A DNA stretch of 64,000 bases from Sulfitobacter sp. S223 (GTDB lineage: Bacteria > Pseudomonadota > Alphaproteobacteria > Rhodobacterales > Rhodobacteraceae): assembly GCF_025143825.1 (NCBI RefSeq), contig NZ_CP083560.1, positions 2,108,001 to 2,172,000 on the forward strand. The letters are read 5' to 3'. Positions 1 through 64,000 of this stretch are shown in pieces. Each line of letters begins with the position of its first letter. The first letter of the stretch is position 1. The notes beneath the pieces were generated by a model. The model was not told where the DNA came from. It did no database searches and saw only the letters and a program-made list of their open reading frames with translations. Both the position numbers and the translations under genes were made by a program.

Positions 1-301
1 AGCCGTCATGTTCGTAAAAGTTCTTGTCCTCGGCAGAGATAAACGCCTGCTTCACCAGCGCGGGGATCGTGTTGGCGGGCGCAAACAAACGCCGCTCTTG
101 CGCAAATTCGTCAATCAACCGGCCCTGCCCTGAATAAATGCGGCTGATGGTCGGCGGCGTGTAGGACGCAAGGGATTCGTGGCTTGGCAAATCGCGCCCG
201 TACATCCAGAAAACCGCACCAATCGTCAGCGCCACAATGCCTATGGACATCGTGAGGGTGGTGAAAATACCACCGAAGAAGGAAAGGATCATCCGAAACA
301 C
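1..301 (-). CDS. mrcA: Penicillin-binding protein 1A, N-terminal fragment (gene runs off the window)
   Basis: First 100 codons of a class A penicillin-binding protein, which polymerises and cross-links peptidoglycan at the outer face of the inner membrane. Residues 6-34 form a hydrophobic signal anchor, and the start of the GT51 transglycosylase domain is visible at residues 89-100, where the SAEDKNFYEHDG motif carries the catalytic glutamate (E91). A GTG start at 301 is chosen because AGGAG lies 9 bases before it; the ATG at 292 would be 18 bases from that site. The gene follows an amidase gene in the same direction, a cell-wall pairing common in this family. The transpeptidase domain lies outside the window. 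Confidence 0.9.
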   Translation of the reverse strand, partial: MFRMILSFFGGIFTTLTMSIGIVALTIGAVFWMYGRDLPSHESLASYTPPTISRIYSGQGRLIDEFAQERRLFAPANTIPALVKQAFISAEDKNFYEHDG

Positions 302-439
302 GCGCGACAGCTCCTGTATGGCTGTTTGATTAGCCTCTTCCTATACGCGCAAAGGGCGGGATGGTCAAAAGGCAAGCGCGGGGAATAAGGGCGAAACATC
401 GCCTAAAAAATATAGGCGGTATAAGCCTCTACCGACTGG

Positions 440-1654
440 TTATTGGCGCACCAGAGCGGCCCTTGCCGCATCCGCATCACGCCAGATCAGAACCGCTTGT
501 GCTATGCCTTGCGCCATGGTCTGACGCCAGACTGGATCGCTGATATTGGCCAGATCACGGTCAGAGCTGAGAAAGCCGATTTCGATCAAAACCGAAGGGA
601 TATCGGCAGACTTGAGCACCGAGAATCCTGCTTCGCGCAGCGGATGGCGGTTCATCGGGCCGCCCGCCCCCGCCATGCCCTCTGCCAGCGTCATGGCAAG
701 TGCGGCTGAACGTGGGCCGGTTTCCTGTCTTGCAAGGTCCAGTAGGACCTGCGCCACCTGATCATCCGATCCGGTCAAATCGGCCCCCGCAATGATGTCA
801 GAGCGGTTGTGCCGAGAGGCCAGATGTTCTGTCGCGGTATCGCTGGCGTCATCCGATAGGGTATAAACAGTCGCCCCGCGCGCGCCGCCTTGGCTAAGAA
901 TGTCGGCATGCAAAGAGATAAAAAGATCGCCCTGCGTCTGGTGGGCAATCGCCACGCGAGTCTCAAGGGCGACGAACACATCCTCTTCGCGGGTCAGCAC
1001 CACTTCGACGCCTGCACGGCGAAGGGAATCAGCCAATGTTCGGGCAAAGCTCAGCATGAGTTGCTTTTCGCTCACACCGTTCCGTTCGGCCCCTGGATCG
1101 ACACCTCCGTGACCGGGGTCAAGCACAACGGTAAACCGATCGGCACCGGGACGCGGCGGTGGCGGTGCGCGCAGGAATGCCGGTGTCCAGTTGGGATCAA
1201 TCGGCGCGCCGGAGTTTTCGGCAAATACCTCTGGTGCGACCTTTTTCAATGAAATTTCAAGGGTTGCGCGGCCACTATTGGGGTCAACCGGCATTCCGAT
1301 TTCCTGTGGCAGCATCGGCTCTGCCAGATCAGCCACCAACCGCGACCACCCGGGCTGGAACGCGCCGAACCGCACAGCGCTGATGCGACCGGTCGTGCCC
1401 AACAGGCTGGCGCTGCGCAGGCCGTCAAAATCCACTTCCCGAAAATCAACCACCAGCCGCGCGGGATCATCCAGCGTAAAGACGCGAAACGGCACGCCTT
1501 GTGACAGCCGAAGCGTCAGGTCAGTGCGCCCCCACCAGCCATCGGCAATACTGCTGGCCGATGCATCCACCCGTGCAAGCGCGCTCAACTCTTGCGCAGC
1601 GACTTGAGAAGACGCCCACAACGCACAGAAAATACTTAGCAAAAATCGTTTCAT
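440..1654 (-). CDS. amiC: N-acetylmuramoyl-L-alanine amidase, AMIN plus Amidase_3
   Basis: Periplasmic zinc amidase that cuts stem peptides off glycan strands during cell separation. It has 404 residues. Residues 1-20 are a signal peptide ending near AAAQ-like residues, about 30-140 form an AMIN targeting domain, and about 175-395 form the Amidase_3 catalytic domain. Visible zinc and catalytic motifs are LDPGHGG, SEKQ, SLHAD and IEIGFLSS. The start at 1654 has GGAG 5 bases upstream and opens directly into the signal peptide; an in-frame ATG at 1669 would add five residues and spoil it. The stop is 138 bases from the mrcA start on the same strand, so an amiC-mrcA operon is likely. Confidence 0.93.
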   Translation of the reverse strand: MKRFLLSIFCALWASSQVAAQELSALARVDASASSIADGWWGRTDLTLRLSQGVPFRVFTLDDPARLVVDFREVDFDGLRSASLLGTTGRISAVRFGAFQPGWSRLVADLAEPMLPQEIGMPVDPNSGRATLEISLKKVAPEVFAENSGAPIDPNWTPAFLRAPPPPRPGADRFTVVLDPGHGGVDPGAERNGVSEKQLMLSFARTLADSLRRAGVEVVLTREEDVFVALETRVAIAHQTQGDLFISLHADILSQGGARGATVYTLSDDASDTATEHLASRHNRSDIIAGADLTGSDDQVAQVLLDLARQETGPRSAALAMTLAEGMAGAGGPMNRHPLREAGFSVLKSADIPSVLIEIGFLSSDRDLANISDPVWRQTMAQGIAQAVLIWRDADAARAALVRQ

Positions 1655-1731
1655 CACCGCTCCGGCCACTGCTTCTTTATGTGGCGCTTTGGCCGGAGCC
1701 TATCATTCAATGCAAGGCTTGGTCCAGCGTC

Positions 1732-2874
1732 TCAGCGGGACTGCATGAACGCCGCAAGCCGCGCCAGACCCTCGCGGATATCCGCTGTGCTGCGCGCGTA
1801 GGAAAAGCGCAGCGTCGTGTGGCCGCGCACAGGATCAAAATCCAGTCCCGGTGTGACGGAAACGCCCGCCTTTTCCAGAATTTCGGCTGCCAGCGCGCGG
1901 CTGTCATCGGTGATCCCGCTGACATCGGCGTAAACGTAAAACGCGCCATCTGGCGGAGCAATCCGGTCGAAACCCGCGCGCGGCAGTCCCTCCAGCATCA
2001 ACGCACGGTTGGCGCGGTAAACGTCCATATTTGCTTGCAATTCGTCTTCGCAATCCATCGCGGCCAATGCAGCAACCTGAGACGCGTGCGGCGCACAAAT
2101 GAACATGTTCTGGGCGATCCGTTCCACCACCCTCACCTGATCTTCGGGCACCACCATCCAGCCAACCCGCCAACCCGTCATCGAGAAATATTTGGAAAAA
2201 CTGTTGATGACATAGGTTTCGTCGGTGACCTGCAGGGCGCTCACGGCTTTCTTGTCGTATTCAATGCCGTGGTAAATCTCGTCCGAGATGAAAGACGCGC
2301 CGCTTTCATGGCACGCACCGATCAGCGCAGACATGGCACCGTGATCCAGCATTGTGCCCGTCGGATTGGCCGGAGACGCGACAAGAAGCCCACGCAAATC
2401 CAAACCGGCAAAATCGGATGGTACCGGCTGATAGCGATTTCCGGGGGCGGCAGGCAGATCAACCGGCTGCATACCGAGTGCGCCAAGGATCTGGCGATAG
2501 CTGGGGTAGCCCGGCGCGCCGATACCAACGCGGTCACCGCTGTCAAAAAGCGCCGTAAACGCAAGTATGAAGCCCCCAGAAGAACCGGAGGTGATCACCA
2601 CACGGTTGGGGTCAAGATCGACGTTGTACCAGTCGCCGTACATGCGTGCGACACGTGCGCGCAGGGCCGGAAGCCCCAATGCAACGGTATACCCCAACGG
2701 GCCGTCATTCATCGCGCGGCTCAGTGCCGCCGAAGCCCCTTTCGGCGCACCTGTACCGGGCTGCCCAACCTCCATATGGATAATATGACGGCCCGCAGCT
2801 TCGGCCGCGGCGGCGGCCTGCATGACGTCCATCACAATAAAGGGATCAACCTCGGATCGGCTTGAATTTCGCAT
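1732..2874 (-). CDS. Pyridoxal-phosphate aminotransferase, class I/II
   Basis: Cytosolic PLP enzyme of 380 residues from the aspartate-aminotransferase fold family; the amino acid substrate cannot be read from sequence. Visible landmarks are the SPANPTG segment (N170), SDEIY (D198, pairs with the cofactor nitrogen) and the Schiff-base lysine in SFSKYFSMTG (K228), followed by the WRVGW stretch. The start at 2874 has AGGAG 7 bases upstream; longer in-frame readings to 2940 lack a ribosome site and would run across the start of the divergent protease gene. Only 23 bases separate the two divergent start codons, so the promoter of each must lie inside the other's coding sequence. Confidence 0.9.
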   Translation of the reverse strand: MRNSSRSEVDPFIVMDVMQAAAAAEAAGRHIIHMEVGQPGTGAPKGASAALSRAMNDGPLGYTVALGLPALRARVARMYGDWYNVDLDPNRVVITSGSSGGFILAFTALFDSGDRVGIGAPGYPSYRQILGALGMQPVDLPAAPGNRYQPVPSDFAGLDLRGLLVASPANPTGTMLDHGAMSALIGACHESGASFISDEIYHGIEYDKKAVSALQVTDETYVINSFSKYFSMTGWRVGWMVVPEDQVRVVERIAQNMFICAPHASQVAALAAMDCEDELQANMDVYRANRALMLEGLPRAGFDRIAPPDGAFYVYADVSGITDDSRALAAEILEKAGVSVTPGLDFDPVRGHTTLRFSYARSTADIREGLARLAAFMQSR

Positions 2875-2897
2875 GTCAGCTCTCCTACAGTGGGTCC

Positions 2898-4229
2898 ATG
2901 CGCTTTGCCCTGAACAACCTTGTCCCGTCAATAGCAGCAATGCTCATCGTAGCGCTGTTCGCTGTGCCCGCGCAGGCCATCGGTCTGCTGCGTGATGCGG
3001 ATATGGAATACGCGCTGAAACAGATTGCCGCCCCCATTCTCAGGTCGGCAGGTTTAAGCCCGCAGCGGGTGAAAATTCTGGTGGTCAACGACAGCACCCT
3101 GAACGCCTTCGTTGTCAGCAACGACGCGATCTTCATCCACTACGGTCTGATAAACAAACTTGATAATGCGCCAATGCTGCAAGGGATCATCGCCCATGAG
3201 GCCGCCCATATCGCTAACGGCCACATCGCGCGCCGTCTTGGTAATCTGGCAAATTCGCGCACCATTACAGGCTTGGGTCTGGCGCTGGCCGCGGCTGCTG
3301 CTGCTTCTGGCAACGGGGCTGCGGCGTCCGGGATCGCCATCGGCTCGTCCACCTCTGCCAAGCGGGCATTTCTGTCGCACACCCGCGCCGAGGAAGCTTC
3401 GGCTGATCAATCCGGTATTCGCTACATGAAGTCCGCAGGCGCATCACCGCAGGGATTGCTGGACACGCTGAACATGTTTGCCGGTCAGGAAACATTAAGC
3501 GTGGGTCGGCAGGACCCGTATATGCGGTCCCATCCCCTAAGCCGTGACCGCGTGCGTGCGGTAGCGGGATATGTCGCAAGCTATGGGACACTGCCTGAAA
3601 ACCCGACCGCCGAATACTGGTTCGCACGCCTGCAAGGCAAGATCACCGCCTACACCCGCGCGCCGAACTGGACGCTGCGCAGGCTTGGGTCAGAACGCTA
3701 TGCGGATGTGCGCGCCCTGCGCGAAGCCATTGCAGAGCATCGCAATTCCCGTACCAAAAAAGCACTGGCAGCCATTGATCGCGGCATCGCGGCGCGCCCG
3801 AAAGACCCGTTCCTGCGGGATCAGAAAGGCCAGATCTTGTTGGAATCCCGGAACTTTGCCGCCGCTGCGCAGACATACGCCAGCGCGGTCCAGCGTGCGC
3901 CGAATGATCCGCTGGTGCTGTCGGGCTATGGCCGTGCGCTGCTGGCTGCGGGTCAGACAAAGCAGGCACTTGCTGCGCTCGAGAAATCGCGCCGTCAGGA
4001 TTACCGCGATGGATCAATGCTGCGTGATCTTGCCACCGCCTATGCCAAGACCGGACAAACCGGCATGGCCGCCCTTGTCACCGCAGAGCGCTATGCGCTT
4101 TCCGGACGGCTGAAAGATGCCGGAATACATGCCAAACGCGCCTCTGGCCTGCTGGGTGAGGGCTCCGGCCCTTGGCAGCGGGCCCAAGATGTGTTGATTG
4201 CCTCCCAACGTGCCGCAAAACGAAAGTGA
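2898..4229 (+). CDS. M48 family metalloprotease with C-terminal TPR repeats (BepA-like)
   Basis: Secreted or periplasmic zinc protease of 443 residues. Residues 1-27 form a signal peptide. The M48 active site is the HEAAH motif at 100-104, with the third ligand expected in the EEASADQSG stretch near 170. Residues about 290-420 are helical and repeat-like, matching the TPR region of BepA/YfgC, which checks outer-membrane protein assembly. The ATG at 2898 is chosen because it opens the signal peptide; an upstream in-frame ATG at 2862 would overlap the divergent aminotransferase. The stop is 8 bases before the DsbA-type gene, so the two are probably cotranscribed as an envelope quality-control pair. 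Confidence 0.9.
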   Translation: MRFALNNLVPSIAAMLIVALFAVPAQAIGLLRDADMEYALKQIAAPILRSAGLSPQRVKILVVNDSTLNAFVVSNDAIFIHYGLINKLDNAPMLQGIIAHEAAHIANGHIARRLGNLANSRTITGLGLALAAAAAASGNGAAASGIAIGSSTSAKRAFLSHTRAEEASADQSGIRYMKSAGASPQGLLDTLNMFAGQETLSVGRQDPYMRSHPLSRDRVRAVAGYVASYGTLPENPTAEYWFARLQGKITAYTRAPNWTLRRLGSERYADVRALREAIAEHRNSRTKKALAAIDRGIAARPKDPFLRDQKGQILLESRNFAAAAQTYASAVQRAPNDPLVLSGYGRALLAAGQTKQALAALEKSRRQDYRDGSMLRDLATAYAKTGQTGMAALVTAERYALSGRLKDAGIHAKRASGLLGEGSGPWQRAQDVLIASQRAAKRK

Positions 4230-4237
4230 ACCAAGCT

Positions 4238-4981
4238 ATGAAACGCCTTATCGCAACCACCGCCCTTCTGGGCAGCCTCGCAACAGGCGCATTTGCTGCC
4301 GACCTCAAAGAAATGACAGATGCCGAGCGGGCATTGTTCCGCGCCGAAGTTCGGTCCTATTTGATGGAAAATCCCGAAGTCATCATGCAAGCTGTCGAAG
4401 TTTTGCAGCAGCGTGAACAACAGCAACAGCTGCGCGCCGACTTTGATCTGGTCACCGAGAACGCCGAGGCAATCTTTAACGACGGGTATTCTTATGTTGG
4501 CGGCAATCCGGAAGGCGACATCGTGTTGGTCGAATTCCTGGATTATCGCTGTGGCTATTGCCGCAAGGCCCACGACGAAGTCGCTGAATTGCTTGAAAAA
4601 GACGGCAATATCAAACTGATCGTGAAAGAGCTGCCAATTCTGGGCGATGCGTCTGTGCTGGCCTCTCGCTTTGCCGTGGCGGTCAAACAGGTGGCGGGCG
4701 ACGAGAGCTACAAAGCCGTCGGCGATGCGCTGATGAGCTTTAAGGGCGACGTCACGATGCCTTCGTTGCAACGTCTGGGCAAGACCTTCGGTCTGGACAT
4801 GGAAGCGATCGAAGCACGTATGAACAGCGACGAAGTCACTGCCGAGATTTCACAAACCCGTGCGCTGGCCAGTGTTCTGGCAATCACAGGCACGCCGACG
4901 TTCGTGATGAAGGATGAAATGCTGCGTGGCTACCTGCCACTGGAGCAGATGCAGGCGATTGTTGCTGACAAACGCGGCTAA
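4238..4981 (+). CDS. DsbA-family thiol:disulfide oxidoreductase
   Basis: Periplasmic thioredoxin-fold protein of 247 residues. Residues 1-20 are a signal peptide, 25-85 a charged helical N-terminal extension (QREQQQQL region) like that of ScsC-type proteins, and from about 90 a DsbA-type thioredoxin domain. The redox motif C105-G-Y-C108 follows FLDYR, and the cis-proline loop is TGTPTFV. The helical extension may mediate oligomers, as in ScsC; this is inference. It follows the M48 protease gene by 8 bases. The ATG at 4238 is the only one that starts the signal peptide. Confidence 0.9.
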   Translation: MKRLIATTALLGSLATGAFAADLKEMTDAERALFRAEVRSYLMENPEVIMQAVEVLQQREQQQQLRADFDLVTENAEAIFNDGYSYVGGNPEGDIVLVEFLDYRCGYCRKAHDEVAELLEKDGNIKLIVKELPILGDASVLASRFAVAVKQVAGDESYKAVGDALMSFKGDVTMPSLQRLGKTFGLDMEAIEARMNSDEVTAEISQTRALASVLAITGTPTFVMKDEMLRGYLPLEQMQAIVADKRG

Positions 4982-4990
4982 ATGACAGAC

Positions 4991-5021
4991 GGGCCGTTGC
5001 TGCAATCTGTGGCAACGGCCC
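4991..5021. terminator. Perfect 10-bp hairpin between convergent genes
   Basis: Inverted repeat GGGCCGTTGC / GCAACGGCCC around an 11-base loop, placed between the ends of the DsbA-type gene and the glycosyltransferase gene. No T-tract follows on either strand, so it is either a weak intrinsic terminator or an mRNA 3' end stabiliser. Confidence 0.5.
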
Positions 5022-5033
5022 AAGTGCGGATTG

Positions 5034-5906
5034 CTAGATCGCGCCGATAAACCGTTCCGGTAATTGATACTGTGTGTCAAACTCGGGCCGGTTGAATTCA
5101 TAATATCCCGTTTCACCGCGCGCTTTGAACGAACGGTGCATCCGCTTGCGGATAAAACCCAGATTAAACCCGTCTACCAGTTTGCGCTCTGCGAAGCCTT
5201 CAAAGATTGCGCGGTCTTCGCCGCGTGCCGATGCAAACCAGTGCCGCCCTATTGACGTTCCTTTGATGTCATCACCCATCTCTTGCGTCACCGAATTACG
5301 TCGATCCATCGCGCCATTGTACTGGTCAAAGTCGCAGAACTTCAGGTGAAACAGATACAGCTCATCCGGCGTGTGCAACTTCGGATACTGGGAAAAATGC
5401 CCGCCCCGCGAAATCTTGGCCGCGGCCGATACCACGCAAGGTTTCGAGTAATGCGGCGCAGGACGCACATAGCGACGTGGCCCGATGATGTGATCCCCAA
5501 TGGCATCAGGTTCAATATCAATGCGGTGGATCACCTCCAGCCCCAAAGGGGTTAGCACGCGCTTCTCTGGTGCAGCCTCAAGATACTCTAAAAGGGTCAT
5601 ACCCTTGTCCGGGTCCACCACCACCAGTTCATCCACATCGCCGACCACCACATGGCGGTAATACTTGCGCAGGCCGCCGACCAGATTGTTCAGAAGGCCC
5701 CAGCGTTTGACATCGAAATTCTTGTGCGGATCACCGGGGATGCCGATGATGTTGCAGCCCGCTGCCAGCTCGGCCACTTCCGTGCCGTAGCCGTGATTGA
5801 TGACATAACAATTCTGGCGGCCCAATGTGTCGCCGTAGTGCTTCAACCACGCTTTAAGAAAAAACGCGTCATCGCGCACCATTGTGACTGCCGCTGCTGT
5901 TTGCAT
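5034..5906 (-). CDS. Glycosyltransferase family 2/92-like protein
   Basis: Protein of 290 residues that resembles the bacterial GT2/GT92-type transferases. The N-terminus reads TMVRDDAFFLKAWLKHYG, the typical opening in which the enzyme describes the donor nucleotide pocket, and the metal-binding D-x-D is VGDVDE (D90, D92). No membrane segment is evident, so it probably works in the cytosol or at the inner face of the membrane on a polysaccharide or lipid acceptor. It is divergent from a sulfotransferase-like gene, 78 bases away. The donor and acceptor sugars cannot be told from sequence. Confidence 0.75.
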   Translation of the reverse strand: MQTAAAVTMVRDDAFFLKAWLKHYGDTLGRQNCYVINHGYGTEVAELAAGCNIIGIPGDPHKNFDVKRWGLLNNLVGGLRKYYRHVVVGDVDELVVVDPDKGMTLLEYLEAAPEKRVLTPLGLEVIHRIDIEPDAIGDHIIGPRRYVRPAPHYSKPCVVSAAAKISRGGHFSQYPKLHTPDELYLFHLKFCDFDQYNGAMDRRNSVTQEMGDDIKGTSIGRHWFASARGEDRAIFEGFAERKLVDGFNLGFIRKRMHRSFKARGETGYYEFNRPEFDTQYQLPERFIGAI

Positions 5907-5984
5907 GCCTCTTCCTTCTTTTCTTTCCCCGCCAGAGCCTACACACTGAGGGTTGCACCAGCACTAAGCCGCGAGAGACAAAAA

Positions 5985-6797
5985 ATGACAATGGCCCACG
6001 CCACCGACCCTTCCGGATTTAGTGAATTCTGTGCGCAAATGGCACCGGAGATGCGCGCAACGGGTTGGTATTTCCACAAAGCAGGCGATGGCCCCTTTGA
6101 CCGTTTTCAGGTGCTTGGGGAACGTGGCTGCGGCACAAACATTATCCGCAAGACAGTTCAGGACGCGCTGACAATCAAACGAACCGAGGCATTGGGTTGG
6201 AAGCACGCCGTCCCCGCGATGATCGCCCTGCCCCCTGGCTTTCTGACCATCTGCGCTGTGCGTGCGCCGGACAAATGGGCGCATTCGTTGTACAAGCGCC
6301 CGTGGCACGCAACAGCCGAGGTTCAATCCCGCAGCTTTGCAGACTTCCTGCGCGCACCGTGGGATTCCTACGTAGACAAGCTGGGCCATTTTGACGGGAT
6401 CGCCCCGCGCCTGCAGCCCCTCGGCCACACGCTCCAATGGGACCGTCACCCGATCACCGGCGCACCCTACGAAAACATCTTTGCGATGCGGAACCTCAAA
6501 CACCGCGCCCTGATGTCCCTGCCCGCCCGCGGAGGTTCTGTTGCCTATGTGTCGCTTGATGCGTTCAACGCGGACCCTCAGGGCTTTCTGAAGGATCTGA
6601 GCACACATTTCGGGCTGAGCCCGACCAAGCAAGGCTATAGCCCTGTAGAGCGGCGCATGGGCAACCGCTGGACACCCGAAGTAGAAGATCGCGCACCAGC
6701 GCCAGATGTTTGGAATGATAAAGATACCGCATGGATGCACAGCCAGCTTGATGCCCGGATTGAAGCGGCTCTGGGCTTCCATTCTCCGGCTGCCTGA
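5985..6797 (+). CDS. Sulfotransferase-like / unassigned 270-residue protein
   Basis: Not confidently recognised. Residues 45-52 (GERGCGTN) have the shape of the short glycine-rich phosphosulfate loop found in PAPS-dependent sulfotransferases and near the N-terminus where that loop usually sits; RMGNRW and the aromatic-rich C-terminal half are also compatible. No signal peptide or membrane segment. The ATG at 5985 follows GAGAG with suitable spacing; a much longer reading from 5652 is antisense to the glycosyltransferase and is rejected. Its divergent neighbour is a glycosyltransferase, so a role in modifying a surface glycan is a reasonable guess only. Confidence 0.55.
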   Translation: MTMAHATDPSGFSEFCAQMAPEMRATGWYFHKAGDGPFDRFQVLGERGCGTNIIRKTVQDALTIKRTEALGWKHAVPAMIALPPGFLTICAVRAPDKWAHSLYKRPWHATAEVQSRSFADFLRAPWDSYVDKLGHFDGIAPRLQPLGHTLQWDRHPITGAPYENIFAMRNLKHRALMSLPARGGSVAYVSLDAFNADPQGFLKDLSTHFGLSPTKQGYSPVERRMGNRWTPEVEDRAPAPDVWNDKDTAWMHSQLDARIEAALGFHSPAA

Positions 6798-6808
6798 CAC
6801 ACAGGAAA

Positions 6809-6839
6809 CAAAAAAGGCCTCCCGAAGGAGACCTTTTTC
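6809..6839. terminator. Bidirectional intrinsic terminator
   Basis: Stem AAAAAGGCCTCC / GGAGACCTTTTT with a CGAA tetraloop. The T-tract on the plus strand ends the sulfotransferase-like gene, and the complementary A-tract gives T residues for the minus-strand tRNA transcript coming the other way. Confidence 0.85.
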
Positions 6840-6849
6840 AAAGCAGCGG

Positions 6850-6926
6850 TGGCGCGGTTGACGGGGCTCGAACCCGCGACCCCCGGCGTGACAGGCCGGT
6901 ACTCTAACCATCTGAGCTACAACCGC
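6850..6926 (-). tRNA. tRNA-Asp (anticodon GTC), copy 1
   Basis: Cloverleaf of 77 bases on the minus strand including an encoded CCA. Acceptor stem GCGGTTG/CAACCGC, anticodon stem CCGGC/GCCGG around loop CTGTCAC (GTC reads GAC/GAT codons), T arm GCGGG-TTCGAGC-CCCGT. Differs from copy 2 at one D-loop position. Confidence 0.95.
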
Positions 6927-7460
6927 CCGCTGCATCTCCTCCGGCGGTTGCCGTCGAAGCGTTTGAGCGGGATAGGCCACAGGGTGATATGCGTCAAGAG
7001 CTTAGTTGACAGGTTCTGCGATTTCTTTTCAGTTTGTCTGCAAACGCGATCAGACTTGGTCGCCTCTCAGGTCAAATGCCGATCAATCGGCGGTCGTGAA
7101 AGTTGCGTGGCAACGGCATCACAGGCCACTGAAGCGTCCATACATGTGCATCCGTGTTCCCCCGCAAATCAGCTTGCAGACGGGTCCGGGCCCGCTTTGT
7201 CCGTGTGGTCGTGATAGCCGAACCAGACGCCTTCGCGACCTCTGCTCTGGTAAGGTTTGGGAAACTGACGTGTCTCACTCGCAGCATAGGTTTCCGTGCC
7301 GCCCATCGGCACCACCAGCCTTGATGCGATTTCAAAACTACAAGTGATTCCAAGGCAGCCACGGGAAAGGACGCATATGAAAAGCCCGGCCCGACGCACA
7401 CGCTCGAACAAGTACTAAGCCAACAGCCGTACAGGTTGAAACAAAGTTGAATTGGGAAAG
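6927..7460. other. Spacer between the two tRNA-Asp genes, no gene recognised
   Basis: About 530 bases. Short reading frames occur on both strands (for example 7006-7347 plus and 7169-7411 minus) but none has a convincing start with a ribosome site or a recognisable domain, so I call no gene. It presumably carries the promoter for the upstream end of the tRNA copy 1 transcript. Confidence 0.5.
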
Positions 7461-7537
7461 TGGCGCGGTTGACGGGGCTCGAACCCGCGACCCCCGGCGT
7501 GACAGGCCGGTACTCTAACCAGCTGAGCTACAACCGC
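7461..7537 (-). tRNA. tRNA-Asp (anticodon GTC), copy 2
   Basis: Cloverleaf of 77 bases with encoded CCA, identical to copy 1 except one D-loop base (G for A on the plus strand at the CATCTGAG/CAGCTGAG site). It sits 6 bases downstream of tRNA-Val(TAC) in the direction of transcription, so the two are likely processed from one precursor. Confidence 0.95.
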
Positions 7538-7543
7538 GCGATA

Positions 7544-7619
<76 letters not shown>

Positions 7620-7660
7620 GTGAGCGCGGGTTTAGACAAACAAATCAGCCATGGCAAGCC

Positions 7661-8236
7661 TCAATCGAGACGTTTTTGCACAGTATTTAAAACATGGTAG
7701 ATAACACCCTGCCCACCACCCATATTTGCAAGGTTCGCACGGCCTTTTCCGGTCGCAACAGCGCGTATCATACGTGACGTAATGCCATGGGTCACAAGCA
7801 CCGACGGGCCTGTGAGAGACGATAAAAAGCCCATACAGCGGGTTTCAAGGGCCTCAAATCCCTCCCCTTGGGGGGCGTCTTCGTAAAAATCCAGCGAGTC
7901 AGCAGTGCCGAGGTCGATCAGCCCCTGCGCCGCCAGATCTGATTTCATTCTACCGGCCCAGTCACCCATGCCGATTTCACGCAAGCGCGGGTCAGTGTGC
8001 ACCTCCTCAACCTGCCGCGAAAGGGCGATCGCCGCTGTCTCTACGGCGCGGCCCTGAGGGCTGCTGAATATCCGGAAGTTCCTGAGATCAATTCCGGCCA
8101 GAATCTCGGCCTGCCGCGCGGCTTGCTTGCGGCCCAATGCATTCAGCGGAGAATTGTAGGCACCCTGAAAGCGCCCTTGTGCGTTCCATTCTGTTTCACC
8201 GTGCCTGAGCACATAAAGTTCTGGATAAGATGTCAC
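7661..8236 (-). CDS. Histidine phosphatase family protein (phosphoglycerate-mutase fold)
   Basis: Protein of 191 residues with the RHGETEWN signature at residues 11-18, where H12 is the phospho-accepting histidine, and the second-half HGI motif (VTHGITSRMI) near residue 155. This fold covers phosphoglycerate mutases, cobalamin phosphatases and general sugar phosphatases; the substrate cannot be assigned here. I choose GTG at 8236 because AGGA sits 7 bases upstream; the TTG at 8242 is only 2 bases from that site. It lies between two valine tRNA genes and is probably its own unit. Confidence 0.88.
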   Translation of the reverse strand: MTSYPELYVLRHGETEWNAQGRFQGAYNSPLNALGRKQAARQAEILAGIDLRNFRIFSSPQGRAVETAAIALSRQVEEVHTDPRLREIGMGDWAGRMKSDLAAQGLIDLGTADSLDFYEDAPQGEGFEALETRCMGFLSSLTGPSVLVTHGITSRMIRAVATGKGRANLANMGGGQGVIYHVLNTVQKRLD

Positions 8237-8317
8237 CGGCAAGGTCCTGAATTTGATGCGTTATTCGAAACGGCGCTTGCCGCGCAGATCGGTAGTTCAA
8301 GAATTTTTCAAGAAGGG

Positions 8318-8392
8318 TGGTGGGTGATAAGAGATTTGAACTCCTGACATCTTCGATGTGAACGAAGCGCTCTACCACTGAGCTAATCACCC
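8318..8392 (-). tRNA. tRNA-Val (anticodon CAC)
   Basis: Cloverleaf of 75 bases with encoded CCA. Acceptor stem GGGTGAT/ATCACCC, anticodon loop TTCACAT within stem CTTCG/CGAAG, giving CAC for the GTG codon. The T stem AGGAG/CTCTT contains one G-U pair. It is distinct from the TAC isoacceptor 700 bases away. Confidence 0.93.
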
Positions 8393-8413
8393 GCTGACGG
8401 GGAGATAACTTTT

Positions 8414-8440
8414 TATGCCCCCCGCGACAAGGGGGGCATA
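8414..8440 (-). terminator. Strong hairpin after the HU-like gene
   Basis: Perfect 10-bp stem TATGCCCCCC / GGGGGGCATA with a 7-base loop, 17 bases beyond the stop of the HU-like gene on the minus strand. It is followed by A rather than T residues in that direction, so termination may need Rho or the hairpin may only protect the 3' end. Confidence 0.45.
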
Positions 8441-8456
8441 GTCGCCGAAACGGGCG

Positions 8457-8918
8457 TTATTGCGCGGCTGTTGTCGACGTAGGGTCTGATTGCGCATCAC
8501 TCGCAGATGGCGCCGCGTTAAGCCGGGCTGTTTTCTGGCGCAGCTTAAGCACCAGCGCGCGACCGTCGGACAGCTCCTTACCGCGCTGTACCTTCAATTT
8601 GCCCAGAGGCTGAAGGTCCATCTCACGTTGTTCAGCAAAAGCGTCCCCCAAGACAGCCAACATGGCCTCTACGACGGGCTTAACATCTTTCTTCTTCATC
8701 CCGGAGCGTTCGACCACCAGATCAAACAGCTCTTTCTTGCGCAGCTCATTGCTGACAACAACGGGGGTCAATGTTTCGACCACGGTTGGCTCTGCCATCG
8801 TGGATTTGGGCGTTTTGGAAATATCGATTTCTGTCACTGGTGCGGCCTTGGGTGTCTCCACCTTGGTCTTGCTTGCGGCTTTATTCACCGCTGTCTTTGA
8901 CTTTGTAGATGTTGGCAT
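8457..8918 (-). CDS. HU/IHF-family DNA-binding protein with long N-terminal extension
   Basis: Protein of 153 residues. Residues about 56-130 match the HU-like fold (SNELRKKELFDLVVERSG, then LGDAFAEQREMDLQPLGKLKVQRG). Residues 1-50 form a lysine-, threonine- and alanine-rich tail (KSKTAVNKAASKTKVETPKA) and the last 20 are polar and disordered; normal HU is about 90 residues. The tail probably binds DNA or RNA non-specifically. The ATG at 8918 has AGGA 6 bases upstream. Nucleoid role is inferred from family; partners are unknown. Confidence 0.82.
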   Translation of the reverse strand: MPTSTKSKTAVNKAASKTKVETPKAAPVTEIDISKTPKSTMAEPTVVETLTPVVVSNELRKKELFDLVVERSGMKKKDVKPVVEAMLAVLGDAFAEQREMDLQPLGKLKVQRGKELSDGRALVLKLRQKTARLNAAPSASDAQSDPTSTTAAQ

Positions 8919-9183
8919 GGATTTTCCTGCTCTGCTGCTCGTTTATTATTATGTAATAGGAAGGTTAACAGAACAGCAGTAAAAAATCCAGTCGGTCGGG
9001 TGACGCTCTATATTTCACGTGACACTGTTGTTTGCCACTCCCTGCAACGCGAGAACGCAATCCTTATCTATGTTGGGCAAATTGTACGAGTGATTGGTGC
9101 GCTGAGCGTTGCCGGCGGTCAAACCCTCACAACGATCCGACGGGCCAATCGACAGTCGATCGCAGAACCGGACCCACCGCACA

Positions 9184-9219
9184 TAAACAAAGCGCCCCGC
9201 AGATTCCTGCGGGGCGCTT
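9184..9219 (-). terminator. Intrinsic terminator of lon
   Basis: Thirteen-base stem AAGCGCCCCGCAG / CTGCGGGGCGCTT with a 4-base loop, followed on the minus strand by TTGTTTAT. It begins 14 bases past the lon stop codon. Confidence 0.75.
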
Positions 9220-9232
9220 CCGATTTCACCGG

Positions 9233-11644
9233 TTAGTGTGCTGTGGCAGTATCACCACCGGCGCGCTTTGCCGCCAGCGCTGCCGCAGCTGCGGCCTCTT
9301 CTGCGGCTTCGTCCCATTCCACGGGTTGTGGTTTGGATACCAGCGCGTGCTCCAGCACTTCGGACACATGGCTGACCGGAATGATGGTTAGCCCTTCTTT
9401 GACGTTGTCGGGGATGTCCGGCAGGTCTTTTTCATTCTCCTGCGGGATCAGGACAGTAGTGATCCCCCCGCGCAGTGCCGCCAACAGCTTTTCTTTCAAG
9501 CCACCGATCGGCATTGCATTCCCGCGCAAGCTTACCTCACCTGTCATGGCGATATCCTTGCGGACTGGTATCTTGGTCAGCACCGACACAATGGACGTGA
9601 CCATGGCCAAACCGGCAGACGGTCCGTCCTTTGGCGTTGCACCGTCAGGCACGTGCACGTGGATGTCGATGGTATCGAACACCGGCGGCTTCACCCCGAT
9701 CTGAGGCGAGATGGAGCGCACATAAGAGCTTGCCGCGTCGATGCTTTCTTTCATCACATCGCCGAGCTTACCTGTGGTCTTCATCCGGCCCTTACCAGGC
9801 AGACGCAAAGCCTCAATGTGCAGCAATTCGCCACCGACCGACGTATAGGCAAGGCCTGTCACAACCCCGATCTGGTCCTCTTTCTCGGCCAGGCCATAGC
9901 GGTGCTTTTGCACACCAAGGAACCCATGCAGGTTATCCCCTGTCACAACGACGCTCTCGACCTCTTTGCGCACGATCTGGGTCAGCGCTTTACGCGCCAC
10001 CTTTGCGATCTCACGCTCAAGGTTCCGCACGCCCGCTTCGCGAGTGTAATAGCGGATCATGCCCGTCAAGGCGCTATCCTCGATCTTGAACTCTTTGGCT
10101 TTCAGGCCGTGGTTCTTGATCTGCTTTTCAACCAAATGCTGCTTGGCGATCTCGCGCTTTTCATCCTCGGTATACCCCGAGAGCGGAATGATCTCCATCC
10201 GGTCCATCAGCGGACCAGGCATGTTGTAGCTGTTGGACGTGGTCAGGAACATCACATTGCTCAGGTCATATTCGACCTCGAGGTAGTGATCGACAAACGT
10301 GCCGTTCTGTTCCGGATCAAGCACCTCAAGCATGGCTGATGCAGGGTCGCCACGGAAATCCTGACCCATCTTGTCGATTTCATCGAGCAAGATAAGCGGG
10401 TTCGTGGTTTTCGCCTTTTTCAGCGCCTGAATGATCTTACCGGGCATGGAGCCGATGTAGGTCCGGCGGTGGCCACGGATTTCACTCTCGTCACGTACAC
10501 CCCCAAGGGAGATGCGAATGAATTCGCGCCCCGTTGCCTTGGCTACGGACTTACCAAGCGACGTTTTACCCACACCTGGAGGGCCCACAAGGCACATGAT
10601 CGGGCCTTTAAGCTTGGTCGAGCGTTGCTGCACCGCGAGGTATTCAACAATGCGCTCTTTGACCTTTTCCAGACCGTAGTGATCGGCGTCCAGAATCGCT
10701 TCGGCTTTGCCGAGGTCCTTCTTGACGCGTGATTTAACGCCCCACGGGATAGACAGCATCCAGTCAAGGTAATTGCGCACAACAGTAGCCTCGGCAGACA
10801 TCGGGCTCATGTTCTTGAGCTTTTTGATCTCGGCGTCGGCCTTTTCCTTGGCTTCCTTGCTCAGCTTGGTTTCGGCAACACGCGCTTCAAGCTCGGCCAC
10901 TTCGTTCTTGCCGTCTTCGCCATCGCCCAGCTCGTTCTGAATGGCCTTCATCTGCTCATTCAAATAGTATTCGCGCTGGGTTTTCTCCATCTGCGTTTTC
11001 ACGCGGGTTTTGATCTTTTTCTCGACCTGCAGCACAGACAGTTCACCCTGCATCAGGCCGTAAACTTTCTCAAGCCTGTCCGATACGCTGAGCGTTTCCA
11101 GAAGATCCTGCTTTTGCTCGACCTCGATGCCCAAATGGCCAGCGACCAGATCCGCAAGACGTGCAGCATCAGAGGCTTCGCTGACAGCTGTCAGCGCCTC
11201 TTCTGGCACATTCTTTTTGACTTTTGCATAGCGCGTGAACTCGTCCGCGACCGACCGCAGCAGGGCTGTGGTTGTGTCTTCGTCGCCCGGCATCTCTGTC
11301 AGATACTCGGCACGTGCTTCAAAGAAGCTATCGTTTTCAAGGTATTCGGTGATGCGCACACGCGCCTGACCTTCAACCAGCACCTTCACGGTGCCATCTG
11401 GCAACTTCAACAGTTGCAGGACATTCGCCAGCACACCGGCTTTAAAAATGCCATCGCTGTCAGGATCGTCGATACCGGGGTCAATCTGGCTGGACAGCAG
11501 AATCTGCTTGTCATCGGCCATGACTTCTTCCAACGCGCGAACGGATTTTTCGCGGCCCACGAACAATGGGACAATCATATGAGGGAATACGACGATATCG
11601 CGCAACGGAAGTACGGGATAGCTCGCGTTCAGAGGCTCTTGCAT
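9233..11644 (-). CDS. lon: ATP-dependent protease Lon
   Basis: Cytosolic AAA+ serine protease that degrades damaged and regulatory proteins. About 803 residues, the normal length. The N-terminal substrate-binding domain covers about 10-205, a coiled coil about 210-300, the AAA+ module starts near 330 with Walker A GPPGVGKTS near residue 355 and Walker B ILLDEIDK, and the protease domain carries the catalytic serine in KDGPSAGLAM near 675 with the paired lysine about 40 residues later. Two ATGs are in frame; the one at 11644 has AAGGA 7 bases upstream and is preferred over 11650. It ends in an alanine-rich tail. Confidence 0.96.
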   Translation of the reverse strand: MQEPLNASYPVLPLRDIVVFPHMIVPLFVGREKSVRALEEVMADDKQILLSSQIDPGIDDPDSDGIFKAGVLANVLQLLKLPDGTVKVLVEGQARVRITEYLENDSFFEARAEYLTEMPGDEDTTTALLRSVADEFTRYAKVKKNVPEEALTAVSEASDAARLADLVAGHLGIEVEQKQDLLETLSVSDRLEKVYGLMQGELSVLQVEKKIKTRVKTQMEKTQREYYLNEQMKAIQNELGDGEDGKNEVAELEARVAETKLSKEAKEKADAEIKKLKNMSPMSAEATVVRNYLDWMLSIPWGVKSRVKKDLGKAEAILDADHYGLEKVKERIVEYLAVQQRSTKLKGPIMCLVGPPGVGKTSLGKSVAKATGREFIRISLGGVRDESEIRGHRRTYIGSMPGKIIQALKKAKTTNPLILLDEIDKMGQDFRGDPASAMLEVLDPEQNGTFVDHYLEVEYDLSNVMFLTTSNSYNMPGPLMDRMEIIPLSGYTEDEKREIAKQHLVEKQIKNHGLKAKEFKIEDSALTGMIRYYTREAGVRNLEREIAKVARKALTQIVRKEVESVVVTGDNLHGFLGVQKHRYGLAEKEDQIGVVTGLAYTSVGGELLHIEALRLPGKGRMKTTGKLGDVMKESIDAASSYVRSISPQIGVKPPVFDTIDIHVHVPDGATPKDGPSAGLAMVTSIVSVLTKIPVRKDIAMTGEVSLRGNAMPIGGLKEKLLAALRGGITTVLIPQENEKDLPDIPDNVKEGLTIIPVSHVSEVLEHALVSKPQPVEWDEAAEEAAAAAALAAKRAGGDTATAH

Positions 11645-11781
11645 GCTCATTTCCTTATCTTGGCAAAACGGCTTTAGTCCCTCTTCGAGGCAACGTTTGG
11701 GCCGTTTCCTGTATGGGTAGGTATTTGTGCACCCTACCCGCCTGTTTCAATGGGGGCCTGCGTTTCTGCAGGCGTTTTCCC

Positions 11782-11812
11782 TAACATGGCGCGATCCCCC
11801 ATGCTCGGCAAC
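11782..11812 (-). promoter_or_regulatory. Possible heat-shock (sigma-32-type) promoter for lon
   Basis: On the minus strand TTGCCG, 16 bases, then CCATGTTA, which loosely fits the alphaproteobacterial RpoH pattern CTTG ... CCATNT. It lies about 138 bases before lon, a gene usually under heat-shock control. The match at the -35 end is imperfect. Confidence 0.3.
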
Positions 11813-11880
11813 TGCGGATTGGCACAAGTTTTTGAGAATTTGGGTGGTTGGCTGCGGTTTTCCGCCATTGCGTTACTTTT

Positions 11881-11892
11881 TGATGCGCATCA
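11881..11892. promoter_or_regulatory. 12-bp perfect palindrome upstream of the paa operon
   Basis: TGATGCGCATCA, centred 88 bases before the paaJ start and inside the only AT-rich stretch of the lon-paaJ gap. A plausible operator for a phenylacetyl-CoA-responsive repressor, but no such regulator is encoded here. The whole 11645-11973 gap has no gene that I can support. Confidence 0.35.
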
Positions 11893-11973
11893 TGCAAGAA
11901 CATGTAACATATATCTTGAAAACCTATGAGTTATAGAGTAGGCAATGTAACAAGACTTGATGGGAGATCACGA

Positions 11974-13179
11974 ATGGCCGACGCCTTTATCTGCGACGCA
12001 GTCCGCACACCAATCGGGCGCTATGGTGGCGCACTTTCCTCTGTTCGCGCAGACGATTTGGCAGCAACCCCGCTGGCCGCACTTATGGCGCGCAACGCAA
12101 GCGTGGACTGGGCACGGGTAGATGATGTTGTAATGGGCTGCGCAAATCAGGCGGGGGAAGACAACCGCAATGTGGCGCGCATGGCCGCGCTGCTGGCTGG
12201 CCTGCCCGTAGATGTGCCGGGAATTACAGTAAACCGCCTGTGTGCCTCGGGTCTGGATGCTGTGGGGGCAGCGGCACGCGCGATCCGCGCAGGCGACATG
12301 GATTTGGCCATTGCTGGCGGTGTGGAAAGCATGAGCCGCGCACCCTTTGTGATGCCAAAGTCCGAAACTGCCTTTGGCCGGGCCAACGCTGTCTATGACA
12401 CAACCATCGGCTGGCGTTTCATCAACCGGAAAATGAAAGAGATGTTTGGCGTCGATTCGATGCCCGAGACAGCGGATAACGTGGCCGAAGACCACGGCGT
12501 TAGCCGCGCCGATCAGGATGCGTTTGCCCTACGCTCCCAGCAACGCTGGGCAGCAGCGGATGCCGCAGGGGTATTCGCAGAAGAGATTACGCCAGTCACC
12601 ATTCCACAGCGCAAAGGTGATGCGCTGGTGGTCGACCGCGATGAACATCCCCGTCCCCAGACAGACGCTGCGGCCTTGGCCAAGCTGCGCGGGATCAACG
12701 GCACAGACAAGACGGTGACAGCGGGCAATGCGTCCGGCGTGAATGACGGTGCTGCGGCAATGCTGATCGCGTCCGAGGCGATGGCCAGCCAGCAAGCGCT
12801 CAAACCGATGGCCCGTGTGGTCGCTATGTCTGCCGCAGGGGTGGCACCGCGCGTGATGGGCATTGGCCCCATTCCGGCGGCGGAAAAGGTTCTTGCCCGT
12901 GCGGGCCTGACCATCGACCAGATGGATGTGATTGAACTGAACGAGGCATTTGCCTCTCAGGGGATTGCAACGCTGCGTGCCTTGGGTGTCGCGGATGATG
13001 CGCCTCACGTGAACGCCAATGGTGGCGCCATCGCTATCGGCCACCCGCTGGGCATGTCCGGCGCGCGGCTGGTGCTGACAGCCGCCTATCAACTGCAACG
13101 TACCGGGGGCCGCTATGCGCTTTGCACCATGTGTGTGGGCGTGGGCCAAGGGGTTGCACTTATTCTTGAAAGGGTCTGA
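11974..13179 (+). CDS. paaJ: 3-oxoadipyl-CoA thiolase
   Basis: Thiolase of 401 residues that in phenylacetate breakdown splits 3-oxoadipyl-CoA to succinyl-CoA and acetyl-CoA (PcaF does the same in the beta-ketoadipate path). The acyl-accepting cysteine is in NRLCASGLDA near residue 90, the base histidine in NGGAIAIGHPLG near 357 and the second cysteine in CTMCVGVGQG near 387. The ATG at 11974 follows GGGAG with a spacing of about 8; an upstream ATG at 11926 lacks support. It ends 3 bases before paaA, which makes PaaJ rather than PcaF the better name. Confidence 0.9.
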   Translation: MADAFICDAVRTPIGRYGGALSSVRADDLAATPLAALMARNASVDWARVDDVVMGCANQAGEDNRNVARMAALLAGLPVDVPGITVNRLCASGLDAVGAAARAIRAGDMDLAIAGGVESMSRAPFVMPKSETAFGRANAVYDTTIGWRFINRKMKEMFGVDSMPETADNVAEDHGVSRADQDAFALRSQQRWAAADAAGVFAEEITPVTIPQRKGDALVVDRDEHPRPQTDAAALAKLRGINGTDKTVTAGNASGVNDGAAAMLIASEAMASQQALKPMARVVAMSAAGVAPRVMGIGPIPAAEKVLARAGLTIDQMDVIELNEAFASQGIATLRALGVADDAPHVNANGGAIAIGHPLGMSGARLVLTAAYQLQRTGGRYALCTMCVGVGQGVALILERV

Positions 13180-13182
13180 GCT

Positions 13183-14175
13183 ATGTATGCACAAATGATC
13201 AAGTCCACGGGTCAGGGGGTGAAAACCCTCGACGAGATGGAGCCGCAAGAGCGGGCCTTTCAGGAGCGCATTGATGCCAACGGCAAGATCGAGCCGAAAG
13301 ACTGGATGCCAGATGGCTACCGCAAAAACCTGATCCGCCAGATCGGCCAGCACGCACATTCGGAAATCGTGGGCCAGCTGCCTGAGGGCAACTGGATCAC
13401 CCGCGCGCCAACGCTTGAGCGCAAGGCGATCCTGTTGGCGAAAGTTCAGGACGAAGCGGGCCATGGCCTGTATCTTTATTGCGCTGCGGAAACGCTGGGC
13501 ATTACTCGCGACGAGATGTTCGAGGCGCTGAACGAAGGGCGGATGAAATATTCGTCGATCTTCAACTATCCGACGCTGACGTGGGCCGATATGGGCGCTG
13601 TGGGCTGGCTGGTAGACGGTGCTGCGATCATGAATCAGGTGCCCCTTCAGCGAACATCATATGGCCCTTATGCCCGCGCTATGGTACGGATTTGTAAGGA
13701 AGAATCCTTTCACCAGCGTCAGGGTTTCGACATCATGATGAAGATGTGCAACGGCACGGACGCCCAGAAAAAGATGGCGCAGGATGCGCTGAACCGCTTC
13801 TGGTACCCGTCACTGATGATGTTTGGTCCGTCGGACAAAGACAGCGTTCATTCCGCCCAATCCATGGCGTGGAAGATCAAGATGAACACCAATGACGAGC
13901 TGCGCCAGAAGTTCGTTGATCAGACCGTGCCGCAGGCCGAGTACCTTGGCCTGACCGTGCCGGACAAGACGCTGGAATGGAACGACGAAAAGGGCGGCTA
14001 TGACTTTGCCGAACCCGACTGGAACGAGTTCTTTGACGTGCTGTCAGGCAACGGCCCGTGCAACCACGACCGCCTCGATACACGCAAGAAAGCGTGGGAA
14101 GACGGTGCTTGGGTCCGCGAAGGCATGCTGGCCCACGCGGCCAAGAAACGCGCAGCCAAGATGGCAGCTGAATAA
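13183..14175 (+). CDS. paaA: Phenylacetyl-CoA epoxidase catalytic subunit PaaA
   Basis: Diiron oxygenase subunit of the PaaABCE complex, which turns phenylacetyl-CoA into its 1,2-epoxide. It has 330 residues, the family length. The ferritin-like metal sites are visible as [13 protein letters not shown] and [12 protein letters not shown], giving the two ExxH ligand pairs. The gene is the second in a tightly packed operon and starts 3 bases after paaJ. Cytosolic. Regulation must be operon-level, as no internal terminator is seen. Confidence 0.96.
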
Positions 14176-14218
14176 CGGCTCCGCCTACGCGGTGCCCTTT
14201 CACTCAGGAGTTTAAAAC

Positions 14219-14518
14219 ATGACCCAACCCAAAAGAACGGGCGAATGGCCCCTGTTTGAGGTCTTTATTCGCGGCCAGCACGGGCTGAGCCACCGCCACG
14301 TGGGCTCGCTGCACGCGCCTGATGCGGAAATGGCGATCAAGAACGCCCGCGATGTCTATACCCGCCGCAACGAAGGCGTGAGCATCTGGGTCGTTGAGGC
14401 CGAGGCCATTCATGCCTCCGCCCCCGGTGACAAAGAGGCGCTGTACGATCCCGCCAATGACAAGGTCTACCGCCACCCGACCTTCTTTGATGTGCCTGAC
14501 GAAGTGGGCCACATGTGA
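14219..14518 (+). CDS. paaB: Phenylacetyl-CoA epoxidase subunit PaaB
   Basis: Small structural subunit of 99 residues that bridges PaaAC units in the epoxidase complex. It has no catalytic residues. The family hallmarks are WPLFEVFIRGQHGLSHRHVGSLHA near the start and RHPTFFDVPDEV at the end. The ATG at 14219 has AGGAG 8 bases upstream. Its TGA stop overlaps the paaC ATG by one base. Confidence 0.95.
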   Translation: MTQPKRTGEWPLFEVFIRGQHGLSHRHVGSLHAPDAEMAIKNARDVYTRRNEGVSIWVVEAEAIHASAPGDKEALYDPANDKVYRHPTFFDVPDEVGHM

Positions 14519-15276
14519 TGGCAAACGACGCATTGTTCCAAACCCTGCTTCGGTTGGGAGATAACACCTTGGTTCTGGGCCACCGCGTTTCAGAATGGTG
14601 CGGTCGCGCGCCTGTGCTGGAAGAGGACATTGCCCTTGCCAACACCGCGCTGGATCTCATCGGGCAGACACAGATGTGGCTCGGCTATGCTGCCGAGGTT
14701 GAGGACGCTGGCCGCTCCGCCGATGATCTGGCGTTTCTGCGTGATGTCTGGGATTTCCGGAACATCCTGATGCTGGAACGGCCCAACGGCGATTTCGGCT
14801 ACACCATCCTGCGCCAGTTCCTGTTTGATGCCTATCACCGCCTGCAGTTGACAGCCCTTGCCCAATCCACCGATCCGCGCATCGCCGAAATAGCGGCGAA
14901 GTCTGTCAAAGAGGCGACCTACCATCTTGAACGGTCCGCCGAGACAGTCATCGCTTTGGGCGATGGCACGCCCGAGAGCCACGCAAAAATGCAGACCGCG
15001 CTTGAACTGCTCTGGCCCTACGCCGGTGAGATGTTCGAAGCTGACAGCGTGGACGCAGAGATGGCAGCCCAAGGCATTGCCCCCGATCCCGCCAGCCTGC
15101 GCGCTGATTGGGATGCATCGGTTCGGGCAACACTGACCGAGGCGACCTTGCGCATACCCGAAGACAACTTCGCGCATAAAGGTGGTCGTACAGGGGCCCG
15201 CCATACAGAGCATCTGGGCCATATGTTGACCGAAATGCAGTGGCTCCAGCGCGCCTATCCCGGTGCGAACTGGTGA
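14518..15276 (+). CDS. paaC: Phenylacetyl-CoA epoxidase structural subunit PaaC
   Basis: Ferritin-like subunit of 252 residues that pairs with PaaA and lacks a working diiron site. Recognised by the opening LLRLGDNTLVLGHRVSEWCG and by the helical core with HLERSAETVIALGDGT. The TGATG overlap with paaB sets the start at 14518; an in-frame GTG at 14515 would add one residue. The stop overlaps the paaD GTG. Confidence 0.95.
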   Translation: MANDALFQTLLRLGDNTLVLGHRVSEWCGRAPVLEEDIALANTALDLIGQTQMWLGYAAEVEDAGRSADDLAFLRDVWDFRNILMLERPNGDFGYTILRQFLFDAYHRLQLTALAQSTDPRIAEIAAKSVKEATYHLERSAETVIALGDGTPESHAKMQTALELLWPYAGEMFEADSVDAEMAAQGIAPDPASLRADWDASVRATLTEATLRIPEDNFAHKGGRTGARHTEHLGHMLTEMQWLQRAYPGANW

Positions 15277-15731
15277 AACCTGACGTCCAAACCATCTGGA
15301 ACTGGCTGGATCAGGTGCCTGATCCGGAAATCCCCGTCATCTCGGTGGTCGATCTGGGCATTATCCGCGATGTGACGTGGGACGGTGACGTGCTGGAGGT
15401 GGCCATCACGCCGACGTATTCCGGTTGTCCCGCCACGTCGATCATCAATCTGGATGTTGAAACCGCCCTGCGTGACCGTGGCCTGACCAACATCCGGCTC
15501 AAGACCAAACTGTCACCACCGTGGACCACCGACTGGCTTAGCGCCAAAGGAGCGGCCAAGCTTGAGGAATACGGGATCGCCCCGCCCTCACCCGCTGGTG
15601 GTCCGTCCCGCTGCCCGCGCTGCCAATCAACCGACCTCGAAAAAGTGAGCCAGTTCGGCTCAACCCCCTGCAAGGCCCACTGGCGCTGTCTCAGCTGCCT
15701 TGAGCCTTTCGATTATTTCAAATGTATCTGA
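15273..15731 (+). CDS. paaD: PaaD, Fe-S maturation protein of the epoxidase (DUF59 plus zinc ribbon)
   Basis: Protein of 152 residues. Residues 5-90 form a MIP18/DUF59 domain (VPDPEIPVISVVDLGIIRDV, YSGCPATSII) and residues 110-152 a four-cysteine zinc ribbon (CPRC ... CLSC). PaaD is needed for epoxidase activity, probably to assemble a metal centre. The start is a GTG at 15273 forming a GTGA overlap with paaC; the upstream ATG at 15240 would run inside paaC. Confidence 0.92.
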   Translation: MKPDVQTIWNWLDQVPDPEIPVISVVDLGIIRDVTWDGDVLEVAITPTYSGCPATSIINLDVETALRDRGLTNIRLKTKLSPPWTTDWLSAKGAAKLEEYGIAPPSPAGGPSRCPRCQSTDLEKVSQFGSTPCKAHWRCLSCLEPFDYFKCI

Positions 15732-15738
15732 GGGACTT

Positions 15739-16806
15739 ATGGCCCGTTTCCAACCACTGACTGTCACACATATCCACAAGACCATCCGCGATGCCGTGGT
15801 GGTCAGCCTTGCCGCGCCGGAGGGGGCGGCGTTTGATTTCGTTCAAGGCCAATACCTGACCTTCCGGCGTGAATTCGACGGTGAAGAATTGCGCCGCAGC
15901 TACTCCATCTGTGCGGGGGTCGACGACGGTATCTTGCAGGTCGGGATCAAACGGGTTGAGGGCGGTGCCTTTTCAACGTGGGCGAACGAGAGCCTGCAAG
16001 TGGGTGACACGCTAGAGGCCATGCCGCCACAGGGCCGGTTCCATACCCCGTTGGATGCCGACGCTCACAAGCACTATCTGGGCTTTGCCGGTGGGTCCGG
16101 TGTGACGCCCGTGCTGTCGATATTGCGAACCGTCCTGGCACGCGAGCCGCACTCCCGCTTCACGCTGGTCTACGCCAACCGCGCAGTCAGCACGATCATG
16201 TTCCGCGATGAACTGGAAGACCTCAAGAACACCTATATGGGCCGCGTGAACGTGATCCATGTATTGGAGGCGGATGCGCAGGACATCGACCTGTTCACCG
16301 GCCGTGTGGACGCCGAGAAATGCGCGCAGCTGTTCAGCCGCTGGATTGATATCGGATCAGTCGACACCGCGTTTATCTGCGGGCCGGAACCGATGATGCT
16401 GGGCATTGCTGCAGCGCTACGCGATCATGGCCTGAGCGATGAGCAGATCAAGTTCGAGCTTTTCGCCTCTGCCCAGACGGGGCGCGCGAAAAAGCCTGCG
16501 GTGTCTACAACAGCAGCCCAAAGCGGTGACACCACACAGGCCTCTGTTACAATGGACGGAGCCAGCCGCAGCTTTGTGATGCCGCGCGATCAAAGCCTGC
16601 TTGACGCGGCCTTGGCCAATGCGCTGGACGCCCCCTACGCCTGTAAGGCTGGCGTATGTTCCACCTGCCGCGCGCGCGTCACCGAAGGTGAGGTCGAGAT
16701 GCACACAAACCACGCGCTTGAAGATTACGAGGTTGCGGCGGGATATGTGCTGACCTGCCAATGCTATCCGCTCAGTGAAAAGGTGGCCTTTGACTATGAC
16801 CAGTGA
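15739..16806 (+). CDS. paaE: Phenylacetyl-CoA epoxidase reductase PaaE
   Basis: NADPH:epoxidase electron-transfer subunit of 355 residues. FAD-binding domain about 5-105 (RRSYSICAGV), NAD(P)-binding domain about 110-235 (GFAGGSGVTP, FICGPEPMM) and a C-terminal plant-type 2Fe-2S ferredoxin about 265-350 with CKAGVCSTC and the last cysteine in LTCQCYPL. The ATG at 15739 follows AGGGA. Its end overlaps the next gene by 11 bases. Confidence 0.94.
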   Translation: MARFQPLTVTHIHKTIRDAVVVSLAAPEGAAFDFVQGQYLTFRREFDGEELRRSYSICAGVDDGILQVGIKRVEGGAFSTWANESLQVGDTLEAMPPQGRFHTPLDADAHKHYLGFAGGSGVTPVLSILRTVLAREPHSRFTLVYANRAVSTIMFRDELEDLKNTYMGRVNVIHVLEADAQDIDLFTGRVDAEKCAQLFSRWIDIGSVDTAFICGPEPMMLGIAAALRDHGLSDEQIKFELFASAQTGRAKKPAVSTTAAQSGDTTQASVTMDGASRSFVMPRDQSLLDAALANALDAPYACKAGVCSTCRARVTEGEVEMHTNHALEDYEVAAGYVLTCQCYPLSEKVAFDYDQ

Positions 16807-17572
16807 TCACACCCCCATGCCAATCGAGGACTACCTTGCAGAAGGCGGCAAGCTGACAGCGCCCGAAAATGTGCCGCCGCGCTACCGCGCCGAACTGATG
16901 CGGCTGATGGCTATCTTTGTGGATAGTGAACTGGCAGGCGCTGCAGGCTTTGCAGGGCTTATCAACGGTGCGCCCGGCGTAACCGAACGCATCGCCTCGG
17001 CGCGTATTGTGCTTGAGAAAACCCAAAACGCAGAGCGCATCCTGCGCGTCATGGCCGATTTCGGCACTGACTCGGATCGCTACGCAAACAGCCACCCGTG
17101 GGAAGACCGCCTGCCCCGCGAAGCCCCCATCGGTGCGCGCCGTAGCTATGAAGACATGCGTTTGCCAGTGTTCAACGCGCCGTTTGACGGTTGGGCCGAT
17201 GCCGTGGTCATGAACCTGCTGATGGGTCTGGCGGCAGGTGTTTTGCTGCACGATTACCGCAGCCTGTCTTATCAGCCGCTCGCCGAAACCTTCCGCGAGA
17301 TTGAGCCCGTAGAGCAAGCACACACTGATCTTGCGCGCGAAGGACTAGACACATTGGTAGAAAGCGGCGCGGACCTCCAATCTTCGGTCGATTACTGGTG
17401 GCCGCGTGTCGCCGCCAGCTTTGGCACAGGTGATCAGGGCCGTGATGCGCGGCTGCTGAACTTCGGCCTACGCAGCAGCAGCAACGACGATCTCCGCGCG
17501 GCTTGGACCAAGGCCGCAGCCGGTGCGCTTGGCGCTCTGAAACTTAACGCTCCCAGCGACAGGACTGCCTGA
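16796..17572 (+). CDS. Extra PaaA/PaaC-like ferritin-fold protein in the paa operon
   Basis: Protein of 258 residues, not one of the standard PaaA-E or PaaZ proteins. It is helical and has remnants of the diiron pattern: E45 in VDSELAG, then LEKTQNAERI at 74-82 where PaaA has a DEAGH ligand set and the histidine is gone, and VEQAH at 172-176 which keeps an ExxH. So one metal half-site looks lost and the other kept. It starts inside the 3' end of paaE (ATG 16796, AAGGTGG about 9 bases upstream) and overlaps paaZ by TGATG, so it is translated with them. Likely roles are a fourth structural subunit, chaperone or regulator of the epoxidase; which one cannot be told from sequence. Confidence 0.75.
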   Translation: MTSDHTPMPIEDYLAEGGKLTAPENVPPRYRAELMRLMAIFVDSELAGAAGFAGLINGAPGVTERIASARIVLEKTQNAERILRVMADFGTDSDRYANSHPWEDRLPREAPIGARRSYEDMRLPVFNAPFDGWADAVVMNLLMGLAAGVLLHDYRSLSYQPLAETFREIEPVEQAHTDLAREGLDTLVESGADLQSSVDYWWPRVAASFGTGDQGRDARLLNFGLRSSSNDDLRAAWTKAAAGALGALKLNAPSDRTA

Positions 17573-19611
17573 TGATCCTTTCCGACATCCCCTCTTTTGC
17601 CGCCGGTAGCTGGATAGCTCCTGATAGCAGCGCACGCCCCATCGCCTGCGCCATTACCGGTGAAACCATCGCACAAGCCGGCAACAGCAGCCTCGATGTG
17701 GCTGGCATGCATGCCTATGCCCGCGATGTGGGCGGGCGAAATTTGCGCGCACTCACCTTTCATGACCGCGCCCGCATGCTCAAAGCGCTGGCGCTGCATC
17801 TGACAGAGCACAAACAGGCGCTGTACGATCTATCCTTCCATACAGGCGCGACCCAGTCAGACCATGCGTTCGACATCGACGGCGGCATCGGCACCATGTT
17901 CGTTTTCGCCGCCAAAGGCCGCCGCGAAATGCCTGATGCGCAGGTCTATCTTGACGGAGATCTGGAGCAGTTAGGCCGCAACGGAAGCTTTATGGGTCAG
18001 CACGTTTGTGTTCCCCTCCAAGGGGTTGGCATCCACATCAACGCGTTCAACTTCCCGGTCTGGGGCATGTTGGAGAAATTCGCGCCCACCTTCCTTGCCG
18101 GTTTGCCCAGCATCGTCAAACCGGCCACCGCCACCTGCTACGTGACGCAGCTATGTGTGAAACTGATGCTCGACAGTGGCATCCTTCCCGAAGGCGCGCT
18201 TCAGCTGATTTCGGGTGGTGTGGGCGATCTGCTTTTACACACGGATGCGCAGGACGTGATCAGCTTTACCGGCTCTGCCGACACTGCGCTGATGCTTCGC
18301 GCGACGCCACATTTGCTGCAAAACGCCGTGCGTTTCGTGGCCGAGCAAGACAGCCTCAACGCGTCGGTTCTGGGGCCGGATGCTGCCCCCGGCAGCGCCG
18401 AGTTCGATCTGTTCATCAAAGAAGCCCACCGCGAGATGACGACAAAAGCGGGCCAGAAATGTACCGCCATCCGCCGCATCATGGCCCCTGCTGCCCATGT
18501 TGAAGCGGTGATTGAAGCGCTTTCGGCGCGGTTGTCCAAAACGGTCATCGGCGATCCGCGTGATCCGGCCACGCGCATGGGGCCAGTGGTCAGCGCGTCT
18601 CAACGTGACGATGTTCTGGCTAAGGCAGCGATGTTGGGCACCGAGGCCGAGCGCGTCTTTGGGAATCCCGATGATTTTAACGTCGTCGGCGCTGACCGTG
18701 ACAAGGGCGCGTTCCTGCCACCGATGCTGTTTCACTGCGCCGATCCCGATGCGGCCGAACGTCTGCATGACACCGAAGCCTTTGGTCCTGTCAGCACCGT
18801 TATGCCCTACCGCGATGCAGACCACGCAATCGCCCTGCTCAACCGCGGCAAGGGCTCGCTTGTGGCATCGGTCATCACCCGCGACGGGGATCTCGCACGC
18901 GAGATGGTGCTGGGGGCGGGTCCGTGGCACGGGCGGCTATACTTTAACAACAGCGACTCCATGTCCGAGAGCACCGGCCACGGCGCCCCAATGCCACACA
19001 TGATCCACGGCGGTCCGGGCCGTGCAGGCGGCGGAGAAGAGCTAGGCGGAGTTCGTGGCGTCATGCACTATATGCAGCGCACGGCCGTTCAGGGCAGCCC
19101 CGATATTCTGACTGCTGTTGGCCAGCGTTGGGTGCCGGGCGCAACCGAGCACACAGGCGGCCCGCACCCATTCACCCGTACATACCACCAGCTGCAACTG
19201 GGTGAGACCCTTTACACCAAGAGCCGCAAAGTAACCTTGCAAGATATTGAAACCTTTGCGCATTTTACGGGCGATACCTTCTATGGCCACATGGATGAAG
19301 ACGCGGCGAAAGCAAATCCGTTCTTCCCCGGTCGTGTGGCGCACGGCTATCTCTTGCTCAGCTTTGCGGCGGGTCTGTTCGTGCAACCGGACCCCGGCCC
19401 TGTGCTGGCCAATACCGGCCTTGCCAATCTCAACTTCATGAAGCCCGTCTCACCTGACGACAGCATCAAAGTGCGTCTGACGGTCAAACAAAAGACCCCG
19501 CGGACGGCTGATTACGGACAGGTACGCTGGCACGTAACCGTGACCAATCAGGAGGATGAAACAGTCGCTGAATACGAGCTGTTCACCATGAACACCTACG
19601 TGGATTCCTGA
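17572..19611 (+). CDS. paaZ: Bifunctional oxepin-CoA hydrolase / 3-oxo-5,6-dehydrosuberyl-CoA semialdehyde dehydrogenase
   Basis: Two-domain enzyme of 679 residues that opens the oxepin-CoA ring and oxidises the resulting aldehyde, preventing toxic shunt products. Residues 1 to about 525 are an aldehyde dehydrogenase with the general base in VAEQDSLN (near 258) and the catalytic cysteine in GQKCTAIRR (near 297). Residues about 540-679 are a MaoC-type hydratase with its D and H in FTGDTFYGHMD. The length matches intact PaaZ, so both activities are expected. Last gene of the operon. Confidence 0.95.
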   Translation: MILSDIPSFAAGSWIAPDSSARPIACAITGETIAQAGNSSLDVAGMHAYARDVGGRNLRALTFHDRARMLKALALHLTEHKQALYDLSFHTGATQSDHAFDIDGGIGTMFVFAAKGRREMPDAQVYLDGDLEQLGRNGSFMGQHVCVPLQGVGIHINAFNFPVWGMLEKFAPTFLAGLPSIVKPATATCYVTQLCVKLMLDSGILPEGALQLISGGVGDLLLHTDAQDVISFTGSADTALMLRATPHLLQNAVRFVAEQDSLNASVLGPDAAPGSAEFDLFIKEAHREMTTKAGQKCTAIRRIMAPAAHVEAVIEALSARLSKTVIGDPRDPATRMGPVVSASQRDDVLAKAAMLGTEAERVFGNPDDFNVVGADRDKGAFLPPMLFHCADPDAAERLHDTEAFGPVSTVMPYRDADHAIALLNRGKGSLVASVITRDGDLAREMVLGAGPWHGRLYFNNSDSMSESTGHGAPMPHMIHGGPGRAGGGEELGGVRGVMHYMQRTAVQGSPDILTAVGQRWVPGATEHTGGPHPFTRTYHQLQLGETLYTKSRKVTLQDIETFAHFTGDTFYGHMDEDAAKANPFFPGRVAHGYLLLSFAAGLFVQPDPGPVLANTGLANLNFMKPVSPDDSIKVRLTVKQKTPRTADYGQVRWHVTVTNQEDETVAEYELFTMNTYVDS

Positions 19612-19684
19612 TTAACCCGAGACAGTAATGACGTAGCCTCTTTGGCCGTATATGCTGCTGGGTGAAATTTCGGGAAACAGGCTT

Positions 19685-20554
19685 ATGACAACGGCATTCT
19701 TGCACAATGACATGCTGAACCTCGAGGTTGCGGCCTTAGGGGCCGAAATGCAGTTCTTGCGCACGGCAGACGGGGATAATCTGCTGTGGCACGGGGATGC
19801 TGCCTTTTGGACCGGACGCGCGCCTGTACTTTTCCCCATCGTCGGGCGGGCCGTTGACGATACGGTCGAGGTAGAGGGCAAAAGCGCCCACATGCCGCAA
19901 CACGGGTTTGCCCGCCGCAGCCTATTTGCATTGGAACAGCACAGCCCCACGATGTGCCGCCATTTGCTTACCGACACCGAAGAAACCCGCAAGGTCTATC
20001 CCTTTGCCTTTGCGCTGCGTCTGACCCATGAACTGATCGGCACCACGCTGCACATCACCGCTGAGGTCCAGAACGAAGACACACGCCCGATGCCGTTCGG
20101 CTTCGGATTTCACCCTGCGTTTTGCTGGCCTCTCCCCAATGCCGCTGGCGTCCCTCACCGCATCACGCTGGCTGGCGGCGGCTCCCCCGACAAGCGCGCG
20201 ATCGAGCACGGTTTACTGCGCCCCGAGCCGCTTGCCGGTCCCTTTGTTGACGGTGATCTGGTGTTGCGGAAAGAACTGTTCGACGACGGAGCGCTGGTGT
20301 TTCCAAACAGTACTGACGCGCTGCGTTACGGGCCGAAATCCGGCCTCGCGCTTGATTTCCAGTTCGAAAACCTTCCTGATCTTGCACTGTGGCAACCGGT
20401 CGGCGCGCCGTTCATCTGTGTCGAGCCTTGGCACGGCACAGCATCTTATATTGCAGATGGTGCCGAAATCTCGCAACGCCCGAACGCCATCATATTGGCC
20501 CCGAAAGAGGTCTCAACCTTCCGCTATTCCGTCACTGTTAGCGGCCTGTCTTAA
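19685..20554 (+). CDS. Aldose 1-epimerase family protein
   Basis: Cytosolic protein of 289 residues from the galactose-mutarotase (LacX-like) superfamily, which interconverts sugar anomers. Visible features are HMPQHGFARRSLF with a likely active-site histidine, FGFGFHPAFCWPL with the second one, and the C-terminal VEPWHGTASY region. The ATG at 19685 is preferred since it begins the first beta strand; a longer reading to 19652 lacks a ribosome site. It is 74 bases past paaZ and may be read through from that operon, though its function is unrelated. Substrate sugar unknown. Confidence 0.85.
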   Translation: MTTAFLHNDMLNLEVAALGAEMQFLRTADGDNLLWHGDAAFWTGRAPVLFPIVGRAVDDTVEVEGKSAHMPQHGFARRSLFALEQHSPTMCRHLLTDTEETRKVYPFAFALRLTHELIGTTLHITAEVQNEDTRPMPFGFGFHPAFCWPLPNAAGVPHRITLAGGGSPDKRAIEHGLLRPEPLAGPFVDGDLVLRKELFDDGALVFPNSTDALRYGPKSGLALDFQFENLPDLALWQPVGAPFICVEPWHGTASYIADGAEISQRPNAIILAPKEVSTFRYSVTVSGLS

Positions 20555-20636
20555 GGCAGGCATTTGACACCGAAAACAGCGACACCTTCGGGTGACAATC
20601 CAGACCGCTTCATGCCGCGCGTTATCATCGCTGCTT

Positions 20637-20678
20637 TGGGTCTTCCTAAAGCTGTATCCTTGCTAAGGCCCTTTTTTT
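20637..20678 (+). terminator. Probable terminator between convergent genes
   Basis: Imperfect stem built from GGGTCTT and AAGGCCC followed by an eight-base T run at 20671-20678, lying between the epimerase gene and the convergent tgt gene. Confidence 0.4.
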
Positions 20679-20703
20679 ACGCGGCATCTGCCCCCGACCT
20701 GAA

Positions 20704-21831
20704 TTACAACGGATCAATATCGCCTTGCGCGCGGGTGCTGTGGAAATCCGACTGCCACGCAGCAAAGGTGCCTGCCCCGATAGCATCGCGCATGCCTGCC
20801 ATGATGTCCTGATAATACCGCAGGTTATGCCATGTCAGCAGCATGGACGAAATCATCTCTTGGCTGCGGAAGACATGGTGCAGATAGGCGCGGGAATAGT
20901 TCTGGCAGGCCGGACAACCGCAGTCTTCGTCCAGCGGACGCGGATCATCAGCGTGACGGGCGTTTTTGATATTCAGCACCCCCTTGCGGGTAAATACCTG
21001 CCCCGTGCGACCAGACCGTGACGGCAGCACGCAGTCCATCATATCAATGCCTCGGGCCACGGCGCCGACGATGTCATCAGGCTTGCCCACCCCCATCAGA
21101 TAGCGCGGCTTGTCCTGTGGCAATTGTTCCGGCGCATAGTCAAGGCAATCAAACATTGCTTCCTGCCCCTCACCTACGGCAAGGCCACCAACGGCATACC
21201 CGTCAAAGCCGATCTCGCGCAGCGCCTCGGCGCTTTGCTGGCGCAGGTCTTGCTCAAGCCCGCCCTGCTGAATGCCGAACAGCGCATGACCGGGCCGGTC
21301 GCCAAATGCCTCGCGCGACCGTTTTGCCCACCGCATCGACAGCTCCATACTGGAGGCGATGCGATCACGGTCAGCCGGCAGCGCGGGGCATTCGTCAAAA
21401 CACATCACAATGTCCGAACCCAAAAGCTTTTGAATCTCCATCGAGCGTTCCGGCGTGATCTCGTGCTTGGAGCCGTCGATGTGGCTTTTGAAGGTCACGC
21501 CACGTTCGGTTAATTTGCGCAGGCTGGCCAGTGACATCACCTGAAAACCGCCGGAATCCGTCAGGATCGGACGATCCCAGTTCATAAATTTGTGCAGGCC
21601 ACCCAGACGGTCGATCCGCTCTGCCGTGGGGCGCAGCATCAGGTGATATGTGTTGCCCAGCAAGATATCGGCGCCGGTTTCACGGACCGATTCAGGCATC
21701 ATCGCCTTGACCGTGGCAGCGGTTCCCACGGGCATAAACGCAGGCGTGCGGATTTCACCGCGCGGCGTGTTGATCTGCCCCGTCCGTGCGCGCCCGTCCG
21801 TGGCATCGATCTGATAAGAAAATCCGGTCAT
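20704..21831 (-). CDS. tgt: Queuine tRNA-ribosyltransferase
   Basis: tRNA-guanine transglycosylase of 375 residues, which swaps guanine 34 for preQ1 in tRNAs with GUN anticodons; the tRNA-Asp(GTC) genes in this window are targets. Key motifs are [12 protein letters not shown] with a catalytic aspartate near 89, [21 protein letters not shown] with the nucleophile aspartate, and the zinc site CGCPAC ... H near the C-terminus. The ATG at 21831 has GAGGG 7 bases upstream; the in-frame start at 21888 would overlap nothing useful and is not conserved-looking. Confidence 0.96.
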
Positions 21832-21939
21832 TGCAGAGCCCTCGCAGAGTTGTTGCGCTGCCCTACCGCAGCGGCTTGCGTCTTGCAATCAGTGCGTTTC
21901 CAACACACATTGAGTTCAACTTACATAAGGAACGGCACT

Positions 21940-22833
21940 GTGCCCATCGAAGAACTTCTGCTGAACGTTTTGCAAAGCAATCTGGGCTGGCTATTGCTTG
22001 CGCTGGTGCTGGTCATCGTGGTCGTCAAAGCCGTGCGGATCGTGCCTCAGTCCGAACAGCATGTGGTTGAACGCTTTGGCCGTTTGCGCGCGGTTCTGGG
22101 GCCAGGGATCAACCTGATTGTCCCGTTCTTTGATAAGGTCGCCCACCAGATTTCCATCCTTGAGCGCCAGTTGCCTACCGCGTCCCAAGACGCGATCACC
22201 CGTGACAACGTTCTGGTGCAGGTGGATACATCCGTTTTCTACCGCATCATTGAGCCTGAAAAGACAGTTTACCGTATCCGCGATGTCGACAGCGCCATTG
22301 CCACCACGGTGGCCGGCATTGTCCGCGCTGAGATCGGGATGATGGACCTTGACGAAGTGCAGGCCAACCGATCTGCGCTGATTGCGACGATAAAGACAAA
22401 CGTCGTGGAATCAGTAGAAAACTGGGGGATTGAGGTCACCCGCGCCGAAATTCTGGACGTGAACCTGGATGCCGCCACCCGCGCCGCGATGATGCAGCAG
22501 CTGAATGCCGAACGCGCACGCCGCGCACAGGTGACCGAAGCCGAAGGGTCAAAACGGGCGGTCGAACTTGCCGCTGATGCCGAACTTTACGCCTCCGAGC
22601 AGACGGCGAAAGCGCGCCGTGTGCTGGCAGATGCCGAAGCCTACGCCACGCAGGTTGTTGCAACCGCGATCAACGAAAACGGGCTAGAGGCCGCACAATA
22701 CCAGATTGCCCTGAAACAGGTCGAAGCGCTTGGCTCTATGAGCAGCGGCAGCGGCAACCAGACCATTGTTGTCCCTGCCGACGCGCTGGCGGCCTTTGGT
22801 GATGCCTTCAAATTGCTCAAGGGTCGCGGGTGA
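21940..22833 (+). CDS. SPFH-domain (stomatin/prohibitin) membrane protein, QmcA-like
   Basis: Protein of 297 residues. Residues about 8-30 are one N-terminal membrane helix, and about 30-190 the SPFH/band-7 domain (VPQSEQHVVERFGR, LVQVDTSVFYRI), followed by a coiled coil rich in alanine and glutamate. These proteins form membrane cages or microdomains, often with a NfeD partner, and can hold proteases such as FtsH. The start is a GTG at 21940 with AAGGA 8 bases upstream; longer readings to 21592 are antisense to tgt. It overlaps the next gene by TGATG. Confidence 0.9.
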   Translation: MPIEELLLNVLQSNLGWLLLALVLVIVVVKAVRIVPQSEQHVVERFGRLRAVLGPGINLIVPFFDKVAHQISILERQLPTASQDAITRDNVLVQVDTSVFYRIIEPEKTVYRIRDVDSAIATTVAGIVRAEIGMMDLDEVQANRSALIATIKTNVVESVENWGIEVTRAEILDVNLDAATRAAMMQQLNAERARRAQVTEAEGSKRAVELAADAELYASEQTAKARRVLADAEAYATQVVATAINENGLEAAQYQIALKQVEALGSMSSGSGNQTIVVPADALAAFGDAFKLLKGRG

Positions 22834-23108
22834 TGGACGGTTTGCTGCACATCTGGTGGGTCTGGCTTTGCGCGGCGCTTGCGCTGGCCTTGGTTGAACT
22901 TGTGGTCCCTTCTTCGATCTTTCTGGGATTTGCGCTGGGCGCTCTTGCGATGACTGTTGTGGTCGGCTTGGGGTTGCTCTCCAACACCTCGGCGCTGCTG
23001 GCACTGTTCGCGGCGCTGTCATTGCTCGCGTGGATCGTGCTGAAACGGGTGTTCAAGAACCAGTCAAGCGGTGCACGGGTCGTTACCCGCGATATCAACG
23101 AAAACTGA
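22833..23108 (+). CDS. NfeD-like membrane protein
   Basis: Short protein of 91 residues with three hydrophobic segments (about 5-25, 30-45 and 52-68), followed by a basic tail. It corresponds to the short membrane NfeD form that is encoded next to SPFH proteins. There is no C-terminal OB-fold domain. Start by TGATG overlap with the SPFH gene; an in-frame GTG at 22830 adds one residue. Partner of the SPFH protein by operon context. Confidence 0.82.
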   Translation: MDGLLHIWWVWLCAALALALVELVVPSSIFLGFALGALAMTVVVGLGLLSNTSALLALFAALSLLAWIVLKRVFKNQSSGARVVTRDINEN

Positions 23109-23155
23109 ATTTAGCGAAATTTATGCGTGAAAGCAGGGCGATTACCCCATTTCGG

Positions 23156-23178
23156 GGGAGAAATGCCGTGTTTCTCCC
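23156..23178 (+). terminator. Hairpin after the SPFH/NfeD operon
   Basis: Perfect 8-bp stem GGGAGAAA / TTTCTCCC with a 7-base loop, 48 bases past the NfeD stop. A T-tract is weak (TTATCC). Confidence 0.45.
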
Positions 23179-23262
23179 TTATCCACAACCAAACAGGTTC
23201 GCCAATGTAGAATTGGCAGCGGCAAATCGCCGCGCTCAATTTACTGTTTGGGGAAGATTAAC

Positions 23263-24009
23263 ATGCGCAAATATATTGCAGAGGCAATCGGAACATTCGT
23301 TCTTGTTTTTTTCGGAGTAGGCTCTGCCGTGCTGGCTGGAGGCGGCATCGGCATCGCGGATTCAATCTCTATCACCGGCATCAGCTTTGCCTTCGGTATC
23401 TCGGTGGTTGCTATGGCCTATTCCATTGGCCAGATTTCCGGTGCCCACCTTAATCCTGCTGTTTCAATGGGTATGCTTGTTGCCGGTCGCATGACGGTTA
23501 AAGAGTTCGGCGGTTACGCTGCATTCCAGATAGTGGGTGCCACTGCTGCCGCTGCGACGATCTATATCATGGCAACCAATTCTGCAGGCGGATACGATAT
23601 CGCCACCAACGGATTGGGCCAGAACGGCTGGGGCCCCGATTATGGCGGCGAATTCTTTATGATTTCGGCCTTCCTGTTCGAAGTCATTGCCACTGCGGTG
23701 TTTCTTGTTGTGATCCTTGCCGTCACGTCAGAGACAGGCAATGCTGCGATGGCAGGTCTGGCGATTGGCCTGACCCTGACCATGATCCATCTGGTTGGCA
23801 TCACAGTGACCGGCACCTCTGTAAACCCTGCCCGCTCAATCGGGCCTGCGCTGTTTGTCGGTGGTACGGCGCTGTCGCAACTGTGGCTGTTTATCCTTGC
23901 GCCGCTGATCGGCGGCGCATTGGGCGGCGTTTTGCATCAGGCACGCATCACCGGCACGTCACCTGCGGATATCGAAGCGTCAACACCTCTCGCCTCGCCC
24001 GAGCTTTGA
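23263..24009 (+). CDS. aqpZ: Aquaporin Z (MIP family channel)
   Basis: Water channel of 248 residues with six membrane helices. Both half-helix NPA boxes are visible: SGAHLNPAVSMG near residue 66 and TGTSVNPARSIGP near 189. The histidine-poor, alanine-rich selectivity region and the ARS after the second NPA fit the water-specific AqpZ rather than a glycerol facilitator. The ATG at 23263 has GGGGA upstream; a TTG reading at 23248 is not needed. Single gene with its own promoter region. Confidence 0.93.
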   Translation: MRKYIAEAIGTFVLVFFGVGSAVLAGGGIGIADSISITGISFAFGISVVAMAYSIGQISGAHLNPAVSMGMLVAGRMTVKEFGGYAAFQIVGATAAAATIYIMATNSAGGYDIATNGLGQNGWGPDYGGEFFMISAFLFEVIATAVFLVVILAVTSETGNAAMAGLAIGLTLTMIHLVGITVTGTSVNPARSIGPALFVGGTALSQLWLFILAPLIGGALGGVLHQARITGTSPADIEASTPLASPEL

Positions 24010-24113
24010 TCAAATGAAATTCCCGTTGGGCCTGTCGATCATTTCGGCAGGCCCTCTGGACGCCGCCTCCCGCAATCCATATATAAATAGTCAAGTTTAT
24101 GAATGAGGCGCAG

Positions 24114-24476
24114 ATGACCAATTCAACACCCCCTCTCGAAGGCACACCACTGATTGCGCCTTCCAGCACGGACCACCCGCTTTACGAGCAGGTCGTGGAG
24201 GCATGTAGATCGGTCTATGACCCTGAAATTCCAGTGAATATCTATGAACTTGGCTTGATCTATACAATCGATATCAATGAGGCGAACGAGGTCGCGATCA
24301 AAATGTCGCTGACCGCACCGGGGTGCCCCGTTGCGGGTGAGATGCCCGGCTGGGTTGCCGATGCGGTAGAGCCGATTGCGGGCGTCAAACAGGTCGATGT
24401 CGATCTGGTTTGGGAGCCGCCTTGGGGCATGGATATGATGTCTGACGAAGCCCGTCTTGAACTGGGCTTTATGTAG
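24114..24476 (+). CDS. sufT: SufT-like MIP18 family Fe-S assembly factor
   Basis: Protein of 120 residues with a MIP18/DUF59 domain: CRSVYDPEIPVNIYELGLIY, APGCPVAGEMPGWV and VWEPPWGMDMMSDEARLELG, the last being the usual SUF-locus tail. SufT helps load Fe-S clusters onto client proteins. The ATG at 24114 follows GAGG with 5 bases; the upstream ATG at 24099 has no ribosome site. Unlike PaaD in this window it has no zinc ribbon. The other suf genes are not here. Confidence 0.88.
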   Translation: MTNSTPPLEGTPLIAPSSTDHPLYEQVVEACRSVYDPEIPVNIYELGLIYTIDINEANEVAIKMSLTAPGCPVAGEMPGWVADAVEPIAGVKQVDVDLVWEPPWGMDMMSDEARLELGFM

Positions 24477-24496
24477 GCTTCACTACTGATGCATTG

Positions 24497-24537
24497 AACG
24501 GGCCGCCCTCTTTGATAAAGGGCGGTCCGTTTGCGTT
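24497..24537 (+). terminator. Intrinsic terminator after sufT
   Basis: Long stem AACGGGCCGCCCTCTTT / AAAGGGCGGTCCGTT with a 3-base loop, then TTGCGTTGTT. It begins 21 bases past the stop. Confidence 0.7.
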
Positions 24538-24601
24538 GTTGCCCCTGTGCGCGCGGCCTGTCAAACTGGGCAAAAGACCAATGACACAGCAAGGGGCAGC
24601 A

Positions 24602-25210
24602 ATGCAGAACTGGGCCGTTTTCACCGGTGATATCGTTCGTTCCGGCGATCTGGAGCCAGACGCATTGGCGCAGGTGTTCGACGCACTTGAAACAGCGGCG
24701 CAGAGCATGAACGACTGGCCTGAAGGATACAGCGCCTTTTCACGGTTCCGAGGCGACGGGTGGCAGATGGCCCTGCCCGTCCATTATGCCTTGCGCGGTG
24801 CATTGACCCTGCGCGCCGCCGTGCGTTGCACCGGCAAGGGCCGTGACACGCGGATTGGCATCGGGATCGGTGCTGGCAGCCTAAAAGACGGCGATCTGGC
24901 TGCCGCCGACGGGCCTGCCTTCGTTGCCTCCGGACGCGCGCTGGACGCGATCAATCGGGGCCCGCACATGTCAGCTCCTGACGCCCCAGCGGTGCTGCGC
25001 GTCGCCCTGCCACTGGCCGATATCATTGCGCAAGAATGGACCGCAAAGCAGGCGCAAGTGGTGCAACTCCTGCTGGCCCCCGCACCACCAACGCAGGACG
25101 AATTGGGCCACGCACTGGGTCGCAGCCGCCAGATGATCCAGAAACAGGCCAATGCAGCCGGAGTTGCCGGACTAATTGAAAGCTGTGAAGCTTATGAGGG
25201 CGCAAAATAG
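24602..25210 (+). CDS. SatD-like protein with C-terminal helix-turn-helix
   Basis: Protein of 202 residues, tentatively SatD-like. N-terminal region: AVFTGDIVRSGDLEPD, FSRFRGDGWQMALP and RIGIGIGAG, a pattern that recalls the nucleotide-cyclase/GGDEF-type fold. The last 60 residues (PTQDELGHALGRSRQMIQKQ) read as a helix-turn-helix. It precedes a DUF3307 membrane gene by 42 bases, a pairing common for SatD proteins. The ATG at 24602 has AAGGGG 5 bases upstream. Function is unknown; DNA binding linked to a sensed nucleotide is a guess. Confidence 0.65.
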   Translation: MQNWAVFTGDIVRSGDLEPDALAQVFDALETAAQSMNDWPEGYSAFSRFRGDGWQMALPVHYALRGALTLRAAVRCTGKGRDTRIGIGIGAGSLKDGDLAAADGPAFVASGRALDAINRGPHMSAPDAPAVLRVALPLADIIAQEWTAKQAQVVQLLLAPAPPTQDELGHALGRSRQMIQKQANAAGVAGLIESCEAYEGAK

Positions 25211-25252
25211 CCACCAAAATATATTGCAATACAAGAAAGCAACCATTTTTAC

Positions 25253-25975
25253 ATGAGCCTTCCCGTTATCCCGCTTCTGACGATCGAACTGCTGATCGCT
25301 CTTGTCACCGCCCACCTGTTGGCCGATTTCGTGTTCCAGACCACCTATATGGTCCTGAACAAACAGCGTCCCTGGATCATGCTGATGCACGGGCTGCACG
25401 TCTTTGCGCTGACAGCTCTTTTTTCAGGCGGTGCGATGCTCCTAAGCCTCGGGATCGCGCTTAGTCATGTCGCCATCGACACCATCAAGATCAAATTCGC
25501 CCCGGATACGCTGCGGACCTATCTGCTGGATCAGGCGGCGCATTTTGTGGTTCTGTTTATGGCCGTGGTCTGGCTGCCTGCATGGCTGATTGATCCATGG
25601 TGGCCCCCTCTATCGACCGACATGATCCAGATCGCACTGGTGGTCGCTGGATTTATCACCGCCACCATGGCTGGTGGTGTCGCTGTGGGCCATCTGATGT
25701 CACGCTATAAGTCCGACGCACAGCCTGAGGGGCTTGAGTATGCGGGCCGTATGATCGGATTGATGGAACGGGGTCTTATCTTTCTCATGGTCATGATCGG
25801 AGAGCCATCGGGGATCGGATTTCTCATCGCGGCCAAGTCTATTTTGCGCTTTGACACCGTCGCACGGGACCAGAAGATGAGCGAATACGTGATTATCGGC
25901 ACGCTTGCGTCATTTGGATGGGCACTGGCCGCCAGTTTCGCCACCATCGCGACAATGCGCGCACTGGGATACTAA
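25253..25975 (+). CDS. DUF3307 membrane protein
   Basis: Integral membrane protein of 240 residues with about six hydrophobic helices. The DUF3307 signature is the histidine/aspartate set in ALVTAHLLADFVFQT and the HGLHVF and SHVAIDTIK motifs, which look like a buried polar site. Function is not established for the family. Paired with the SatD-like gene upstream, so it may be the membrane output or sensor of that pair. Confidence 0.8.
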   Translation: MSLPVIPLLTIELLIALVTAHLLADFVFQTTYMVLNKQRPWIMLMHGLHVFALTALFSGGAMLLSLGIALSHVAIDTIKIKFAPDTLRTYLLDQAAHFVVLFMAVVWLPAWLIDPWWPPLSTDMIQIALVVAGFITATMAGGVAVGHLMSRYKSDAQPEGLEYAGRMIGLMERGLIFLMVMIGEPSGIGFLIAAKSILRFDTVARDQKMSEYVIIGTLASFGWALAASFATIATMRALGY

Positions 25976-26029
25976 CCTCTTGAGATTGTGCCCGCCCGCG
26001 CCTATCTATTGAAATGAAGGAGCACCCAT

Positions 26030-26392
26030 ATGTTCGGCATTCCAGGCAAGCAGGCGGTCACAATGACCGACAAGGCAGCAGCACAGATTATCAAACTGAT
26101 GACCGCAAAGGGCCACGCTGGCCTGCGCATCGGCGTGAAAAAAGGCGGCTGTGCGGGCATGGAATATACCATGGAATATGTGGATGATGCCGATCCCAAC
26201 GACGAAGTCGTTGAACAGGACGGCGCGCGTGTGATGATCGCTCCCATGGCGCAGATGTTCCTCTTCGGCACGCAGATTGATTATGAAACAACGCTGTTAG
26301 AGAGCGGGTTCAAGTTCAAGAACCCCAATGTGACAGAAGCATGCGGTTGCGGCGAATCCATTAAGTTTGACGAAGCACTTTTCGCCAAGTGA
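26030..26392 (+). CDS. A-type Fe-S carrier (SufA/IscA family)
   Basis: Protein of 120 residues that carries nascent Fe-S or iron to client proteins. The three family cysteines are present: C41 in KKGGCAGM and C105/C107 in EACGCGES. The ATG at 26030 follows AAGGAG with normal spacing. It overlaps the TfoX-like gene by GTGA, an unusual partner. Whether it is SufA, IscA or ErpA cannot be settled, since no cysteine desulfurase gene is near. Confidence 0.9.
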   Translation: MFGIPGKQAVTMTDKAAAQIIKLMTAKGHAGLRIGVKKGGCAGMEYTMEYVDDADPNDEVVEQDGARVMIAPMAQMFLFGTQIDYETTLLESGFKFKNPNVTEACGCGESIKFDEALFAK

Positions 26393-26718
26393 GCCTGACA
26401 CAGGCCGATATGGCCTTTGCACGCGAGCTATTTGAAAACATCCCTGATCTAACCACCCGCCGTATGTTCGGCGGCATGGGAATCTATTGCGGCTCCCAAA
26501 TCTTTGCGCTGCAACTGTCAGACGGTCGGGTGATGCTCAAGGCTGCGAAGGGCCCGTTTGCCGACCGGATGAAAGCGCTGGGCGGTGAGGAATGGACCTA
26601 TACCCGCAAGAACGGGGCCGCCGCCTCCATGCCCTACTGGACGCTGCCGGATGCATATCTAGATGATCCCGAAGAAGCCTGCGCGCTGGCGCGAGAGGCC
26701 ATGGCGGCACTTGGCTAG
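26389..26718 (+). CDS. TfoX/Sxy N-terminal domain protein
   Basis: Protein of 109 residues holding only the TfoX N-terminal domain (TTRRMFGGMGIYCGSQIFAL, YWTLPDAYLDDPEE). In gamma-proteobacteria full-length TfoX promotes competence with CRP; the single-domain form in Alphaproteobacteria has no settled role. Start is a GTG at 26389 that overlaps the A-type carrier stop as GTGA. Its 3' end overlaps the convergent HD gene by 4 bases. Confidence 0.85.
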   Translation: MSLTQADMAFARELFENIPDLTTRRMFGGMGIYCGSQIFALQLSDGRVMLKAAKGPFADRMKALGGEEWTYTRKNGAAASMPYWTLPDAYLDDPEEACALAREAMAALG

Positions 26719-27341
26719 ACGGCGATCTCGGATACCAGTTGGTCGCGGAAGCTTTTCATGAACGCGACGCGCTCCTGCGCCATCTCGCGCGCGGTGGCGG
26801 TGTTCAATGTCTCTGCCACACGCAACAGCTTTACCTCGAAATGATCCAGCGCATAAGCGCGGTCATCCAAGGCGCGCGATTGCGCCAACGGGTCCGCCCC
26901 GTGAAACAACGCGCCCCCCATCTGGCCAGACACATTGAAGCAGCGCGCGATCCCCAACGCGCCCAAAGCCTCAAGCCGGTCCGCATCCTGCACCACCTGC
27001 GCCTCCACGCTCTGCGCACGTAAGCCTGCGGAAAAACTATGCGCTTCAATGGCATGCACAACGGTGTTTATCTTTTCTTCAGCCATCCCTCTCCCCTCAA
27101 GAAAAGCGGCGGCATGGGCGGCAGAAAGCGCTGCGGCCTGTGCGCGGGCCGGATCATCCTTGGGCGGGTTCACGATGTCATGCAGGAAACACGCAGCCTC
27201 GATAACCTCAAGGTCGCCCCCCTCTATGGCCGCGATCCGGCGCGCCAACGCCCAGACACGGCGCAGGTGCCAGACATCATGCGCCCCGTCTACGGCCGCC
27301 CCCCAAACGCGCAAAACCTCGGCCTCATAGGCCGCGTTCAT
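26715..27341 (-). CDS. HD-domain phosphohydrolase
   Basis: Protein of 208 residues with the HD metal set in HDVWHLRRVWALA, CFLHDIVNPP and VVQDADRLEALG. HD enzymes hydrolyse phosphate esters, often nucleotides; the YedJ-like branch seems closest but the substrate is unknown. The ATG at 27341 overlaps the stop of the 2OG oxygenase gene as ATGA, so the two form one operon read on the minus strand. No signal peptide. Confidence 0.85.
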   Translation of the reverse strand: MNAAYEAEVLRVWGAAVDGAHDVWHLRRVWALARRIAAIEGGDLEVIEAACFLHDIVNPPKDDPARAQAAALSAAHAAAFLEGRGMAEEKINTVVHAIEAHSFSAGLRAQSVEAQVVQDADRLEALGALGIARCFNVSGQMGGALFHGADPLAQSRALDDRAYALDHFEVKLLRVAETLNTATAREMAQERVAFMKSFRDQLVSEIAV

Positions 27342-28243
27342 GACTTCTTAAGATGCAAATAGGTTTCCCCGAAACGGGCCGCCAAATGCTCTCCTGCCAG
27401 CACAACCTTGCCCGATCCGAGCGGCGCCACGTTGGTATCGTGGGAAGGGTTGAAGAACAGCGGCACAGATATCCGCTCGTTGCTGCCGCCGACGACGCGG
27501 TGCGGCGTGGCCCGCACACGCCCGTCGGTCCATGCCTCCATCATCTCGCCAAAGTTTATCACGAAGGTGCCCGGCTCGGCGCTGATAGGTATCCAGCCAC
27601 CGCCCCGCTTGCGCACCTCAAGCCCCGGAGAGCCATCCGTGGCCAATAGGGTCAGGCACCCATAATCGGTATGGGTGGCAATGCCAAAATCCTTGGCACC
27701 GGCCCATGCAGGGCGCGACGGATAGTAATTGCCGCGCAGCAGAGCCATCGGCGTCTCGAAGCCTGCATCGAATGCATCGCGCGGCGCACCAATGGATTGC
27801 GCCACACCGCGCAGCACCGCCATCGCAACCTCACGCGCGTCATCGTAATAGGCGCTGATCACCTGCTCGAACCCTTCGGGCTGTGCAGGCCAGATGTTTG
27901 GCGCATAAACCGGCATCTGCGCGCGCGGATCATCTGCAGCCAGCCGAACACCACTGTCGAAATACTGCTTGTAATCGGGGTTTGCATCGGGATCGACCTG
28001 TTCGGTCCCCGCAGCCCCCCAGCCACGATTGGTCCCTGTTCCCGCCATGCTATATGGCTGTTTCGCGCTTTCGGGCAGTTTGAAGAAGGCGCGGTACATC
28101 TCGATCACTTCGTGCACGCGGGCCGAAGACAGCGCCGTGTTGTGAACGGTCGCAAATCCGACACCGGTGGCCGCTTCGCGCATGGCGTCAAGTGCGGCAG
28201 GGTCTTCGGCGCTGAGCGCTTGTAGATCGATAGACGGGATCAT
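27338..28243 (-). CDS. 2-oxoglutarate/Fe(II) oxygenase, isopenicillin N synthase family
   Basis: Non-haem iron oxygenase of 301 residues. Iron ligands H191 and D193 in ATHTDYGCLT and H248 in ATPHRVVG are present, as is the co-substrate R257-x-S259. The N-terminal DIOX_N region covers 1-110. Similar proteins modify small molecules, or form ethylene in some bacteria, but the substrate cannot be read here. The ATG at 28243 has GGAG 5 bases before it. First gene of a two-gene operon with the HD phosphohydrolase. Confidence 0.88.
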   Translation of the reverse strand: MIPSIDLQALSAEDPAALDAMREAATGVGFATVHNTALSSARVHEVIEMYRAFFKLPESAKQPYSMAGTGTNRGWGAAGTEQVDPDANPDYKQYFDSGVRLAADDPRAQMPVYAPNIWPAQPEGFEQVISAYYDDAREVAMAVLRGVAQSIGAPRDAFDAGFETPMALLRGNYYPSRPAWAGAKDFGIATHTDYGCLTLLATDGSPGLEVRKRGGGWIPISAEPGTFVINFGEMMEAWTDGRVRATPHRVVGGSNERISVPLFFNPSHDTNVAPLGSGKVVLAGEHLAARFGETYLHLKKS

Positions 28244-28362
28244 CGCCTTCTCCTTTATCATGTGGCTTCTTCCTACCGCGATGACCACGGCAATTCCAAC
28301 CCTATCGTTGAAGTGCGCCACAGCCGGTGGTAGAGATCGGCAACCGGAATAAGGGGCACTAA

Positions 28363-29112
28363 ATGCGACGCAAACTGGCAGCAGGTAACTGGAAGATGAA
28401 CGGCACCGCGGCATGTCTTGCCGAATTGGGTGCCTTGCACAAAATGCTGCCAACGGCACCGCCCGAGGTTGTGATCTGCCCGCCCGCTCCACTGCTGTTC
28501 CGCGCCCATGAGGCCGCACGCGGCACCGGAATCGAGATTGGCGCACAGGATTGCCATATGGAGGCCAGCGGCGCCTTTACCGGCGATATTTCCGCGTCCT
28601 TGATCGCGGATACTGGCGCGCTCTATGTCATTGTTGGCCATTCAGAGCGCCGCGATGCACATGAAGAACGCGATCGAGATGTGCGCAAGAAAGCCAAGGC
28701 TGCTTGGGCCGCAGGCCTGACCGCCATCATTTGTATCGGTGAGACCCTTGAGGATCACGAAGCCAACAACACGCTCGACATCATTGCAGGCCAGCTTGCA
28801 GGCTCACTGCCCGATCAGATGACAGGCACCAACACCGTCATCGCCTATGAACCGATCTGGGCAATTGGCACCGGCAAGGTGCCGACACTGGAACAGATTG
28901 TCGAAGTGCATGATTTCATCCGTGCCAAGCTTGAGACACGCTATGGTGCGGATATCGCGGATATGGTCCCGCTGCTTTATGGCGGATCGGTCAAGCCGGA
29001 CAATGCCGCGACCATCTTTCAGGCGGCCAATGTCGATGGCGCGCTGGTTGGCGGCGCATCGTTGAAGGCCGTTGATTTCGCGCCGATCATTCAGGCGCTA
29101 GCAGACAGCTAA
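28363..29112 (+). CDS. tpiA: Triosephosphate isomerase
   Basis: Glycolytic TIM-barrel enzyme of 249 residues that interconverts dihydroxyacetone phosphate and glyceraldehyde 3-phosphate. Catalytic K in AGNWKMNG (near 11), H in IVGHSERRD (near 94), E in AYEPIWAIGTG (near 165) and phosphate loop LLYGGSVKPDN. The ATG at 28363 has AAGGGG 6 bases upstream. Stands alone and divergent from the 2OG oxygenase operon. Confidence 0.96.
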   Translation: MRRKLAAGNWKMNGTAACLAELGALHKMLPTAPPEVVICPPAPLLFRAHEAARGTGIEIGAQDCHMEASGAFTGDISASLIADTGALYVIVGHSERRDAHEERDRDVRKKAKAAWAAGLTAIICIGETLEDHEANNTLDIIAGQLAGSLPDQMTGTNTVIAYEPIWAIGTGKVPTLEQIVEVHDFIRAKLETRYGADIADMVPLLYGGSVKPDNAATIFQAANVDGALVGGASLKAVDFAPIIQALADS

Positions 29113-29142
29113 CGCCATATCCGAATATCTGGAAATGCAAAA

Positions 29143-29176
29143 GGCGCCGGACCATGCTTGGTCCGGCGCCCTTTTT
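29143..29176. terminator. Bidirectional terminator between tpiA and dctM
   Basis: Perfect 12-bp stem GGCGCCGGACCA / TGGTCCGGCGCC with a 4-base loop, flanked by CTTTTT on the plus strand and by TTTTGC on the minus strand, so it serves both convergent genes. Confidence 0.88.
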
Positions 29177-29195
29177 ACTGGTGCAGTGAACTGCT

Positions 29196-30572
29196 TTATC
29201 TGGTGATGATCTCTGGACCCATCATCAGCGTTGGCAACCACGTCGAGATGATCGGGATGTAGGTCACCATAATCAGGAAGACAAACAGCACGGCGAGGAA
29301 CGGCAGCGCTGCGCGCACAACATTCATCATCGGCATGTTCGCCACGCCCGATGTCACGAATAGGTTGAGACCCACTGGCGGCGTGATCATCCCGATTTCC
29401 ATGTTCACCACCATGATGATGCCAAGGTGGATCGGATCAATTCCAAGCTCGATTGCGATCGGGAAGACCAGCGGTGCCACGATAACCAACAGGCCCGATG
29501 GCTCCATAAACTGGCCACCAATCAGCAGGATCACGTTCACGATGACCAGGAACATCACCGGACCAAAGCCGGCATTCAGCATCGCAGCCGAGATTTGCTG
29601 CGGGATCTGTTCATCCGTCAACACGTGCTTCAGAATCAGCGCATTGGCGATGATAAACATCAGCGTGACCGTCAGCTTGCCCGCCTCGAACAAGGTGTCG
29701 CGCACATCGCGGTGGAAGAACACTGTGAGCAGCGCCTTGGGTCTCTGCCACAGGGCCAGATTGTTGCCGTCACCGGCCACGTGCAATGGCCCCATATCAC
29801 GGTAGACAAAGTTGGCGATAAAGAAGGCATAGACCGCCGCAACAGCCGCCGCTTCGGTGGGCGTAAAGATGCCGCCGTAAATGCCGCCCAGAATGATCAC
29901 GATCAGGAAAAGGCCCCAACCAGCTTCAAATCCGGAGGAGCGAACTTCGCCCCAGCCGCGCCATTCGCCTTTCGGCAGGTTACGGACCCGCGCAATGATG
30001 TAGATTGTCACCATCAGCATCGTACCGGCCAACAGGCCAGGAATGACGCCCGCAAGGAACATCCGCCCCACGGACACATCCGTTGCCGATGCATAGACAA
30101 CCATCACAATGCTGGGCGGGATCAGGATGCCCAAGGTGCCTGCAACCGCAATGACACCCGCGGCGAAATCCTTTGTATAGCCGACTTCGCGCATACCCAC
30201 GATGACGATAGACCCGATCGCCACCACAGTGGCCGGAGACGAACCGGAAAGCGCGGCAAACAGCATACAGGCAAAGACGCCTGCAATCGCCAGACCGCCA
30301 GGCAAATGCCCGACCAGCGCGATGGAGAAGCGGATGATCCGCCTTGCCACACCGCCTGTGGACATAAACGACGACGCAAGCACGAAGAACGGGATTGCAA
30401 GCAGCGTATAGTGCCCCGCCATCGCCTGAAACAGCGTCTGCGCAATAGAAGCCAGCGAAGTATCGGACAGCACCAGCAAGAAGATAATGGAGGACGTCCC
30501 CAGCGAGATCGCGATTGGAACACCAATCAGCATCAGGCCGATGACCATCATAAATAGGACTACAACTTCCAT
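29196..30572 (-). CDS. dctM: TRAP transporter large permease DctM
   Basis: Large membrane subunit of 458 residues with about 12-13 helices; it forms the sodium-driven transport path of a tripartite C4-dicarboxylate-type transporter. Hallmarks are GVPIAISLG, the FAALSGSSPATVVAIGS and GTLGILIPPSIVMV re-entrant segments and ITPPVGLNLFV near the C-terminus. The insert near residues 200-290 is larger than in the shortest DctM proteins. It follows dctQ by 4 bases. Confidence 0.94.
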   Translation of the reverse strand: MEVVVLFMMVIGLMLIGVPIAISLGTSSIIFLLVLSDTSLASIAQTLFQAMAGHYTLLAIPFFVLASSFMSTGGVARRIIRFSIALVGHLPGGLAIAGVFACMLFAALSGSSPATVVAIGSIVIVGMREVGYTKDFAAGVIAVAGTLGILIPPSIVMVVYASATDVSVGRMFLAGVIPGLLAGTMLMVTIYIIARVRNLPKGEWRGWGEVRSSGFEAGWGLFLIVIILGGIYGGIFTPTEAAAVAAVYAFFIANFVYRDMGPLHVAGDGNNLALWQRPKALLTVFFHRDVRDTLFEAGKLTVTLMFIIANALILKHVLTDEQIPQQISAAMLNAGFGPVMFLVIVNVILLIGGQFMEPSGLLVIVAPLVFPIAIELGIDPIHLGIIMVVNMEIGMITPPVGLNLFVTSGVANMPMMNVVRAALPFLAVLFVFLIMVTYIPIISTWLPTLMMGPEIITR

Positions 30573-30576
30573 CCGC

Positions 30577-31257
30577 TCAGTTCCCCGCGTTCATATGTTG
30601 GACATCTTTGATGTCATCTTCTGCTTCATGGCTCACGATCAGGCTGGTTGCGTCGCCGCGCCAGACGCGGAAGAAGGCCTGAATGAACCGGAATAACAGC
30701 AAAGCCATCCCAAACGGCAGCATCGCATAAGGAATGAAGCGCGGCAGTTTTTCGTAGGCTTCACCCTCGTTCATGATCGGCTCAATCCAGCGGAGCCATT
30801 CGGGGAACGGGATATCGATCACCTCGTACCAGGCCTGATCGCGCGTATTGGCAAATCCTGTTGGAAACCAGCGGCCTGTTGTTGCATCCAAGCCGGCGAA
30901 AGGTGCCCAGTAGTCCCAAGCACCCTTCAGTAGGAAGGCTGCATAGAGGATGCAGATCGCGCCTGCGATCAATGCAAGCACCCGTCGTACGGACGGTGAA
31001 AACAGATTGATCACCGCATCCACGCCCAGTTGTGCTGTCACTTTGACCGTGTAGCTAACACCAAAAAGAACAAGCCACGCAAAAAGGAAGGTGACTGATT
31101 CAAGCCCCCAGATCAGGCCAGTGTTAAAACCATAGCGCAACACAACATTGATAAAGGTAATGATCGTCATCAGGCCCAGAAGGACAGCAATCGCGGTCTC
31201 TTCGATTTCGTTAACGATGCGGCCTATTGCCGTCTTTGCCACGTAAGCATGTGCCAT
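30577..31257 (-). CDS. dctQ: TRAP transporter small permease DctQ
   Basis: Small membrane subunit of 226 residues with four helices; it docks the large permease. Family pattern EEWETAxxxxxxxxxxxFxxVxxRYxFN is seen as ETAIAVLLGLMTIITFINVVLRYGFNTG. Residues 125-180 form an unusually long soluble loop (WAPFAGLDATTGRW, FPEWLRWIEP) between helices 3 and 4. The ATG at 31257 has GGAG upstream; the longer reading to 31320 covers the upstream hairpin. Confidence 0.92.
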   Translation of the reverse strand: MAHAYVAKTAIGRIVNEIEETAIAVLLGLMTIITFINVVLRYGFNTGLIWGLESVTFLFAWLVLFGVSYTVKVTAQLGVDAVINLFSPSVRRVLALIAGAICILYAAFLLKGAWDYWAPFAGLDATTGRWFPTGFANTRDQAWYEVIDIPFPEWLRWIEPIMNEGEAYEKLPRFIPYAMLPFGMALLLFRFIQAFFRVWRGDATSLIVSHEAEDDIKDVQHMNAGN

Positions 31258-31305
31258 GAAACACTCCTGCTGATGGGGGGATAGCACGCGATGCGTGCAA
31301 AACTT

Positions 31306-31334
31306 CACCCCGCCCGTCATGTGCAGGCGGGGTG
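31306..31334 (-). terminator. Intercistronic hairpin between dctP and dctQ
   Basis: Perfect 9-bp stem CACCCCGCC / GGCGGGGTG with an 11-base loop followed by a short T run on the minus strand. Such hairpins after binding-protein genes usually let only part of the transcription pass, so that DctP is made in excess over DctQM. Confidence 0.55.
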
Positions 31335-31351
31335 TGTTAGACCCTTAGGTC

Positions 31352-32347
31352 TTAGTGCTTGGCGTTGATCGCCTGAGCTGCGTCGATGTTCTCTTGGCCA
31401 ACGTCGGCCTTGAACTCTTCCCAGACAGGTTTCATTGCAGAAACCCATGCCTCACGGCCTGCTGCGTCCAGTTCACGTACGACGCCGCCTGCTTCAAGGA
31501 TCGCGGCCTTGGCGGCTGCGTTCACATTGGTGGATTCAGCGTTACGTGCTGCAGTCACTTCGTCCACGATGGTGGACAGCTGCGTGCGCACGTCTTCTGG
31601 CAGACCCTCGAACCAGTCTGTCGATGTCACCAGCATGTAGTCGATGATACCGTGGTTGGTTTCGGTGATACCGTCCTGCACTTCAAAGAACTTCTGGCCG
31701 TAGATGTTGGACCATGTGTTCTCTTGCCCGTCGACAACGCCGGTTTGCAGCGCGCCATATACTTCGGAGAATGCCATTGGCTGTGGGGATGCACCCATCG
31801 CCGCCATCTGTGCTTTGAGAACGTCAGAGTTCTGCACGCGGAACTTCAGGCCGTCTGCATCTGTCGGCAGGTTCAGCGGCTTGTTGGCCGACATCTGCTT
31901 CATGCCATTGTGCCAGAACGCAAGGCCCAGCAGGCCGCGGCGTGTCATGGATTCTTTCATCGCCTGACCGGTTTCGGAGTTCTGGAACTCGTCCACGGCA
32001 TTGATGTTTTTGAACATGAAGGGCAGATCGAAGATGCGGAATACTTTGGTGAACTGCTCGAACTTGGACAGCGAGGGTGCTGCCATCTGAACGTCACCCT
32101 GAAGCAGCGCTTCGAGAACCTGGTCATCGTTATACAATGTAGACTGCGGGAAAACTTCCATGCAGGCTTTGCCGTTCATCTCTTCGTTGACGCGGCTTTC
32201 CAGCAACGAGGCTGCGATGCCTTTAGGGTGCTTGTCTGTGTTGGTGACGTGGCTCAGCTTGATGACGATTTCGCCGTCGTCGCATGCAGCAGATACAGCG
32301 CCAGCTGACAGAGTGATGGCCATAACGGCCGCGGTTACAAATTTCAT
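31352..32347 (-). CDS. dctP: TRAP transporter periplasmic binding protein DctP
   Basis: Periplasmic solute receptor of 331 residues with signal peptide 1-20 (cleaved near VSAAC). Family markers are LSHVTNTDKHPKG near the mature start, FKNINAVDEF and GLKFRVQNS with the arginine that binds the substrate carboxylate (near 170), then VDGQENTWSNIY. It fits a C4-dicarboxylate or related organic acid receptor. The ATG at 32347 has GGAGGAG upstream. First gene of dctPQM, behind two palindromic sites and next to dctBD. Confidence 0.95.
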   Translation of the reverse strand: MKFVTAAVMAITLSAGAVSAACDDGEIVIKLSHVTNTDKHPKGIAASLLESRVNEEMNGKACMEVFPQSTLYNDDQVLEALLQGDVQMAAPSLSKFEQFTKVFRIFDLPFMFKNINAVDEFQNSETGQAMKESMTRRGLLGLAFWHNGMKQMSANKPLNLPTDADGLKFRVQNSDVLKAQMAAMGASPQPMAFSEVYGALQTGVVDGQENTWSNIYGQKFFEVQDGITETNHGIIDYMLVTSTDWFEGLPEDVRTQLSTIVDEVTAARNAESTNVNAAAKAAILEAGGVVRELDAAGREAWVSAMKPVWEEFKADVGQENIDAAQAINAKH

Positions 32348-32426
32348 GATGTCTCCTCCCAGAGAATTTGATCACAGGGCGGCTTTTCGCCGCGCTGAAC
32401 GCACTATTTAGCGACAGCTCGCCCAC

Positions 32427-32442
32427 TGCAAGCGCCCTGTCA
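32427..32442 (-). promoter_or_regulatory. Weak sigma-54-like -24/-12 element before dctP
   Basis: TGACAGG-GCGC-TTGCA on the minus strand resembles TGGCACG-N4-TTGCA, 80 bases before the dctP ATG, but the second base of the -24 GG is A. Since the neighbouring DctD lacks the sigma-54 contact loop, this may be an eroded or chance site. Confidence 0.25.
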
Positions 32443-32531
32443 TACTGACACTAAAATTACCGATTTTGCTGAAATATTAAAAGCTTACCAAAAACCATCC
32501 GAGATGGTAGCGCCAACATCTATCCGTATCC

Positions 32532-32547
32532 GTGCGGAAATCCGCAC
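32532..32547. promoter_or_regulatory. DctD-type operator, copy A
   Basis: Perfect inverted repeat GTGCGGA-AA-TCCGCAC between dctD and dctP, about 190 bases before the dctP start. Its centre is 32 bases, about three helical turns, from copy B. Confidence 0.7.
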
Positions 32548-32562
32548 CGCGATCCGGCAAGC

Positions 32563-32580
32563 TGTGCGGAAATCCGCACA
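32563..32580. promoter_or_regulatory. DctD-type operator, copy B
   Basis: Perfect inverted repeat TGTGCGGA-AA-TCCGCACA with the same 16-base core as copy A. It ends 15 bases from the dctD stop codon. Two like-phased copies suggest cooperative binding of a dimeric regulator. Confidence 0.7.
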
Positions 32581-32595
32581 ACCATACCGACCGAC

Positions 32596-33834
32596 TCAGG
32601 GGCGAAAGTCTTCGGGTTTGATCGCGTAACGCGCGCACTTGTCGTAAAACGTCTTGCGCGGCAGCTTGAGAACACGGGCAGCCTCGCTTGCTTGTCCGTC
32701 TGTCCGCCGCAGCGCCCCTTCGATAAGGGACTGCTCAATCTGGGCCATATGCGCGACCAGGCCCAAGCTCTCGTCGACCTGCTCTTGCTTGTCACCATCA
32801 CTCATCCCCATGACAAAGCGCATCGCTTCGGTCATCAGGGAACGGGCATTGCCCGGCCAGTCACGCGCCATCAAAGCCGCCTCAAGTTGCGGCGTGATCT
32901 GCGGTGCTGGTTGACCGCTTTGCTCGGCGGCTTGTGCAACGTACCGGTAAAACAGAACCGGAATGTCATCTCGGCGCTCGGCCAGCGACGGGATGCGCAC
33001 AGGCATCACATTCAGGCGGTAGTAAAGGTCCGCATTGAAACGCCCCGCCTCCAATTCCGCTGAAAGATCACGGGTCGAACCGGCAATAAGCCGCGTGGCA
33101 GGGGCACCGTCCAGCGTTTCGGCCAACGCGAGCTGGCTCTGGGCGGGCAGCCTGCTGACTTCATCTATGAACAGGCTTCCGCCTTCGCCCTCTTCATAAG
33201 CAGCGGCCAACGCATCGGCGTCCAGATCATGGGCGGCACGTTTGATAAACGGGCGCTTAGAGCGGAGCGAGCATAGGTGGATGACTTCGGCTACTTTTGA
33301 AATGCCCGTGCCCTGAGCACCGGTGATCATCACGTCGCCTTGCGCTTGTGCCACGCGACGGACGTGATTGCGCAAGCCCTGCGCCTGTTCGGATGTCCCG
33401 AAGATCATCCGCTCTGCCGGATCGCCGTGATCGACCATCTCGCGCAGCTCGCGGTTCTCAAGCACCAGCGCACGGGTCTTGAGGGCGCGCCTAACAACAG
33501 CCAACAAGTCATTTGCCGCACAGGGTTTTTCCAGAAACCCGAATGTGCCCTCACCCATCGCTTTAACGGCCATTGGAATATCGCCCTCTCCGGTGAGCAA
33601 AATCACCGGCAAATCAGGGTCTATCCCGCGCACATAGGACAGCAGGTGAAACCCGTCCCGCCCCGGCATACGGATGTCCGATATGATCACCCCGTCAAAC
33701 TGCGCCGAGATATGGTCAGCCGCGACGACAAAGGCGCTGGCTGTGATACACGTGAGGTCTGCCAGCTCAAGCGTCTGGGACAGGGCCTCGCAGATGGCGG
33801 CATCATCATCGACCAGAAGGACAGTCTTGCTCAT
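32596..33834 (-). CDS. dctD: DctD-like NtrC-family response regulator with degenerate AAA+ domain
   Basis: Response regulator of 412 residues. Receiver domain 1-115 with phospho-acceptor D53 in ISDIRMPGRDG and K in LEKPC. The AAA+ domain about 135-345 is unusual: its Walker A reads GAQGTGIS, so the lysine is lost, and the GAFTGA loop that touches sigma-54 is missing, since IKRAAHDLDADAL runs straight to EGEGGSLFIDEV. Walker B and RFNADLYYRLNV are kept. Residues about 372-412 are a Fis-type helix-turn-helix. Likely a DNA-binding regulator that works without sigma-54. The ATG at 33834 overlaps the dctB stop as ATGA. Confidence 0.9.
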   Translation of the reverse strand: MSKTVLLVDDDAAICEALSQTLELADLTCITASAFVVAADHISAQFDGVIISDIRMPGRDGFHLLSYVRGIDPDLPVILLTGEGDIPMAVKAMGEGTFGFLEKPCAANDLLAVVRRALKTRALVLENRELREMVDHGDPAERMIFGTSEQAQGLRNHVRRVAQAQGDVMITGAQGTGISKVAEVIHLCSLRSKRPFIKRAAHDLDADALAAAYEEGEGGSLFIDEVSRLPAQSQLALAETLDGAPATRLIAGSTRDLSAELEAGRFNADLYYRLNVMPVRIPSLAERRDDIPVLFYRYVAQAAEQSGQPAPQITPQLEAALMARDWPGNARSLMTEAMRFVMGMSDGDKQEQVDESLGLVAHMAQIEQSLIEGALRRTDGQASEAARVLKLPRKTFYDKCARYAIKPEDFRP

Positions 33835-35576
33835 GCGGCTCTTTCCTGTGTCATAGGTTGCAACGTCACGGTGAAACACGCGCCGCCATCGGTGTTGTGC
33901 GCGCGAATCTCGCCATCGACACTTTGGACGATGGCATAGCTGATCGACAGACCCAGCCCCATCCCCTTGGCCGCGCCGACGTCTTTGGTCGAATAAAAAG
34001 GATCAAACACCTTCTCCGGCGCGGTTATGCCGTGGCCACTGTCGGTGATCATTGCCGTCACACCGTGCGGCTCCAACCGGATCACAATCTCAAGCCTGCG
34101 CTTCTGGACATCCATCATTGCATCCAGCGCGTTGGATATAAGGTTCACGAAAACCTGCGCCAGCCGCACTTCGCCGCCCCGAACCCAGACCGGCGCATCG
34201 GGCGCATCATAGACCAGTTCAACATCCATGTCGTTCCGCCGCGCTTGTGTCAGGTCTAGCGCAGATGCAATAACCACGCCCAGATCGACTTGCACCTGCT
34301 TCACCGTCTCTTGTTTGGAGAATGCGCGAAGGTTCTTGATAATGCGGCCCATCCGGTGCGCCATCTCCGAGATACGGGTCAGATTTTCTGTCGCCCGTTC
34401 CGGCGCGCCGCGTTCAATGAATTTCACGCCGTTTTCCGCAAAGGACTGGACGGCCATCAGCGGCTGGTTCAGCTCATGGCTGATGCCGGCACTCAGCTGT
34501 CCCAAGGCGCTAAGCTTGCTTGCTTGCACCAGATCGTCTTGCGCGCGTGCAAGTGCCATCTGCGCCTGTGTCCGCTCTGCCGCTTCGCGGCGCAATTCGT
34601 TATTAATGTCGCGCAGCGCTTGGGTACGTGCCCGCACCCGCGCCTCCAACTGGGCATTGGCCCGCGCCAATGTCCGCCGCCGTTCGGTTGCCAGAAACAA
34701 CAGCGCGCCAAAAGCCAGAAAAAGCGCGGCGACCGCGGCTGCCTGCGCATTGGCCAGACGCCGCACAACGGCCACATCCATCAACACTTCTCCCCGCATC
34801 CCGATCACAGGCAAATCCTGCACCAGATGCAAAGCCACGTCAGGCAGATAAGGGCCCCATCCCAGATGCCAAATCTCATGCGGGCCGATATAGCTGGCGT
34901 CAAACGCAGGCTCGTTCCCCAGTGGCGGGCGCAACCCCGGCGCGCCTTTTGGGCGTTCCCAGTAAATCAGCTCGGACCGGTTCGAGACCTGGACCTGTCC
35001 ACGCGCATCGGTGAAAAATACAGGTGGCGTATCGCCGCGCCACGCATAATCGACCGAGCTGAGATCTGTGGACACCACCAAAGCGCCCAACACGCGACCC
35101 TGCCCGCCAAAAACCGGCGCTGCGTAAAAGTAATTTCGCCCCGTCTCTAATCCCGAACCATAACCACGCCCCAACGCACCGTTAAGGGCGCGGCGGACAT
35201 ATGCCATCGCATTCGCGCTGCCAGCGCCGTCCCCCGCGGCGGCAAGAACGCGCCCCGTCCGGTCAATCACCATGACATCCAGCGCAGCAGAGCGGTCCGC
35301 CACACCCTGCAACAAAGCAGTATCTTCGGGGCGCACGGTCCCTTCAAGCACTTGCAGAACCTGTGGATGGTCAGCCATGACAACCGCCAGATCGCGGTAG
35401 CGTTGTAGCTGCCCGACCAAGCGGTCACTGGCCAGCGCCAGATCGGCCGCCCCCCGCGCAGACAGCCGTTCCAACCCTTGATGGGTCGCATAGCGCCAGA
35501 CCGAAACGCTCAGCACGGCGACGCAGATCAGAAAACCAACAATGCTCAGGCCGCGCCTGCCAAACCTGTATCTCAT
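33831..35576 (-). CDS. dctB: DctB-type sensor histidine kinase
   Basis: Membrane sensor of 581 residues that should phosphorylate DctD. Helix one about 9-28, periplasmic tandem PAS/Cache sensor about 30-265, helix two about 272-295, coiled coil about 300-345, then HisKA with the phospho-histidine in GISHELNQPL, and a HATPase domain with NLISNALDAM (N box), DSGHGI and GMGLGLSIS. The ATG at 35576 is chosen because it opens a basic segment before helix one; 35606 would add ten residues. Neither start has a clear ribosome site. Divergent from the P450 gene. Confidence 0.9.
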   Translation of the reverse strand: MRYRFGRRGLSIVGFLICVAVLSVSVWRYATHQGLERLSARGAADLALASDRLVGQLQRYRDLAVVMADHPQVLQVLEGTVRPEDTALLQGVADRSAALDVMVIDRTGRVLAAAGDGAGSANAMAYVRRALNGALGRGYGSGLETGRNYFYAAPVFGGQGRVLGALVVSTDLSSVDYAWRGDTPPVFFTDARGQVQVSNRSELIYWERPKGAPGLRPPLGNEPAFDASYIGPHEIWHLGWGPYLPDVALHLVQDLPVIGMRGEVLMDVAVVRRLANAQAAAVAALFLAFGALLFLATERRRTLARANAQLEARVRARTQALRDINNELRREAAERTQAQMALARAQDDLVQASKLSALGQLSAGISHELNQPLMAVQSFAENGVKFIERGAPERATENLTRISEMAHRMGRIIKNLRAFSKQETVKQVQVDLGVVIASALDLTQARRNDMDVELVYDAPDAPVWVRGGEVRLAQVFVNLISNALDAMMDVQKRRLEIVIRLEPHGVTAMITDSGHGITAPEKVFDPFYSTKDVGAAKGMGLGLSISYAIVQSVDGEIRAHNTDGGACFTVTLQPMTQERAA

Positions 35577-35636
35577 GAGCGGTAATTTATCTGCTGGCCC
35601 TTGCATTTACCAGCACAACTGCGCTTTCTGCCGCCT

Positions 35637-36821
35637 ATGCAGCGCCTCTCCCAATCTCCGCTTGATCCTGACTTTGTCCAGAACCCCTATCCCTTCTATG
35701 ATCGTGCCCGCGCATGTGGGCCGGTAGTTTTCTGGGAAGACTACGGATTCCCCGCGGCTTTTGATGCGGCCACGGTGCAGGCCCTGCTGCGCGATCGCCG
35801 TCTGGGCCGTGCTGTCCCGCCTGAACAGGCGACACCGGTGCCGCCGCACCTTGCCCCTTTTTATGCGGTAGAGCGCCATTCCCTGCTTGAGCTTGAGCGC
35901 CCCGATCACACCCGACTGCGCAGTCTGGTCTTGCGCGCCTTCACCTCGCGCCGGATTGCCGCGTTAGAGCCGGATATAAAAGCAGTCACTTCCGAGCTGT
36001 TGGATAACCTTCCCCGCGCAGGCACCTTTGACCTGATCCCAAGCTATTGCACACAACTGCCAGTGCGCATTATCGCGCGGCTGCTCGGCGTGCCAGAGGC
36101 CTTGGCCCCCGATCTGCTGCGCTGGTCCAACGCCATGGTGGCGATGTATCAAGCCGGCCGGACCCGCGCGATCGAAGACGCAGCAGCACAGGCCGCAGCG
36201 GAGTTTTCGGATTTTCTGTCAGCCTATATCGAAATGCGCAGAAGCACCCCCGCAGATGACCTGATTTCAGAGCTGATAAACGCCCAGCAGGACGGATCAC
36301 GGCTGAGCACGGAGGAGATGATCAGCACCTGCGTGCTGTTGCTGAATGCAGGTCATGAGGCGACGGTGCACAGTTTGGGCAATGCGGTCAAATGCCTGAT
36401 TGAGGAAGAAACGCCGGTTGCGGCTTTAGCTCCACAATCCGTTGCTGCGACATGCGAAGAACTGCTGCGCTACACGCCGCCGCTGCACATGTTTGACCGC
36501 TATGTTTACGAAGATGTCGAACTTGGCGGCGTCACGCTTGAAAAAGGCAGCCGCGTCGGTCTTGTCCTTGCTGCAGCGGGTCGTGATCCGGCTGTGTTTG
36601 AGAATGCCCACCGGTTCTTGCCAACCCGCCCGCCAAAACCGCACGCCGCTTTTGGCGGGGGTCTGCATTTTTGCCTAGGCGCACCTCTGGCGCGCATGGA
36701 AATGCAGATCGCGCTTCCTGCACTTTTCGCGCATCTTCCGACACTACAGCTCGATACCGCCCCGCAATTTGCAAACACGTACCATTTTCACAAGCTCGAC
36801 GCACTTATGGTCAGCGCCTAA
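35637..36821 (+). CDS. Cytochrome P450
   Basis: Soluble haem monooxygenase of 394 residues. The haem-cysteine loop is AFGGGLHFCLGAPLARME near 340-355, ExxR is EELLRYTPP, and the I helix reads LLNAGHEATV, with alanine where most P450s have the oxygen-activating threonine. The substrate is unknown, and no ferredoxin gene is adjacent. The ATG at 35637 (MQRLSQSPL) fits the family start better than 35601. Its end overlaps the convergent Lrp gene by 4 bases. Confidence 0.92.
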   Translation: MQRLSQSPLDPDFVQNPYPFYDRARACGPVVFWEDYGFPAAFDAATVQALLRDRRLGRAVPPEQATPVPPHLAPFYAVERHSLLELERPDHTRLRSLVLRAFTSRRIAALEPDIKAVTSELLDNLPRAGTFDLIPSYCTQLPVRIIARLLGVPEALAPDLLRWSNAMVAMYQAGRTRAIEDAAAQAAAEFSDFLSAYIEMRRSTPADDLISELINAQQDGSRLSTEEMISTCVLLLNAGHEATVHSLGNAVKCLIEEETPVAALAPQSVAATCEELLRYTPPLHMFDRYVYEDVELGGVTLEKGSRVGLVLAAAGRDPAVFENAHRFLPTRPPKPHAAFGGGLHFCLGAPLARMEMQIALPALFAHLPTLQLDTAPQFANTYHFHKLDALMVSA

Positions 36822-37279
36822 AGCGGCAACATCGTCGTTGATTTGATCTGCTCCATCGACAGTAGCGCCGTGACATTATGCACCCGCACCTCTGAAATCA
36901 GCGCCTGATAGAAACGGTCATAGGCGCGCGCGTTCTCGACCCGCACCTTAAGGATATAGTCGATATCACCCGCCAGCCGGTGCGCCTCTTGCACCTCGGG
37001 GCGATCGCGCAGTGCCTTCAGGAATTTGGCCTGCCACTCGGCCTCATGCTCGGACGTGCGGATCAGAACGAAAAAACACGCCTCCAGCCCCAGTGCATCG
37101 GCGTCAAGCACGACTGTATGCTGGCCGATCACGCCAGCCTCCCGCATTTTGCGGATTCTGTTCCACACGGGCGTCTTTGATGACCCCACTTCGCGCGCAA
37201 TATCGTCCAGCGACTGGCTTGCATCGCGTTGCAACGCCGCCAGAATTTTCCTGTCAGTCTCGTCAATCCGGACAGTCAT
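36818..37279 (-). CDS. Lrp/AsnC family transcriptional regulator
   Basis: Regulator of 152 residues: helix-turn-helix 1-60 (IDETDRKILAALQRDASQSL, SSKTPVWNRIRKMREAG) and a C-terminal RAM effector domain 70-150 that binds amino acids. It is divergent from the sulfur operon, with an Lrp-like palindrome between the two starts, so it probably controls cysG onward and itself. The ATG at 37279 follows GGGGGAAACGGA; a reading from 37336 is rejected. The ligand may be cysteine or a precursor, by context only. Confidence 0.9.
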   Translation of the reverse strand: MTVRIDETDRKILAALQRDASQSLDDIAREVGSSKTPVWNRIRKMREAGVIGQHTVVLDADALGLEACFFVLIRTSEHEAEWQAKFLKALRDRPEVQEAHRLAGDIDYILKVRVENARAYDRFYQALISEVRVHNVTALLSMEQIKSTTMLPL

Positions 37280-37370
37280 TCCGTTTCCCCCAAATTTGCA
37301 AAACGCATGTTCCAACTGAGCGGTACAGTAGAACAATCATCCTTATATATCCAGACATATGGCAAATTAT

Positions 37371-37385
37371 CAGAACAGTATTCTA
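37371..37385. promoter_or_regulatory. Lrp-type operator upstream of cysG
   Basis: CAGAACAGTATTCTA fits the Lrp consensus YAGHAWATTWTDCTR at 13 of 15 positions and is an AGAA-N5-TTCT inverted repeat. It lies 34 bases before the cysG ATG and just over an AT-rich TATTATA that could be its -10 box. Confidence 0.55.
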
Positions 37386-37418
37386 TTATACAGCAGCAAC
37401 GCAGAGGACAGGTGACCG

Positions 37419-38813
37419 ATGGACCATTTCCCGATTTTCCTAAGCACACAGAACTCCCGCATCATTGTGTCCGGCGGGGGTGATGCCGCGCTGGCCAAGC
37501 TCCGCCTGCTGATGAAAACACGTGCGCGGATCACCGTATTCGCCGCCGAACCCGCCCGCGAGATCGAGCAATGGCATCACGAAGGGCGGCTGACACTTGT
37601 GTCCCGCGCGATGGAGCACGGAGACGCCGTCTGCGCCAAGCTGTTCTACGGCGCGAACGAGGATGCCACCGAAGATGCCCGCACCGCCCTTTTGGCGCGT
37701 GCCTGCGGTGCATTGATCAACATCGTGGACAACCTTGAAGACAGCCAGTTCATCACGCCCGCCATCGTGGACCGTGATCCTGTGACCATCGCCATCGGTA
37801 CCGAAGGCGCCGCCCCTGTTCTGGCCCGCGCGATCAAAGCGGATCTGGAAGAACGCCTGCCACAAAGCCTTGGCACACTGGCGCGTATCGGCAAGACGTT
37901 CCGCAAGGCATCCTATGCCCTGTCCTTTGGCCGTGCGCGCCGCGATTTCTGGCGCGCGTTCTATTTTGATGCAGGCCCCAAAGCGATCAGCGAAGGTGAG
38001 GAACAGGTCCTGCCCGCGCTTGAAGACCTTCTGGATACACATTTGAACAAAACTGCCCGCGTGGGCCACGTGGCCTTTGTTGGCGGCGGCCCCGGCGATC
38101 CGGAACTGTTGACGCTGAAAGCGCGCCGCGCGCTGGATGAGGCTGACGTGGTGATCTACGACCGCCTGATCACGCCCGAAATTCTGGAACTGGCCCGCCG
38201 CGAGGCAACCATGATTGATGTAGGTAAAGAAGGCTTTGGCCATCATACCCCGCAGGAATACATCAACGCATTGCTCGTTGAACACGCGCAGGCTGGCGCA
38301 CAGGTTGTGCGGTTGAAATCCGGTGATGCCACCGTTTTTGGCCGTCTTGACGAAGAGATTGACGCGGTCGATGCGCATGGCATTGGCTGGAACATTGTTC
38401 CGGGCATCACGTCTGCCTCTGCTGCGGTGGCCGCAATCGGGCAAAGCCTGACAAAGCGCGGGCGCAATGCCTCTGTCCGGTTCCTGACAGGCCATGACAC
38501 CCGCGGTTTTGCCGACCATGACTGGCGCGCTTTGGCCCAGCCCAATGAGGTTGCGGCGATCTATATGGGCAAGAAATCTGCCCGCTTTGTGCAAGGCCGC
38601 CTGCTGATGCACGGCGCAGACCGCCACACGCCTCTCACCATCATCGAAAACGCCAGCCGCGCAGACCAGCGCGTGCTGGAGACAACGCTGGACGCCCTGC
38701 CCGCCGCCCTTGAGGCTGCACAGCTTGGCGGTCCCGCACTGACCTTTCTGGGGCTCGCCCCGCGTGCCGCGCTTGCCGCGGCCCCCTCTCTCAAGCTTGA
38801 GGAATTTGCATAA
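37419..38813 (+). CDS. cysG: Siroheme synthase CysG
   Basis: Protein of 464 residues making siroheme for sulfite reductase. Residues 1 to about 205 form the precorrin-2 dehydrogenase/ferrochelatase part (IIVSGGGDAALAKLRLLMK), and about 215-455 the uroporphyrinogen III methyltransferase (AFVGGGPGDPELLTLKARR, VVRLKSGDATVFGR, IPGITSASA-like VPGITSASA). Full length. The ATG at 37419 has GAGG upstream. First gene of the operon; TAATG overlap with the next gene. Confidence 0.95.
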   Translation: MDHFPIFLSTQNSRIIVSGGGDAALAKLRLLMKTRARITVFAAEPAREIEQWHHEGRLTLVSRAMEHGDAVCAKLFYGANEDATEDARTALLARACGALINIVDNLEDSQFITPAIVDRDPVTIAIGTEGAAPVLARAIKADLEERLPQSLGTLARIGKTFRKASYALSFGRARRDFWRAFYFDAGPKAISEGEEQVLPALEDLLDTHLNKTARVGHVAFVGGGPGDPELLTLKARRALDEADVVIYDRLITPEILELARREATMIDVGKEGFGHHTPQEYINALLVEHAQAGAQVVRLKSGDATVFGRLDEEIDAVDAHGIGWNIVPGITSASAAVAAIGQSLTKRGRNASVRFLTGHDTRGFADHDWRALAQPNEVAAIYMGKKSARFVQGRLLMHGADRHTPLTIIENASRADQRVLETTLDALPAALEAAQLGGPALTFLGLAPRAALAAAPSLKLEEFA

Positions 38814-39109
38814 TGGCTAAATCATTCGAACCGTCCGTCATCACAGCCAATGCGCTGCTGGAAGGTGATGTTGTTTACCTGCGCGGCACCGATTGGGTCC
38901 GCGACCTGCAAGATGCGGATGTCCTTACCGACGAAGCCGATGCGCAGCTGCGCCTGATCGAAGCCTCTGCGCGCAGTGCCGAAGTGGTGGGCGTCTACCT
39001 TACCGCTGTTGATCCGGCACAGGGCCAGATCAACACCACCCACTTCCGTGAGGCGTTCCGCGCGACTGGCCCCTCCAACTATGCCCATGGCAAACAGGAG
39101 AACGTATAA
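38813..39109 (+). CDS. DUF2849 protein of the sulfite reduction operon
   Basis: Protein of 98 residues matching DUF2849 by its opening (VITANALLEGDVVYL) and its DWVRDL, VYLTAVD segments. Always seen with cysG and cysI in Alphaproteobacteria, but no activity is known. Placed by TAATG overlaps at both ends, between the siroheme synthase and sulfite reductase genes, so it may help cofactor insertion; this is inference. Confidence 0.88.
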   Translation: MAKSFEPSVITANALLEGDVVYLRGTDWVRDLQDADVLTDEADAQLRLIEASARSAEVVGVYLTAVDPAQGQINTTHFREAFRATGPSNYAHGKQENV

Positions 39110-40773
39110 TGTACGCCTATTCCGATTTTGATACGCAGTTCATCGCGCAGCGCAACGCACAGTTCCGTTCCCAGGTAGAGCGCCGGATTGACGGCAGCCT
39201 CACCGAGGACGAATTCAAACCCTTGCGCCTGATGAACGGCCTGTACCTTCAATTGCACGCCTACATGCTGCGCGTGGCCATACCCTATGGCACGCTGAAC
39301 AGCGGCCAGATGAACAAGCTGGCCGATATCGCGGACAAATGGGACAAGGGCTACGGCCACTTCACCACGCGCCAGAACATCCAGTACAACTGGCCAGAGC
39401 TGCGCGATGTGCCGGACATGCTTGATGCGCTGGCCGAGGTGGACATGCACGCGATCCAGACATCCGGTAACACCATCCGCAACGTGACCGCCGACCATTT
39501 TGCCGGTGCCGCAGCAGATGAGATCGCCGACCCGCGCCCGATTGCCGAGCTGATCCGCCAGTGGTCAACGGACCACCCTGAATTCCAGTTCCTGCCGCGC
39601 AAATTCAAGGTTGCCGTTTCCGGCGCATCGCATGACCGTGCGGTGTTGAAAGCTCATGACATCGGCCTGCAAATCGTTGAGCAAGACGGCGCACGCGGCT
39701 ACCGCGTCATCGTCGGTGGCGGTCTTGGCCGGACGCCGATGATCGGCAAGGTGCTCTATGATTTCGTGGCCTCCGAAGACCTGCTGCCCACACTTGAAGC
39801 TATCGTCAGTGTCTATAACCTGTTGGGCCGCCGAGATAATAAATACAAAGCTCGCATCAAAATCACCGTGCACGAAAACGGGATCGAGGACATCCGCGCG
39901 CGCGTTGATGCCCGCTATAAACTGATCCGTCCGCAGTTCACGGGCGTTGACCAGCAGATGCTGTCGCGGATCGAGGCAGACTTTGCCCTTCCCGAATTTG
40001 TGACCAAATCATTGGCCGCATATGAGACCGCTTACACCAACGATCCGGTTTTCCGCGCATGGGCTGATACGAACCTCAGCGATCACCGCGCGCCGGGATA
40101 TGCGATTGTGTCCATCTCTCTCAAGGCGCATGGCGCGACACCGGGCGATGCGACATCCCATCAGATGCGCGTCATGGCGGATCTTGCGGCAGAATACGGC
40201 CACAACGAGTTGCGCATTTCCCATGAGCAGAACGTGATCCTGCCACACGTCCACCGCGCTGATCTGCCAGCCCTGCACGCCCGCTTGAAAGAGGCGGGTC
40301 TGGGCACCGCAAATATCGGTCTGATCTCGGACATTATCGCCTGCCCCGGCATGGATTACTGCGCGCTGGCAACGGCACGCTCTATCCCGATCGCTCAGGA
40401 AATCGCGACCCGCTTTGACGATTTGAAGCTTGAGCATGATGTGGGCCCGCTGAAGATCAAGATTTCCGGCTGCATCAACGCCTGCGGACACCACCATGTG
40501 GGCCACATCGGCATCCTTGGGTTGGACCGCGCAGGCGTGGAGAATTACCAGATCACACTGGGCGGTGACGGCACCGAAGACGCAAGCATTGGCGAACGCG
40601 CCGGTCCCGGTTTTTCCGCCGAGGAAATCATCCCCGCAATCGAGCGGTTGGTAATGGCCTATCTGGACCTGCGCAGCGAACGCGCAGAGACTTTCTTGCA
40701 AACCTATCGCCGCCTCGGGCTTGCCCCCTTCAAGGCTGCCCTTTACCCGCAGGCTAAAGCCGATGCCGCTTGA
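39109..40773 (+). CDS. cysI: Assimilatory sulfite reductase, siroheme/4Fe-4S
   Basis: Ferredoxin-type nitrite/sulfite reductase of 554 residues that reduces sulfite to sulfide. The cluster and siroheme cysteines are in IACPGMDYCALA (near 413 and 419) and SGCINACGHHHVG (near 454 and 458). The two homologous nitrite reductase half domains are both present. Context with cysH and siroheme synthase makes sulfite, not nitrite, the likely substrate. Its end overlaps cysH by 11 bases. Confidence 0.94.
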   Translation: MYAYSDFDTQFIAQRNAQFRSQVERRIDGSLTEDEFKPLRLMNGLYLQLHAYMLRVAIPYGTLNSGQMNKLADIADKWDKGYGHFTTRQNIQYNWPELRDVPDMLDALAEVDMHAIQTSGNTIRNVTADHFAGAAADEIADPRPIAELIRQWSTDHPEFQFLPRKFKVAVSGASHDRAVLKAHDIGLQIVEQDGARGYRVIVGGGLGRTPMIGKVLYDFVASEDLLPTLEAIVSVYNLLGRRDNKYKARIKITVHENGIEDIRARVDARYKLIRPQFTGVDQQMLSRIEADFALPEFVTKSLAAYETAYTNDPVFRAWADTNLSDHRAPGYAIVSISLKAHGATPGDATSHQMRVMADLAAEYGHNELRISHEQNVILPHVHRADLPALHARLKEAGLGTANIGLISDIIACPGMDYCALATARSIPIAQEIATRFDDLKLEHDVGPLKIKISGCINACGHHHVGHIGILGLDRAGVENYQITLGGDGTEDASIGERAGPGFSAEEIIPAIERLVMAYLDLRSERAETFLQTYRRLGLAPFKAALYPQAKADAA

Positions 40774-41485
40774 TCAACCCATAAATGCGCGTGTTGACGC
40801 GCTAAACACGGCGCTGAAACACCACGCCGCAGCCGATGTGCTGCGGCGTGCATTTCAGGCCGCGCCCAATCTGGCGCTAGTCTCCAGCTTCGGGGCGGAA
40901 AGCGTGGCGTTGCTGCATTTGGCAGCGACAGTGAAGCCCGATGTGCAGGTTCTGTTCATCGACACGATGCTGCTGTTCCCCGAAACGCTGACTTACCAAC
41001 GCGAGGTGGCCAAAAAACTGGGCCTGCACCGTGTACAGGTCTTGCGCGCGGATACACTGGCTGAAGACCCTGACAACACCCTGCACCAGCGCGATACAGA
41101 CGCCTGCTGTGACCTGCGCAAAACCCGCGTTCTGGATCAAGCGCTCAAGGGATTTGACGGCTGGATCACAGGGCGCAAGCGCTACCAGTCCGGCAACCGC
41201 GCCGAATTGCCCGCCTTTGAGGTGGAAGCAGGCACAGGCCGGATCAAGGTCAACCCGTTGGCACACTGGACCAGTGCAGACGTTCAGGAATATATGGCTG
41301 AAAACGCCCTGCCGCGGCATCCTTTGGTTGCACGGGGCTATCCTTCGATCGGTTGTGCTCCTTGCACATCGCCGGTCGCCGAAGGTGAAGACCCGCGCGC
41401 AGGTCGCTGGCGCGGGCAGGAAAAAGATGAATGTGGCATCCATTTTGTCGACGGCAAAATGGTCCGTACAGGAGCAACACAATGA
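40763..41485 (+). CDS. cysH: Adenylyl-sulfate reductase (4Fe-4S type CysH)
   Basis: Protein of 240 residues. It has the CC ... CxxC set that binds a 4Fe-4S cluster: C114-C115 in DACCDLRK and C197/C200 in GCAPCTSP. This set marks enzymes reducing adenylyl-sulfate (APS) rather than the cluster-free PAPS reductases. The C-terminal active cysteine is in ECGIHFVDG. The ATG at 40763 lies inside the cysI 3' end; the reading to 40721 is antisense-like and rejected. No cysDN or sulfate transport genes are in the window. Confidence 0.92.
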   Translation: MPLDQPINARVDALNTALKHHAAADVLRRAFQAAPNLALVSSFGAESVALLHLAATVKPDVQVLFIDTMLLFPETLTYQREVAKKLGLHRVQVLRADTLAEDPDNTLHQRDTDACCDLRKTRVLDQALKGFDGWITGRKRYQSGNRAELPAFEVEAGTGRIKVNPLAHWTSADVQEYMAENALPRHPLVARGYPSIGCAPCTSPVAEGEDPRAGRWRGQEKDECGIHFVDGKMVRTGATQ

Positions 41486-41883
41486 GCATTATTGTAAATG
41501 ACAGCGGCTTTTCCGCCGACAATTGGACCCGTGGCTATTGCACAACCGGCGCGGCCAATGACTGCGTGGCCCTTGATCTGGCTTCGGACATAGTCCCAGA
41601 AAACATCGTGCTGACACCGACGCTTGAGATGATCCGCGTGGATTTCCCGTCATCCGCAGACGGGCGCGGGTTCACCATCGCGCGTGCCTTGCGCCTGCGT
41701 GGCTACACGGGCCGATTGCGCGCCCGAGGCCATGTGTTGGCGGATCAATACGCCATGGCGCGGCGCAGCGGATTTGACGAGGTCGAAATTGACGAAGCCC
41801 TTGCTGCACGCCAGCCACAGGATCAATGGCAGTTCCGCGCGGACTGGCAATCCGGCGATTACCAGGCCCGCCTGCGCGGCTAA
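41482..41883 (+). CDS. DUF934 protein of the sulfur operon
   Basis: Protein of 133 residues matching DUF934 by DGRGFTIARALRLRGYTGRLRARG and LADQYAMARRSGFDEVEID. It is a regular member of alphaproteobacterial cysIH clusters but has no known activity. The ATG at 41482 overlaps the cysH stop as ATGA. The last 20 residues (WQFRADWQSGDYQARLRG) are typical for the family. Confidence 0.9.
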   Translation: MSIIVNDSGFSADNWTRGYCTTGAANDCVALDLASDIVPENIVLTPTLEMIRVDFPSSADGRGFTIARALRLRGYTGRLRARGHVLADQYAMARRSGFDEVEIDEALAARQPQDQWQFRADWQSGDYQARLRG

Positions 41884-41953
41884 GCGGCGCATTGCGCCCA
41901 TCCTCCCCCTTGTCTAAGAAAAGGACCGTGGAGCATTGCTCTGCGGAGAAATC

Positions 41954-42802
41954 ATGACCGAGCATTCCCCAGTGACCCTTGATACAGCAAAAGCCGTTCC
42001 AACCCTGCCCGATGCGCAGACCGTTACCTCTGTGAAACACTGGACGGACCGGTTGTTTTCCTTCCGCGTCACGCGGCCCGCATCCTTGCGCTTTCGCTCG
42101 GGTGAATTTGTGATGATCGGCTTGATGGGAGAGCCACACCCAGAGACAGGTAAAATCAAACCCCTGCTGCGTGCCTACTCCATCGCCTCACCTGCGTGGG
42201 ACGACGAATTGGAATTCTATTCGATCAAGGTGCAGGACGGCCCACTGACGTCGCGGCTTCAGCACATCCAGCCGGGCGACGAGATAATCTTGCGGCCCAA
42301 GCCTGTGGGCACGCTGGTGCATGACGCACTGCTGCCGGGCAAACGCATCTGGTTCTTCTCCACAGGCACCGGTTTTGCGCCCTTCGCAAGCCTGCTGCGC
42401 GAGCCTGAAACCTATGAGAAATTCGACGAAGTTATCATCACCCACACCTGCCGCGATGTGGCCGAACTTGAATATTCGCGCCAGTTGATCGAAGAGCTGA
42501 AAGCGGACGAGATGATGCAAGAGCTGATCGGCACCGAGAATCTTGCCAAAATTCGTTACTATCCGACCACAACGCGCGAACAAAGCCCGAAGATGGGCCG
42601 CATCACCACGCTTCTGGAAGACGGCACCGTGTTCCGCGATCTGGGCATTGACGGTATATCGGTGGACACTGACCGCGCGATGGTTTGCGGCTCCATGGGG
42701 CTGAACGTGGATATCAAAGCCGTGCTTGAAGGCTTTGGCCTTGAAGAAGGCGCAAACTCCGATCCCAAACACTATGTGGTAGAAAAAGCCTTTGTCGGCT
42801 AA
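41954..42802 (+). CDS. fpr: Ferredoxin-NADP+ reductase
   Basis: FAD enzyme of 282 residues that supplies electrons via ferredoxin, here most likely to the ferredoxin-type sulfite reductase upstream. FAD motif LRAYSIASPAW, NADP motif FSTGTGFAPFASLLREP and C-terminal VCGSMGLNVDIK with the aromatic end KAFVG. The ATG at 41954 has GGAG 5 bases upstream. It follows DUF934 by 70 bases, so it may be partly independent of the operon. Confidence 0.93.
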   Translation: MTEHSPVTLDTAKAVPTLPDAQTVTSVKHWTDRLFSFRVTRPASLRFRSGEFVMIGLMGEPHPETGKIKPLLRAYSIASPAWDDELEFYSIKVQDGPLTSRLQHIQPGDEIILRPKPVGTLVHDALLPGKRIWFFSTGTGFAPFASLLREPETYEKFDEVIITHTCRDVAELEYSRQLIEELKADEMMQELIGTENLAKIRYYPTTTREQSPKMGRITTLLEDGTVFRDLGIDGISVDTDRAMVCGSMGLNVDIKAVLEGFGLEEGANSDPKHYVVEKAFVG

Positions 42803-42830
42803 TCATTAGCCAACACATCGGTAAAAGCTT

Positions 42831-42863
42831 GGGCGGCGCGAATTGACATTTGTGCCGCCTTTC
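42831..42863 (+). terminator. Probable terminator after fpr
   Basis: Stem GGCGGC / GCCGCC with a 16-base partly pairing loop, followed by TTTC, 29 bases past the fpr stop. Confidence 0.4.
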
Positions 42864-42877
42864 AGCGTGATGACCCG

Positions 42878-43558
42878 ATGACATATATCAAATCACATTG
42901 GCAACTTCTGACGATCACTGTGCTTGTTTTTGCGCTGTGGCACACGCCCGTTGTGGTGCCGTTGAAAATCCTCGTCGTTTTCCTGCATGAACTGTCGCAC
43001 GCTGTCGCGGCATGGCTGACAGGTGGCTCGGTCGAGCAGATATCACTCTCCGCCGCTCAGGGCGGGTTCGCCGTGACCCGTGGTGGCAGCAGGTTTGCGA
43101 TTCTATCGGCGGGATATCTTGGATCTTTGGTGATGGGGGTGCTCTTATTGCTCGCAGCTTTGCGCAGCACCGCTGACCGCTATGTCACCGCGTTTCTGGG
43201 CGCGATGATGCTGTTGATCACAGTGCTTTATGTGCGTGACTTGTTTGCAGTCGGGTTCTGCGTGGCCGGAGGGATCGTGCTGTTGGGCATGGCGCGTTTT
43301 CTAAGCCATTCCACCAACGATCTGGCGCTGCGCGTGATTGGATTGACCAGCGTTATCTACGTTCCGTTTGATATCTTCGACGACACCATCGCACGGGCGG
43401 GGATGCCATCGGACGCCTATATGCTGGCAGCAGAATTCGGCGGAACAACCATGCTCTGGGGAGGCCTGTGGCTGCTCCTCAGCTTTCTGGTTATTGCCGT
43501 CAGTTTGCGCCGCATTCTGGGGTCTGGCAGCAATATCTCCCTGCCCCCGCGCCCATAA
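42878..43558 (+). CDS. M50B-type membrane metallopeptidase-like protein
   Basis: Integral membrane protein of 226 residues with about six helices. The zinc motif HELSH is at residues 37-41 in FLHELSHAVAAWLTGG, and a distal FDIFDD near 168 could supply the aspartate ligand, as in M50 family members. Substrate unknown. It probably starts its own transcript 75 bases after fpr and ends 52 bases before the convergent alanine-rich gene. Confidence 0.8.
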   Translation: MTYIKSHWQLLTITVLVFALWHTPVVVPLKILVVFLHELSHAVAAWLTGGSVEQISLSAAQGGFAVTRGGSRFAILSAGYLGSLVMGVLLLLAALRSTADRYVTAFLGAMMLLITVLYVRDLFAVGFCVAGGIVLLGMARFLSHSTNDLALRVIGLTSVIYVPFDIFDDTIARAGMPSDAYMLAAEFGGTTMLWGGLWLLLSFLVIAVSLRRILGSGSNISLPPRP

Positions 43559-43584
43559 AAAAAGCCGCCCCCGAAGGAGCGGCT
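43556..43584 (-). terminator. Terminator of the alanine-rich membrane protein gene
   Basis: Stem AGCCGC / GCGGCT with a 10-base loop, followed on the minus strand by seven T residues. It sits between the two convergent genes and is active for the minus strand. Confidence 0.8.
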
Positions 43585-43609
43585 CAATTCTCGTCTCACG
43601 ACGGTTGGC

Positions 43610-44401
43610 TTACATGCCAAGCGCTTCGCGGACGCTGTCCAAAGCAGTCTTCAGCAATTCAGGATTGTCCTGAGCCGCCTTGAGGCCTTTGTTCAGCATG
43701 GTTTTTTGCAGCGTACCCAGATCGGAATTCTCTACCATTTCCGTTACTTTATCCAGGTTGAAACCATCAACTGTCAGCAGTTCTTCCATAGAAGAACCGG
43801 CTGCGTCGGTTGCTGCGGCAGTTTCTGTCGCGGCATCGGTCGCAGTTGCTTCAGTTGCAGCAGCAGCTTCAGTTGTTGCTTCTTCAGTCGCTGCTGCAGC
43901 ATCGGATGCCGCTTCTTCAGTCGCCGCTGCGGCATCGGATGCCGCTTCTTCAGTCGCAGTTGCAGCATCGGATGCCGCTTCTGATGTTGCCGTTGCCGCG
44001 TCAGACGCTGCTTCTGTTGTCGCATCAACTGCGTCTGATACCGCTTCACCAGCGGCTGTTGCGGCGTCAGATGCCATTTCGGCAGTTTCGTCTGCAACAT
44101 CAGCGGCTGCATCAACAGCACCCTCGGCGGCATCAGCAACGGCGGCTGCTGCGTCGCTTGCGGTATCTGCAACGGCATCAACCGCATCTGCAGTCGCGTC
44201 TGCTGCTGCATCAGCTGCGTCAGACGCGGCTTCTGCTACGGCGCTAGCCGCATCGCTGGTTGCTTCTGCCGCGTCCTGCGCAGCGGTTGTCGCTGTGTCC
44301 GTAACGTCGCTTGCGATATCCTGAACGCTGCGACCGGAATACAAAACGTATCCGCCAATTGCGATAATCGCTGCAACAACGATCCAAACCAAATTCTTCA
44401 T
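43610..44401 (-). CDS. Membrane-anchored alanine-rich hendecad-repeat protein (LEA-like)
   Basis: Protein of 262 residues. Residues 1-24 are a membrane anchor (LVWIVVAAIIAIGGYVLYSG). Residues about 28-205 are almost only A, D, T, S, E and V, and between about 130 and 190 repeat with an 11-residue period (TEEAASDAAAA). An 11-residue amphipathic repeat recalls LEA group 3 desiccation proteins; this is a resemblance, not a domain match. A 55-residue tail (EELLTVDGFNLDKV to the end) looks folded. The ATG at 44401 has AGGGG 7 bases upstream. Unknown role, perhaps an extended helical spacer or stress protectant in the periplasm. Confidence 0.8.
   Translation of the reverse strand: MKNLVWIVVAAIIAIGGYVLYSGRSVQDIASDVTDTATTAAQDAAEATSDAASAVAEAASDAADAAADATADAVDAVADTASDAAAAVADAAEGAVDAAADVADETAEMASDAATAAGEAVSDAVDATTEAASDAATATSEAASDAATATEEAASDAAAATEEAASDAAAATEEATTEAAAATEATATDAATETAAATDAAGSSMEELLTVDGFNLDKVTEMVENSDLGTLQKTMLNKGLKAAQDNPELLKTALDSVREALGM
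43860..44040. repeat. 33-bp tandem repeat within the alanine-rich gene
   Basis: The motif GCATCGGATGCCGCTTCTTC starts at 43899, 43932 and 43965, an exact 33-base spacing, with more diverged copies on either side. Each unit codes for 11 residues, which fixes the hendecad of the protein. Confidence 0.85.
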
Positions 44402-44601
44402 AGTAGTTCCCCTCTTGAGTGCACAAGACGGGTGAAACACCCCATCTCATGCCATTGGCGACCAAATGCGCATGCGAACCGGCAGGATCAAGGGGAAAAC
44501 GCACCACACTGCCCCATCTTTGCACGATTTTCATCTTGAAGCGGACCTTATGGAGGTCTACTTTACAAAATCGGTAATTCAACCATCAAAGGACCATCAT
44601 C

Positions 44602-45150
44602 ATCGCTCGCAGACCCCATAACGCACCGCCGCAACGTGACACCGGCCCGCGCGTCAATGAAAATATCCGCTCAAATGAAATTCGCCTGATCGGCGCAGAT
44701 GGCGAAAACGTCGGCGTTGTGACGCCTGTACGTGCTATGGCCATGGCAGAAGAGGCAGGGCTCGACCTTGTAGAAATCTCTCCGAATGCCAATCCGCCTG
44801 TTTGCAAGATCATGGATTTCGGCAAGTTCAAGTACGAGACGCAAAAGCGCGAAGCCGAAGCCCGCAAAAAGCAAAAGATCATCGAGATCAAAGAGGTCAA
44901 GTTCCGCCCGAACACAGACACCAATGATTACGATGTAAAAATGCGGAATGTTTACAAGTTTCTGGAGAATGGCGACAAGGTCAAAGTCACCCTGCGCTTC
45001 CGGGGCCGCGAGATGGCCCACCAGAATCTTGGCCGTGAGCTGTTGGAGCGTGTCGCAGAAGACACCAAAGAGCATGGTAAGGTAGAGAACTTCCCGAAAA
45101 TGGAAGGCCGCCAGATGGTCATGCTCATCGGGCCGCTCCCGAACAAATAA
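44602..45150 (+). CDS. infC: Translation initiation factor IF-3 with non-AUG start
   Basis: Initiation factor of about 182 residues that guards fidelity of start-codon choice on the 30S subunit. The N-terminal domain begins [20 protein letters not shown], followed by the linker [16 protein letters not shown] and the C-terminal domain ([26 protein letters not shown]). No ATG, GTG or TTG exists in frame between a stop at 44575 and the GTG at 44719, which would delete the N-terminal domain. The start must be one of the ATC codons at 44599 or 44602 after AAAGGA, in keeping with IF-3's known self-control through rare start codons. Confidence 0.9.
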
Positions 45151-45173
45151 TCCTGTCCTGCCAGACGGAATCG

Positions 45174-45211
45174 AAAACGCCCTGCCCGATACCGGACAGG
45201 GCGTTTTGCAT
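45174..45211. terminator. Bidirectional terminator between infC and the OmpA-family gene
   Basis: Symmetric stem AAAACGCCCTG / CAGGGCGTTTT with a 12-base inner loop that can pair further. T-tracts fall on both strands, serving the two convergent genes. Confidence 0.82.
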
Positions 45212-45212
45212 T

Positions 45213-46922
45213 TTAGCGGAGCAGTTCCGTAATATTGCGCACCACAGCGCGGCGGTTGGCAACTTCGTCCGTCAATGTCGGAACCTTGAGATGGCTTTCA
45301 CCGTATCCCTGGACGATCATGTTTTCTTCGGCCACGCCAAAGTATTCGGTCAGGGCAAGGGCAACCGTCTCTGCGCGTCTGTCAGACAGGGCAAGGTTAT
45401 ATGTCGCATCGCCTACCGCGTCTGTGTGACCCTCTACCAGAAGGACCGTCCGCGGATCTTCTGCAATGATCTCGCGCAAGGTGTTACCGATACGGGCAAG
45501 GCTTCGTGCCTGCTCGGGTTCGATCGCCGCCGAACCGGAGGCAAAGCGCACTGCGTCAAGTTCGATTTCGGGGGCAAGTTCGCGCACCTTACGAATGTCG
45601 CGCACCTGGCGCAGGGAGAAAGCATCACCTCTGCGCGCGGCGGCCTCGGCCAGAAGAGCTGCACGCAGATTATCTTCGCCTTCTACGCTTGACGGCAGCG
45701 GTGATCTGACAACTTCCGGCAGATCCTTTGCGACAATCTCTCGCTCTTGTTTGGTATCATCCACAAGCACGTATTCCTGCCCGTCGGGCATAACGCGCAG
45801 ACGGCGCAACACTGTTCCGTCCGCGCCAAGAATAGTCACAACGCGGGTCCCGTCAGGTTTCAAAACCGTGGTGCGCGAAGAGCCGTCATCGAAGGTCTCG
45901 GTGCTGACCTCATTACCCGCACGGCGCAATAGCGCATCATCGCTCTTGAGAACGCGCAGCTCACCTTCCCGCTCGACCACAACGCGGTCACCGGTGCTGC
46001 TTTTCACTTTATCGCCGTTCTTCAGAATCTGGCCCACGACGACCGCGCCAATGCCCGCCACCAATGCTTTTTCAAAGTTGCTCAGGCCGCTGTCTTTATC
46101 GACTTTCTGTTCACCTGTCACAGCGGTTTCGAATTCCTCGCTGGACGTGCGCACGTCGCTTTCTGTCAGTTTTTCAGTCTCGACTGTTCCGGCACCTTCG
46201 GCGCTGTTGGCCACAGCTTGTGACTGTGCCCGCTCCTGTGCGCGTGCTGCCTGCCGCGCAGCGCGGCGTTCGTCCCGTGCGGCCTGACGCTCGGCTTCTC
46301 CGGCATCCTGTTCGGCTTTTGCCGCGGCAGCGGCTTGTGCATCTGCTTGGGCTTGCGCATCAGCAGCGGCTTGCGCGTCTGCGGCAGCCTGTGCATCAGC
46401 AGCAGCTTGTGCGTCTGCGGCAGCCTGAGCGTCAGCCGCAGCTTGTGCGTCTGCCGCAGCCTGTGCATCAGCGGCAGCCTTTGCATCAGCAGCAGCCTTT
46501 GCATCAGCAGCAGCTTGTGCATCAGCGGCAGCCTTTGCATCAGCGGCGGCTTGAGCCTCGGCTTCAGCAGCTGATTTCTCGGAGGTCTCTGCCGCAGCTA
46601 CTTTCTGCCGCTCTTTCTCAAGACCGTCGTTCAACTTGGCGATCCGGTCATTCAACAGTTCAAAACGTTCCTTGAGCGGCTGTGGGTCAGCATCGCGGTC
46701 CGACTGTGCCTGCTTCAATTTGGGGATAAGAGCAGCCAAAGCGGCTTCGTTCTTTTCCAGCCGTGCGGTCAACAGTTCAATGCGCGTCTGCATGACACGG
46801 CCATCTTCCCATGTGCACGGAAATTCACCATCTCCACAAACCTCTTGGGCAAAGCTTGTCGTGGGTACTCCCATCGCGAGAACAAGTGTGATGGCGGATG
46901 TAGTTTTCAGAAACTGGGTCAT
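45213..46922 (-). CDS. OmpA-family envelope protein with a long alanine-rich hexad repeat
   Basis: Exported protein of 569 residues. Signal peptide 1-25; a coiled-coil part 45-115; a hexad repeat AADAQA/AADAKA of about 13 copies at 122-198; an arginine-rich stretch 208-230; a glycine-containing hydrophobic segment (EKALVAGIGAVVVGQIL) about 285-305; and a C-terminal OmpA peptidoglycan-binding domain about 455-569 with LVEGHTDAVGDATYNLALSDRRAE. It likely tethers the envelope to peptidoglycan by a long rod. The ATG at 46922 is the only start with a signal peptide. Convergent with infC. Confidence 0.88.
   Translation of the reverse strand: MTQFLKTTSAITLVLAMGVPTTSFAQEVCGDGEFPCTWEDGRVMQTRIELLTARLEKNEAALAALIPKLKQAQSDRDADPQPLKERFELLNDRIAKLNDGLEKERQKVAAAETSEKSAAEAEAQAAADAKAAADAQAAADAKAAADAKAAADAQAAADAQAAADAQAAADAQAAADAQAAADAQAAADAQAQADAQAAAAAKAEQDAGEAERQAARDERRAARQAARAQERAQSQAVANSAEGAGTVETEKLTESDVRTSSEEFETAVTGEQKVDKDSGLSNFEKALVAGIGAVVVGQILKNGDKVKSSTGDRVVVEREGELRVLKSDDALLRRAGNEVSTETFDDGSSRTTVLKPDGTRVVTILGADGTVLRRLRVMPDGQEYVLVDDTKQEREIVAKDLPEVVRSPLPSSVEGEDNLRAALLAEAAARRGDAFSLRQVRDIRKVRELAPEIELDAVRFASGSAAIEPEQARSLARIGNTLREIIAEDPRTVLLVEGHTDAVGDATYNLALSDRRAETVALALTEYFGVAEENMIVQGYGESHLKVPTLTDEVANRRAVVRNITELLR
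46329..46559. repeat. 18-bp tandem repeat in the OmpA-family gene
   Basis: About 13 imperfect copies of an 18-base unit alternating GCATCAGCAGCAGC-type and GCGTCTGCGGCAGC-type versions, coding the hexad A-A-D-A-(Q/K)-A. Copy number is likely variable between strains. Confidence 0.85.
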
Positions 46923-47081
46923 GTTTTACCTTCCAATGGTGCGGCTTTGCCGGGTTTTGCGGCACTTAAACCAACGCCAAACATGCGCAACCGTTCCGTT
47001 GTTATGCAATATCACTGCCCGCAAACGCGGAAAGCCGCGCATTTTGCACGGCTTTCCCTGTCTTTGCCAATGATCGGCTTG

Positions 47082-47876
47082 CTAGCCGGTAATAGCTGCA
47101 ACCGCCCGTTTGGTCATGACACCAACCAGATGTGCCCGGTAAGCGCCGGTTCCATGCAGATCGCTGATCATCTGCGATCCATCCGCTTTAAGACCCGCAA
47201 CTGCATCGGCGCTGAAGGTGCCGTTCAATGCCTCTTCGGCTTCGGTCCAACGGAAAACACCGTTTTCTGATGCACCTGTCACGGCCACACGCACGCCGTC
47301 ACTGAACTTTGCGACGAAAACTGCGACCAGCGGGAAACGGGACGCGGGCTGCAAGTGCTTTTCATAATGCGCGGCTTCGGGAATCGGGAACTTCACTTCT
47401 GTGATGATCTCGCCTTCTTCCAATGCTGTCTCGAACATTCCGAGGAAGAAATCATCGGCTGCAATCTCGCGGCTGTTGGTCACGATGGTCGCACCAGAAG
47501 CAAGCACGCTGGACGGGTAGCAGGCTGACGGGTCGTTGTTCGCGACAGACCCGCCAATCGTGCCACGGTTGCGCACAGCCGGATCACCAATCCGCGCGGC
47601 AAGCGACGCAAGGCCAGGGTAATGCGCTGCTGCTTCTGCTGCAACGGTCGCATGGGTTGTGCCGCCGCCAATGCACAGGCGACCCTCATCATCTGTGCAA
47701 ACGCCCTTCATCTCGGCGATGCCATGCAGCGATACCAGAACAGAAGGCGCAGCCAGACGCGCCTTGAGTGTCGGGATCAGCGTTTGACCGCCGCTTAGCG
47801 GCTGTGCTTCCTCGCGACCAAGCGCCTTGACCGCATCCGCGATCGTGTCAGGCATTTCAACATCGAAGTTATACAT
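47082..47876 (-). CDS. coxM: CoxM-type FAD-binding subunit of a molybdenum hydroxylase
   Basis: Medium subunit of 264 residues that binds FAD and passes electrons from the Fe-S subunit. The FAD-binding part is about 1-170 (LSGGQTLIPTLKARLA, VRNRGTIGGSVANNDPSACYPS) and the CO-dehydrogenase flavoprotein C-terminal domain about 170-264. The ATG at 47876 has a ribosome site AAGGAAG upstream. Last of three enzyme subunit genes transcribed coxS-coxL-coxM. Confidence 0.92.
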   Translation of the reverse strand: MYNFDVEMPDTIADAVKALGREEAQPLSGGQTLIPTLKARLAAPSVLVSLHGIAEMKGVCTDDEGRLCIGGGTTHATVAAEAAAHYPGLASLAARIGDPAVRNRGTIGGSVANNDPSACYPSSVLASGATIVTNSREIAADDFFLGMFETALEEGEIITEVKFPIPEAAHYEKHLQPASRFPLVAVFVAKFSDGVRVAVTGASENGVFRWTEAEEALNGTFSADAVAGLKADGSQMISDLHGTGAYRAHLVGVMTKRAVAAITG

Positions 47877-47988
47877 TCTATCTTCCTTTTCAGCTTGGAG
47901 GTTTACCTGTTGTCAGGTCTGACCTCCGGCTTCATTTGTCTTTTATCTGATGAGCGCGGGACCGGCAAAAACCCGCCCCGCCCTTTGC

Positions 47989-50358
47989 TTAACCGTTCAT
48001 CGCTTCCCAAACGCGGTGCGGTGAGACAGGCATGTCGATGTGATCGACCGTGCTGCCCCCCGAACGCATTGCGTCCAGAACCGCGTTTACCACCGCCGCA
48101 GGTGAGCCAATCGCGCCGGCCTCGCCACAGCCCTTCACGCCAAGCGGGTTGTGCGTACAGGGTGTCTGGCAGGAATGATCCACGTCATAAAACGGCAGGT
48201 CAGAGGCGCGCGGCATGGCGTAGTCCATGTAGCTCGCGCTCAGCAACTGGCCGTCGCTGTCATAGGAACAATTTTCCAGCAGCGCCTGACCGATGCCTTG
48301 CGCCAGACCTCCGTGGACCTGTCCGGTCACGATCATCGGGTTCACGATATTGCCGAAATCATCCGCCGCCGAGAAACGCTCAACCGTGACCTGGCCCGTT
48401 TCGGGATCAAGTTCGACCTCACAGGCGTAGGCACCCGAAGGATAGGTAAAGTTCGACGGATCATAAAAGGCTGTTTCTTCCAGACCCGGTTCGATCTCTT
48501 CCAACGGGTAGTTGTGAGGCACATAAGCCGCCAGCGTCACATCGCCCCAAGCAACGGATTTATCCGTCCCTGCCACAGTGAACGCGCCGTCTTTCAGCTC
48601 CACATCGCCTTCCGAGGCCTCCAGCAAGTGGCTCGCGATCTTGGTGGCCTTGGCAATGATCTTTTCGGTCGCGCGCACCATAGCGGAGCCGCCAACAGCA
48701 AGTGAGCGTGATCCATAGGTGCCCATACCCATCGGCGTGTTGGCCGTATCACCATGCACGATCTCAACCATATCTTCCGGGATGCCGATCATATCGGCAA
48801 CAACCTGAGCGAACGACGTCTCATGCCCCTGCCCGTGGCTGTGGCTACCTGTCATGACCACCAGGCCGCCTGTCGCATTGACCCGCACGGTGCACGACTC
48901 AAACAGACCCGCCCGCGCGCCAAGCTGGCCCACAAGGTTTGACGGTGCGATGCCGCACGCCTCAATATAGCAGTTCACGCCAAAGCCGCGCAGCTTGCCC
49001 TTGGCCTCGGATGCTTTGCGCCGCGCCTCAAAGCCAGAGATGTCGGCCATCTCTTCGAGCTTGTCCATCGTCGCAACGTAGTCGCCAGTGTCATATTCCA
49101 CCGCCACAGGCGTGGCGTATGGGAACTCCATGATAAAGTTCTGGCGGCGCAGTTTGATCGGGTCGACTTTCAGCTCATGGGCGGCCTTATCGACCAAACG
49201 CTCAAGCTGATATGTCGCCTCCGGGCGACCAGCGCCGCGATAGGCATCGACGGGCACAGTGTTGGTGAATACGGCCTTCACGTTCACATAAATCAGCGGG
49301 GTTTTGTAGTTACCCGCCATCAGCGTGCCGTGCAGCCAGGTCGGCACAGACGGCGCAAAGGTGCTAAGATAGGCGCCCATATTGGCGTATGTATCGGTGC
49401 GCAGCGCGGTAAAGTTGTTGTCTGCGTCCAACGCCAGCTCGATCTTGGTGACGTGGTCACGGCCATGCGCGTCCGACATGAATGCCTCGGATCGCGACGA
49501 TGTCCATTTGACCGCGCGGTTACACGCTTTAGCCGCGAAGGTGACAAAGGCCTCTTCCTGATAATGGAAGATTTTTGTCCCAAATCCGCCGCCCACATCA
49601 GGGGCAACAACGCGCAGCTTGTGCTCCGGGATGCCCAGAACAAACGCGCCCATGAGCAAGCGGATCACATGCGGGTTCTGCGAAGTCGTGTAGAGCGTGT
49701 GATCACCGGTGCCACGGGCATAATCGCCCACAGCCACGCGCGGCTCCATCGGGTTGGCCACAAGCCGGTTGTTCACCAGTTCAAGCGTGGTGACATGGGC
49801 CGCTTTTTCAAACGCCTCATCCACCGCGGCCTTGTTTTCCTCAACAAAGCCCCAGTCGTAACACAGGTTGGAGGTCAGATCGTCATGCACCTTTGGCGCA
49901 TCTGCCTTGACCGCGTCTTTCATGTTCACCACTGCTGGCAATTCGTCGATATCAAGGACAATCGCCTCGGCAGCGTCACGGGCCTGTTCCAGTGTTTCCG
50001 CAACAACAGCGGCAATCGGTTCGCCCACGTGGCGGACTTTGCCGTGTGCCAGCACCGGATGGCGCGGCTCTTGCATGGGTTCCCCATGTTTGTCCGTCAC
50101 CTGCCAGCCACACGGCACCGAGCCTACGGCCTCAAAATCAGCGCCTGTGAAAATCTTCACCACGCCGTCCATCCCTTCGGCTGCTGAAGTATCCACATTT
50201 TTAAGCGTGCCATGCGCAATATCAGAGCGCAAAAAGTAAACATGGGCCTGCCCGTTTACGTTGATGTCATCTGTATAGTTGCCTTCTCCGGTCAAAAACC
50301 GAACGTCTTCGCGCCGCTTGCTGCTGGCGCCGATACCACTGTCCTTTGGCATTTTCAT
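47989..50358 (-). CDS. coxL: CoxL form II molybdopterin subunit
   Basis: Catalytic subunit of 789 residues of a xanthine-oxidase-type molybdoenzyme. The active-site loop reads AYRGAGR, the form II signature, and not the AYXCSFR of true CO dehydrogenases, so there is no copper-binding cysteine here. Also visible: [21 protein letters not shown] and the catalytic glutamate in [13 protein letters not shown] near the C-terminus. The natural substrate of form II enzymes is uncertain. The ATG at 50358 follows GGGAGG-like sequence. Confidence 0.92.
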
Positions 50359-50454
50359 TCCTCCCTAAAAGCGGTGCGCTTGCTGCACACCAAAGCTATA
50401 GATCGCGGACCACACCGCGCGGCTTGCTACCCGCCTCCCCGCGGGCAACAGCCG

Positions 50455-50940
50455 TTATTCCGCAGCGATTGAGCTGACGTCCTGACCCGATGCCGCCATG
50501 ATCGCCTTGACGATGTTATGGTAGCCTGTGCAGCGGCAGATATTGCCGTCCAGATAATGACGCACGTCTGCTTCGGTGGGCTTGGGGTTTTCTTTCAGTA
50601 GCGCTGCGGCAGACATCACCATGCCCGGCGTGCAGAAACCGCATTGCAGGCCGTGATGGTCCTGAAACGCTTGCTGGATTGTGTTCAGCGTGCCATCCGG
50701 TGCCGCCTGCCCTTCGATGGTCGCGACCTCGGCGCCTTGCGCCTCAACGGCCAGCATCGTGCAGGATTTGACCGCTTCGCCGTTTACATGGACCACACAT
50801 GCGCCGCACTGACTGGTGTCGCAGCCAACGTGGGTCCCCGTCATACCAAGTTTGTCGCGCAGAAACTGCACCAGCAGCGTGCGGCCTTCGACTTCCCCAG
50901 TGGCGGCTTTCCCGTTCACGGTCATTTTAACCTGTGTCAT
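50455..50940 (-). CDS. coxS: CoxS-type 2Fe-2S subunit
   Basis: Small subunit of 161 residues with two 2Fe-2S clusters: plant-type cysteines in [13 protein letters not shown] plus one in SCTMLAV, and the second set in CGFCTPG and ICRCTGY. It moves electrons from the molybdenum site to FAD. The ATG at 50940 has GGGAGG 6 bases upstream; the reading from 50973 is rejected. First gene of the cox operon on the minus strand. Confidence 0.93.
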
Positions 50941-51054
50941 TGATGTCCTCCCAGACTCTCGTTTTCCTGTCATTGCGCAGAGTTAAGCACGGCCTTGATG
51001 CATTGAGAACAAAAAAAATGTCTTGACGCGGTATGACGCAGGATTGGGCCGTAA

Positions 51055-52044
51055 TCAGGCGCGCGGGCGGCGCGGCTGCGGACGGGTTGGTATTTCTTTG
51101 AGCAAACCACCCACGCCCATGCGGGCAATGTCGCGCGCTTCAACCGCCACGCCGCAAATCACCCGCGCCAGAACCCAATCCGCCCCGTTAAGCGCAGGAG
51201 ACCGCGCACAGCCCGGCAATCCAATAACCTGCTGCGTGCCACGGTGCCCCAGAAACAACAAGTTACCCGGATCGACCGGCATGCCAAAGCGTATGATCTC
51301 TCCACCGGCCCGCACCAGAGCGGAAGGCGCGACATCGGCAATATCAGACGTTGCAGAGCCGGTAAGCACCAGCACTAAGGGCGATTTGGCCGCTTCGATG
51401 GCCGCCTGCAAATCAGCGGTGCGATGCGGCACCAGCGTGACAGTTTCAAGCGTTACGCCAAGCGCTGTAAGCCTGTCCTCAATCGCGACGCGCCCTTTAT
51501 CCCCCGCACCACCCGGGATTTCCGTGATGATCAGTGTGGCCCGGTCCAGCACAGGCGTGGCAAGGCGTATCGCGCCGCGCGCGGCGGCTATTGCCGTGTC
51601 CAATGCGGCACGAGGCACGCCGTATGAGATGATCTTGATCGTGGCCATCATATCGCCTGCGCGCAACTGGTGGTGCGGCGGGATTGTGGCGACCGTGATC
51701 ATCGGATCACCGCCATTCACATCATCCAGCGCCGACACGTCCAACAGGGCAACACCTGCGTGATCGGCGATCAGGTTCACCCGTCCGGTAAAGGCCGCAC
51801 TGCGGCGCATCCCGCTGCCACCTTCCATCAGTGCGTCTGCCAGCGCATCTGCGGCAGCGTCTTCGCCCACATCGTTGCGTTCAAGTCTTGCAACGATGAC
51901 CTGTTCGATCTGTGCGTCCACCAACGCAGCAATGTCAGAGGAATCCAGCACCTGTCCCTTGCGCAAACGCCCTTGTGGCAAAGCCACGGAATGCGCCAGC
52001 ACACAGCCTTGCGCGTCTTTGGTGGGGACCGCGCCGAACTTCAT
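51055..52044 (-). CDS. MoeA/MoaB-like molybdopterin-binding protein of the cox operon
   Basis: Protein of 329 residues. Residues about 180-325 form a MoaB/Mog-like molybdopterin-binding fold (LVLVLTGSATSDIADVAPSAL, VIGLPGCARSPALNG). The N-terminal half (LPQGRLRKGQVLDSSDIAALV) recalls MoeA domain 3 or a related adaptor. It is likely involved in making the molybdenum cofactor form needed by CoxL. Its start overlaps the XdhC gene stop as ATGA, and coxS follows 115 bases later, all on the minus strand. Confidence 0.85.
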   Translation of the reverse strand: MKFGAVPTKDAQGCVLAHSVALPQGRLRKGQVLDSSDIAALVDAQIEQVIVARLERNDVGEDAAADALADALMEGGSGMRRSAAFTGRVNLIADHAGVALLDVSALDDVNGGDPMITVATIPPHHQLRAGDMMATIKIISYGVPRAALDTAIAAARGAIRLATPVLDRATLIITEIPGGAGDKGRVAIEDRLTALGVTLETVTLVPHRTADLQAAIEAAKSPLVLVLTGSATSDIADVAPSALVRAGGEIIRFGMPVDPGNLLFLGHRGTQQVIGLPGCARSPALNGADWVLARVICGVAVEARDIARMGVGGLLKEIPTRPQPRRPRA

Positions 52045-53009
52045 GGCAGGCGCAGCGCTTCGATCATTTGCGCAAGGATCGACACAGCAATCTCTGCCGG
52101 TCCTGCGGCCCCGATGTTAAGGCCAACAGGGCCGTTGATACGGGCAATTGTATGTTGATCAAATCCAGCATCCACAAGCCGTTCTACCCGCGAGGCATGG
52201 GTGCGCTTTGATCCAAGTGCGCCAATGTAAAACGCGCCAGAGCGCAGGCCGACATGCAGCGCCGGATCGTCCAGCTTGGGATCATGGGTAAGCAGAACCA
52301 GCGCGGTGCGGGTGTCTACGCCTACTTCCTCAAGCGCCGCATCGGGCCAGTCATTGATCACCTCTGCGTCTGGAAACCGCGCTGCTGAACCGAATGCCTC
52401 TCGCGGGTCGATCACGAAAGGGTCAAAGCCTGCGATGCGCGCCATCGGGACCAGCGCCTGCGCGATATGTACAGCACCAACCACCACCAACCGAAGCGGC
52501 GGGTTGTGGATAGCGACAAAGGTTTCGCCGTCTTCCTCCAGACCCGACCGGTCCATGCGAAAGCGGGCGTCATGCCCCTGTGAAACCAATGCGCGATGGC
52601 TGCCATTCAGGGTCACCTCATAGGCAACAGGCGTGCGCGCTGCCCGCGCCGCGACCAGATTCTCCAGCATATCCAGTGCCATGCCACCCGCGCCGACAGG
52701 CTCCACCAGCACACGGATTGTGCCGCCACAGGCCAGTCCAACGGCAAACGCATCACCGTCACTGACACCGTATTCGAGCACCTTGCTTTCTCCGTCTTCC
52801 AGTGCTTCCAGCGCCTCAAGCACCACAGCCCCCTCGACACAGCCGCCAGACACGGAACCTTCCATGTCACCTTCGGAGGACACAACCATTTGCGCCCCGA
52901 CGCGGCGCGGCGCTGAGCCCCATGTCTCGATCACGGTCGCAATTGCGGCCCCGTGGCCTGCCTTGATCCATGCCAACGCCTGTTCCGGCGCACCTGATAT
53001 TGCTTGCAT
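52041..53009 (-). CDS. XdhC/CoxI family maturation protein
   Basis: Protein of 322 residues that probably loads sulfurated molybdenum cofactor into CoxL. N-terminal XdhC_CoxI domain (ATVIETWGSAPRRVGAQMVV, SVSGGCVEGAV) about 10-85, and C-terminal Rossmann-type XdhC_C domain about 165-310 (LVVVGAVHIAQALVPMA, YIGALGSKRTHASR). The ATG at 53009 follows AGAGGG; a reading to 53093 is not supported. Divergent from bolA, and head of the transcript leading to the cox genes. Confidence 0.9.
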   Translation of the reverse strand: MQAISGAPEQALAWIKAGHGAAIATVIETWGSAPRRVGAQMVVSSEGDMEGSVSGGCVEGAVVLEALEALEDGESKVLEYGVSDGDAFAVGLACGGTIRVLVEPVGAGGMALDMLENLVAARAARTPVAYEVTLNGSHRALVSQGHDARFRMDRSGLEEDGETFVAIHNPPLRLVVVGAVHIAQALVPMARIAGFDPFVIDPREAFGSAARFPDAEVINDWPDAALEEVGVDTRTALVLLTHDPKLDDPALHVGLRSGAFYIGALGSKRTHASRVERLVDAGFDQHTIARINGPVGLNIGAAGPAEIAVSILAQMIEALRLP

Positions 53010-53149
53010 GTCTTCGACCCTCTTGTGGTAGCTGGAACCATAGGGTCTGCCAAACAGCAAGGTTGCGCAAGGTGTGATCTTGCTCCCTTGCACGCGGCGC
53101 TATGCCCTACTACATCTAATCCAAAGACATCATGACACGGAGCCCTACC

Positions 53150-53386
53150 ATGCCAATGCAAGCCAGCGAAATCGAAGACCTTCTGCGGATCAGCTTTCCC
53201 GACGCGCAGATCGTTGTCGAAGGCAATGACGGTGTGCATATGTCGGCCATGGTCATCGACGAAAGCTTTCGCGGCAAGAACCGCGTACAGCAGCAGCGCG
53301 CGGTCTATGCCGCACTGAAGGGCAAAATGGACGGCGCAAACGGTGATCTGCACGCGCTTGCCCTCACCACCAAAGCACCGGAATAG
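53150..53386 (+). CDS. bolA: BolA family protein
   Basis: Protein of 78 residues with the BolA fold: MQASEIEDLLRISFPDAQI, DGVHMSAMVIDESF and the conserved RVQQQRAVYAALKG. BolA proteins bind monothiol glutaredoxins through a shared 2Fe-2S cluster and regulate iron handling; the partner grxD is two genes downstream. The ATG at 53150 has GGAG 7 bases upstream, better than 53132 or 53156. Confidence 0.92.
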   Translation: MPMQASEIEDLLRISFPDAQIVVEGNDGVHMSAMVIDESFRGKNRVQQQRAVYAALKGKMDGANGDLHALALTTKAPE

Positions 53387-53391
53387 CCATC

Positions 53392-53748
53392 ATGTGGATG
53401 TGGGTGGCGGGAGCAGTGGGGATGGGCATAGCGGTGATCGCTGTAGCACAGTACCGCGCAGCATCGCGTCACCACGTGCCTCTGTCACACCGCCAACCCC
53501 AAAGGCACAAACAGGACCGCGACGTGCCTCTTGGCCACGAAGCGATTGATATGACAGAGGTTTTGCGCACCCAACGCCTACATCAAGGCTTGGAGCGGAC
53601 CACAACATTTTACCGCGGTCTGGGCGGCGGTGGCCACGCCCCGAGCCTGATCGATCCAGAAGGGCCTTCCCTGCCCGACGATGAAACCTACAGCGCACGC
53701 TATCATGCGGCGTTTCAGACAAGAAAACACAAGGACACGAGCAAATGA
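53392..53748 (+). CDS. Unknown membrane-anchored protein between bolA and grxD
   Basis: Protein of 118 residues, not recognised. Residues 3-22 ([16 protein letters not shown] region) are a likely membrane anchor, followed by a basic histidine-rich stretch ([18 protein letters not shown]) and a polar region. It starts 6 bases past bolA and overlaps grxD by ATGA, so it is translated with both. The position suggests a link with the BolA-glutaredoxin pair, but nothing in the sequence proves it. Two histidine-rich segments could bind metal; that is a guess. Confidence 0.65.
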
Positions 53749-54107
53749 GCGACGCAACCAAAACGATCAAAGACACAGTCACCAACAACGATGTTGTCCT
53801 GTTCATGAAGGGCACAAAAGAAATGCCGCAGTGCGGGTTCTCTTCCCGCGTCGCCGGTGTTCTGAACTACATGGGGGTGGATTATTCTGACGTGAATGTC
53901 CTTTCGGACGAAACACTGCGTCAGGGCATCAAAGACTTTTCTGACTGGCCGACCATCCCGCAACTATATGTCAAAGGCGAATTCGTCGGCGGGTGCGACA
54001 TCATCACAGAGATGACCATGTCAGGCGAGCTGGACACATTGTTTGCTGAAAACGGCGTGACCTTTGACAAAGACGCGGCGGAAAAAATCCGCGAAGCAAA
54101 CGCCTGA
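53745..54107 (+). CDS. grxD: Monothiol glutaredoxin Grx4-type
   Basis: Protein of 120 residues with the CGFS site at C30-G-F-S33 in [14 protein letters not shown], and the glutathione-binding [19 protein letters not shown] segment. Monothiol CGFS glutaredoxins bind a 2Fe-2S cluster with BolA or transfer it to clients. The start overlaps the previous gene by ATGA. Followed by an intrinsic terminator. Confidence 0.95.
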
Positions 54108-54128
54108 TCCCACCATCAGACGAACGCA

Positions 54129-54160
54129 AAAGCGCGCCTCCTTTCGGGGCGCGCTTTTTT
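54129..54160 (+). terminator. Terminator of the bolA-grxD operon
   Basis: Stem AAGCGCGCC / GGCGCGCTT with a 9-base loop followed by six T residues, 21 bases past the grxD stop. Confidence 0.88.
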
Positions 54161-54328
54161 CATGTCTGACAACGGCATGTGCCGCCAATCGAGTCCATCA
54201 TGGCGGTCTTCACGACGAACCCGGTCGCGCCAGTTGTATTGTCGACGAGCTGCTAAGTGGAAGAGGCAAAGACGCCAACCAGCGCGGTCAAAAAGCGCTG
54301 CGATCATCGTGACGCGTGCTTTCATCAT
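54160..54328 (-). pseudogene. Possible decayed small exported protein
   Basis: Minus-strand reading that opens MMKARVTMIAAL and, after a one-base slip in a run of five T residues, continues as FLTALVGVFASST, which together resemble a signal peptide, before an in-frame stop and then QLVDNTTGATGFVVKTAM. I do not recognise the family, and this could be chance. The remaining stretch to 54543 holds no gene I can support, only the LysR promoter region. Confidence 0.2.
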
Positions 54329-54543
54329 CTTGCAGTCTTTTCAGTAAAATTCGTCTTCAACTAGGGCAGCGCCGGACGCCGAGGAAAACAAAGCGGAAGC
54401 CAAAGCCACCGCGCAAGTTCCGGTGCAATCATGAAAACTTGCACCCGTCCGGTTTCGCCAACAACAGATATAGCGGCTATCATCAAAGCAGAAAAGCGAA
54501 TAGCAATAATGCTTAACCCGCAAATTTCTTATGGATGATCGCC

Positions 54544-55458
54544 ATGGACATCACCCTGATCAGAACTTTCATCGAAGTCGCTAACACTGGGTCATTCGTG
54601 GCCGCCTGCGACAGGTTGTTTGTAACTCAATCCGCTGTGAGCCTGCGAATCCAGCGGCTAGAAGACAGTCTGGGTCATCCCCTGTTCACCCGCTCCAAGG
54701 CCGGCGCGATTCTGACACCCGCGGGCGAGCAGTTTGAACGCTACGCGCTGAGCCTTCTGAAAATCTGGGAGGAAGCGCGCCAGCAAATCGCCATTCCAGA
54801 GGGCTACAGCCGTGCACTGACGATCGGTGCGCAACATTCATTGTGGCCACGGTTGGGGTTTCGATGGATCGACCAGCTTCAGCTTGCCATGCCCGACATG
54901 AGCCTGCGCAGTGAGTTGGGGATGCCCGACCGGCTGACCCGGTTTCTGGTCGAAGGAATGGTGCAGGTCGCGTTGATGTATACGCCACAACTGCGCCCGG
55001 GTCTTATTGTGGAAAAAGCGCTGGACGATGATCTGGTGATGGTCGCCTCTTACCCTGACGCGTCTGCCGAAGATCCCGACGACTATCTGTTCGTGGACTG
55101 GGGCCCGGAGTTCGTCCACGCCCACGCGCTGGCCCTGCCCCACCTTATGAATTCCGGCCTGACAATGAGCCTTGGTGCGCTATCGGCGGACTATATCATG
55201 AACCGTCGCGCGAAAGGTTATCTGCCCGCCCGCGCTGTCAGGCAGCGATTGGACGCTGGAAAACTGCATATTGTGGCAAACGCACCACGGTTTTCTTACC
55301 CTGCATGGGTCGTGTGGCGCGATGATCTGGATGAGGATCTGGTTGCCGATGCCCGTGCCGCATTGTCGAAGGTCACGCAAGAGACTGAAAAACAACATGC
55401 AATCCTGTCCAAACAGTTCGAGACGATGGACGAATACGTGACTGGTGAGGAAGACTGA
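54544..55458 (+). CDS. LysR-family transcriptional regulator
   Basis: Regulator of 304 residues. Residues 1-62 are the winged helix-turn-helix (DITLIRTFIEVANTGSFVAA, QSAVSLRIQRLEDSLGHPLF, LTPAGEQFERYA) and about 90-300 the co-inducer domain. The co-inducer is unknown, and the next gene downstream, a DUF481 protein in the same direction, is the only local target candidate. The ATG at 54544 is chosen over 54535 by the usual start of LysR proteins. Confidence 0.9.
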   Translation: MDITLIRTFIEVANTGSFVAACDRLFVTQSAVSLRIQRLEDSLGHPLFTRSKAGAILTPAGEQFERYALSLLKIWEEARQQIAIPEGYSRALTIGAQHSLWPRLGFRWIDQLQLAMPDMSLRSELGMPDRLTRFLVEGMVQVALMYTPQLRPGLIVEKALDDDLVMVASYPDASAEDPDDYLFVDWGPEFVHAHALALPHLMNSGLTMSLGALSADYIMNRRAKGYLPARAVRQRLDAGKLHIVANAPRFSYPAWVVWRDDLDEDLVADARAALSKVTQETEKQHAILSKQFETMDEYVTGEED

Positions 55459-55604
55459 ATTACAAACGAGTAATAATCACGTCAGGCACAATTAATTCGA
55501 ATTTCACTCACGACACTGCAAAAGTTACATTGGCCCCAGCAGAGATGCTTCCGATCTTCAGCACTGCGTTGAATGACGGACAAGCTACTTTAAGGGGAAA
55601 ACCC

Positions 55605-56459
55605 ATGAACACACTGATGAAATTCGCCACAGTTTCCGCATTGGCACTGATGGTTGCTGCGCCTGCCTCCGCACAGAACCGTATCACCGGCGTCGAAGCA
55701 CTGAATGACCAGATCGACGACATCACCGATGATGTGAACACCGAAATTGCCCGCGGCGAAGATGCCGACCGTTTTGGCCCAAATGGTGTGGCACAAGGCT
55801 GGCGCGGCTCTTTCGCCCTGTCAGCGTCCGGAACATCCGGCAACACCGACACCGGTGAAATCTCTGGCGCGGGCCGCCTGACCTACGGTGTAGGCGACTG
55901 GAACCACCTGATCGGTTTCGCAACCGAATATGGCGAATCCAATGGCATCAAAAGCGAAGAAAAATTCTTTGCGACCTATGAAGGCAGCCGCTATTTCACA
56001 CCATCGCTCTATGCTTTCGGCGTAGCACGTTACCAGTATGACGGCTATCTGACAGATGGCGCAGGCGTTGGCATCGACGGCTCCGAAACAGACGCTTTCC
56101 TTGGCTTTGGTCCCGGCTACCGCGTGTTGAACAAAGACAACCACACATGGCGCGTTCAAGCGGGTCCTGGCGTGCGTTACTTTAAGGACGTGACAGGATC
56201 TTCCGAAACCGAAGTCGGTTTCATCGCAACTTCGCGTTACTTCTACGGGTTCAATGAAACCGTATCTTTCACAATGGACACAGACATTCTGGGCTCCGAT
56301 ATCAACACCGTTATCTCCAACGATGCCGGCGTGAATTTCAAAATGTCCAACAACCTGTCCACACGGGTCAGCTACCGCACCGACTATAACACCGATCCGG
56401 CAGCGGGCCTGAAATCCACTGACAACACCCTTGGTGTGTCACTGGTTCTGGGCTTCTGA
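55605..56459 (+). CDS. DUF481 outer-membrane beta-barrel protein
   Basis: Exported protein of 284 residues. Signal peptide 1-23 (LALMVAAPASAQ), a helical linker 24-60 (VEALNDQIDDITDDVN), then a barrel of alternating beta strands ending in the outer-membrane signature aromatic F (SLVLGF). DUF481 (YdiY-like) proteins have no defined cargo; acid-induced YdiY is the best-known relative. The ATG at 55605 has AAGGGG 7 bases upstream. Terminator hairpin follows. Confidence 0.88.
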   Translation: MNTLMKFATVSALALMVAAPASAQNRITGVEALNDQIDDITDDVNTEIARGEDADRFGPNGVAQGWRGSFALSASGTSGNTDTGEISGAGRLTYGVGDWNHLIGFATEYGESNGIKSEEKFFATYEGSRYFTPSLYAFGVARYQYDGYLTDGAGVGIDGSETDAFLGFGPGYRVLNKDNHTWRVQAGPGVRYFKDVTGSSETEVGFIATSRYFYGFNETVSFTMDTDILGSDINTVISNDAGVNFKMSNNLSTRVSYRTDYNTDPAAGLKSTDNTLGVSLVLGF

Positions 56460-56500
56460 TCGACTTGCCGCACTTAAGAGCGGCGGGAAAAATAGACTAA

Positions 56501-56530
56501 GGGCGGACGGGGAAACCTGTCCGCCCGATT
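56501..56530 (+). terminator. Terminator after the DUF481 gene
   Basis: Eight-base stem GGGCGGAC / GTCCGCCC around a 10-base loop, followed by GATTTCAT. Confidence 0.55.
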
Positions 56531-56636
56531 TCATGCCGTTTTGCTTCCATTGGCCCAAGTATTACCGATTAAACCTGCTTGTTGGTGCAGGCAAAGGTGC
56601 TGCGGACAACGTCCTGATCAGTAATATTTTCCGGCT

Positions 56637-58076
56637 TCAATTGTCCACCTGATACGCATTTTGGTAAGCGAGATACCTTTCTTGGTAAGCATCCCGAAGG
56701 GCTGTTTCAGGCTCAAAGGCTTTATCAACCTTTGGCGTTCTGAATATCTCGGGGTGCGTTAGCGATTGACTGGCCGCCATACCAAGGCGTGCAGCCCCCA
56801 ATGCAGCGCCTGCGTCACCGTCCGCAGGTTTGAGCAAGGTAAGCCCTGTCGCGGAGGCGATGATATTCAGCCACGCATCCGACCTACTGCCGCCACCCGC
56901 CAAATAGACGTGGTCAATCTGCGTGCCAGCCGCTTCCAGCACACGCTTGCAATCAGCAAAGGCAAAGGCCACGCCCTCCATCACCGCCTGCACCATGTCG
57001 GGCATTGTTGTGCGCCGCGTCAGATCGAAAAAGCCCGCTTTGGCGAAAGGCGCGTTATGGGGGGTGCGCTCTCCGCTGAGGTAAGGCAAGAACAGCGCAT
57101 CCGAAGGGGCGGCAGGCTTGTGCGGGACCATTGCGGCCAATTCGGCCACCGGACGTGACGCAATCTCGGACAGCCAGTTCAGGCTGTCGGTAGCAGATAG
57201 GATTACCCCCATCTGATGCCATGTGTCAGGGACGGCATGGCAAAACGCATGAACGGCACCTTCGGTATTTGGCGCAAACTTCTGTGTTGTTGCAAACAAC
57301 ACCCCCGAGGTTCCAAGTGACAGGAACCCTGCCCCCGGTTCGGTCACCCCCAAGCCACAAGCAGTTGCCGCATTATCGCCTGCGCCGCCTGCAACGACGA
57401 CAGATCCGACACCCCATTCTTTCGCAAGGGCGCCCCGCAATGCGCCAGCCATTTCGGCGCCTTCGACAAGGCGGGGCATCTGGTCTTGGGATAGGCCGGT
57501 GGCCTTCAGCAATGGCTCTGACCATTTGCGGTTCGCTACATCCAGCCATAACGTGCCAGCTGCATCGGACATATCGCCAACGTGATCACCCGTCAGCCAC
57601 AGCCCCACATAGTCTTTTGGCAGCAAGACCTTCGCAATTCTTGCGAAAACCTCTGGTTCGTGCTTTGCAACCCACGCCAGTTTTGGCGCTGTAAATCCGG
57701 GCATGACGATGTTACCGCCGATGCCGCGGAAATCTGCTTTCGCCTCAAGCTCGGTGCATTCGACGCTTGAGCGCATGTCGTTCCACAAGATGCAGGGGCG
57801 CAATGGCGTGTCGGTTGCATCCAAAAGAACGGCGCCGTGCATATGCCCCGAAACACCAATGGCTTTCAACTGTGCCCAGGCTTGCGGTGCGGCGGCGCGG
57901 ATTCCTTCAATGGCCGTTTGGCAGGCAATGATCCAGCTTGCGGGGTCCTGCTCGGACCAGCCGACATGCGGCCGCTCAACCGTCAGGCTTGCATGACCCT
58001 GCGCCAGAATGGTCTGGGCGTCATCGATCAGTATCGCTTTGACGCTGGACGTTCCAACATCGATTCCCAAAAACAT
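56637..58076 (-). CDS. xylB: Xylulokinase
   Basis: FGGY-family sugar kinase of 479 residues that phosphorylates D-xylulose to xylulose 5-phosphate, which tkt in this window can use. ATP-binding motifs are LGIDVGTSSVKA (residues 3-14), VVAGGAGDNAATA and SLGTSGVLFAT; substrate loop GHMHGAVLL and LPYLSGERTPHN. Full length with no defect. It stands at the end of a locus whose upstream genes are decayed; the ATG at 58076 has only a weak ribosome site. Xylulose specificity is by family. Confidence 0.93.
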   Translation of the reverse strand: MFLGIDVGTSSVKAILIDDAQTILAQGHASLTVERPHVGWSEQDPASWIIACQTAIEGIRAAAPQAWAQLKAIGVSGHMHGAVLLDATDTPLRPCILWNDMRSSVECTELEAKADFRGIGGNIVMPGFTAPKLAWVAKHEPEVFARIAKVLLPKDYVGLWLTGDHVGDMSDAAGTLWLDVANRKWSEPLLKATGLSQDQMPRLVEGAEMAGALRGALAKEWGVGSVVVAGGAGDNAATACGLGVTEPGAGFLSLGTSGVLFATTQKFAPNTEGAVHAFCHAVPDTWHQMGVILSATDSLNWLSEIASRPVAELAAMVPHKPAAPSDALFLPYLSGERTPHNAPFAKAGFFDLTRRTTMPDMVQAVMEGVAFAFADCKRVLEAAGTQIDHVYLAGGGSRSDAWLNIIASATGLTLLKPADGDAGAALGAARLGMAASQSLTHPEIFRTPKVDKAFEPETALRDAYQERYLAYQNAYQVDN

Positions 58077-58159
58077 CTGCTCGGCCCTTTATTGATGCGT
58101 CGCCCCGATTGGTGGGGCAACGCGTGTTCGTTTAATGATCTGCGGCTTTCTATGCAGTG

Positions 58160-58312
58160 TCAGAACGGGCTGTCAGCATAATAGAAATCCATCGCGTTAT
58201 CCTGTGTTACCAATACAGACCTTATCGTGAACGTACCAGAGACCGGCGCATTAGACGTCATGCCAACCACGGTCAGTTCGATTGCCGTGGCAATAATTGA
58301 GGGCGGCTGATC
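58160..58312 (-). pseudogene. C-terminal remnant of a sugar ABC transporter binding protein
   Basis: About 50 codons ending in a proper stop: ATAIELTVVGMTSN, GTFTIRSVLVTQDNAM and DFYYADSPF, the usual tail of periplasmic ribose/xylose-type binding proteins. Upstream it changes at 58312 into an unrelated sugar isomerase remnant, so the front of the gene was removed by deletion. No start codon belongs to it. Confidence 0.65.
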
Positions 58313-58915
58313 GCATCTTTCATATGGAACATCCGAATGCGGTCTTTGTAGATGTCAATTTTGTCGAGGTAATCCATGCACTTCAGCACAGAGTGGCCGG
58401 GATAACAAAGCATTAGCCGCGGTCGTGACTGCCGGTGCGTTCAATGAAAATCTCGAAAGTGACGCGATCATGCAAATCCTCACTGGAGTGGAGTTCATAG
58501 CAAACATCGGCACCGAAATCTTCTGCTTGGTTCAGAACGGGTCACCAACGCTTTGCCAGCTCATCAAAAGCCATCTCAATCAGACCCGCTGCGCACTGCG
58601 GCCGCGGATGGATATACGGCCACGCCAAGGAGCCGGAAAAACTCGCATACGCGCCAATGTCCACTTTACGCGAAGCGCTGAGCGCGTTCACGACCTGATC
58701 CAACCGCCATTCCTGACGCGCCTTGGGATTGCCGTGCATTAAGCACTGCGAACCTGTCAAACGCATCGACATAGGCGGGAAGTACGGTGACAAGCTGACC
58801 TTGCTGGTTGGTCGAAAGCTCGGTCACTTCGACGCCATTCTCGGCTGCTTTTCCGCGAAGCTATCGCAATAATCACGGCTGCTGGTCGCTTTGTCCAAAA
58901 TGATTAAACGCTGCG
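58313..58915 (-). pseudogene. Frameshifted sugar phosphate isomerase/epimerase (TIM-barrel) remnant
   Basis: Pieces of a xylose-isomerase-like TIM barrel in several frames: SSRDYCDSFAE, ENGVEVTELSTNQQGQL, YVDAFDRFAV, GNPKARQEWRLDQVV, ASFSGSLAWPYIHPRPQ, and MDYLDKIDIYKDRIRMFHMKD. Frame changes occur in an A run near 58853 and near 58750, and an early stop follows. The order of the pieces matches one ancestral protein on the minus strand. The end is fused to the binding-protein tail at 58312. Confidence 0.7.
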
Positions 58916-58943
58916 GCCTGTGTTTCGTATTCGACGATGTCAG

Positions 58944-59209
58944 CTAGTCTTGTCCGTTGATGACGACCGGCGTGTTGATTTTCCGGAGCGCCTGAAACGG
59001 GACAAGCAGCGCGTCGCCCTCAAGGCCGACAACAGCCAAGCCATCTAGATCACTTTTTGCAAGGTCCCCCAGATGATCTGCAAGTCGCTTTGCGTCAAAA
59101 CGGATGAGAGGGACGCCAGTGCAACCTTGCTGGTGGGCAATGTCACGCACGCGCTGGAAGAAGGCGATCAGCTATCGCACATGACATCATGTAATGTCGG
59201 CTTTTTCAC
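58944..59209 (-). pseudogene. LacI-family regulator remnant with internal deletion
   Basis: Starts with GTG at 59209 after a GGGAGGGAG ribosome site and reads KKPTLHDV, the usual LacI opening, then a stop. The other frame gives an effector-domain segment, FFQRVRDIAHQQGCTGVPL to DLDGLAVVGLEGDALLVPFQ and PVVINGQD. Most of the helix-turn-helix and the rest of the sensor are deleted. It is the expected regulator of the pentose genes that decayed beside it. Confidence 0.65.
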
Positions 59210-59509
59210 AGCTCCCTCCCGTTTAACCGTCCAAGAGAATTCTGGTCAGCACGGATAGATGGGCAGAGGCTTTGAAATACGAATATCAAAGCCGACGCCT
59301 CAAAGTTCCGGACCTAAGAGTCTTTAAGCGCTCCAACAAGATTCAATTGTGTTTAGGAAGACGCAAAACAAGCATTGGTTGCCCGTGTATCATCGCAATA
59401 GACAACAGGACGATGCCCAGCACCTGACCAGCAAAGCTATCTATAATTACTCTACGAAATGAGAGAGGACTATCGATCCACCCAACCGCATCAAGGGACT
59501 GTTTAGATC
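59210..59509. other. AT-richer spacer, nothing recognised
   Basis: About 300 bases between the LacI remnant and the zapA terminator. A minus-strand hydrophobic stretch (FAGQVLGIVLLSIAM near 59430-59380) could be a fragment of a transporter, but it is too short to assign and no gene is called. Confidence 0.4.
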
Positions 59510-59545
59510 AAAAAAGGCGCGCTCGCTGATACAGCAAGCGCGCCG
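59510..59545 (-). terminator. Terminator of the zapA operon
   Basis: Stem CGGCGCGCTTGCTG / CAGCGAGCGCGCC with a 3-base loop, then seven T residues on the minus strand, 17 bases past the zapA stop. Confidence 0.88.
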
Positions 59546-59561
59546 GATTTTCAGACATGCT

Positions 59562-59957
59562 TTAGCCGCCGACCTTTTCGTCAACCTCAGCGGCAAGCGC
59601 CTCGGCGCGGGCGGCTATTTCCGCCAGAGTATCAGTGACCGATTGCGGCACGACCGGAACTTCGATGCGCTCCGGTTCCACGACAACATTGCGCAGACCG
59701 GCCAGCTCTGCTTCTCGCTCTGCCAGCTCGGCGCGGACTTCGGCGATCTTATCCTCGACGCTTGCCGTTTTGTCAGCAAGCATCAGGCCCGCCATCAGCA
59801 GCATGCGCGCTTCTGGCATCCGGCCAACGGCATCGGCGAGCACTTGGGCTTCGTCATCCAGCATTTTGGCAGCGGCGTGCAGATAGCTTTCCTCGCCCTC
59901 CTGACAGGCAACGTCAAAGTAGCGACCGCCGATGGCAATTTTGACCTCTGGCATCAT
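59562..59957 (-). CDS. zapA: Cell division protein ZapA
   Basis: FtsZ-ring stabiliser of 131 residues, longer than the 110 of E. coli. N-terminal globular part about 1-50 (VKIAIGGRYFDVACQEGEE, LHAAAKMLDDEA) and a C-terminal coiled coil about 60-125. It overlaps the coiled-coil gene by ATGA, which sets the start at 59957. The extra C-terminal proline and valine-rich turn (EVPVVPQSV) breaks the coiled coil near 100. Confidence 0.92.
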   Translation of the reverse strand: MMPEVKIAIGGRYFDVACQEGEESYLHAAAKMLDDEAQVLADAVGRMPEARMLLMAGLMLADKTASVEDKIAEVRAELAEREAELAGLRNVVVEPERIEVPVVPQSVTDTLAEIAARAEALAAEVDEKVGG

Positions 59958-60448
59958 GCGTCTCCTTGCGTGCTGGGGCTTGTCGTGGCGGCATCCACCA
60001 GCGGCTGGAGGCTGGCAAGGATCACAGACGCTTCGGCGACATCGGCAGCGCGCGCAGCGCGCAGGGCTTCAAGCTCTGCCAACATCGCTTTGTTAATCAG
60101 ATGCGCATCGCCCACGCCTTCTGCATTGGCGTCCCGCAATGCCGCGCAGGCATCGCTGAGCTGGGCGTTTGCGCGGCGGACGCGTTGCAATTCGATATCA
60201 AGCTGGGCCATGCGTGCCTCGCCCTCTTCGACCTTGGCGCGTAAAGTCGCGGTTTCTGTCTCGGATTTAGTGCGCAAGCCGCGCACACGTTCCTGAAGTT
60301 GTGCATTCGCTGTGCGTTCTTCTTCCAAAAGCTTGACTGTCTCAGCGTCAGGCCCGGCGGCTGTGGCCGGTGCCAGCTTTTCCAGACCGAATGCGACCTG
60401 ATCCATCGCTGCGGTGATCCGCCGCTGAAGTTCTTCGATATCGCTCAT
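59954..60448 (-). CDS. Coiled-coil protein cotranscribed with zapA
   Basis: Protein of 164 residues, unknown family. Two long coiled-coil segments (about 42-100 and 118-150) rich in A, E, L and R, with a short alanine/proline linker at 25-35. It has no membrane segment. The overlap with zapA suggests it acts with ZapA at the division ring, perhaps in the place of ZapB, which is also a coiled coil; that is a guess from context. The ATG at 60448 opens its N-terminal helix. Confidence 0.72.
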   Translation of the reverse strand: MSDIEELQRRITAAMDQVAFGLEKLAPATAAGPDAETVKLLEEERTANAQLQERVRGLRTKSETETATLRAKVEEGEARMAQLDIELQRVRRANAQLSDACAALRDANAEGVGDAHLINKAMLAELEALRAARAADVAEASVILASLQPLVDAATTSPSTQGDA

Positions 60449-60691
60449 ATGCCTCTCTCACTCAATCTGTAGCACACCGACCTTACCTTATGACGAATCG
60501 GTTTGTGCCCAATATTGGTGCGATCCTATCCAATGCCACAATAAAATGCTGCCCCCCTTTCAGAACAGCGGGTTGAGCCGAAATCTTCATCCCCCGCCTT
60601 AACAAACGCGCTACCGCGCGAGCTTGATCTTTCCTTCTGCCCTGATATGGAACCTGAAACGTCTTCTAGCTTGTATAAGGAGTCCCTGCGC

Positions 60692-62707
60692 GTGGATCTC
60701 AAAGCCCTTCAAACTGCGAACCCCGATCACTGGTCCAAGGCCGCCGCCATTCGTGCGCTGACACTTGATGCTGTTGCTGCTGCAAACTCCGGCCACTCCG
60801 GTATGCCTATCGGGATGGCCGATGTTGCCACGGTCCTGTTTCAGAACCACCTGAAATTTGATGCGTCCCAGCCAACATGGCCTGACCGCGACCGTTTCAT
60901 TCTGTCGGCTGGTCACGGGTCAATGCTGATCTATTCGCTTCTGCACCTTGTTGGTGACGCGCAGTTCCCGATCGAAGAAATCAAGAATTTCCGCCAGATG
61001 GGTGCCCGCACTGCCGGCCACCCCGAAAACTTCCTTGCCGATGCGATTGAGACCACGACAGGCCCGTTGGGTCAGGGCATCGCGAACTCTGTCGGGTTTG
61101 CCATGGCCGAAGAAATCCAGCGCGCCACTTACGGTGCCAAGATTGTGGACCACCACACATATGTCATTGCCGGTGACGGTTGCCTGATGGAAGGCGTGAG
61201 CCAGGAAGCCATCGCGCTTGCCGGTCGCCACAAGCTGAGCAAGCTGATCGTGATGTGGGACAATAACAACATCACCATCGACGGTCCGGTGACCCTGTCC
61301 GACACCACCGATCAGGTCGCGCGTTTCCTTGCGGCAGGTTGGGACGTCCAAGAGATCGACGGCCACAACCCGGATGAGATCGACGCAGCCCTGACCGCAG
61401 CGAAAAAGACCGACACGCCCAGCATGATCGCATGCAAGACGCACATCGCGTTGGGTCATGCTGCACAGGACACCTCCAAGGGCCACGGCGCGCTGACCGA
61501 CCCTGCCCAGATGGTTGCCGCAAAAGAAGCATGGGGCTGGACCTCTGCCCCCTTCGACATCCCCGCCGACATCAAATCCGCATGGGAAGCCATCGGCAGC
61601 CGCGGCGCGGACACCCGCAGAACATGGGAAGAGCGGTTTGACAGCATGCCACGCGGCAAGCGTGAGACCTTCAACCGGGCACTGGCCGGAGAAGCTCCGA
61701 AAAAGCTGTCAGCCGTGATCAAGGCCTTCAAAAAGCAGATGTCCGAGACGGCACCAAAGCTTGCAACACGCTCTTCTTCGGAAAAAGTGCTGGAAGTCAT
61801 CAACCCGATCATGCCTGAAACCGTAGGCGGCTCTGCCGATCTGACCGGCTCCAACAACACAAAGACAGCCGATCTGGGTGTATTCGATCTGGATAACCGC
61901 GGTGGACGCTATGTTTACTGGGGTATCCGCGAACACGGCATGGCCTCCGCGATGAACGGCATGGCGCTGCACGGCGGTGTGCGCCCCTACTCCGGTACGT
62001 TCATGTGCTTCACTGACTATGCGCGCCCTGCGATGCGCCTGTCCGCGTTGATGCAAATGCCCGTTGTCTATGTCATGACGCACGACAGCATCGGTCTGGG
62101 CGAAGACGGCCCGACCCACCAGCCGGTCGAACATCTGGCCATCAGCCGTGCGACCCCCAACACGTTGGTTTTCCGTCCTGCCGACACAATCGAGACAGCG
62201 GAAGCATGGGAAATTGCACTGACGCAAACCGGCACGCCTTCTGTCCTGTCGCTGACACGTCAGGGCCTGCCAACCGTGAGGACCGAGCATAAGAACACCA
62301 ACCTGACAGCGCGCGGTGCCTACACGCTTATCGATGCCGAAGGCAAACGTCAGGTGATCCTGATCGCCAGCGGCTCCGAAGTTGAGGTAGCGCTCGAAGC
62401 ACGCGATCTGTTGCAAGCCGAAGGCATTGGCACGCGGGTTGTATCCATGCCGTGCATGGAGCTGTTTGCGCAGCAGGATGATGCCTACCGCAAGCGTATT
62501 CTGCCGGGTGGCGCAGTACGCGTCGGTATCGAAGCAGGCGTGCGTCAGGGTTGGGATCAGTGGCTGCTGGGTGAGCGCGGCAAATTCGGCAAAGCGGATT
62601 TCGTCGGCATGGACCGCTTCGGCGCCTCTGCCCCTGCGGACGAGCTTTTCGTGAAGTTCGGCATTACAGCAGCGAACGTGGCCGAAAAGGCAAAAGCACT
62701 ACTCTAG
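60692..62707 (+). CDS. tkt: Transketolase
   Basis: Thiamine diphosphate enzyme of 671 residues in the pentose phosphate pathway, swapping two-carbon units between ketoses and aldoses. Motifs: H in [14 protein letters not shown] metal site [13 protein letters not shown] with N in [10 protein letters not shown] in ISKGHG-like [11 protein letters not shown], catalytic glutamate in [10 protein letters not shown] and [17 protein letters not shown] at 60692 is preferred since AAGGAG is 9 bases upstream and the length fits the family; ATG 60647 adds 15 residues without a ribosome site. Confidence 0.95.
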
Positions 62708-62781
62708 CATAGGTAGTAATATGGATTTGATCGCTACCTAGGCGAGAATCACTTTCTCAACAAAATTAAGCAGATCAGACG

Positions 62782-62820
62782 CGGCGGAACCTTTCCCAAG
62801 GTTCCGCCGTTATTGTTTCT
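62782..62820 (+). terminator. Terminator after tkt
   Basis: Perfect 12-bp stem CGGCGGAACCTT / AAGGTTCCGCCG with a 4-base loop, followed by TTATTGTTTCT. Confidence 0.72.
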
Positions 62821-62916
62821 ATTTGGGATACGGACAATCGTCGATTTCGGCTGTTTTACGCTAATTCCGCCACATTTCAGGCGATCTTCAGCCACATCTA
62901 CCCAATAAAACCTAAA

Positions 62917-62977
62917 TTCTATGCATTAGAACCTATGGCGTTTTAATCGTTATTAGTGTTTTATTAACGCATAGGTT
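62917..62977. promoter_or_regulatory. Paired palindromic sites upstream of the small membrane protein gene
   Basis: Two structures in an AT-rich region: TTCTA-TGCAT-TAGAA at 62917-62931, and the inverted repeat AACCTATGGCGTT (62930-62942) with AACGCATAGGTT (62966-62977), one base bulged. They overlap and end 42 bases before the start at 63020. Likely operator for a dimeric regulator or the stem of a leader. Confidence 0.45.
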
Positions 62978-63019
62978 GAATAAGTAACGGTACAAACAAC
63001 AATAAGGGGAACGTCGAGC

Positions 63020-63205
63020 ATGGCATACATCCTGACAGCAATCATGAGCGGTGGCGTTGCGGCAATCCTGAGCCTTTTTGCCGGTGAGGCATGGGGTCAG
63101 ATTTTTCTCAACTATGTCATCTATGGCCATGTAGGGATCGTCGTACTCGCAGTTGCACAAGTGCTAGCAGGTATCATTGATCGCCGGTTGGACACACAAG
63201 ACTAA
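63020..63205 (+). CDS. Small membrane protein of unknown function
   Basis: Protein of 61 residues with two hydrophobic segments, about 3-20 (LTAIMSGGVAAILSLFAG) and 33-52 (IYGHVGIVVLAVAQVLAG), a short hinge at 22-32 and a charged tail IIDRRLDTQD. No known family that I recognise. The ATG at 63020 has AAGGGG about 10 bases upstream. A well-placed ribosome site and two palindromes support it as a real, regulated gene. Confidence 0.65.
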   Translation: MAYILTAIMSGGVAAILSLFAGEAWGQIFLNYVIYGHVGIVVLAVAQVLAGIIDRRLDTQD

Positions 63206-63347
63206 TCTCCCCTTTGACAGGTTCAGTCCAAATAGCCGGATTTGCGCTTTTCCGGCATTGATATCTGCGAGATAATCCATCTGTCAGAAAACCGAACACC
63301 TGCCCTTCGGACGGACAGCGCATTACCCCCTGGAAATCAGCAGATCG

Positions 63348-64000
63348 CTACCTGGAAAATACCTTGCGCCAGATCGGCGTCACGACCTTTTCCCCCAACG
63401 GGATCAGGATCATGCCAAGTACCAAGCCCAGAACGCCGTCGATAGTCGCCTTCACCAGCCACTCCGTCGCACCCACCCAGCCTTCCGGCATCATGTGACC
63501 CACTGCGTAGGCAGCATCGTGGATCAAATTCGCAGGTGCCGCAAAACCAACATCCTTCAGCCCGTGCACGATAATTGATCCACCAACCCAAAGCATGGCA
63601 GCAGTTCCCACGATCGTCAGCAACCGCAAAAAGCCCGGCATCGCCTTCACCAAGCCACGACCAAATGAGCGGGTCGGCGACAGGCGGCCGTGATTGGCCA
63701 TGGCGAGGCCAATATCATCCATCTTAACGATCAGCGCGACAGAGCCGTAGACCGCGACTGTGATCATCACAGCCACAGCTGCCAATGTGGCCGCCTCCAT
63801 CCAAAAGTTGCTTGTCGGAATTGCCGCAAGCGAAATGGTCATGATCTCGGCTGACAGAATGAAATCTGTCTTGATGGCGCCAACGGCTTTTTCTTCCTCA
63901 AGCGCGGCGGGATCAGAGACCGTCGTTTCCTTGTGCGGATGGTCCTCGTGGCCCTCGCTCCAGCCCAGAACATAGGCAACCTTTTCGGCACCCTCAAAGC
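63348..64000 (-). CDS. DUF808 membrane protein, C-terminal part (runs off the window)
   Basis: The last 217 codons of a DUF808 (YedI-like) protein. Visible signatures are HKETTVSDPAALEEEKAVGAIKTDFILSAEI near 63860-63930, EIMTISLAAIPTSNF, and several helices ending at WRKVFSR. The reading frame is open up to base 64000, so the start and N-terminal half lie outside. YedI is an inner-membrane protein without known function. Confidence 0.88.
   Translation of the reverse strand, partial: FEGAEKVAYVLGWSEGHEDHPHKETTVSDPAALEEEKAVGAIKTDFILSAEIMTISLAAIPTSNFWMEAATLAAVAVMITVAVYGSVALIVKMDDIGLAMANHGRLSPTRSFGRGLVKAMPGFLRLLTIVGTAAMLWVGGSIIVHGLKDVGFAAPANLIHDAAYAVGHMMPEGWVGATEWLVKATIDGVLGLVLGMILIPLGEKVVTPIWRKVFSR

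Follow-up and report, generated by a model that had tools for sequence, protein, structure and literature searches.

Within the 64,000-nucleotide stretch of Sulfitobacter sp. S223 DNA analysed here (the window), two copies of one palindrome lie in front of dctP, and they raise the question of which protein reads them and with which form of RNA polymerase the gene downstream would be switched on. The genes concerned all run on the minus strand and comprise dctB (sensor histidine kinase, 33831..35606), dctD (NtrC-type response regulator, 32596..33879), dctP (TRAP substrate-binding protein and presumed controlled gene, 31352..32347), dctQ (small TRAP membrane subunit, 30577..31320), and dctM (large TRAP membrane subunit, 29196..30572). 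The locus bears on an open evolutionary question, namely, how the sigma factor at an enhancer-driven promoter can change without loss of control.

Twin palindromes and the DctD operator

The sequence GTGCGGAAATCCGCAC occurs twice in the 248 bp that separate dctD from dctP, at 32532–32547 and 32564–32579 on the plus strand, with starts 32 bp apart (about three helical turns), as a first-pass annotation of this DNA had reported. The perfect 14-base symmetry claimed there holds for the arms, 7 + 7 bases in each copy, and fails at the centre, where the AA is asymmetric. The box edges lie 16 and 48 bp past the dctD stop (32596), both upstream of dctP, and in the direction of transcription (minus strand) both boxes read GTGCGGATTTCCGCAC. 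The distal box (32564..32579) sits in a full TGTGCG-N6-CGCACA 18-mer at 32563–32580 and matches its outer letters at 12/12 positions; the proximal box (32532..32547), 32 bp nearer dctP, matches them at 10/12. A chance origin of the pair had been called very unlikely, and the shuffles agree: at least one 7+2+7 palindrome arose in 248 of 20,000 single-base shuffles of the gap and at least two arose in 2 of 20,000. Across the 4.03-Mb genome, GTGCGGANNTCCGCAC has two sites with 0 mismatches, both in the gap, and one further site with 1 mismatch; at up to 2 mismatches, there are 24 sites vs 22 for the reversed-pattern control, and these looser matches are thus background.

The identity of the site was assessed by comparison with rhizobial dctA. 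An excerpt of PMC11077940 gives TGTGCGgaaatCCGCACA as the sequence bound by DctD in R. meliloti, places two DctD sites upstream of Rhizobium dctA, and credits the DctD upstream activating sequence of dctA to Ledebur and Nixon 1992 and Scholl and Nixon 1996. The window 16-mer is contained in TGTGCGgaaatCCGCACA, and on S. meliloti pSymB (L140) TGTGCGGAAATCCGCACA stands before dctA, confirmed as an SDF symporter gene, with letter-for-letter identity to that 16-mer. Because the same letters stand before S. meliloti dctA and in the published sequence, the site is a catalogued one and is DctD's, so that the earlier remark that it is not a catalogued operator was mistaken. The C-terminal end of the DctD helix-turn-helix is also nearly the same in both organisms (LPRKTFYDK in the window, IPRKTFYDK in S. 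meliloti). The two systems are alike in their 18-base operator, in tandem sites (33 bp apart in S. meliloti, where TGTGCATGTTTTCGCCCA further out is taken to be a degenerate partner site), in the C4-dicarboxylate uptake gene downstream, and in control by DctB/DctD. They differ in that S. meliloti has a degenerate second site, a DctD that has both GAFTGA and GETGSGKE, and, 75 bp downstream of the box, a sigma-54 promoter (TGGCACGCATGTTGCT, score 18.1), whereas the window has both sites intact, a DctD without the loops and the lysine described below, and a proposed sigma-70-like promoter about 99 bp on.

Conservation upstream of orthologous dctP genes, the check that the first-pass annotation had set itself, was found throughout the genus. 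A close DctD (≥64% identity) is present in 29 of 36 genus genomes (our own and 35 others) and not in the other 7, and dctP lies downstream in 29/29 of these loci. Both boxes fit a slightly relaxed pattern in 27 of the 29, at 32 bp in 23 and at 33 bp in 4, and the remaining two (L020 and L042) have one clean and one decayed box. With the TGTGCG-N6-CGCACA sequence and two in-phase sites (32/33 bp) upstream of a C4-dicarboxylate transporter gene, the window element belongs to the DctD operator family on the grounds of sequence, layout, and linkage. The operator identity with S. meliloti and the conservation upstream of dctP together support the annotation's assignment of the twin boxes to DctD, and they are very probably DctD sites. 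That some other protein uses them is very unlikely: the literature matches listed include no footprint of a DctD from the branch considered here, which leaves room for such a protein, and against it stand an operator identical to that of S. meliloti, the near-identical recognition end, and the linkage of dctBD to dctP in two gene orders.

DctD without the parts for sigma-54

The window DctD consists of a receiver, an AAA+ core, and a Fis-type helix-turn-helix, the composition of an NtrC-family response regulator, and its likely start is the internal Met of MSKTVLL. Its structural model (pLDDT 84.5) found NtrX as best Foldseek match and NtrC-family structures only among the best 50 matches listed. 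An alignment of 16 proteins shows no variation at the receiver residues D25, D26, D68, T96, and K118. Compared with relatives that carry GAFTGA, the AAA+ core has lost 19 L1 residues, including GAFTGA itself, and about 12 L2 residues; an excerpt of the review PMC7175178 names L1 and L2 as the loops that may deliver the power stroke to sigma-54. Its Walker A reads GAQGTGISK, with the lysine lost. The GAFTGA and lysine losses characterize what we call loopless DctDs: the GAFTGA columns are fully deleted in 29/29 genus, 26/26 family, 33/34 held-out, and 80/80 named DctDs, the Walker A lysine is absent in 168/168 loopless DctDs (a sum of overlapping sets), and Walker B (DE) is retained in most. 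No GAFTGA-like motif was found in 20 extra DctDs from loopless genomes without strict twin boxes. None of five NtrC-family proteins of the S223 genome (L005-L008 and L010, DctD included), a count that leaves out four weaker PF00158 matches of 20–26 bits, has GAFTGA; the replacements differ, and DctD alone among the five has also lost the Walker A lysine.

The polymerase partner is missing as well. Neither sigma-54 domain profile (PF04552, PF04963) found a match in the S223 genome, with positive controls detected in both searches. A profile search with the sigma-54 DNA-binding domain gave a credible rpoN in 0/36 genus genomes, the only traces being partial matches in G015 and G025 (20.8 and 22.7 bits, respectively) against a cut-off of 22.8, and the core-binding domain was found in 0/33 genus genomes, G015 and G025 included and the three least complete genomes left out. 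With no GAFTGA, no Walker A lysine, and no detectable rpoN, the window DctD cannot be an ordinary sigma-54 activator; three defining features of that group are missing, and it does not belong to it. Among 295 family genomes, 124 have a loopless DctD, a class assigned by E-value alone (up to 1e-115), and 98 of these lack rpoN and 26 have it; rpoN is present in 65 of the other 171, the tally being 91 credible matches with 9 weak scraps uncounted. The association of loopless DctD with rpoN absence has a Fisher p of 0.002 with genomes treated as independent despite their relatedness.

A conventional reading would make the boxes a sigma-54 enhancer from which DctD, by ATP hydrolysis, opens a sigma-54 promoter of dctP, and the same operator in the same tandem layout does precede a sigma-54 promoter in S. 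meliloti and in two GAFTGA-bearing relatives (L173 and L098). Upstream of the window dctP, the sigma-54 promoter TGGCACG-N4-TTGC was not found, the best score being 8.6 with a scoring matrix for this promoter class. That score belongs to the weak sigma-54-like string TGACAGGGCGCTTGCA at 32427–32442, which overlaps the proposed -35 and may be a relic or a chance match; it falls within the range of other loopless loci (up to 9.7), against 13.8–18.1 in GAFTGA relatives and 18.1 in S. meliloti. As GAFTGA, the L2 loop, the Walker A lysine, and a detectable rpoN are all missing, we give this reading almost no credence.

The best NCBIfam match of the window DctD is PgtA (NF047793), at 255 bits vs a cut-off of 650. 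Because the match spans 410 positions of the 414-residue profile, the PgtA profile is of loopless length like the window DctD, and PgtA, which serves a different transport system, may be another sigma-54-free DctD relative. For the loopless branch of DctD, annotations of the type "sigma-54-dependent" would mislead.

Promoter layout downstream of the boxes

The boxes and dctP also remain together beyond the genus. Strict twin boxes were found in 70 of 394 family genomes, with 0 for the reversed-pattern control. Besides the window and G014, 68 twin sites were examined, 30 first and 38 later, with another palindrome (G280) left out, and dctP lies downstream in 66 of the 68 (28/30 and 38/38). The two exceptions, L061 and L068, were rejected as DctD boxes, having a different palindrome and no dctP in their flanks. 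Strict twins are not the rule among loopless DctDs (only 57/124 genomes of that class), and 20 of the other 67 genomes were sampled for this reason. In 17 of these 20, dctP was in reach, and all 17 have a box pair of 16–19/20 letters at 31–33 bp, against a best of 13–15/20 letters in shuffled controls (20 shuffles each). Likewise, dctP was present in 76 of 80 named loci, of which 75 have a pair of at least 18/20 letters, 74 of the 75 at 32/33 bp, and named records of Sulfitobacter, Roseobacter, Tateyamaria, Ruegeria, Shimia, and Pseudooceanicola show the arrangement.

These comparisons bear on whether the palindromes act as RNA, as hairpins at which the dctD transcript would be terminated or trimmed. 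They begin 16 bp past the dctD stop, and self-pairing of the RNA is conceivable; no T run follows the palindromes, however, and across relatives the outer letters of the boxes are kept and the middle varies, a protein-site pattern. In divergent relatives (L271-L277), moreover, the box lies in the shared dctB-dctP gap in 6/7 loci, more than 1.7 kb from the dctD start. We find the hairpin reading scarcely credible, and the boxes are further discussed as DctD sites.

Expectation maximization (EM) without positional constraint on 57 loci yielded a CTTG-type -35 with a TtTacT-type -10, at log-likelihoods of 149.6 (17-bp spacer) and 166.0 (18-bp spacer) against a maximum of 66.5 in six locally shuffled sets; the two models describe one promoter and differ by a one-base shift of the first hexamer. 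The leader was cut off before the final EM because an earlier EM had converged on the Shine-Dalgarno sequence, L061 and L068 were left out of the promoter sets, and L045 was left out of promoter training. With the 17-bp model, the TTG falls 97–101 bp past the proximal box in 45 of the 57 loci and elsewhere in 12. The matrix from the 57 loci placed the -35 at the same distance in 30/38 held-out twin-box loci and in 60/76 named loci, which are partly of the same species, and in only 9/17 loci without strict twins. In an ungapped count from the box, 51 of 66 loci have a TTG no more than 1 bp away from +99; the median for other offsets is 4 loci, and the second distinct peak, at +50, reaches 22. 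Anchoring 60 of the 66 loci with shifts of up to 3 bp, the six without a TTG within 3 bp of +99 being left out, gave the -35 consensus cTTGAgc. L173 was left out of the anchored and IHF sets because its DctD has GAFTGA.

At the window locus, the corresponding position holds a putative -35, TTGCAG (32426..32431, minus strand), 100 bp past the proximal box, and a putative -10, AATAGT (32403..32408, minus strand), after a 17-bp spacer; the unconstrained EM picked another position at this locus. Judged by its -35/-10 pattern, the window promoter may be used by a sigma-70-family factor. RpoH-type -35 elements begin with CTTG, and the factor could on that account be another member of the sigma-70 family, of RpoH type for example, rather than RpoD, a variant within the explanation that we prefer. 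The anchored consensus, with a C before the TTG in 60% of 60 loci, speaks for this variant; the -10, weak across the loci, is too weak to assign and leaves the RpoD and RpoH types unseparated, and we think the variant rather unlikely.

Between the boxes and the promoter, the 60 TTG-aligned loci share the block tAA-N4-tTGAaA (+43 to +55), followed by an A-tract that spans +64 to +67. The block resembles the other-strand IHF consensus, YAANNNNTTGAWW. At least 7 of the 9 positions are matched in 57/65 family, 24/27 genus, and 66/69 named loci, and in 22/195, 4/81, and 28/207 control windows, respectively. The window copy, TAAGCTTTTAATA (32475..32487, minus strand), lies 44 bp past the proximal box, a position that is fixed in relatives, and matches 8/9 informative positions of YAANNNNTTGAWW, and the genome encodes IHF alpha and beta. 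Since the exact consensus is rare (1/65 family loci in the middle window) and the block is A-rich and lies in an A/T-rich region, which favours chance matches, the IHF site is put forward as a proposal. Overall, the layout is recurrent and fairly rigid, with boxes 32/33 bp apart, a -35 about 99 bp on, a -10 after 17 bp, and an IHF-like site halfway.

Downstream of the putative -10 lie a candidate leader stem-loop, GCGCGGCGAAAAGCCGC (32379..32395, minus strand), with weak folding support, and a Shine-Dalgarno-like GGGAGGAGA before dctP (32352..32360, minus strand). Relatives seem to have a stem-loop of different sequence between the -10 and the dctP ribosome site as well; as a conserved leader hairpin it was rejected, the folding mean z being only -1.0 over 57 loci.

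Relatives, known regulators, and a proposed mechanism

Living relatives appear to represent the start, the middle, and the end of a change in which the operator stays constant and the activator, polymerase partner, and promoter change. L173 (genome G396) combines strict twin boxes, 32 bp apart, with GAFTGA, an intact P-loop, a sigma-54 promoter (13.8), and rpoN; L098 (G063) has boxes of 11/12 and 10/12 letters at 32 bp and likewise GAFTGA, an intact P-loop, a sigma-54 promoter (14.7), and rpoN. Both keep the ancestral state. In L259-L261, GAFTGA is lost and the P-loop lysine is kept. In L259, a clean box (12/12) and a decayed one (8/12) lie 33 bp apart, and TTGATC stands at 99 bp with a spacer of 17 bp; no -35 was found at 99 bp in L260 and L261. 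rpoN is present in the genomes of the latter two (G321 and G264, respectively), and that of L259 (G115) is not among the rpoN matches. The DctDs of L262-L268 have lost both loops and Walker B, and their dctBD genes are divergent from dctPQM; in three divergent loci, the box pair stands at 41 bp, about four helical turns. A DctD tree of the "quick" kind, with SH-aLRT support only, orders these states from GAFTGA through a partial loop to divergent and loopless forms, at 94–99 on the steps with a weak root. The idea that the -12 element of an old sigma-54 promoter turned into the -35 was not upheld by the -24 positions of L173 and L098; since the -24 TGG lies at 98 bp in L173, the position of the loopless -35 TTG, and at 52 bp in L098, no homology is claimed.

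Several NtrC-family proteins offer precedents. The 1998 study of R. capsulatus NtrC by Bowman and Kranz calls the protein ATP-dependent in its title. According to excerpts of PMC10274813 and PMC3162934, this GAFTGA-less NtrC is reported to act on the housekeeping polymerase. It resembles the window DctD as an NtrC-family protein without GAFTGA from the Rhodobacterales and differs in its operator, its target, and its ATP dependence by title, vs the lost lysine in the window. R. capsulatus HupR is presented in an excerpt of PMC3162934 as a GAFTGA-defective, sigma-70-dependent NtrC-family response regulator. It is unlike the window DctD in controlling hydrogenase genes through another operator. 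IHF is involved at R. capsulatus hupSL, and we know of no stepwise series leading to HupR from a sigma-54 relative. Caulobacter NtrC, in an excerpt of PMC10274813, lacks eight L1 residues, GAFTGA among them, a deletion described as unlike that in R. capsulatus NtrC and smaller, and is reported to control sigma-70 promoters; its operator and target are other than those of the window DctD. For Jannaschia, which lacks sigma-54, an excerpt of PMC3162934 suggests that a GAFTGA-variant enhancer-binding protein may be sigma-70 dependent. Like R. capsulatus NtrC and HupR, the window system has no GAFTGA and tandem sites far upstream, and by analogy it may work most like these two, which are known here through the accounts of citing papers. 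The literature matches listed, in a search that left subscription journals largely outside its scope, contained no paper on a GAFTGA-less or sigma-54-independent DctD in Rhodobacteraceae.

We consider it probable that the twin palindromes descend from a sigma-54 system, in which they served as a DctD enhancer, and that a DctD independent of sigma-54 now uses them to act on a sigma-70-family promoter. In Sulfitobacter, we infer, DctB would sense C4-dicarboxylates and phosphorylate DctD through its intact receiver residues, after which two phospho-DctD dimers would bind the boxes cooperatively, side by side on one helix face. An IHF-type bend at +43 to +67 would fold the roughly 100 bp between boxes and promoter, so that DctD could touch RNA polymerase carrying a sigma-70-family factor at the TTG-N17-(-10) promoter and turn dctPQM on. 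The contact would recruit or stabilize polymerase rather than remodel it, and ATP hydrolysis is probably unneeded, given the loss of the Walker A lysine and of both sigma-54 loops. The fuller claim, more tentative and one that we doubt slightly more than we believe, is that this whole Rhodobacteraceae DctD branch, once an ATP-driven sigma-54 activator, may have become ATPase-dead and, switched by phosphorylation, now activate a sigma-70-family promoter. Its old operator would have stayed unchanged, and the formerly flexible enhancer would have become rigid, with the boxes held to 32/33 bp, the IHF hinge to about +43, and the -35 to about +99; surviving intermediates would mark the steps. Such a sigma switch would be directly testable in marine bacteria that are not pathogens.

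An ATPase-less DctD could instead be a repressor that occupies both boxes and silences dctP as long as dicarboxylate is absent, as some GAFTGA-less NtrC-family proteins do repress (TyrR type, PMC3162934; Caulobacter NtrC at some genes, PMC10274813; both in excerpt). The boxes do not cover the proposed -35, which lies about 100 bp further downstream, and mutants of Ruegeria pomeroyi also speak against repression. In an excerpt of PMC10130141, which assigns fumarate, succinate, and malate uptake to the R. pomeroyi genes concerned, growth loss on fumarate and succinate was 96.9% and 81.8% for SPO2630, 99.1% and 92.6% for dctM (SPO2626), and 96.7% and 75.2% for SPO2628, which by elimination is dctP; malate growth was not significantly lower in the SPO2628 and SPO2630 mutants. 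SPO2630, named a sensor protein in PMC4809877 and a regulatory protein in PMC10041152, is thus needed for fumarate growth like the transporter genes, which is consistent with an activator, with the reservation that its insertion may be polar. Six Ruegeria or Ruegeria-like records are among our loci, R. pomeroyi itself not being one of them. A repressor is distinctly unlikely on these grounds, and activation by DctD from the boxes is preferred.

Two further observations concern neighbouring sequences. The palindromes of L061 and L068, GTGCGCTTCAGCGCAC and GTGCGCTACAGCGCAC, stand 34 and 32 bp apart and are perhaps another regulator's paired operator. In 29 of the 30 proteins fetched from a separate Rhodobacteraceae DctD branch (L076-L105), GAFTGA is replaced by GAFPGA, GAFAGA, or a similar motif; in four loci of this type and in L108, dctP lies within the 1.5-kb flank with no upstream sigma-54 score above 9.7, and the P-loop of the branch is mostly intact.
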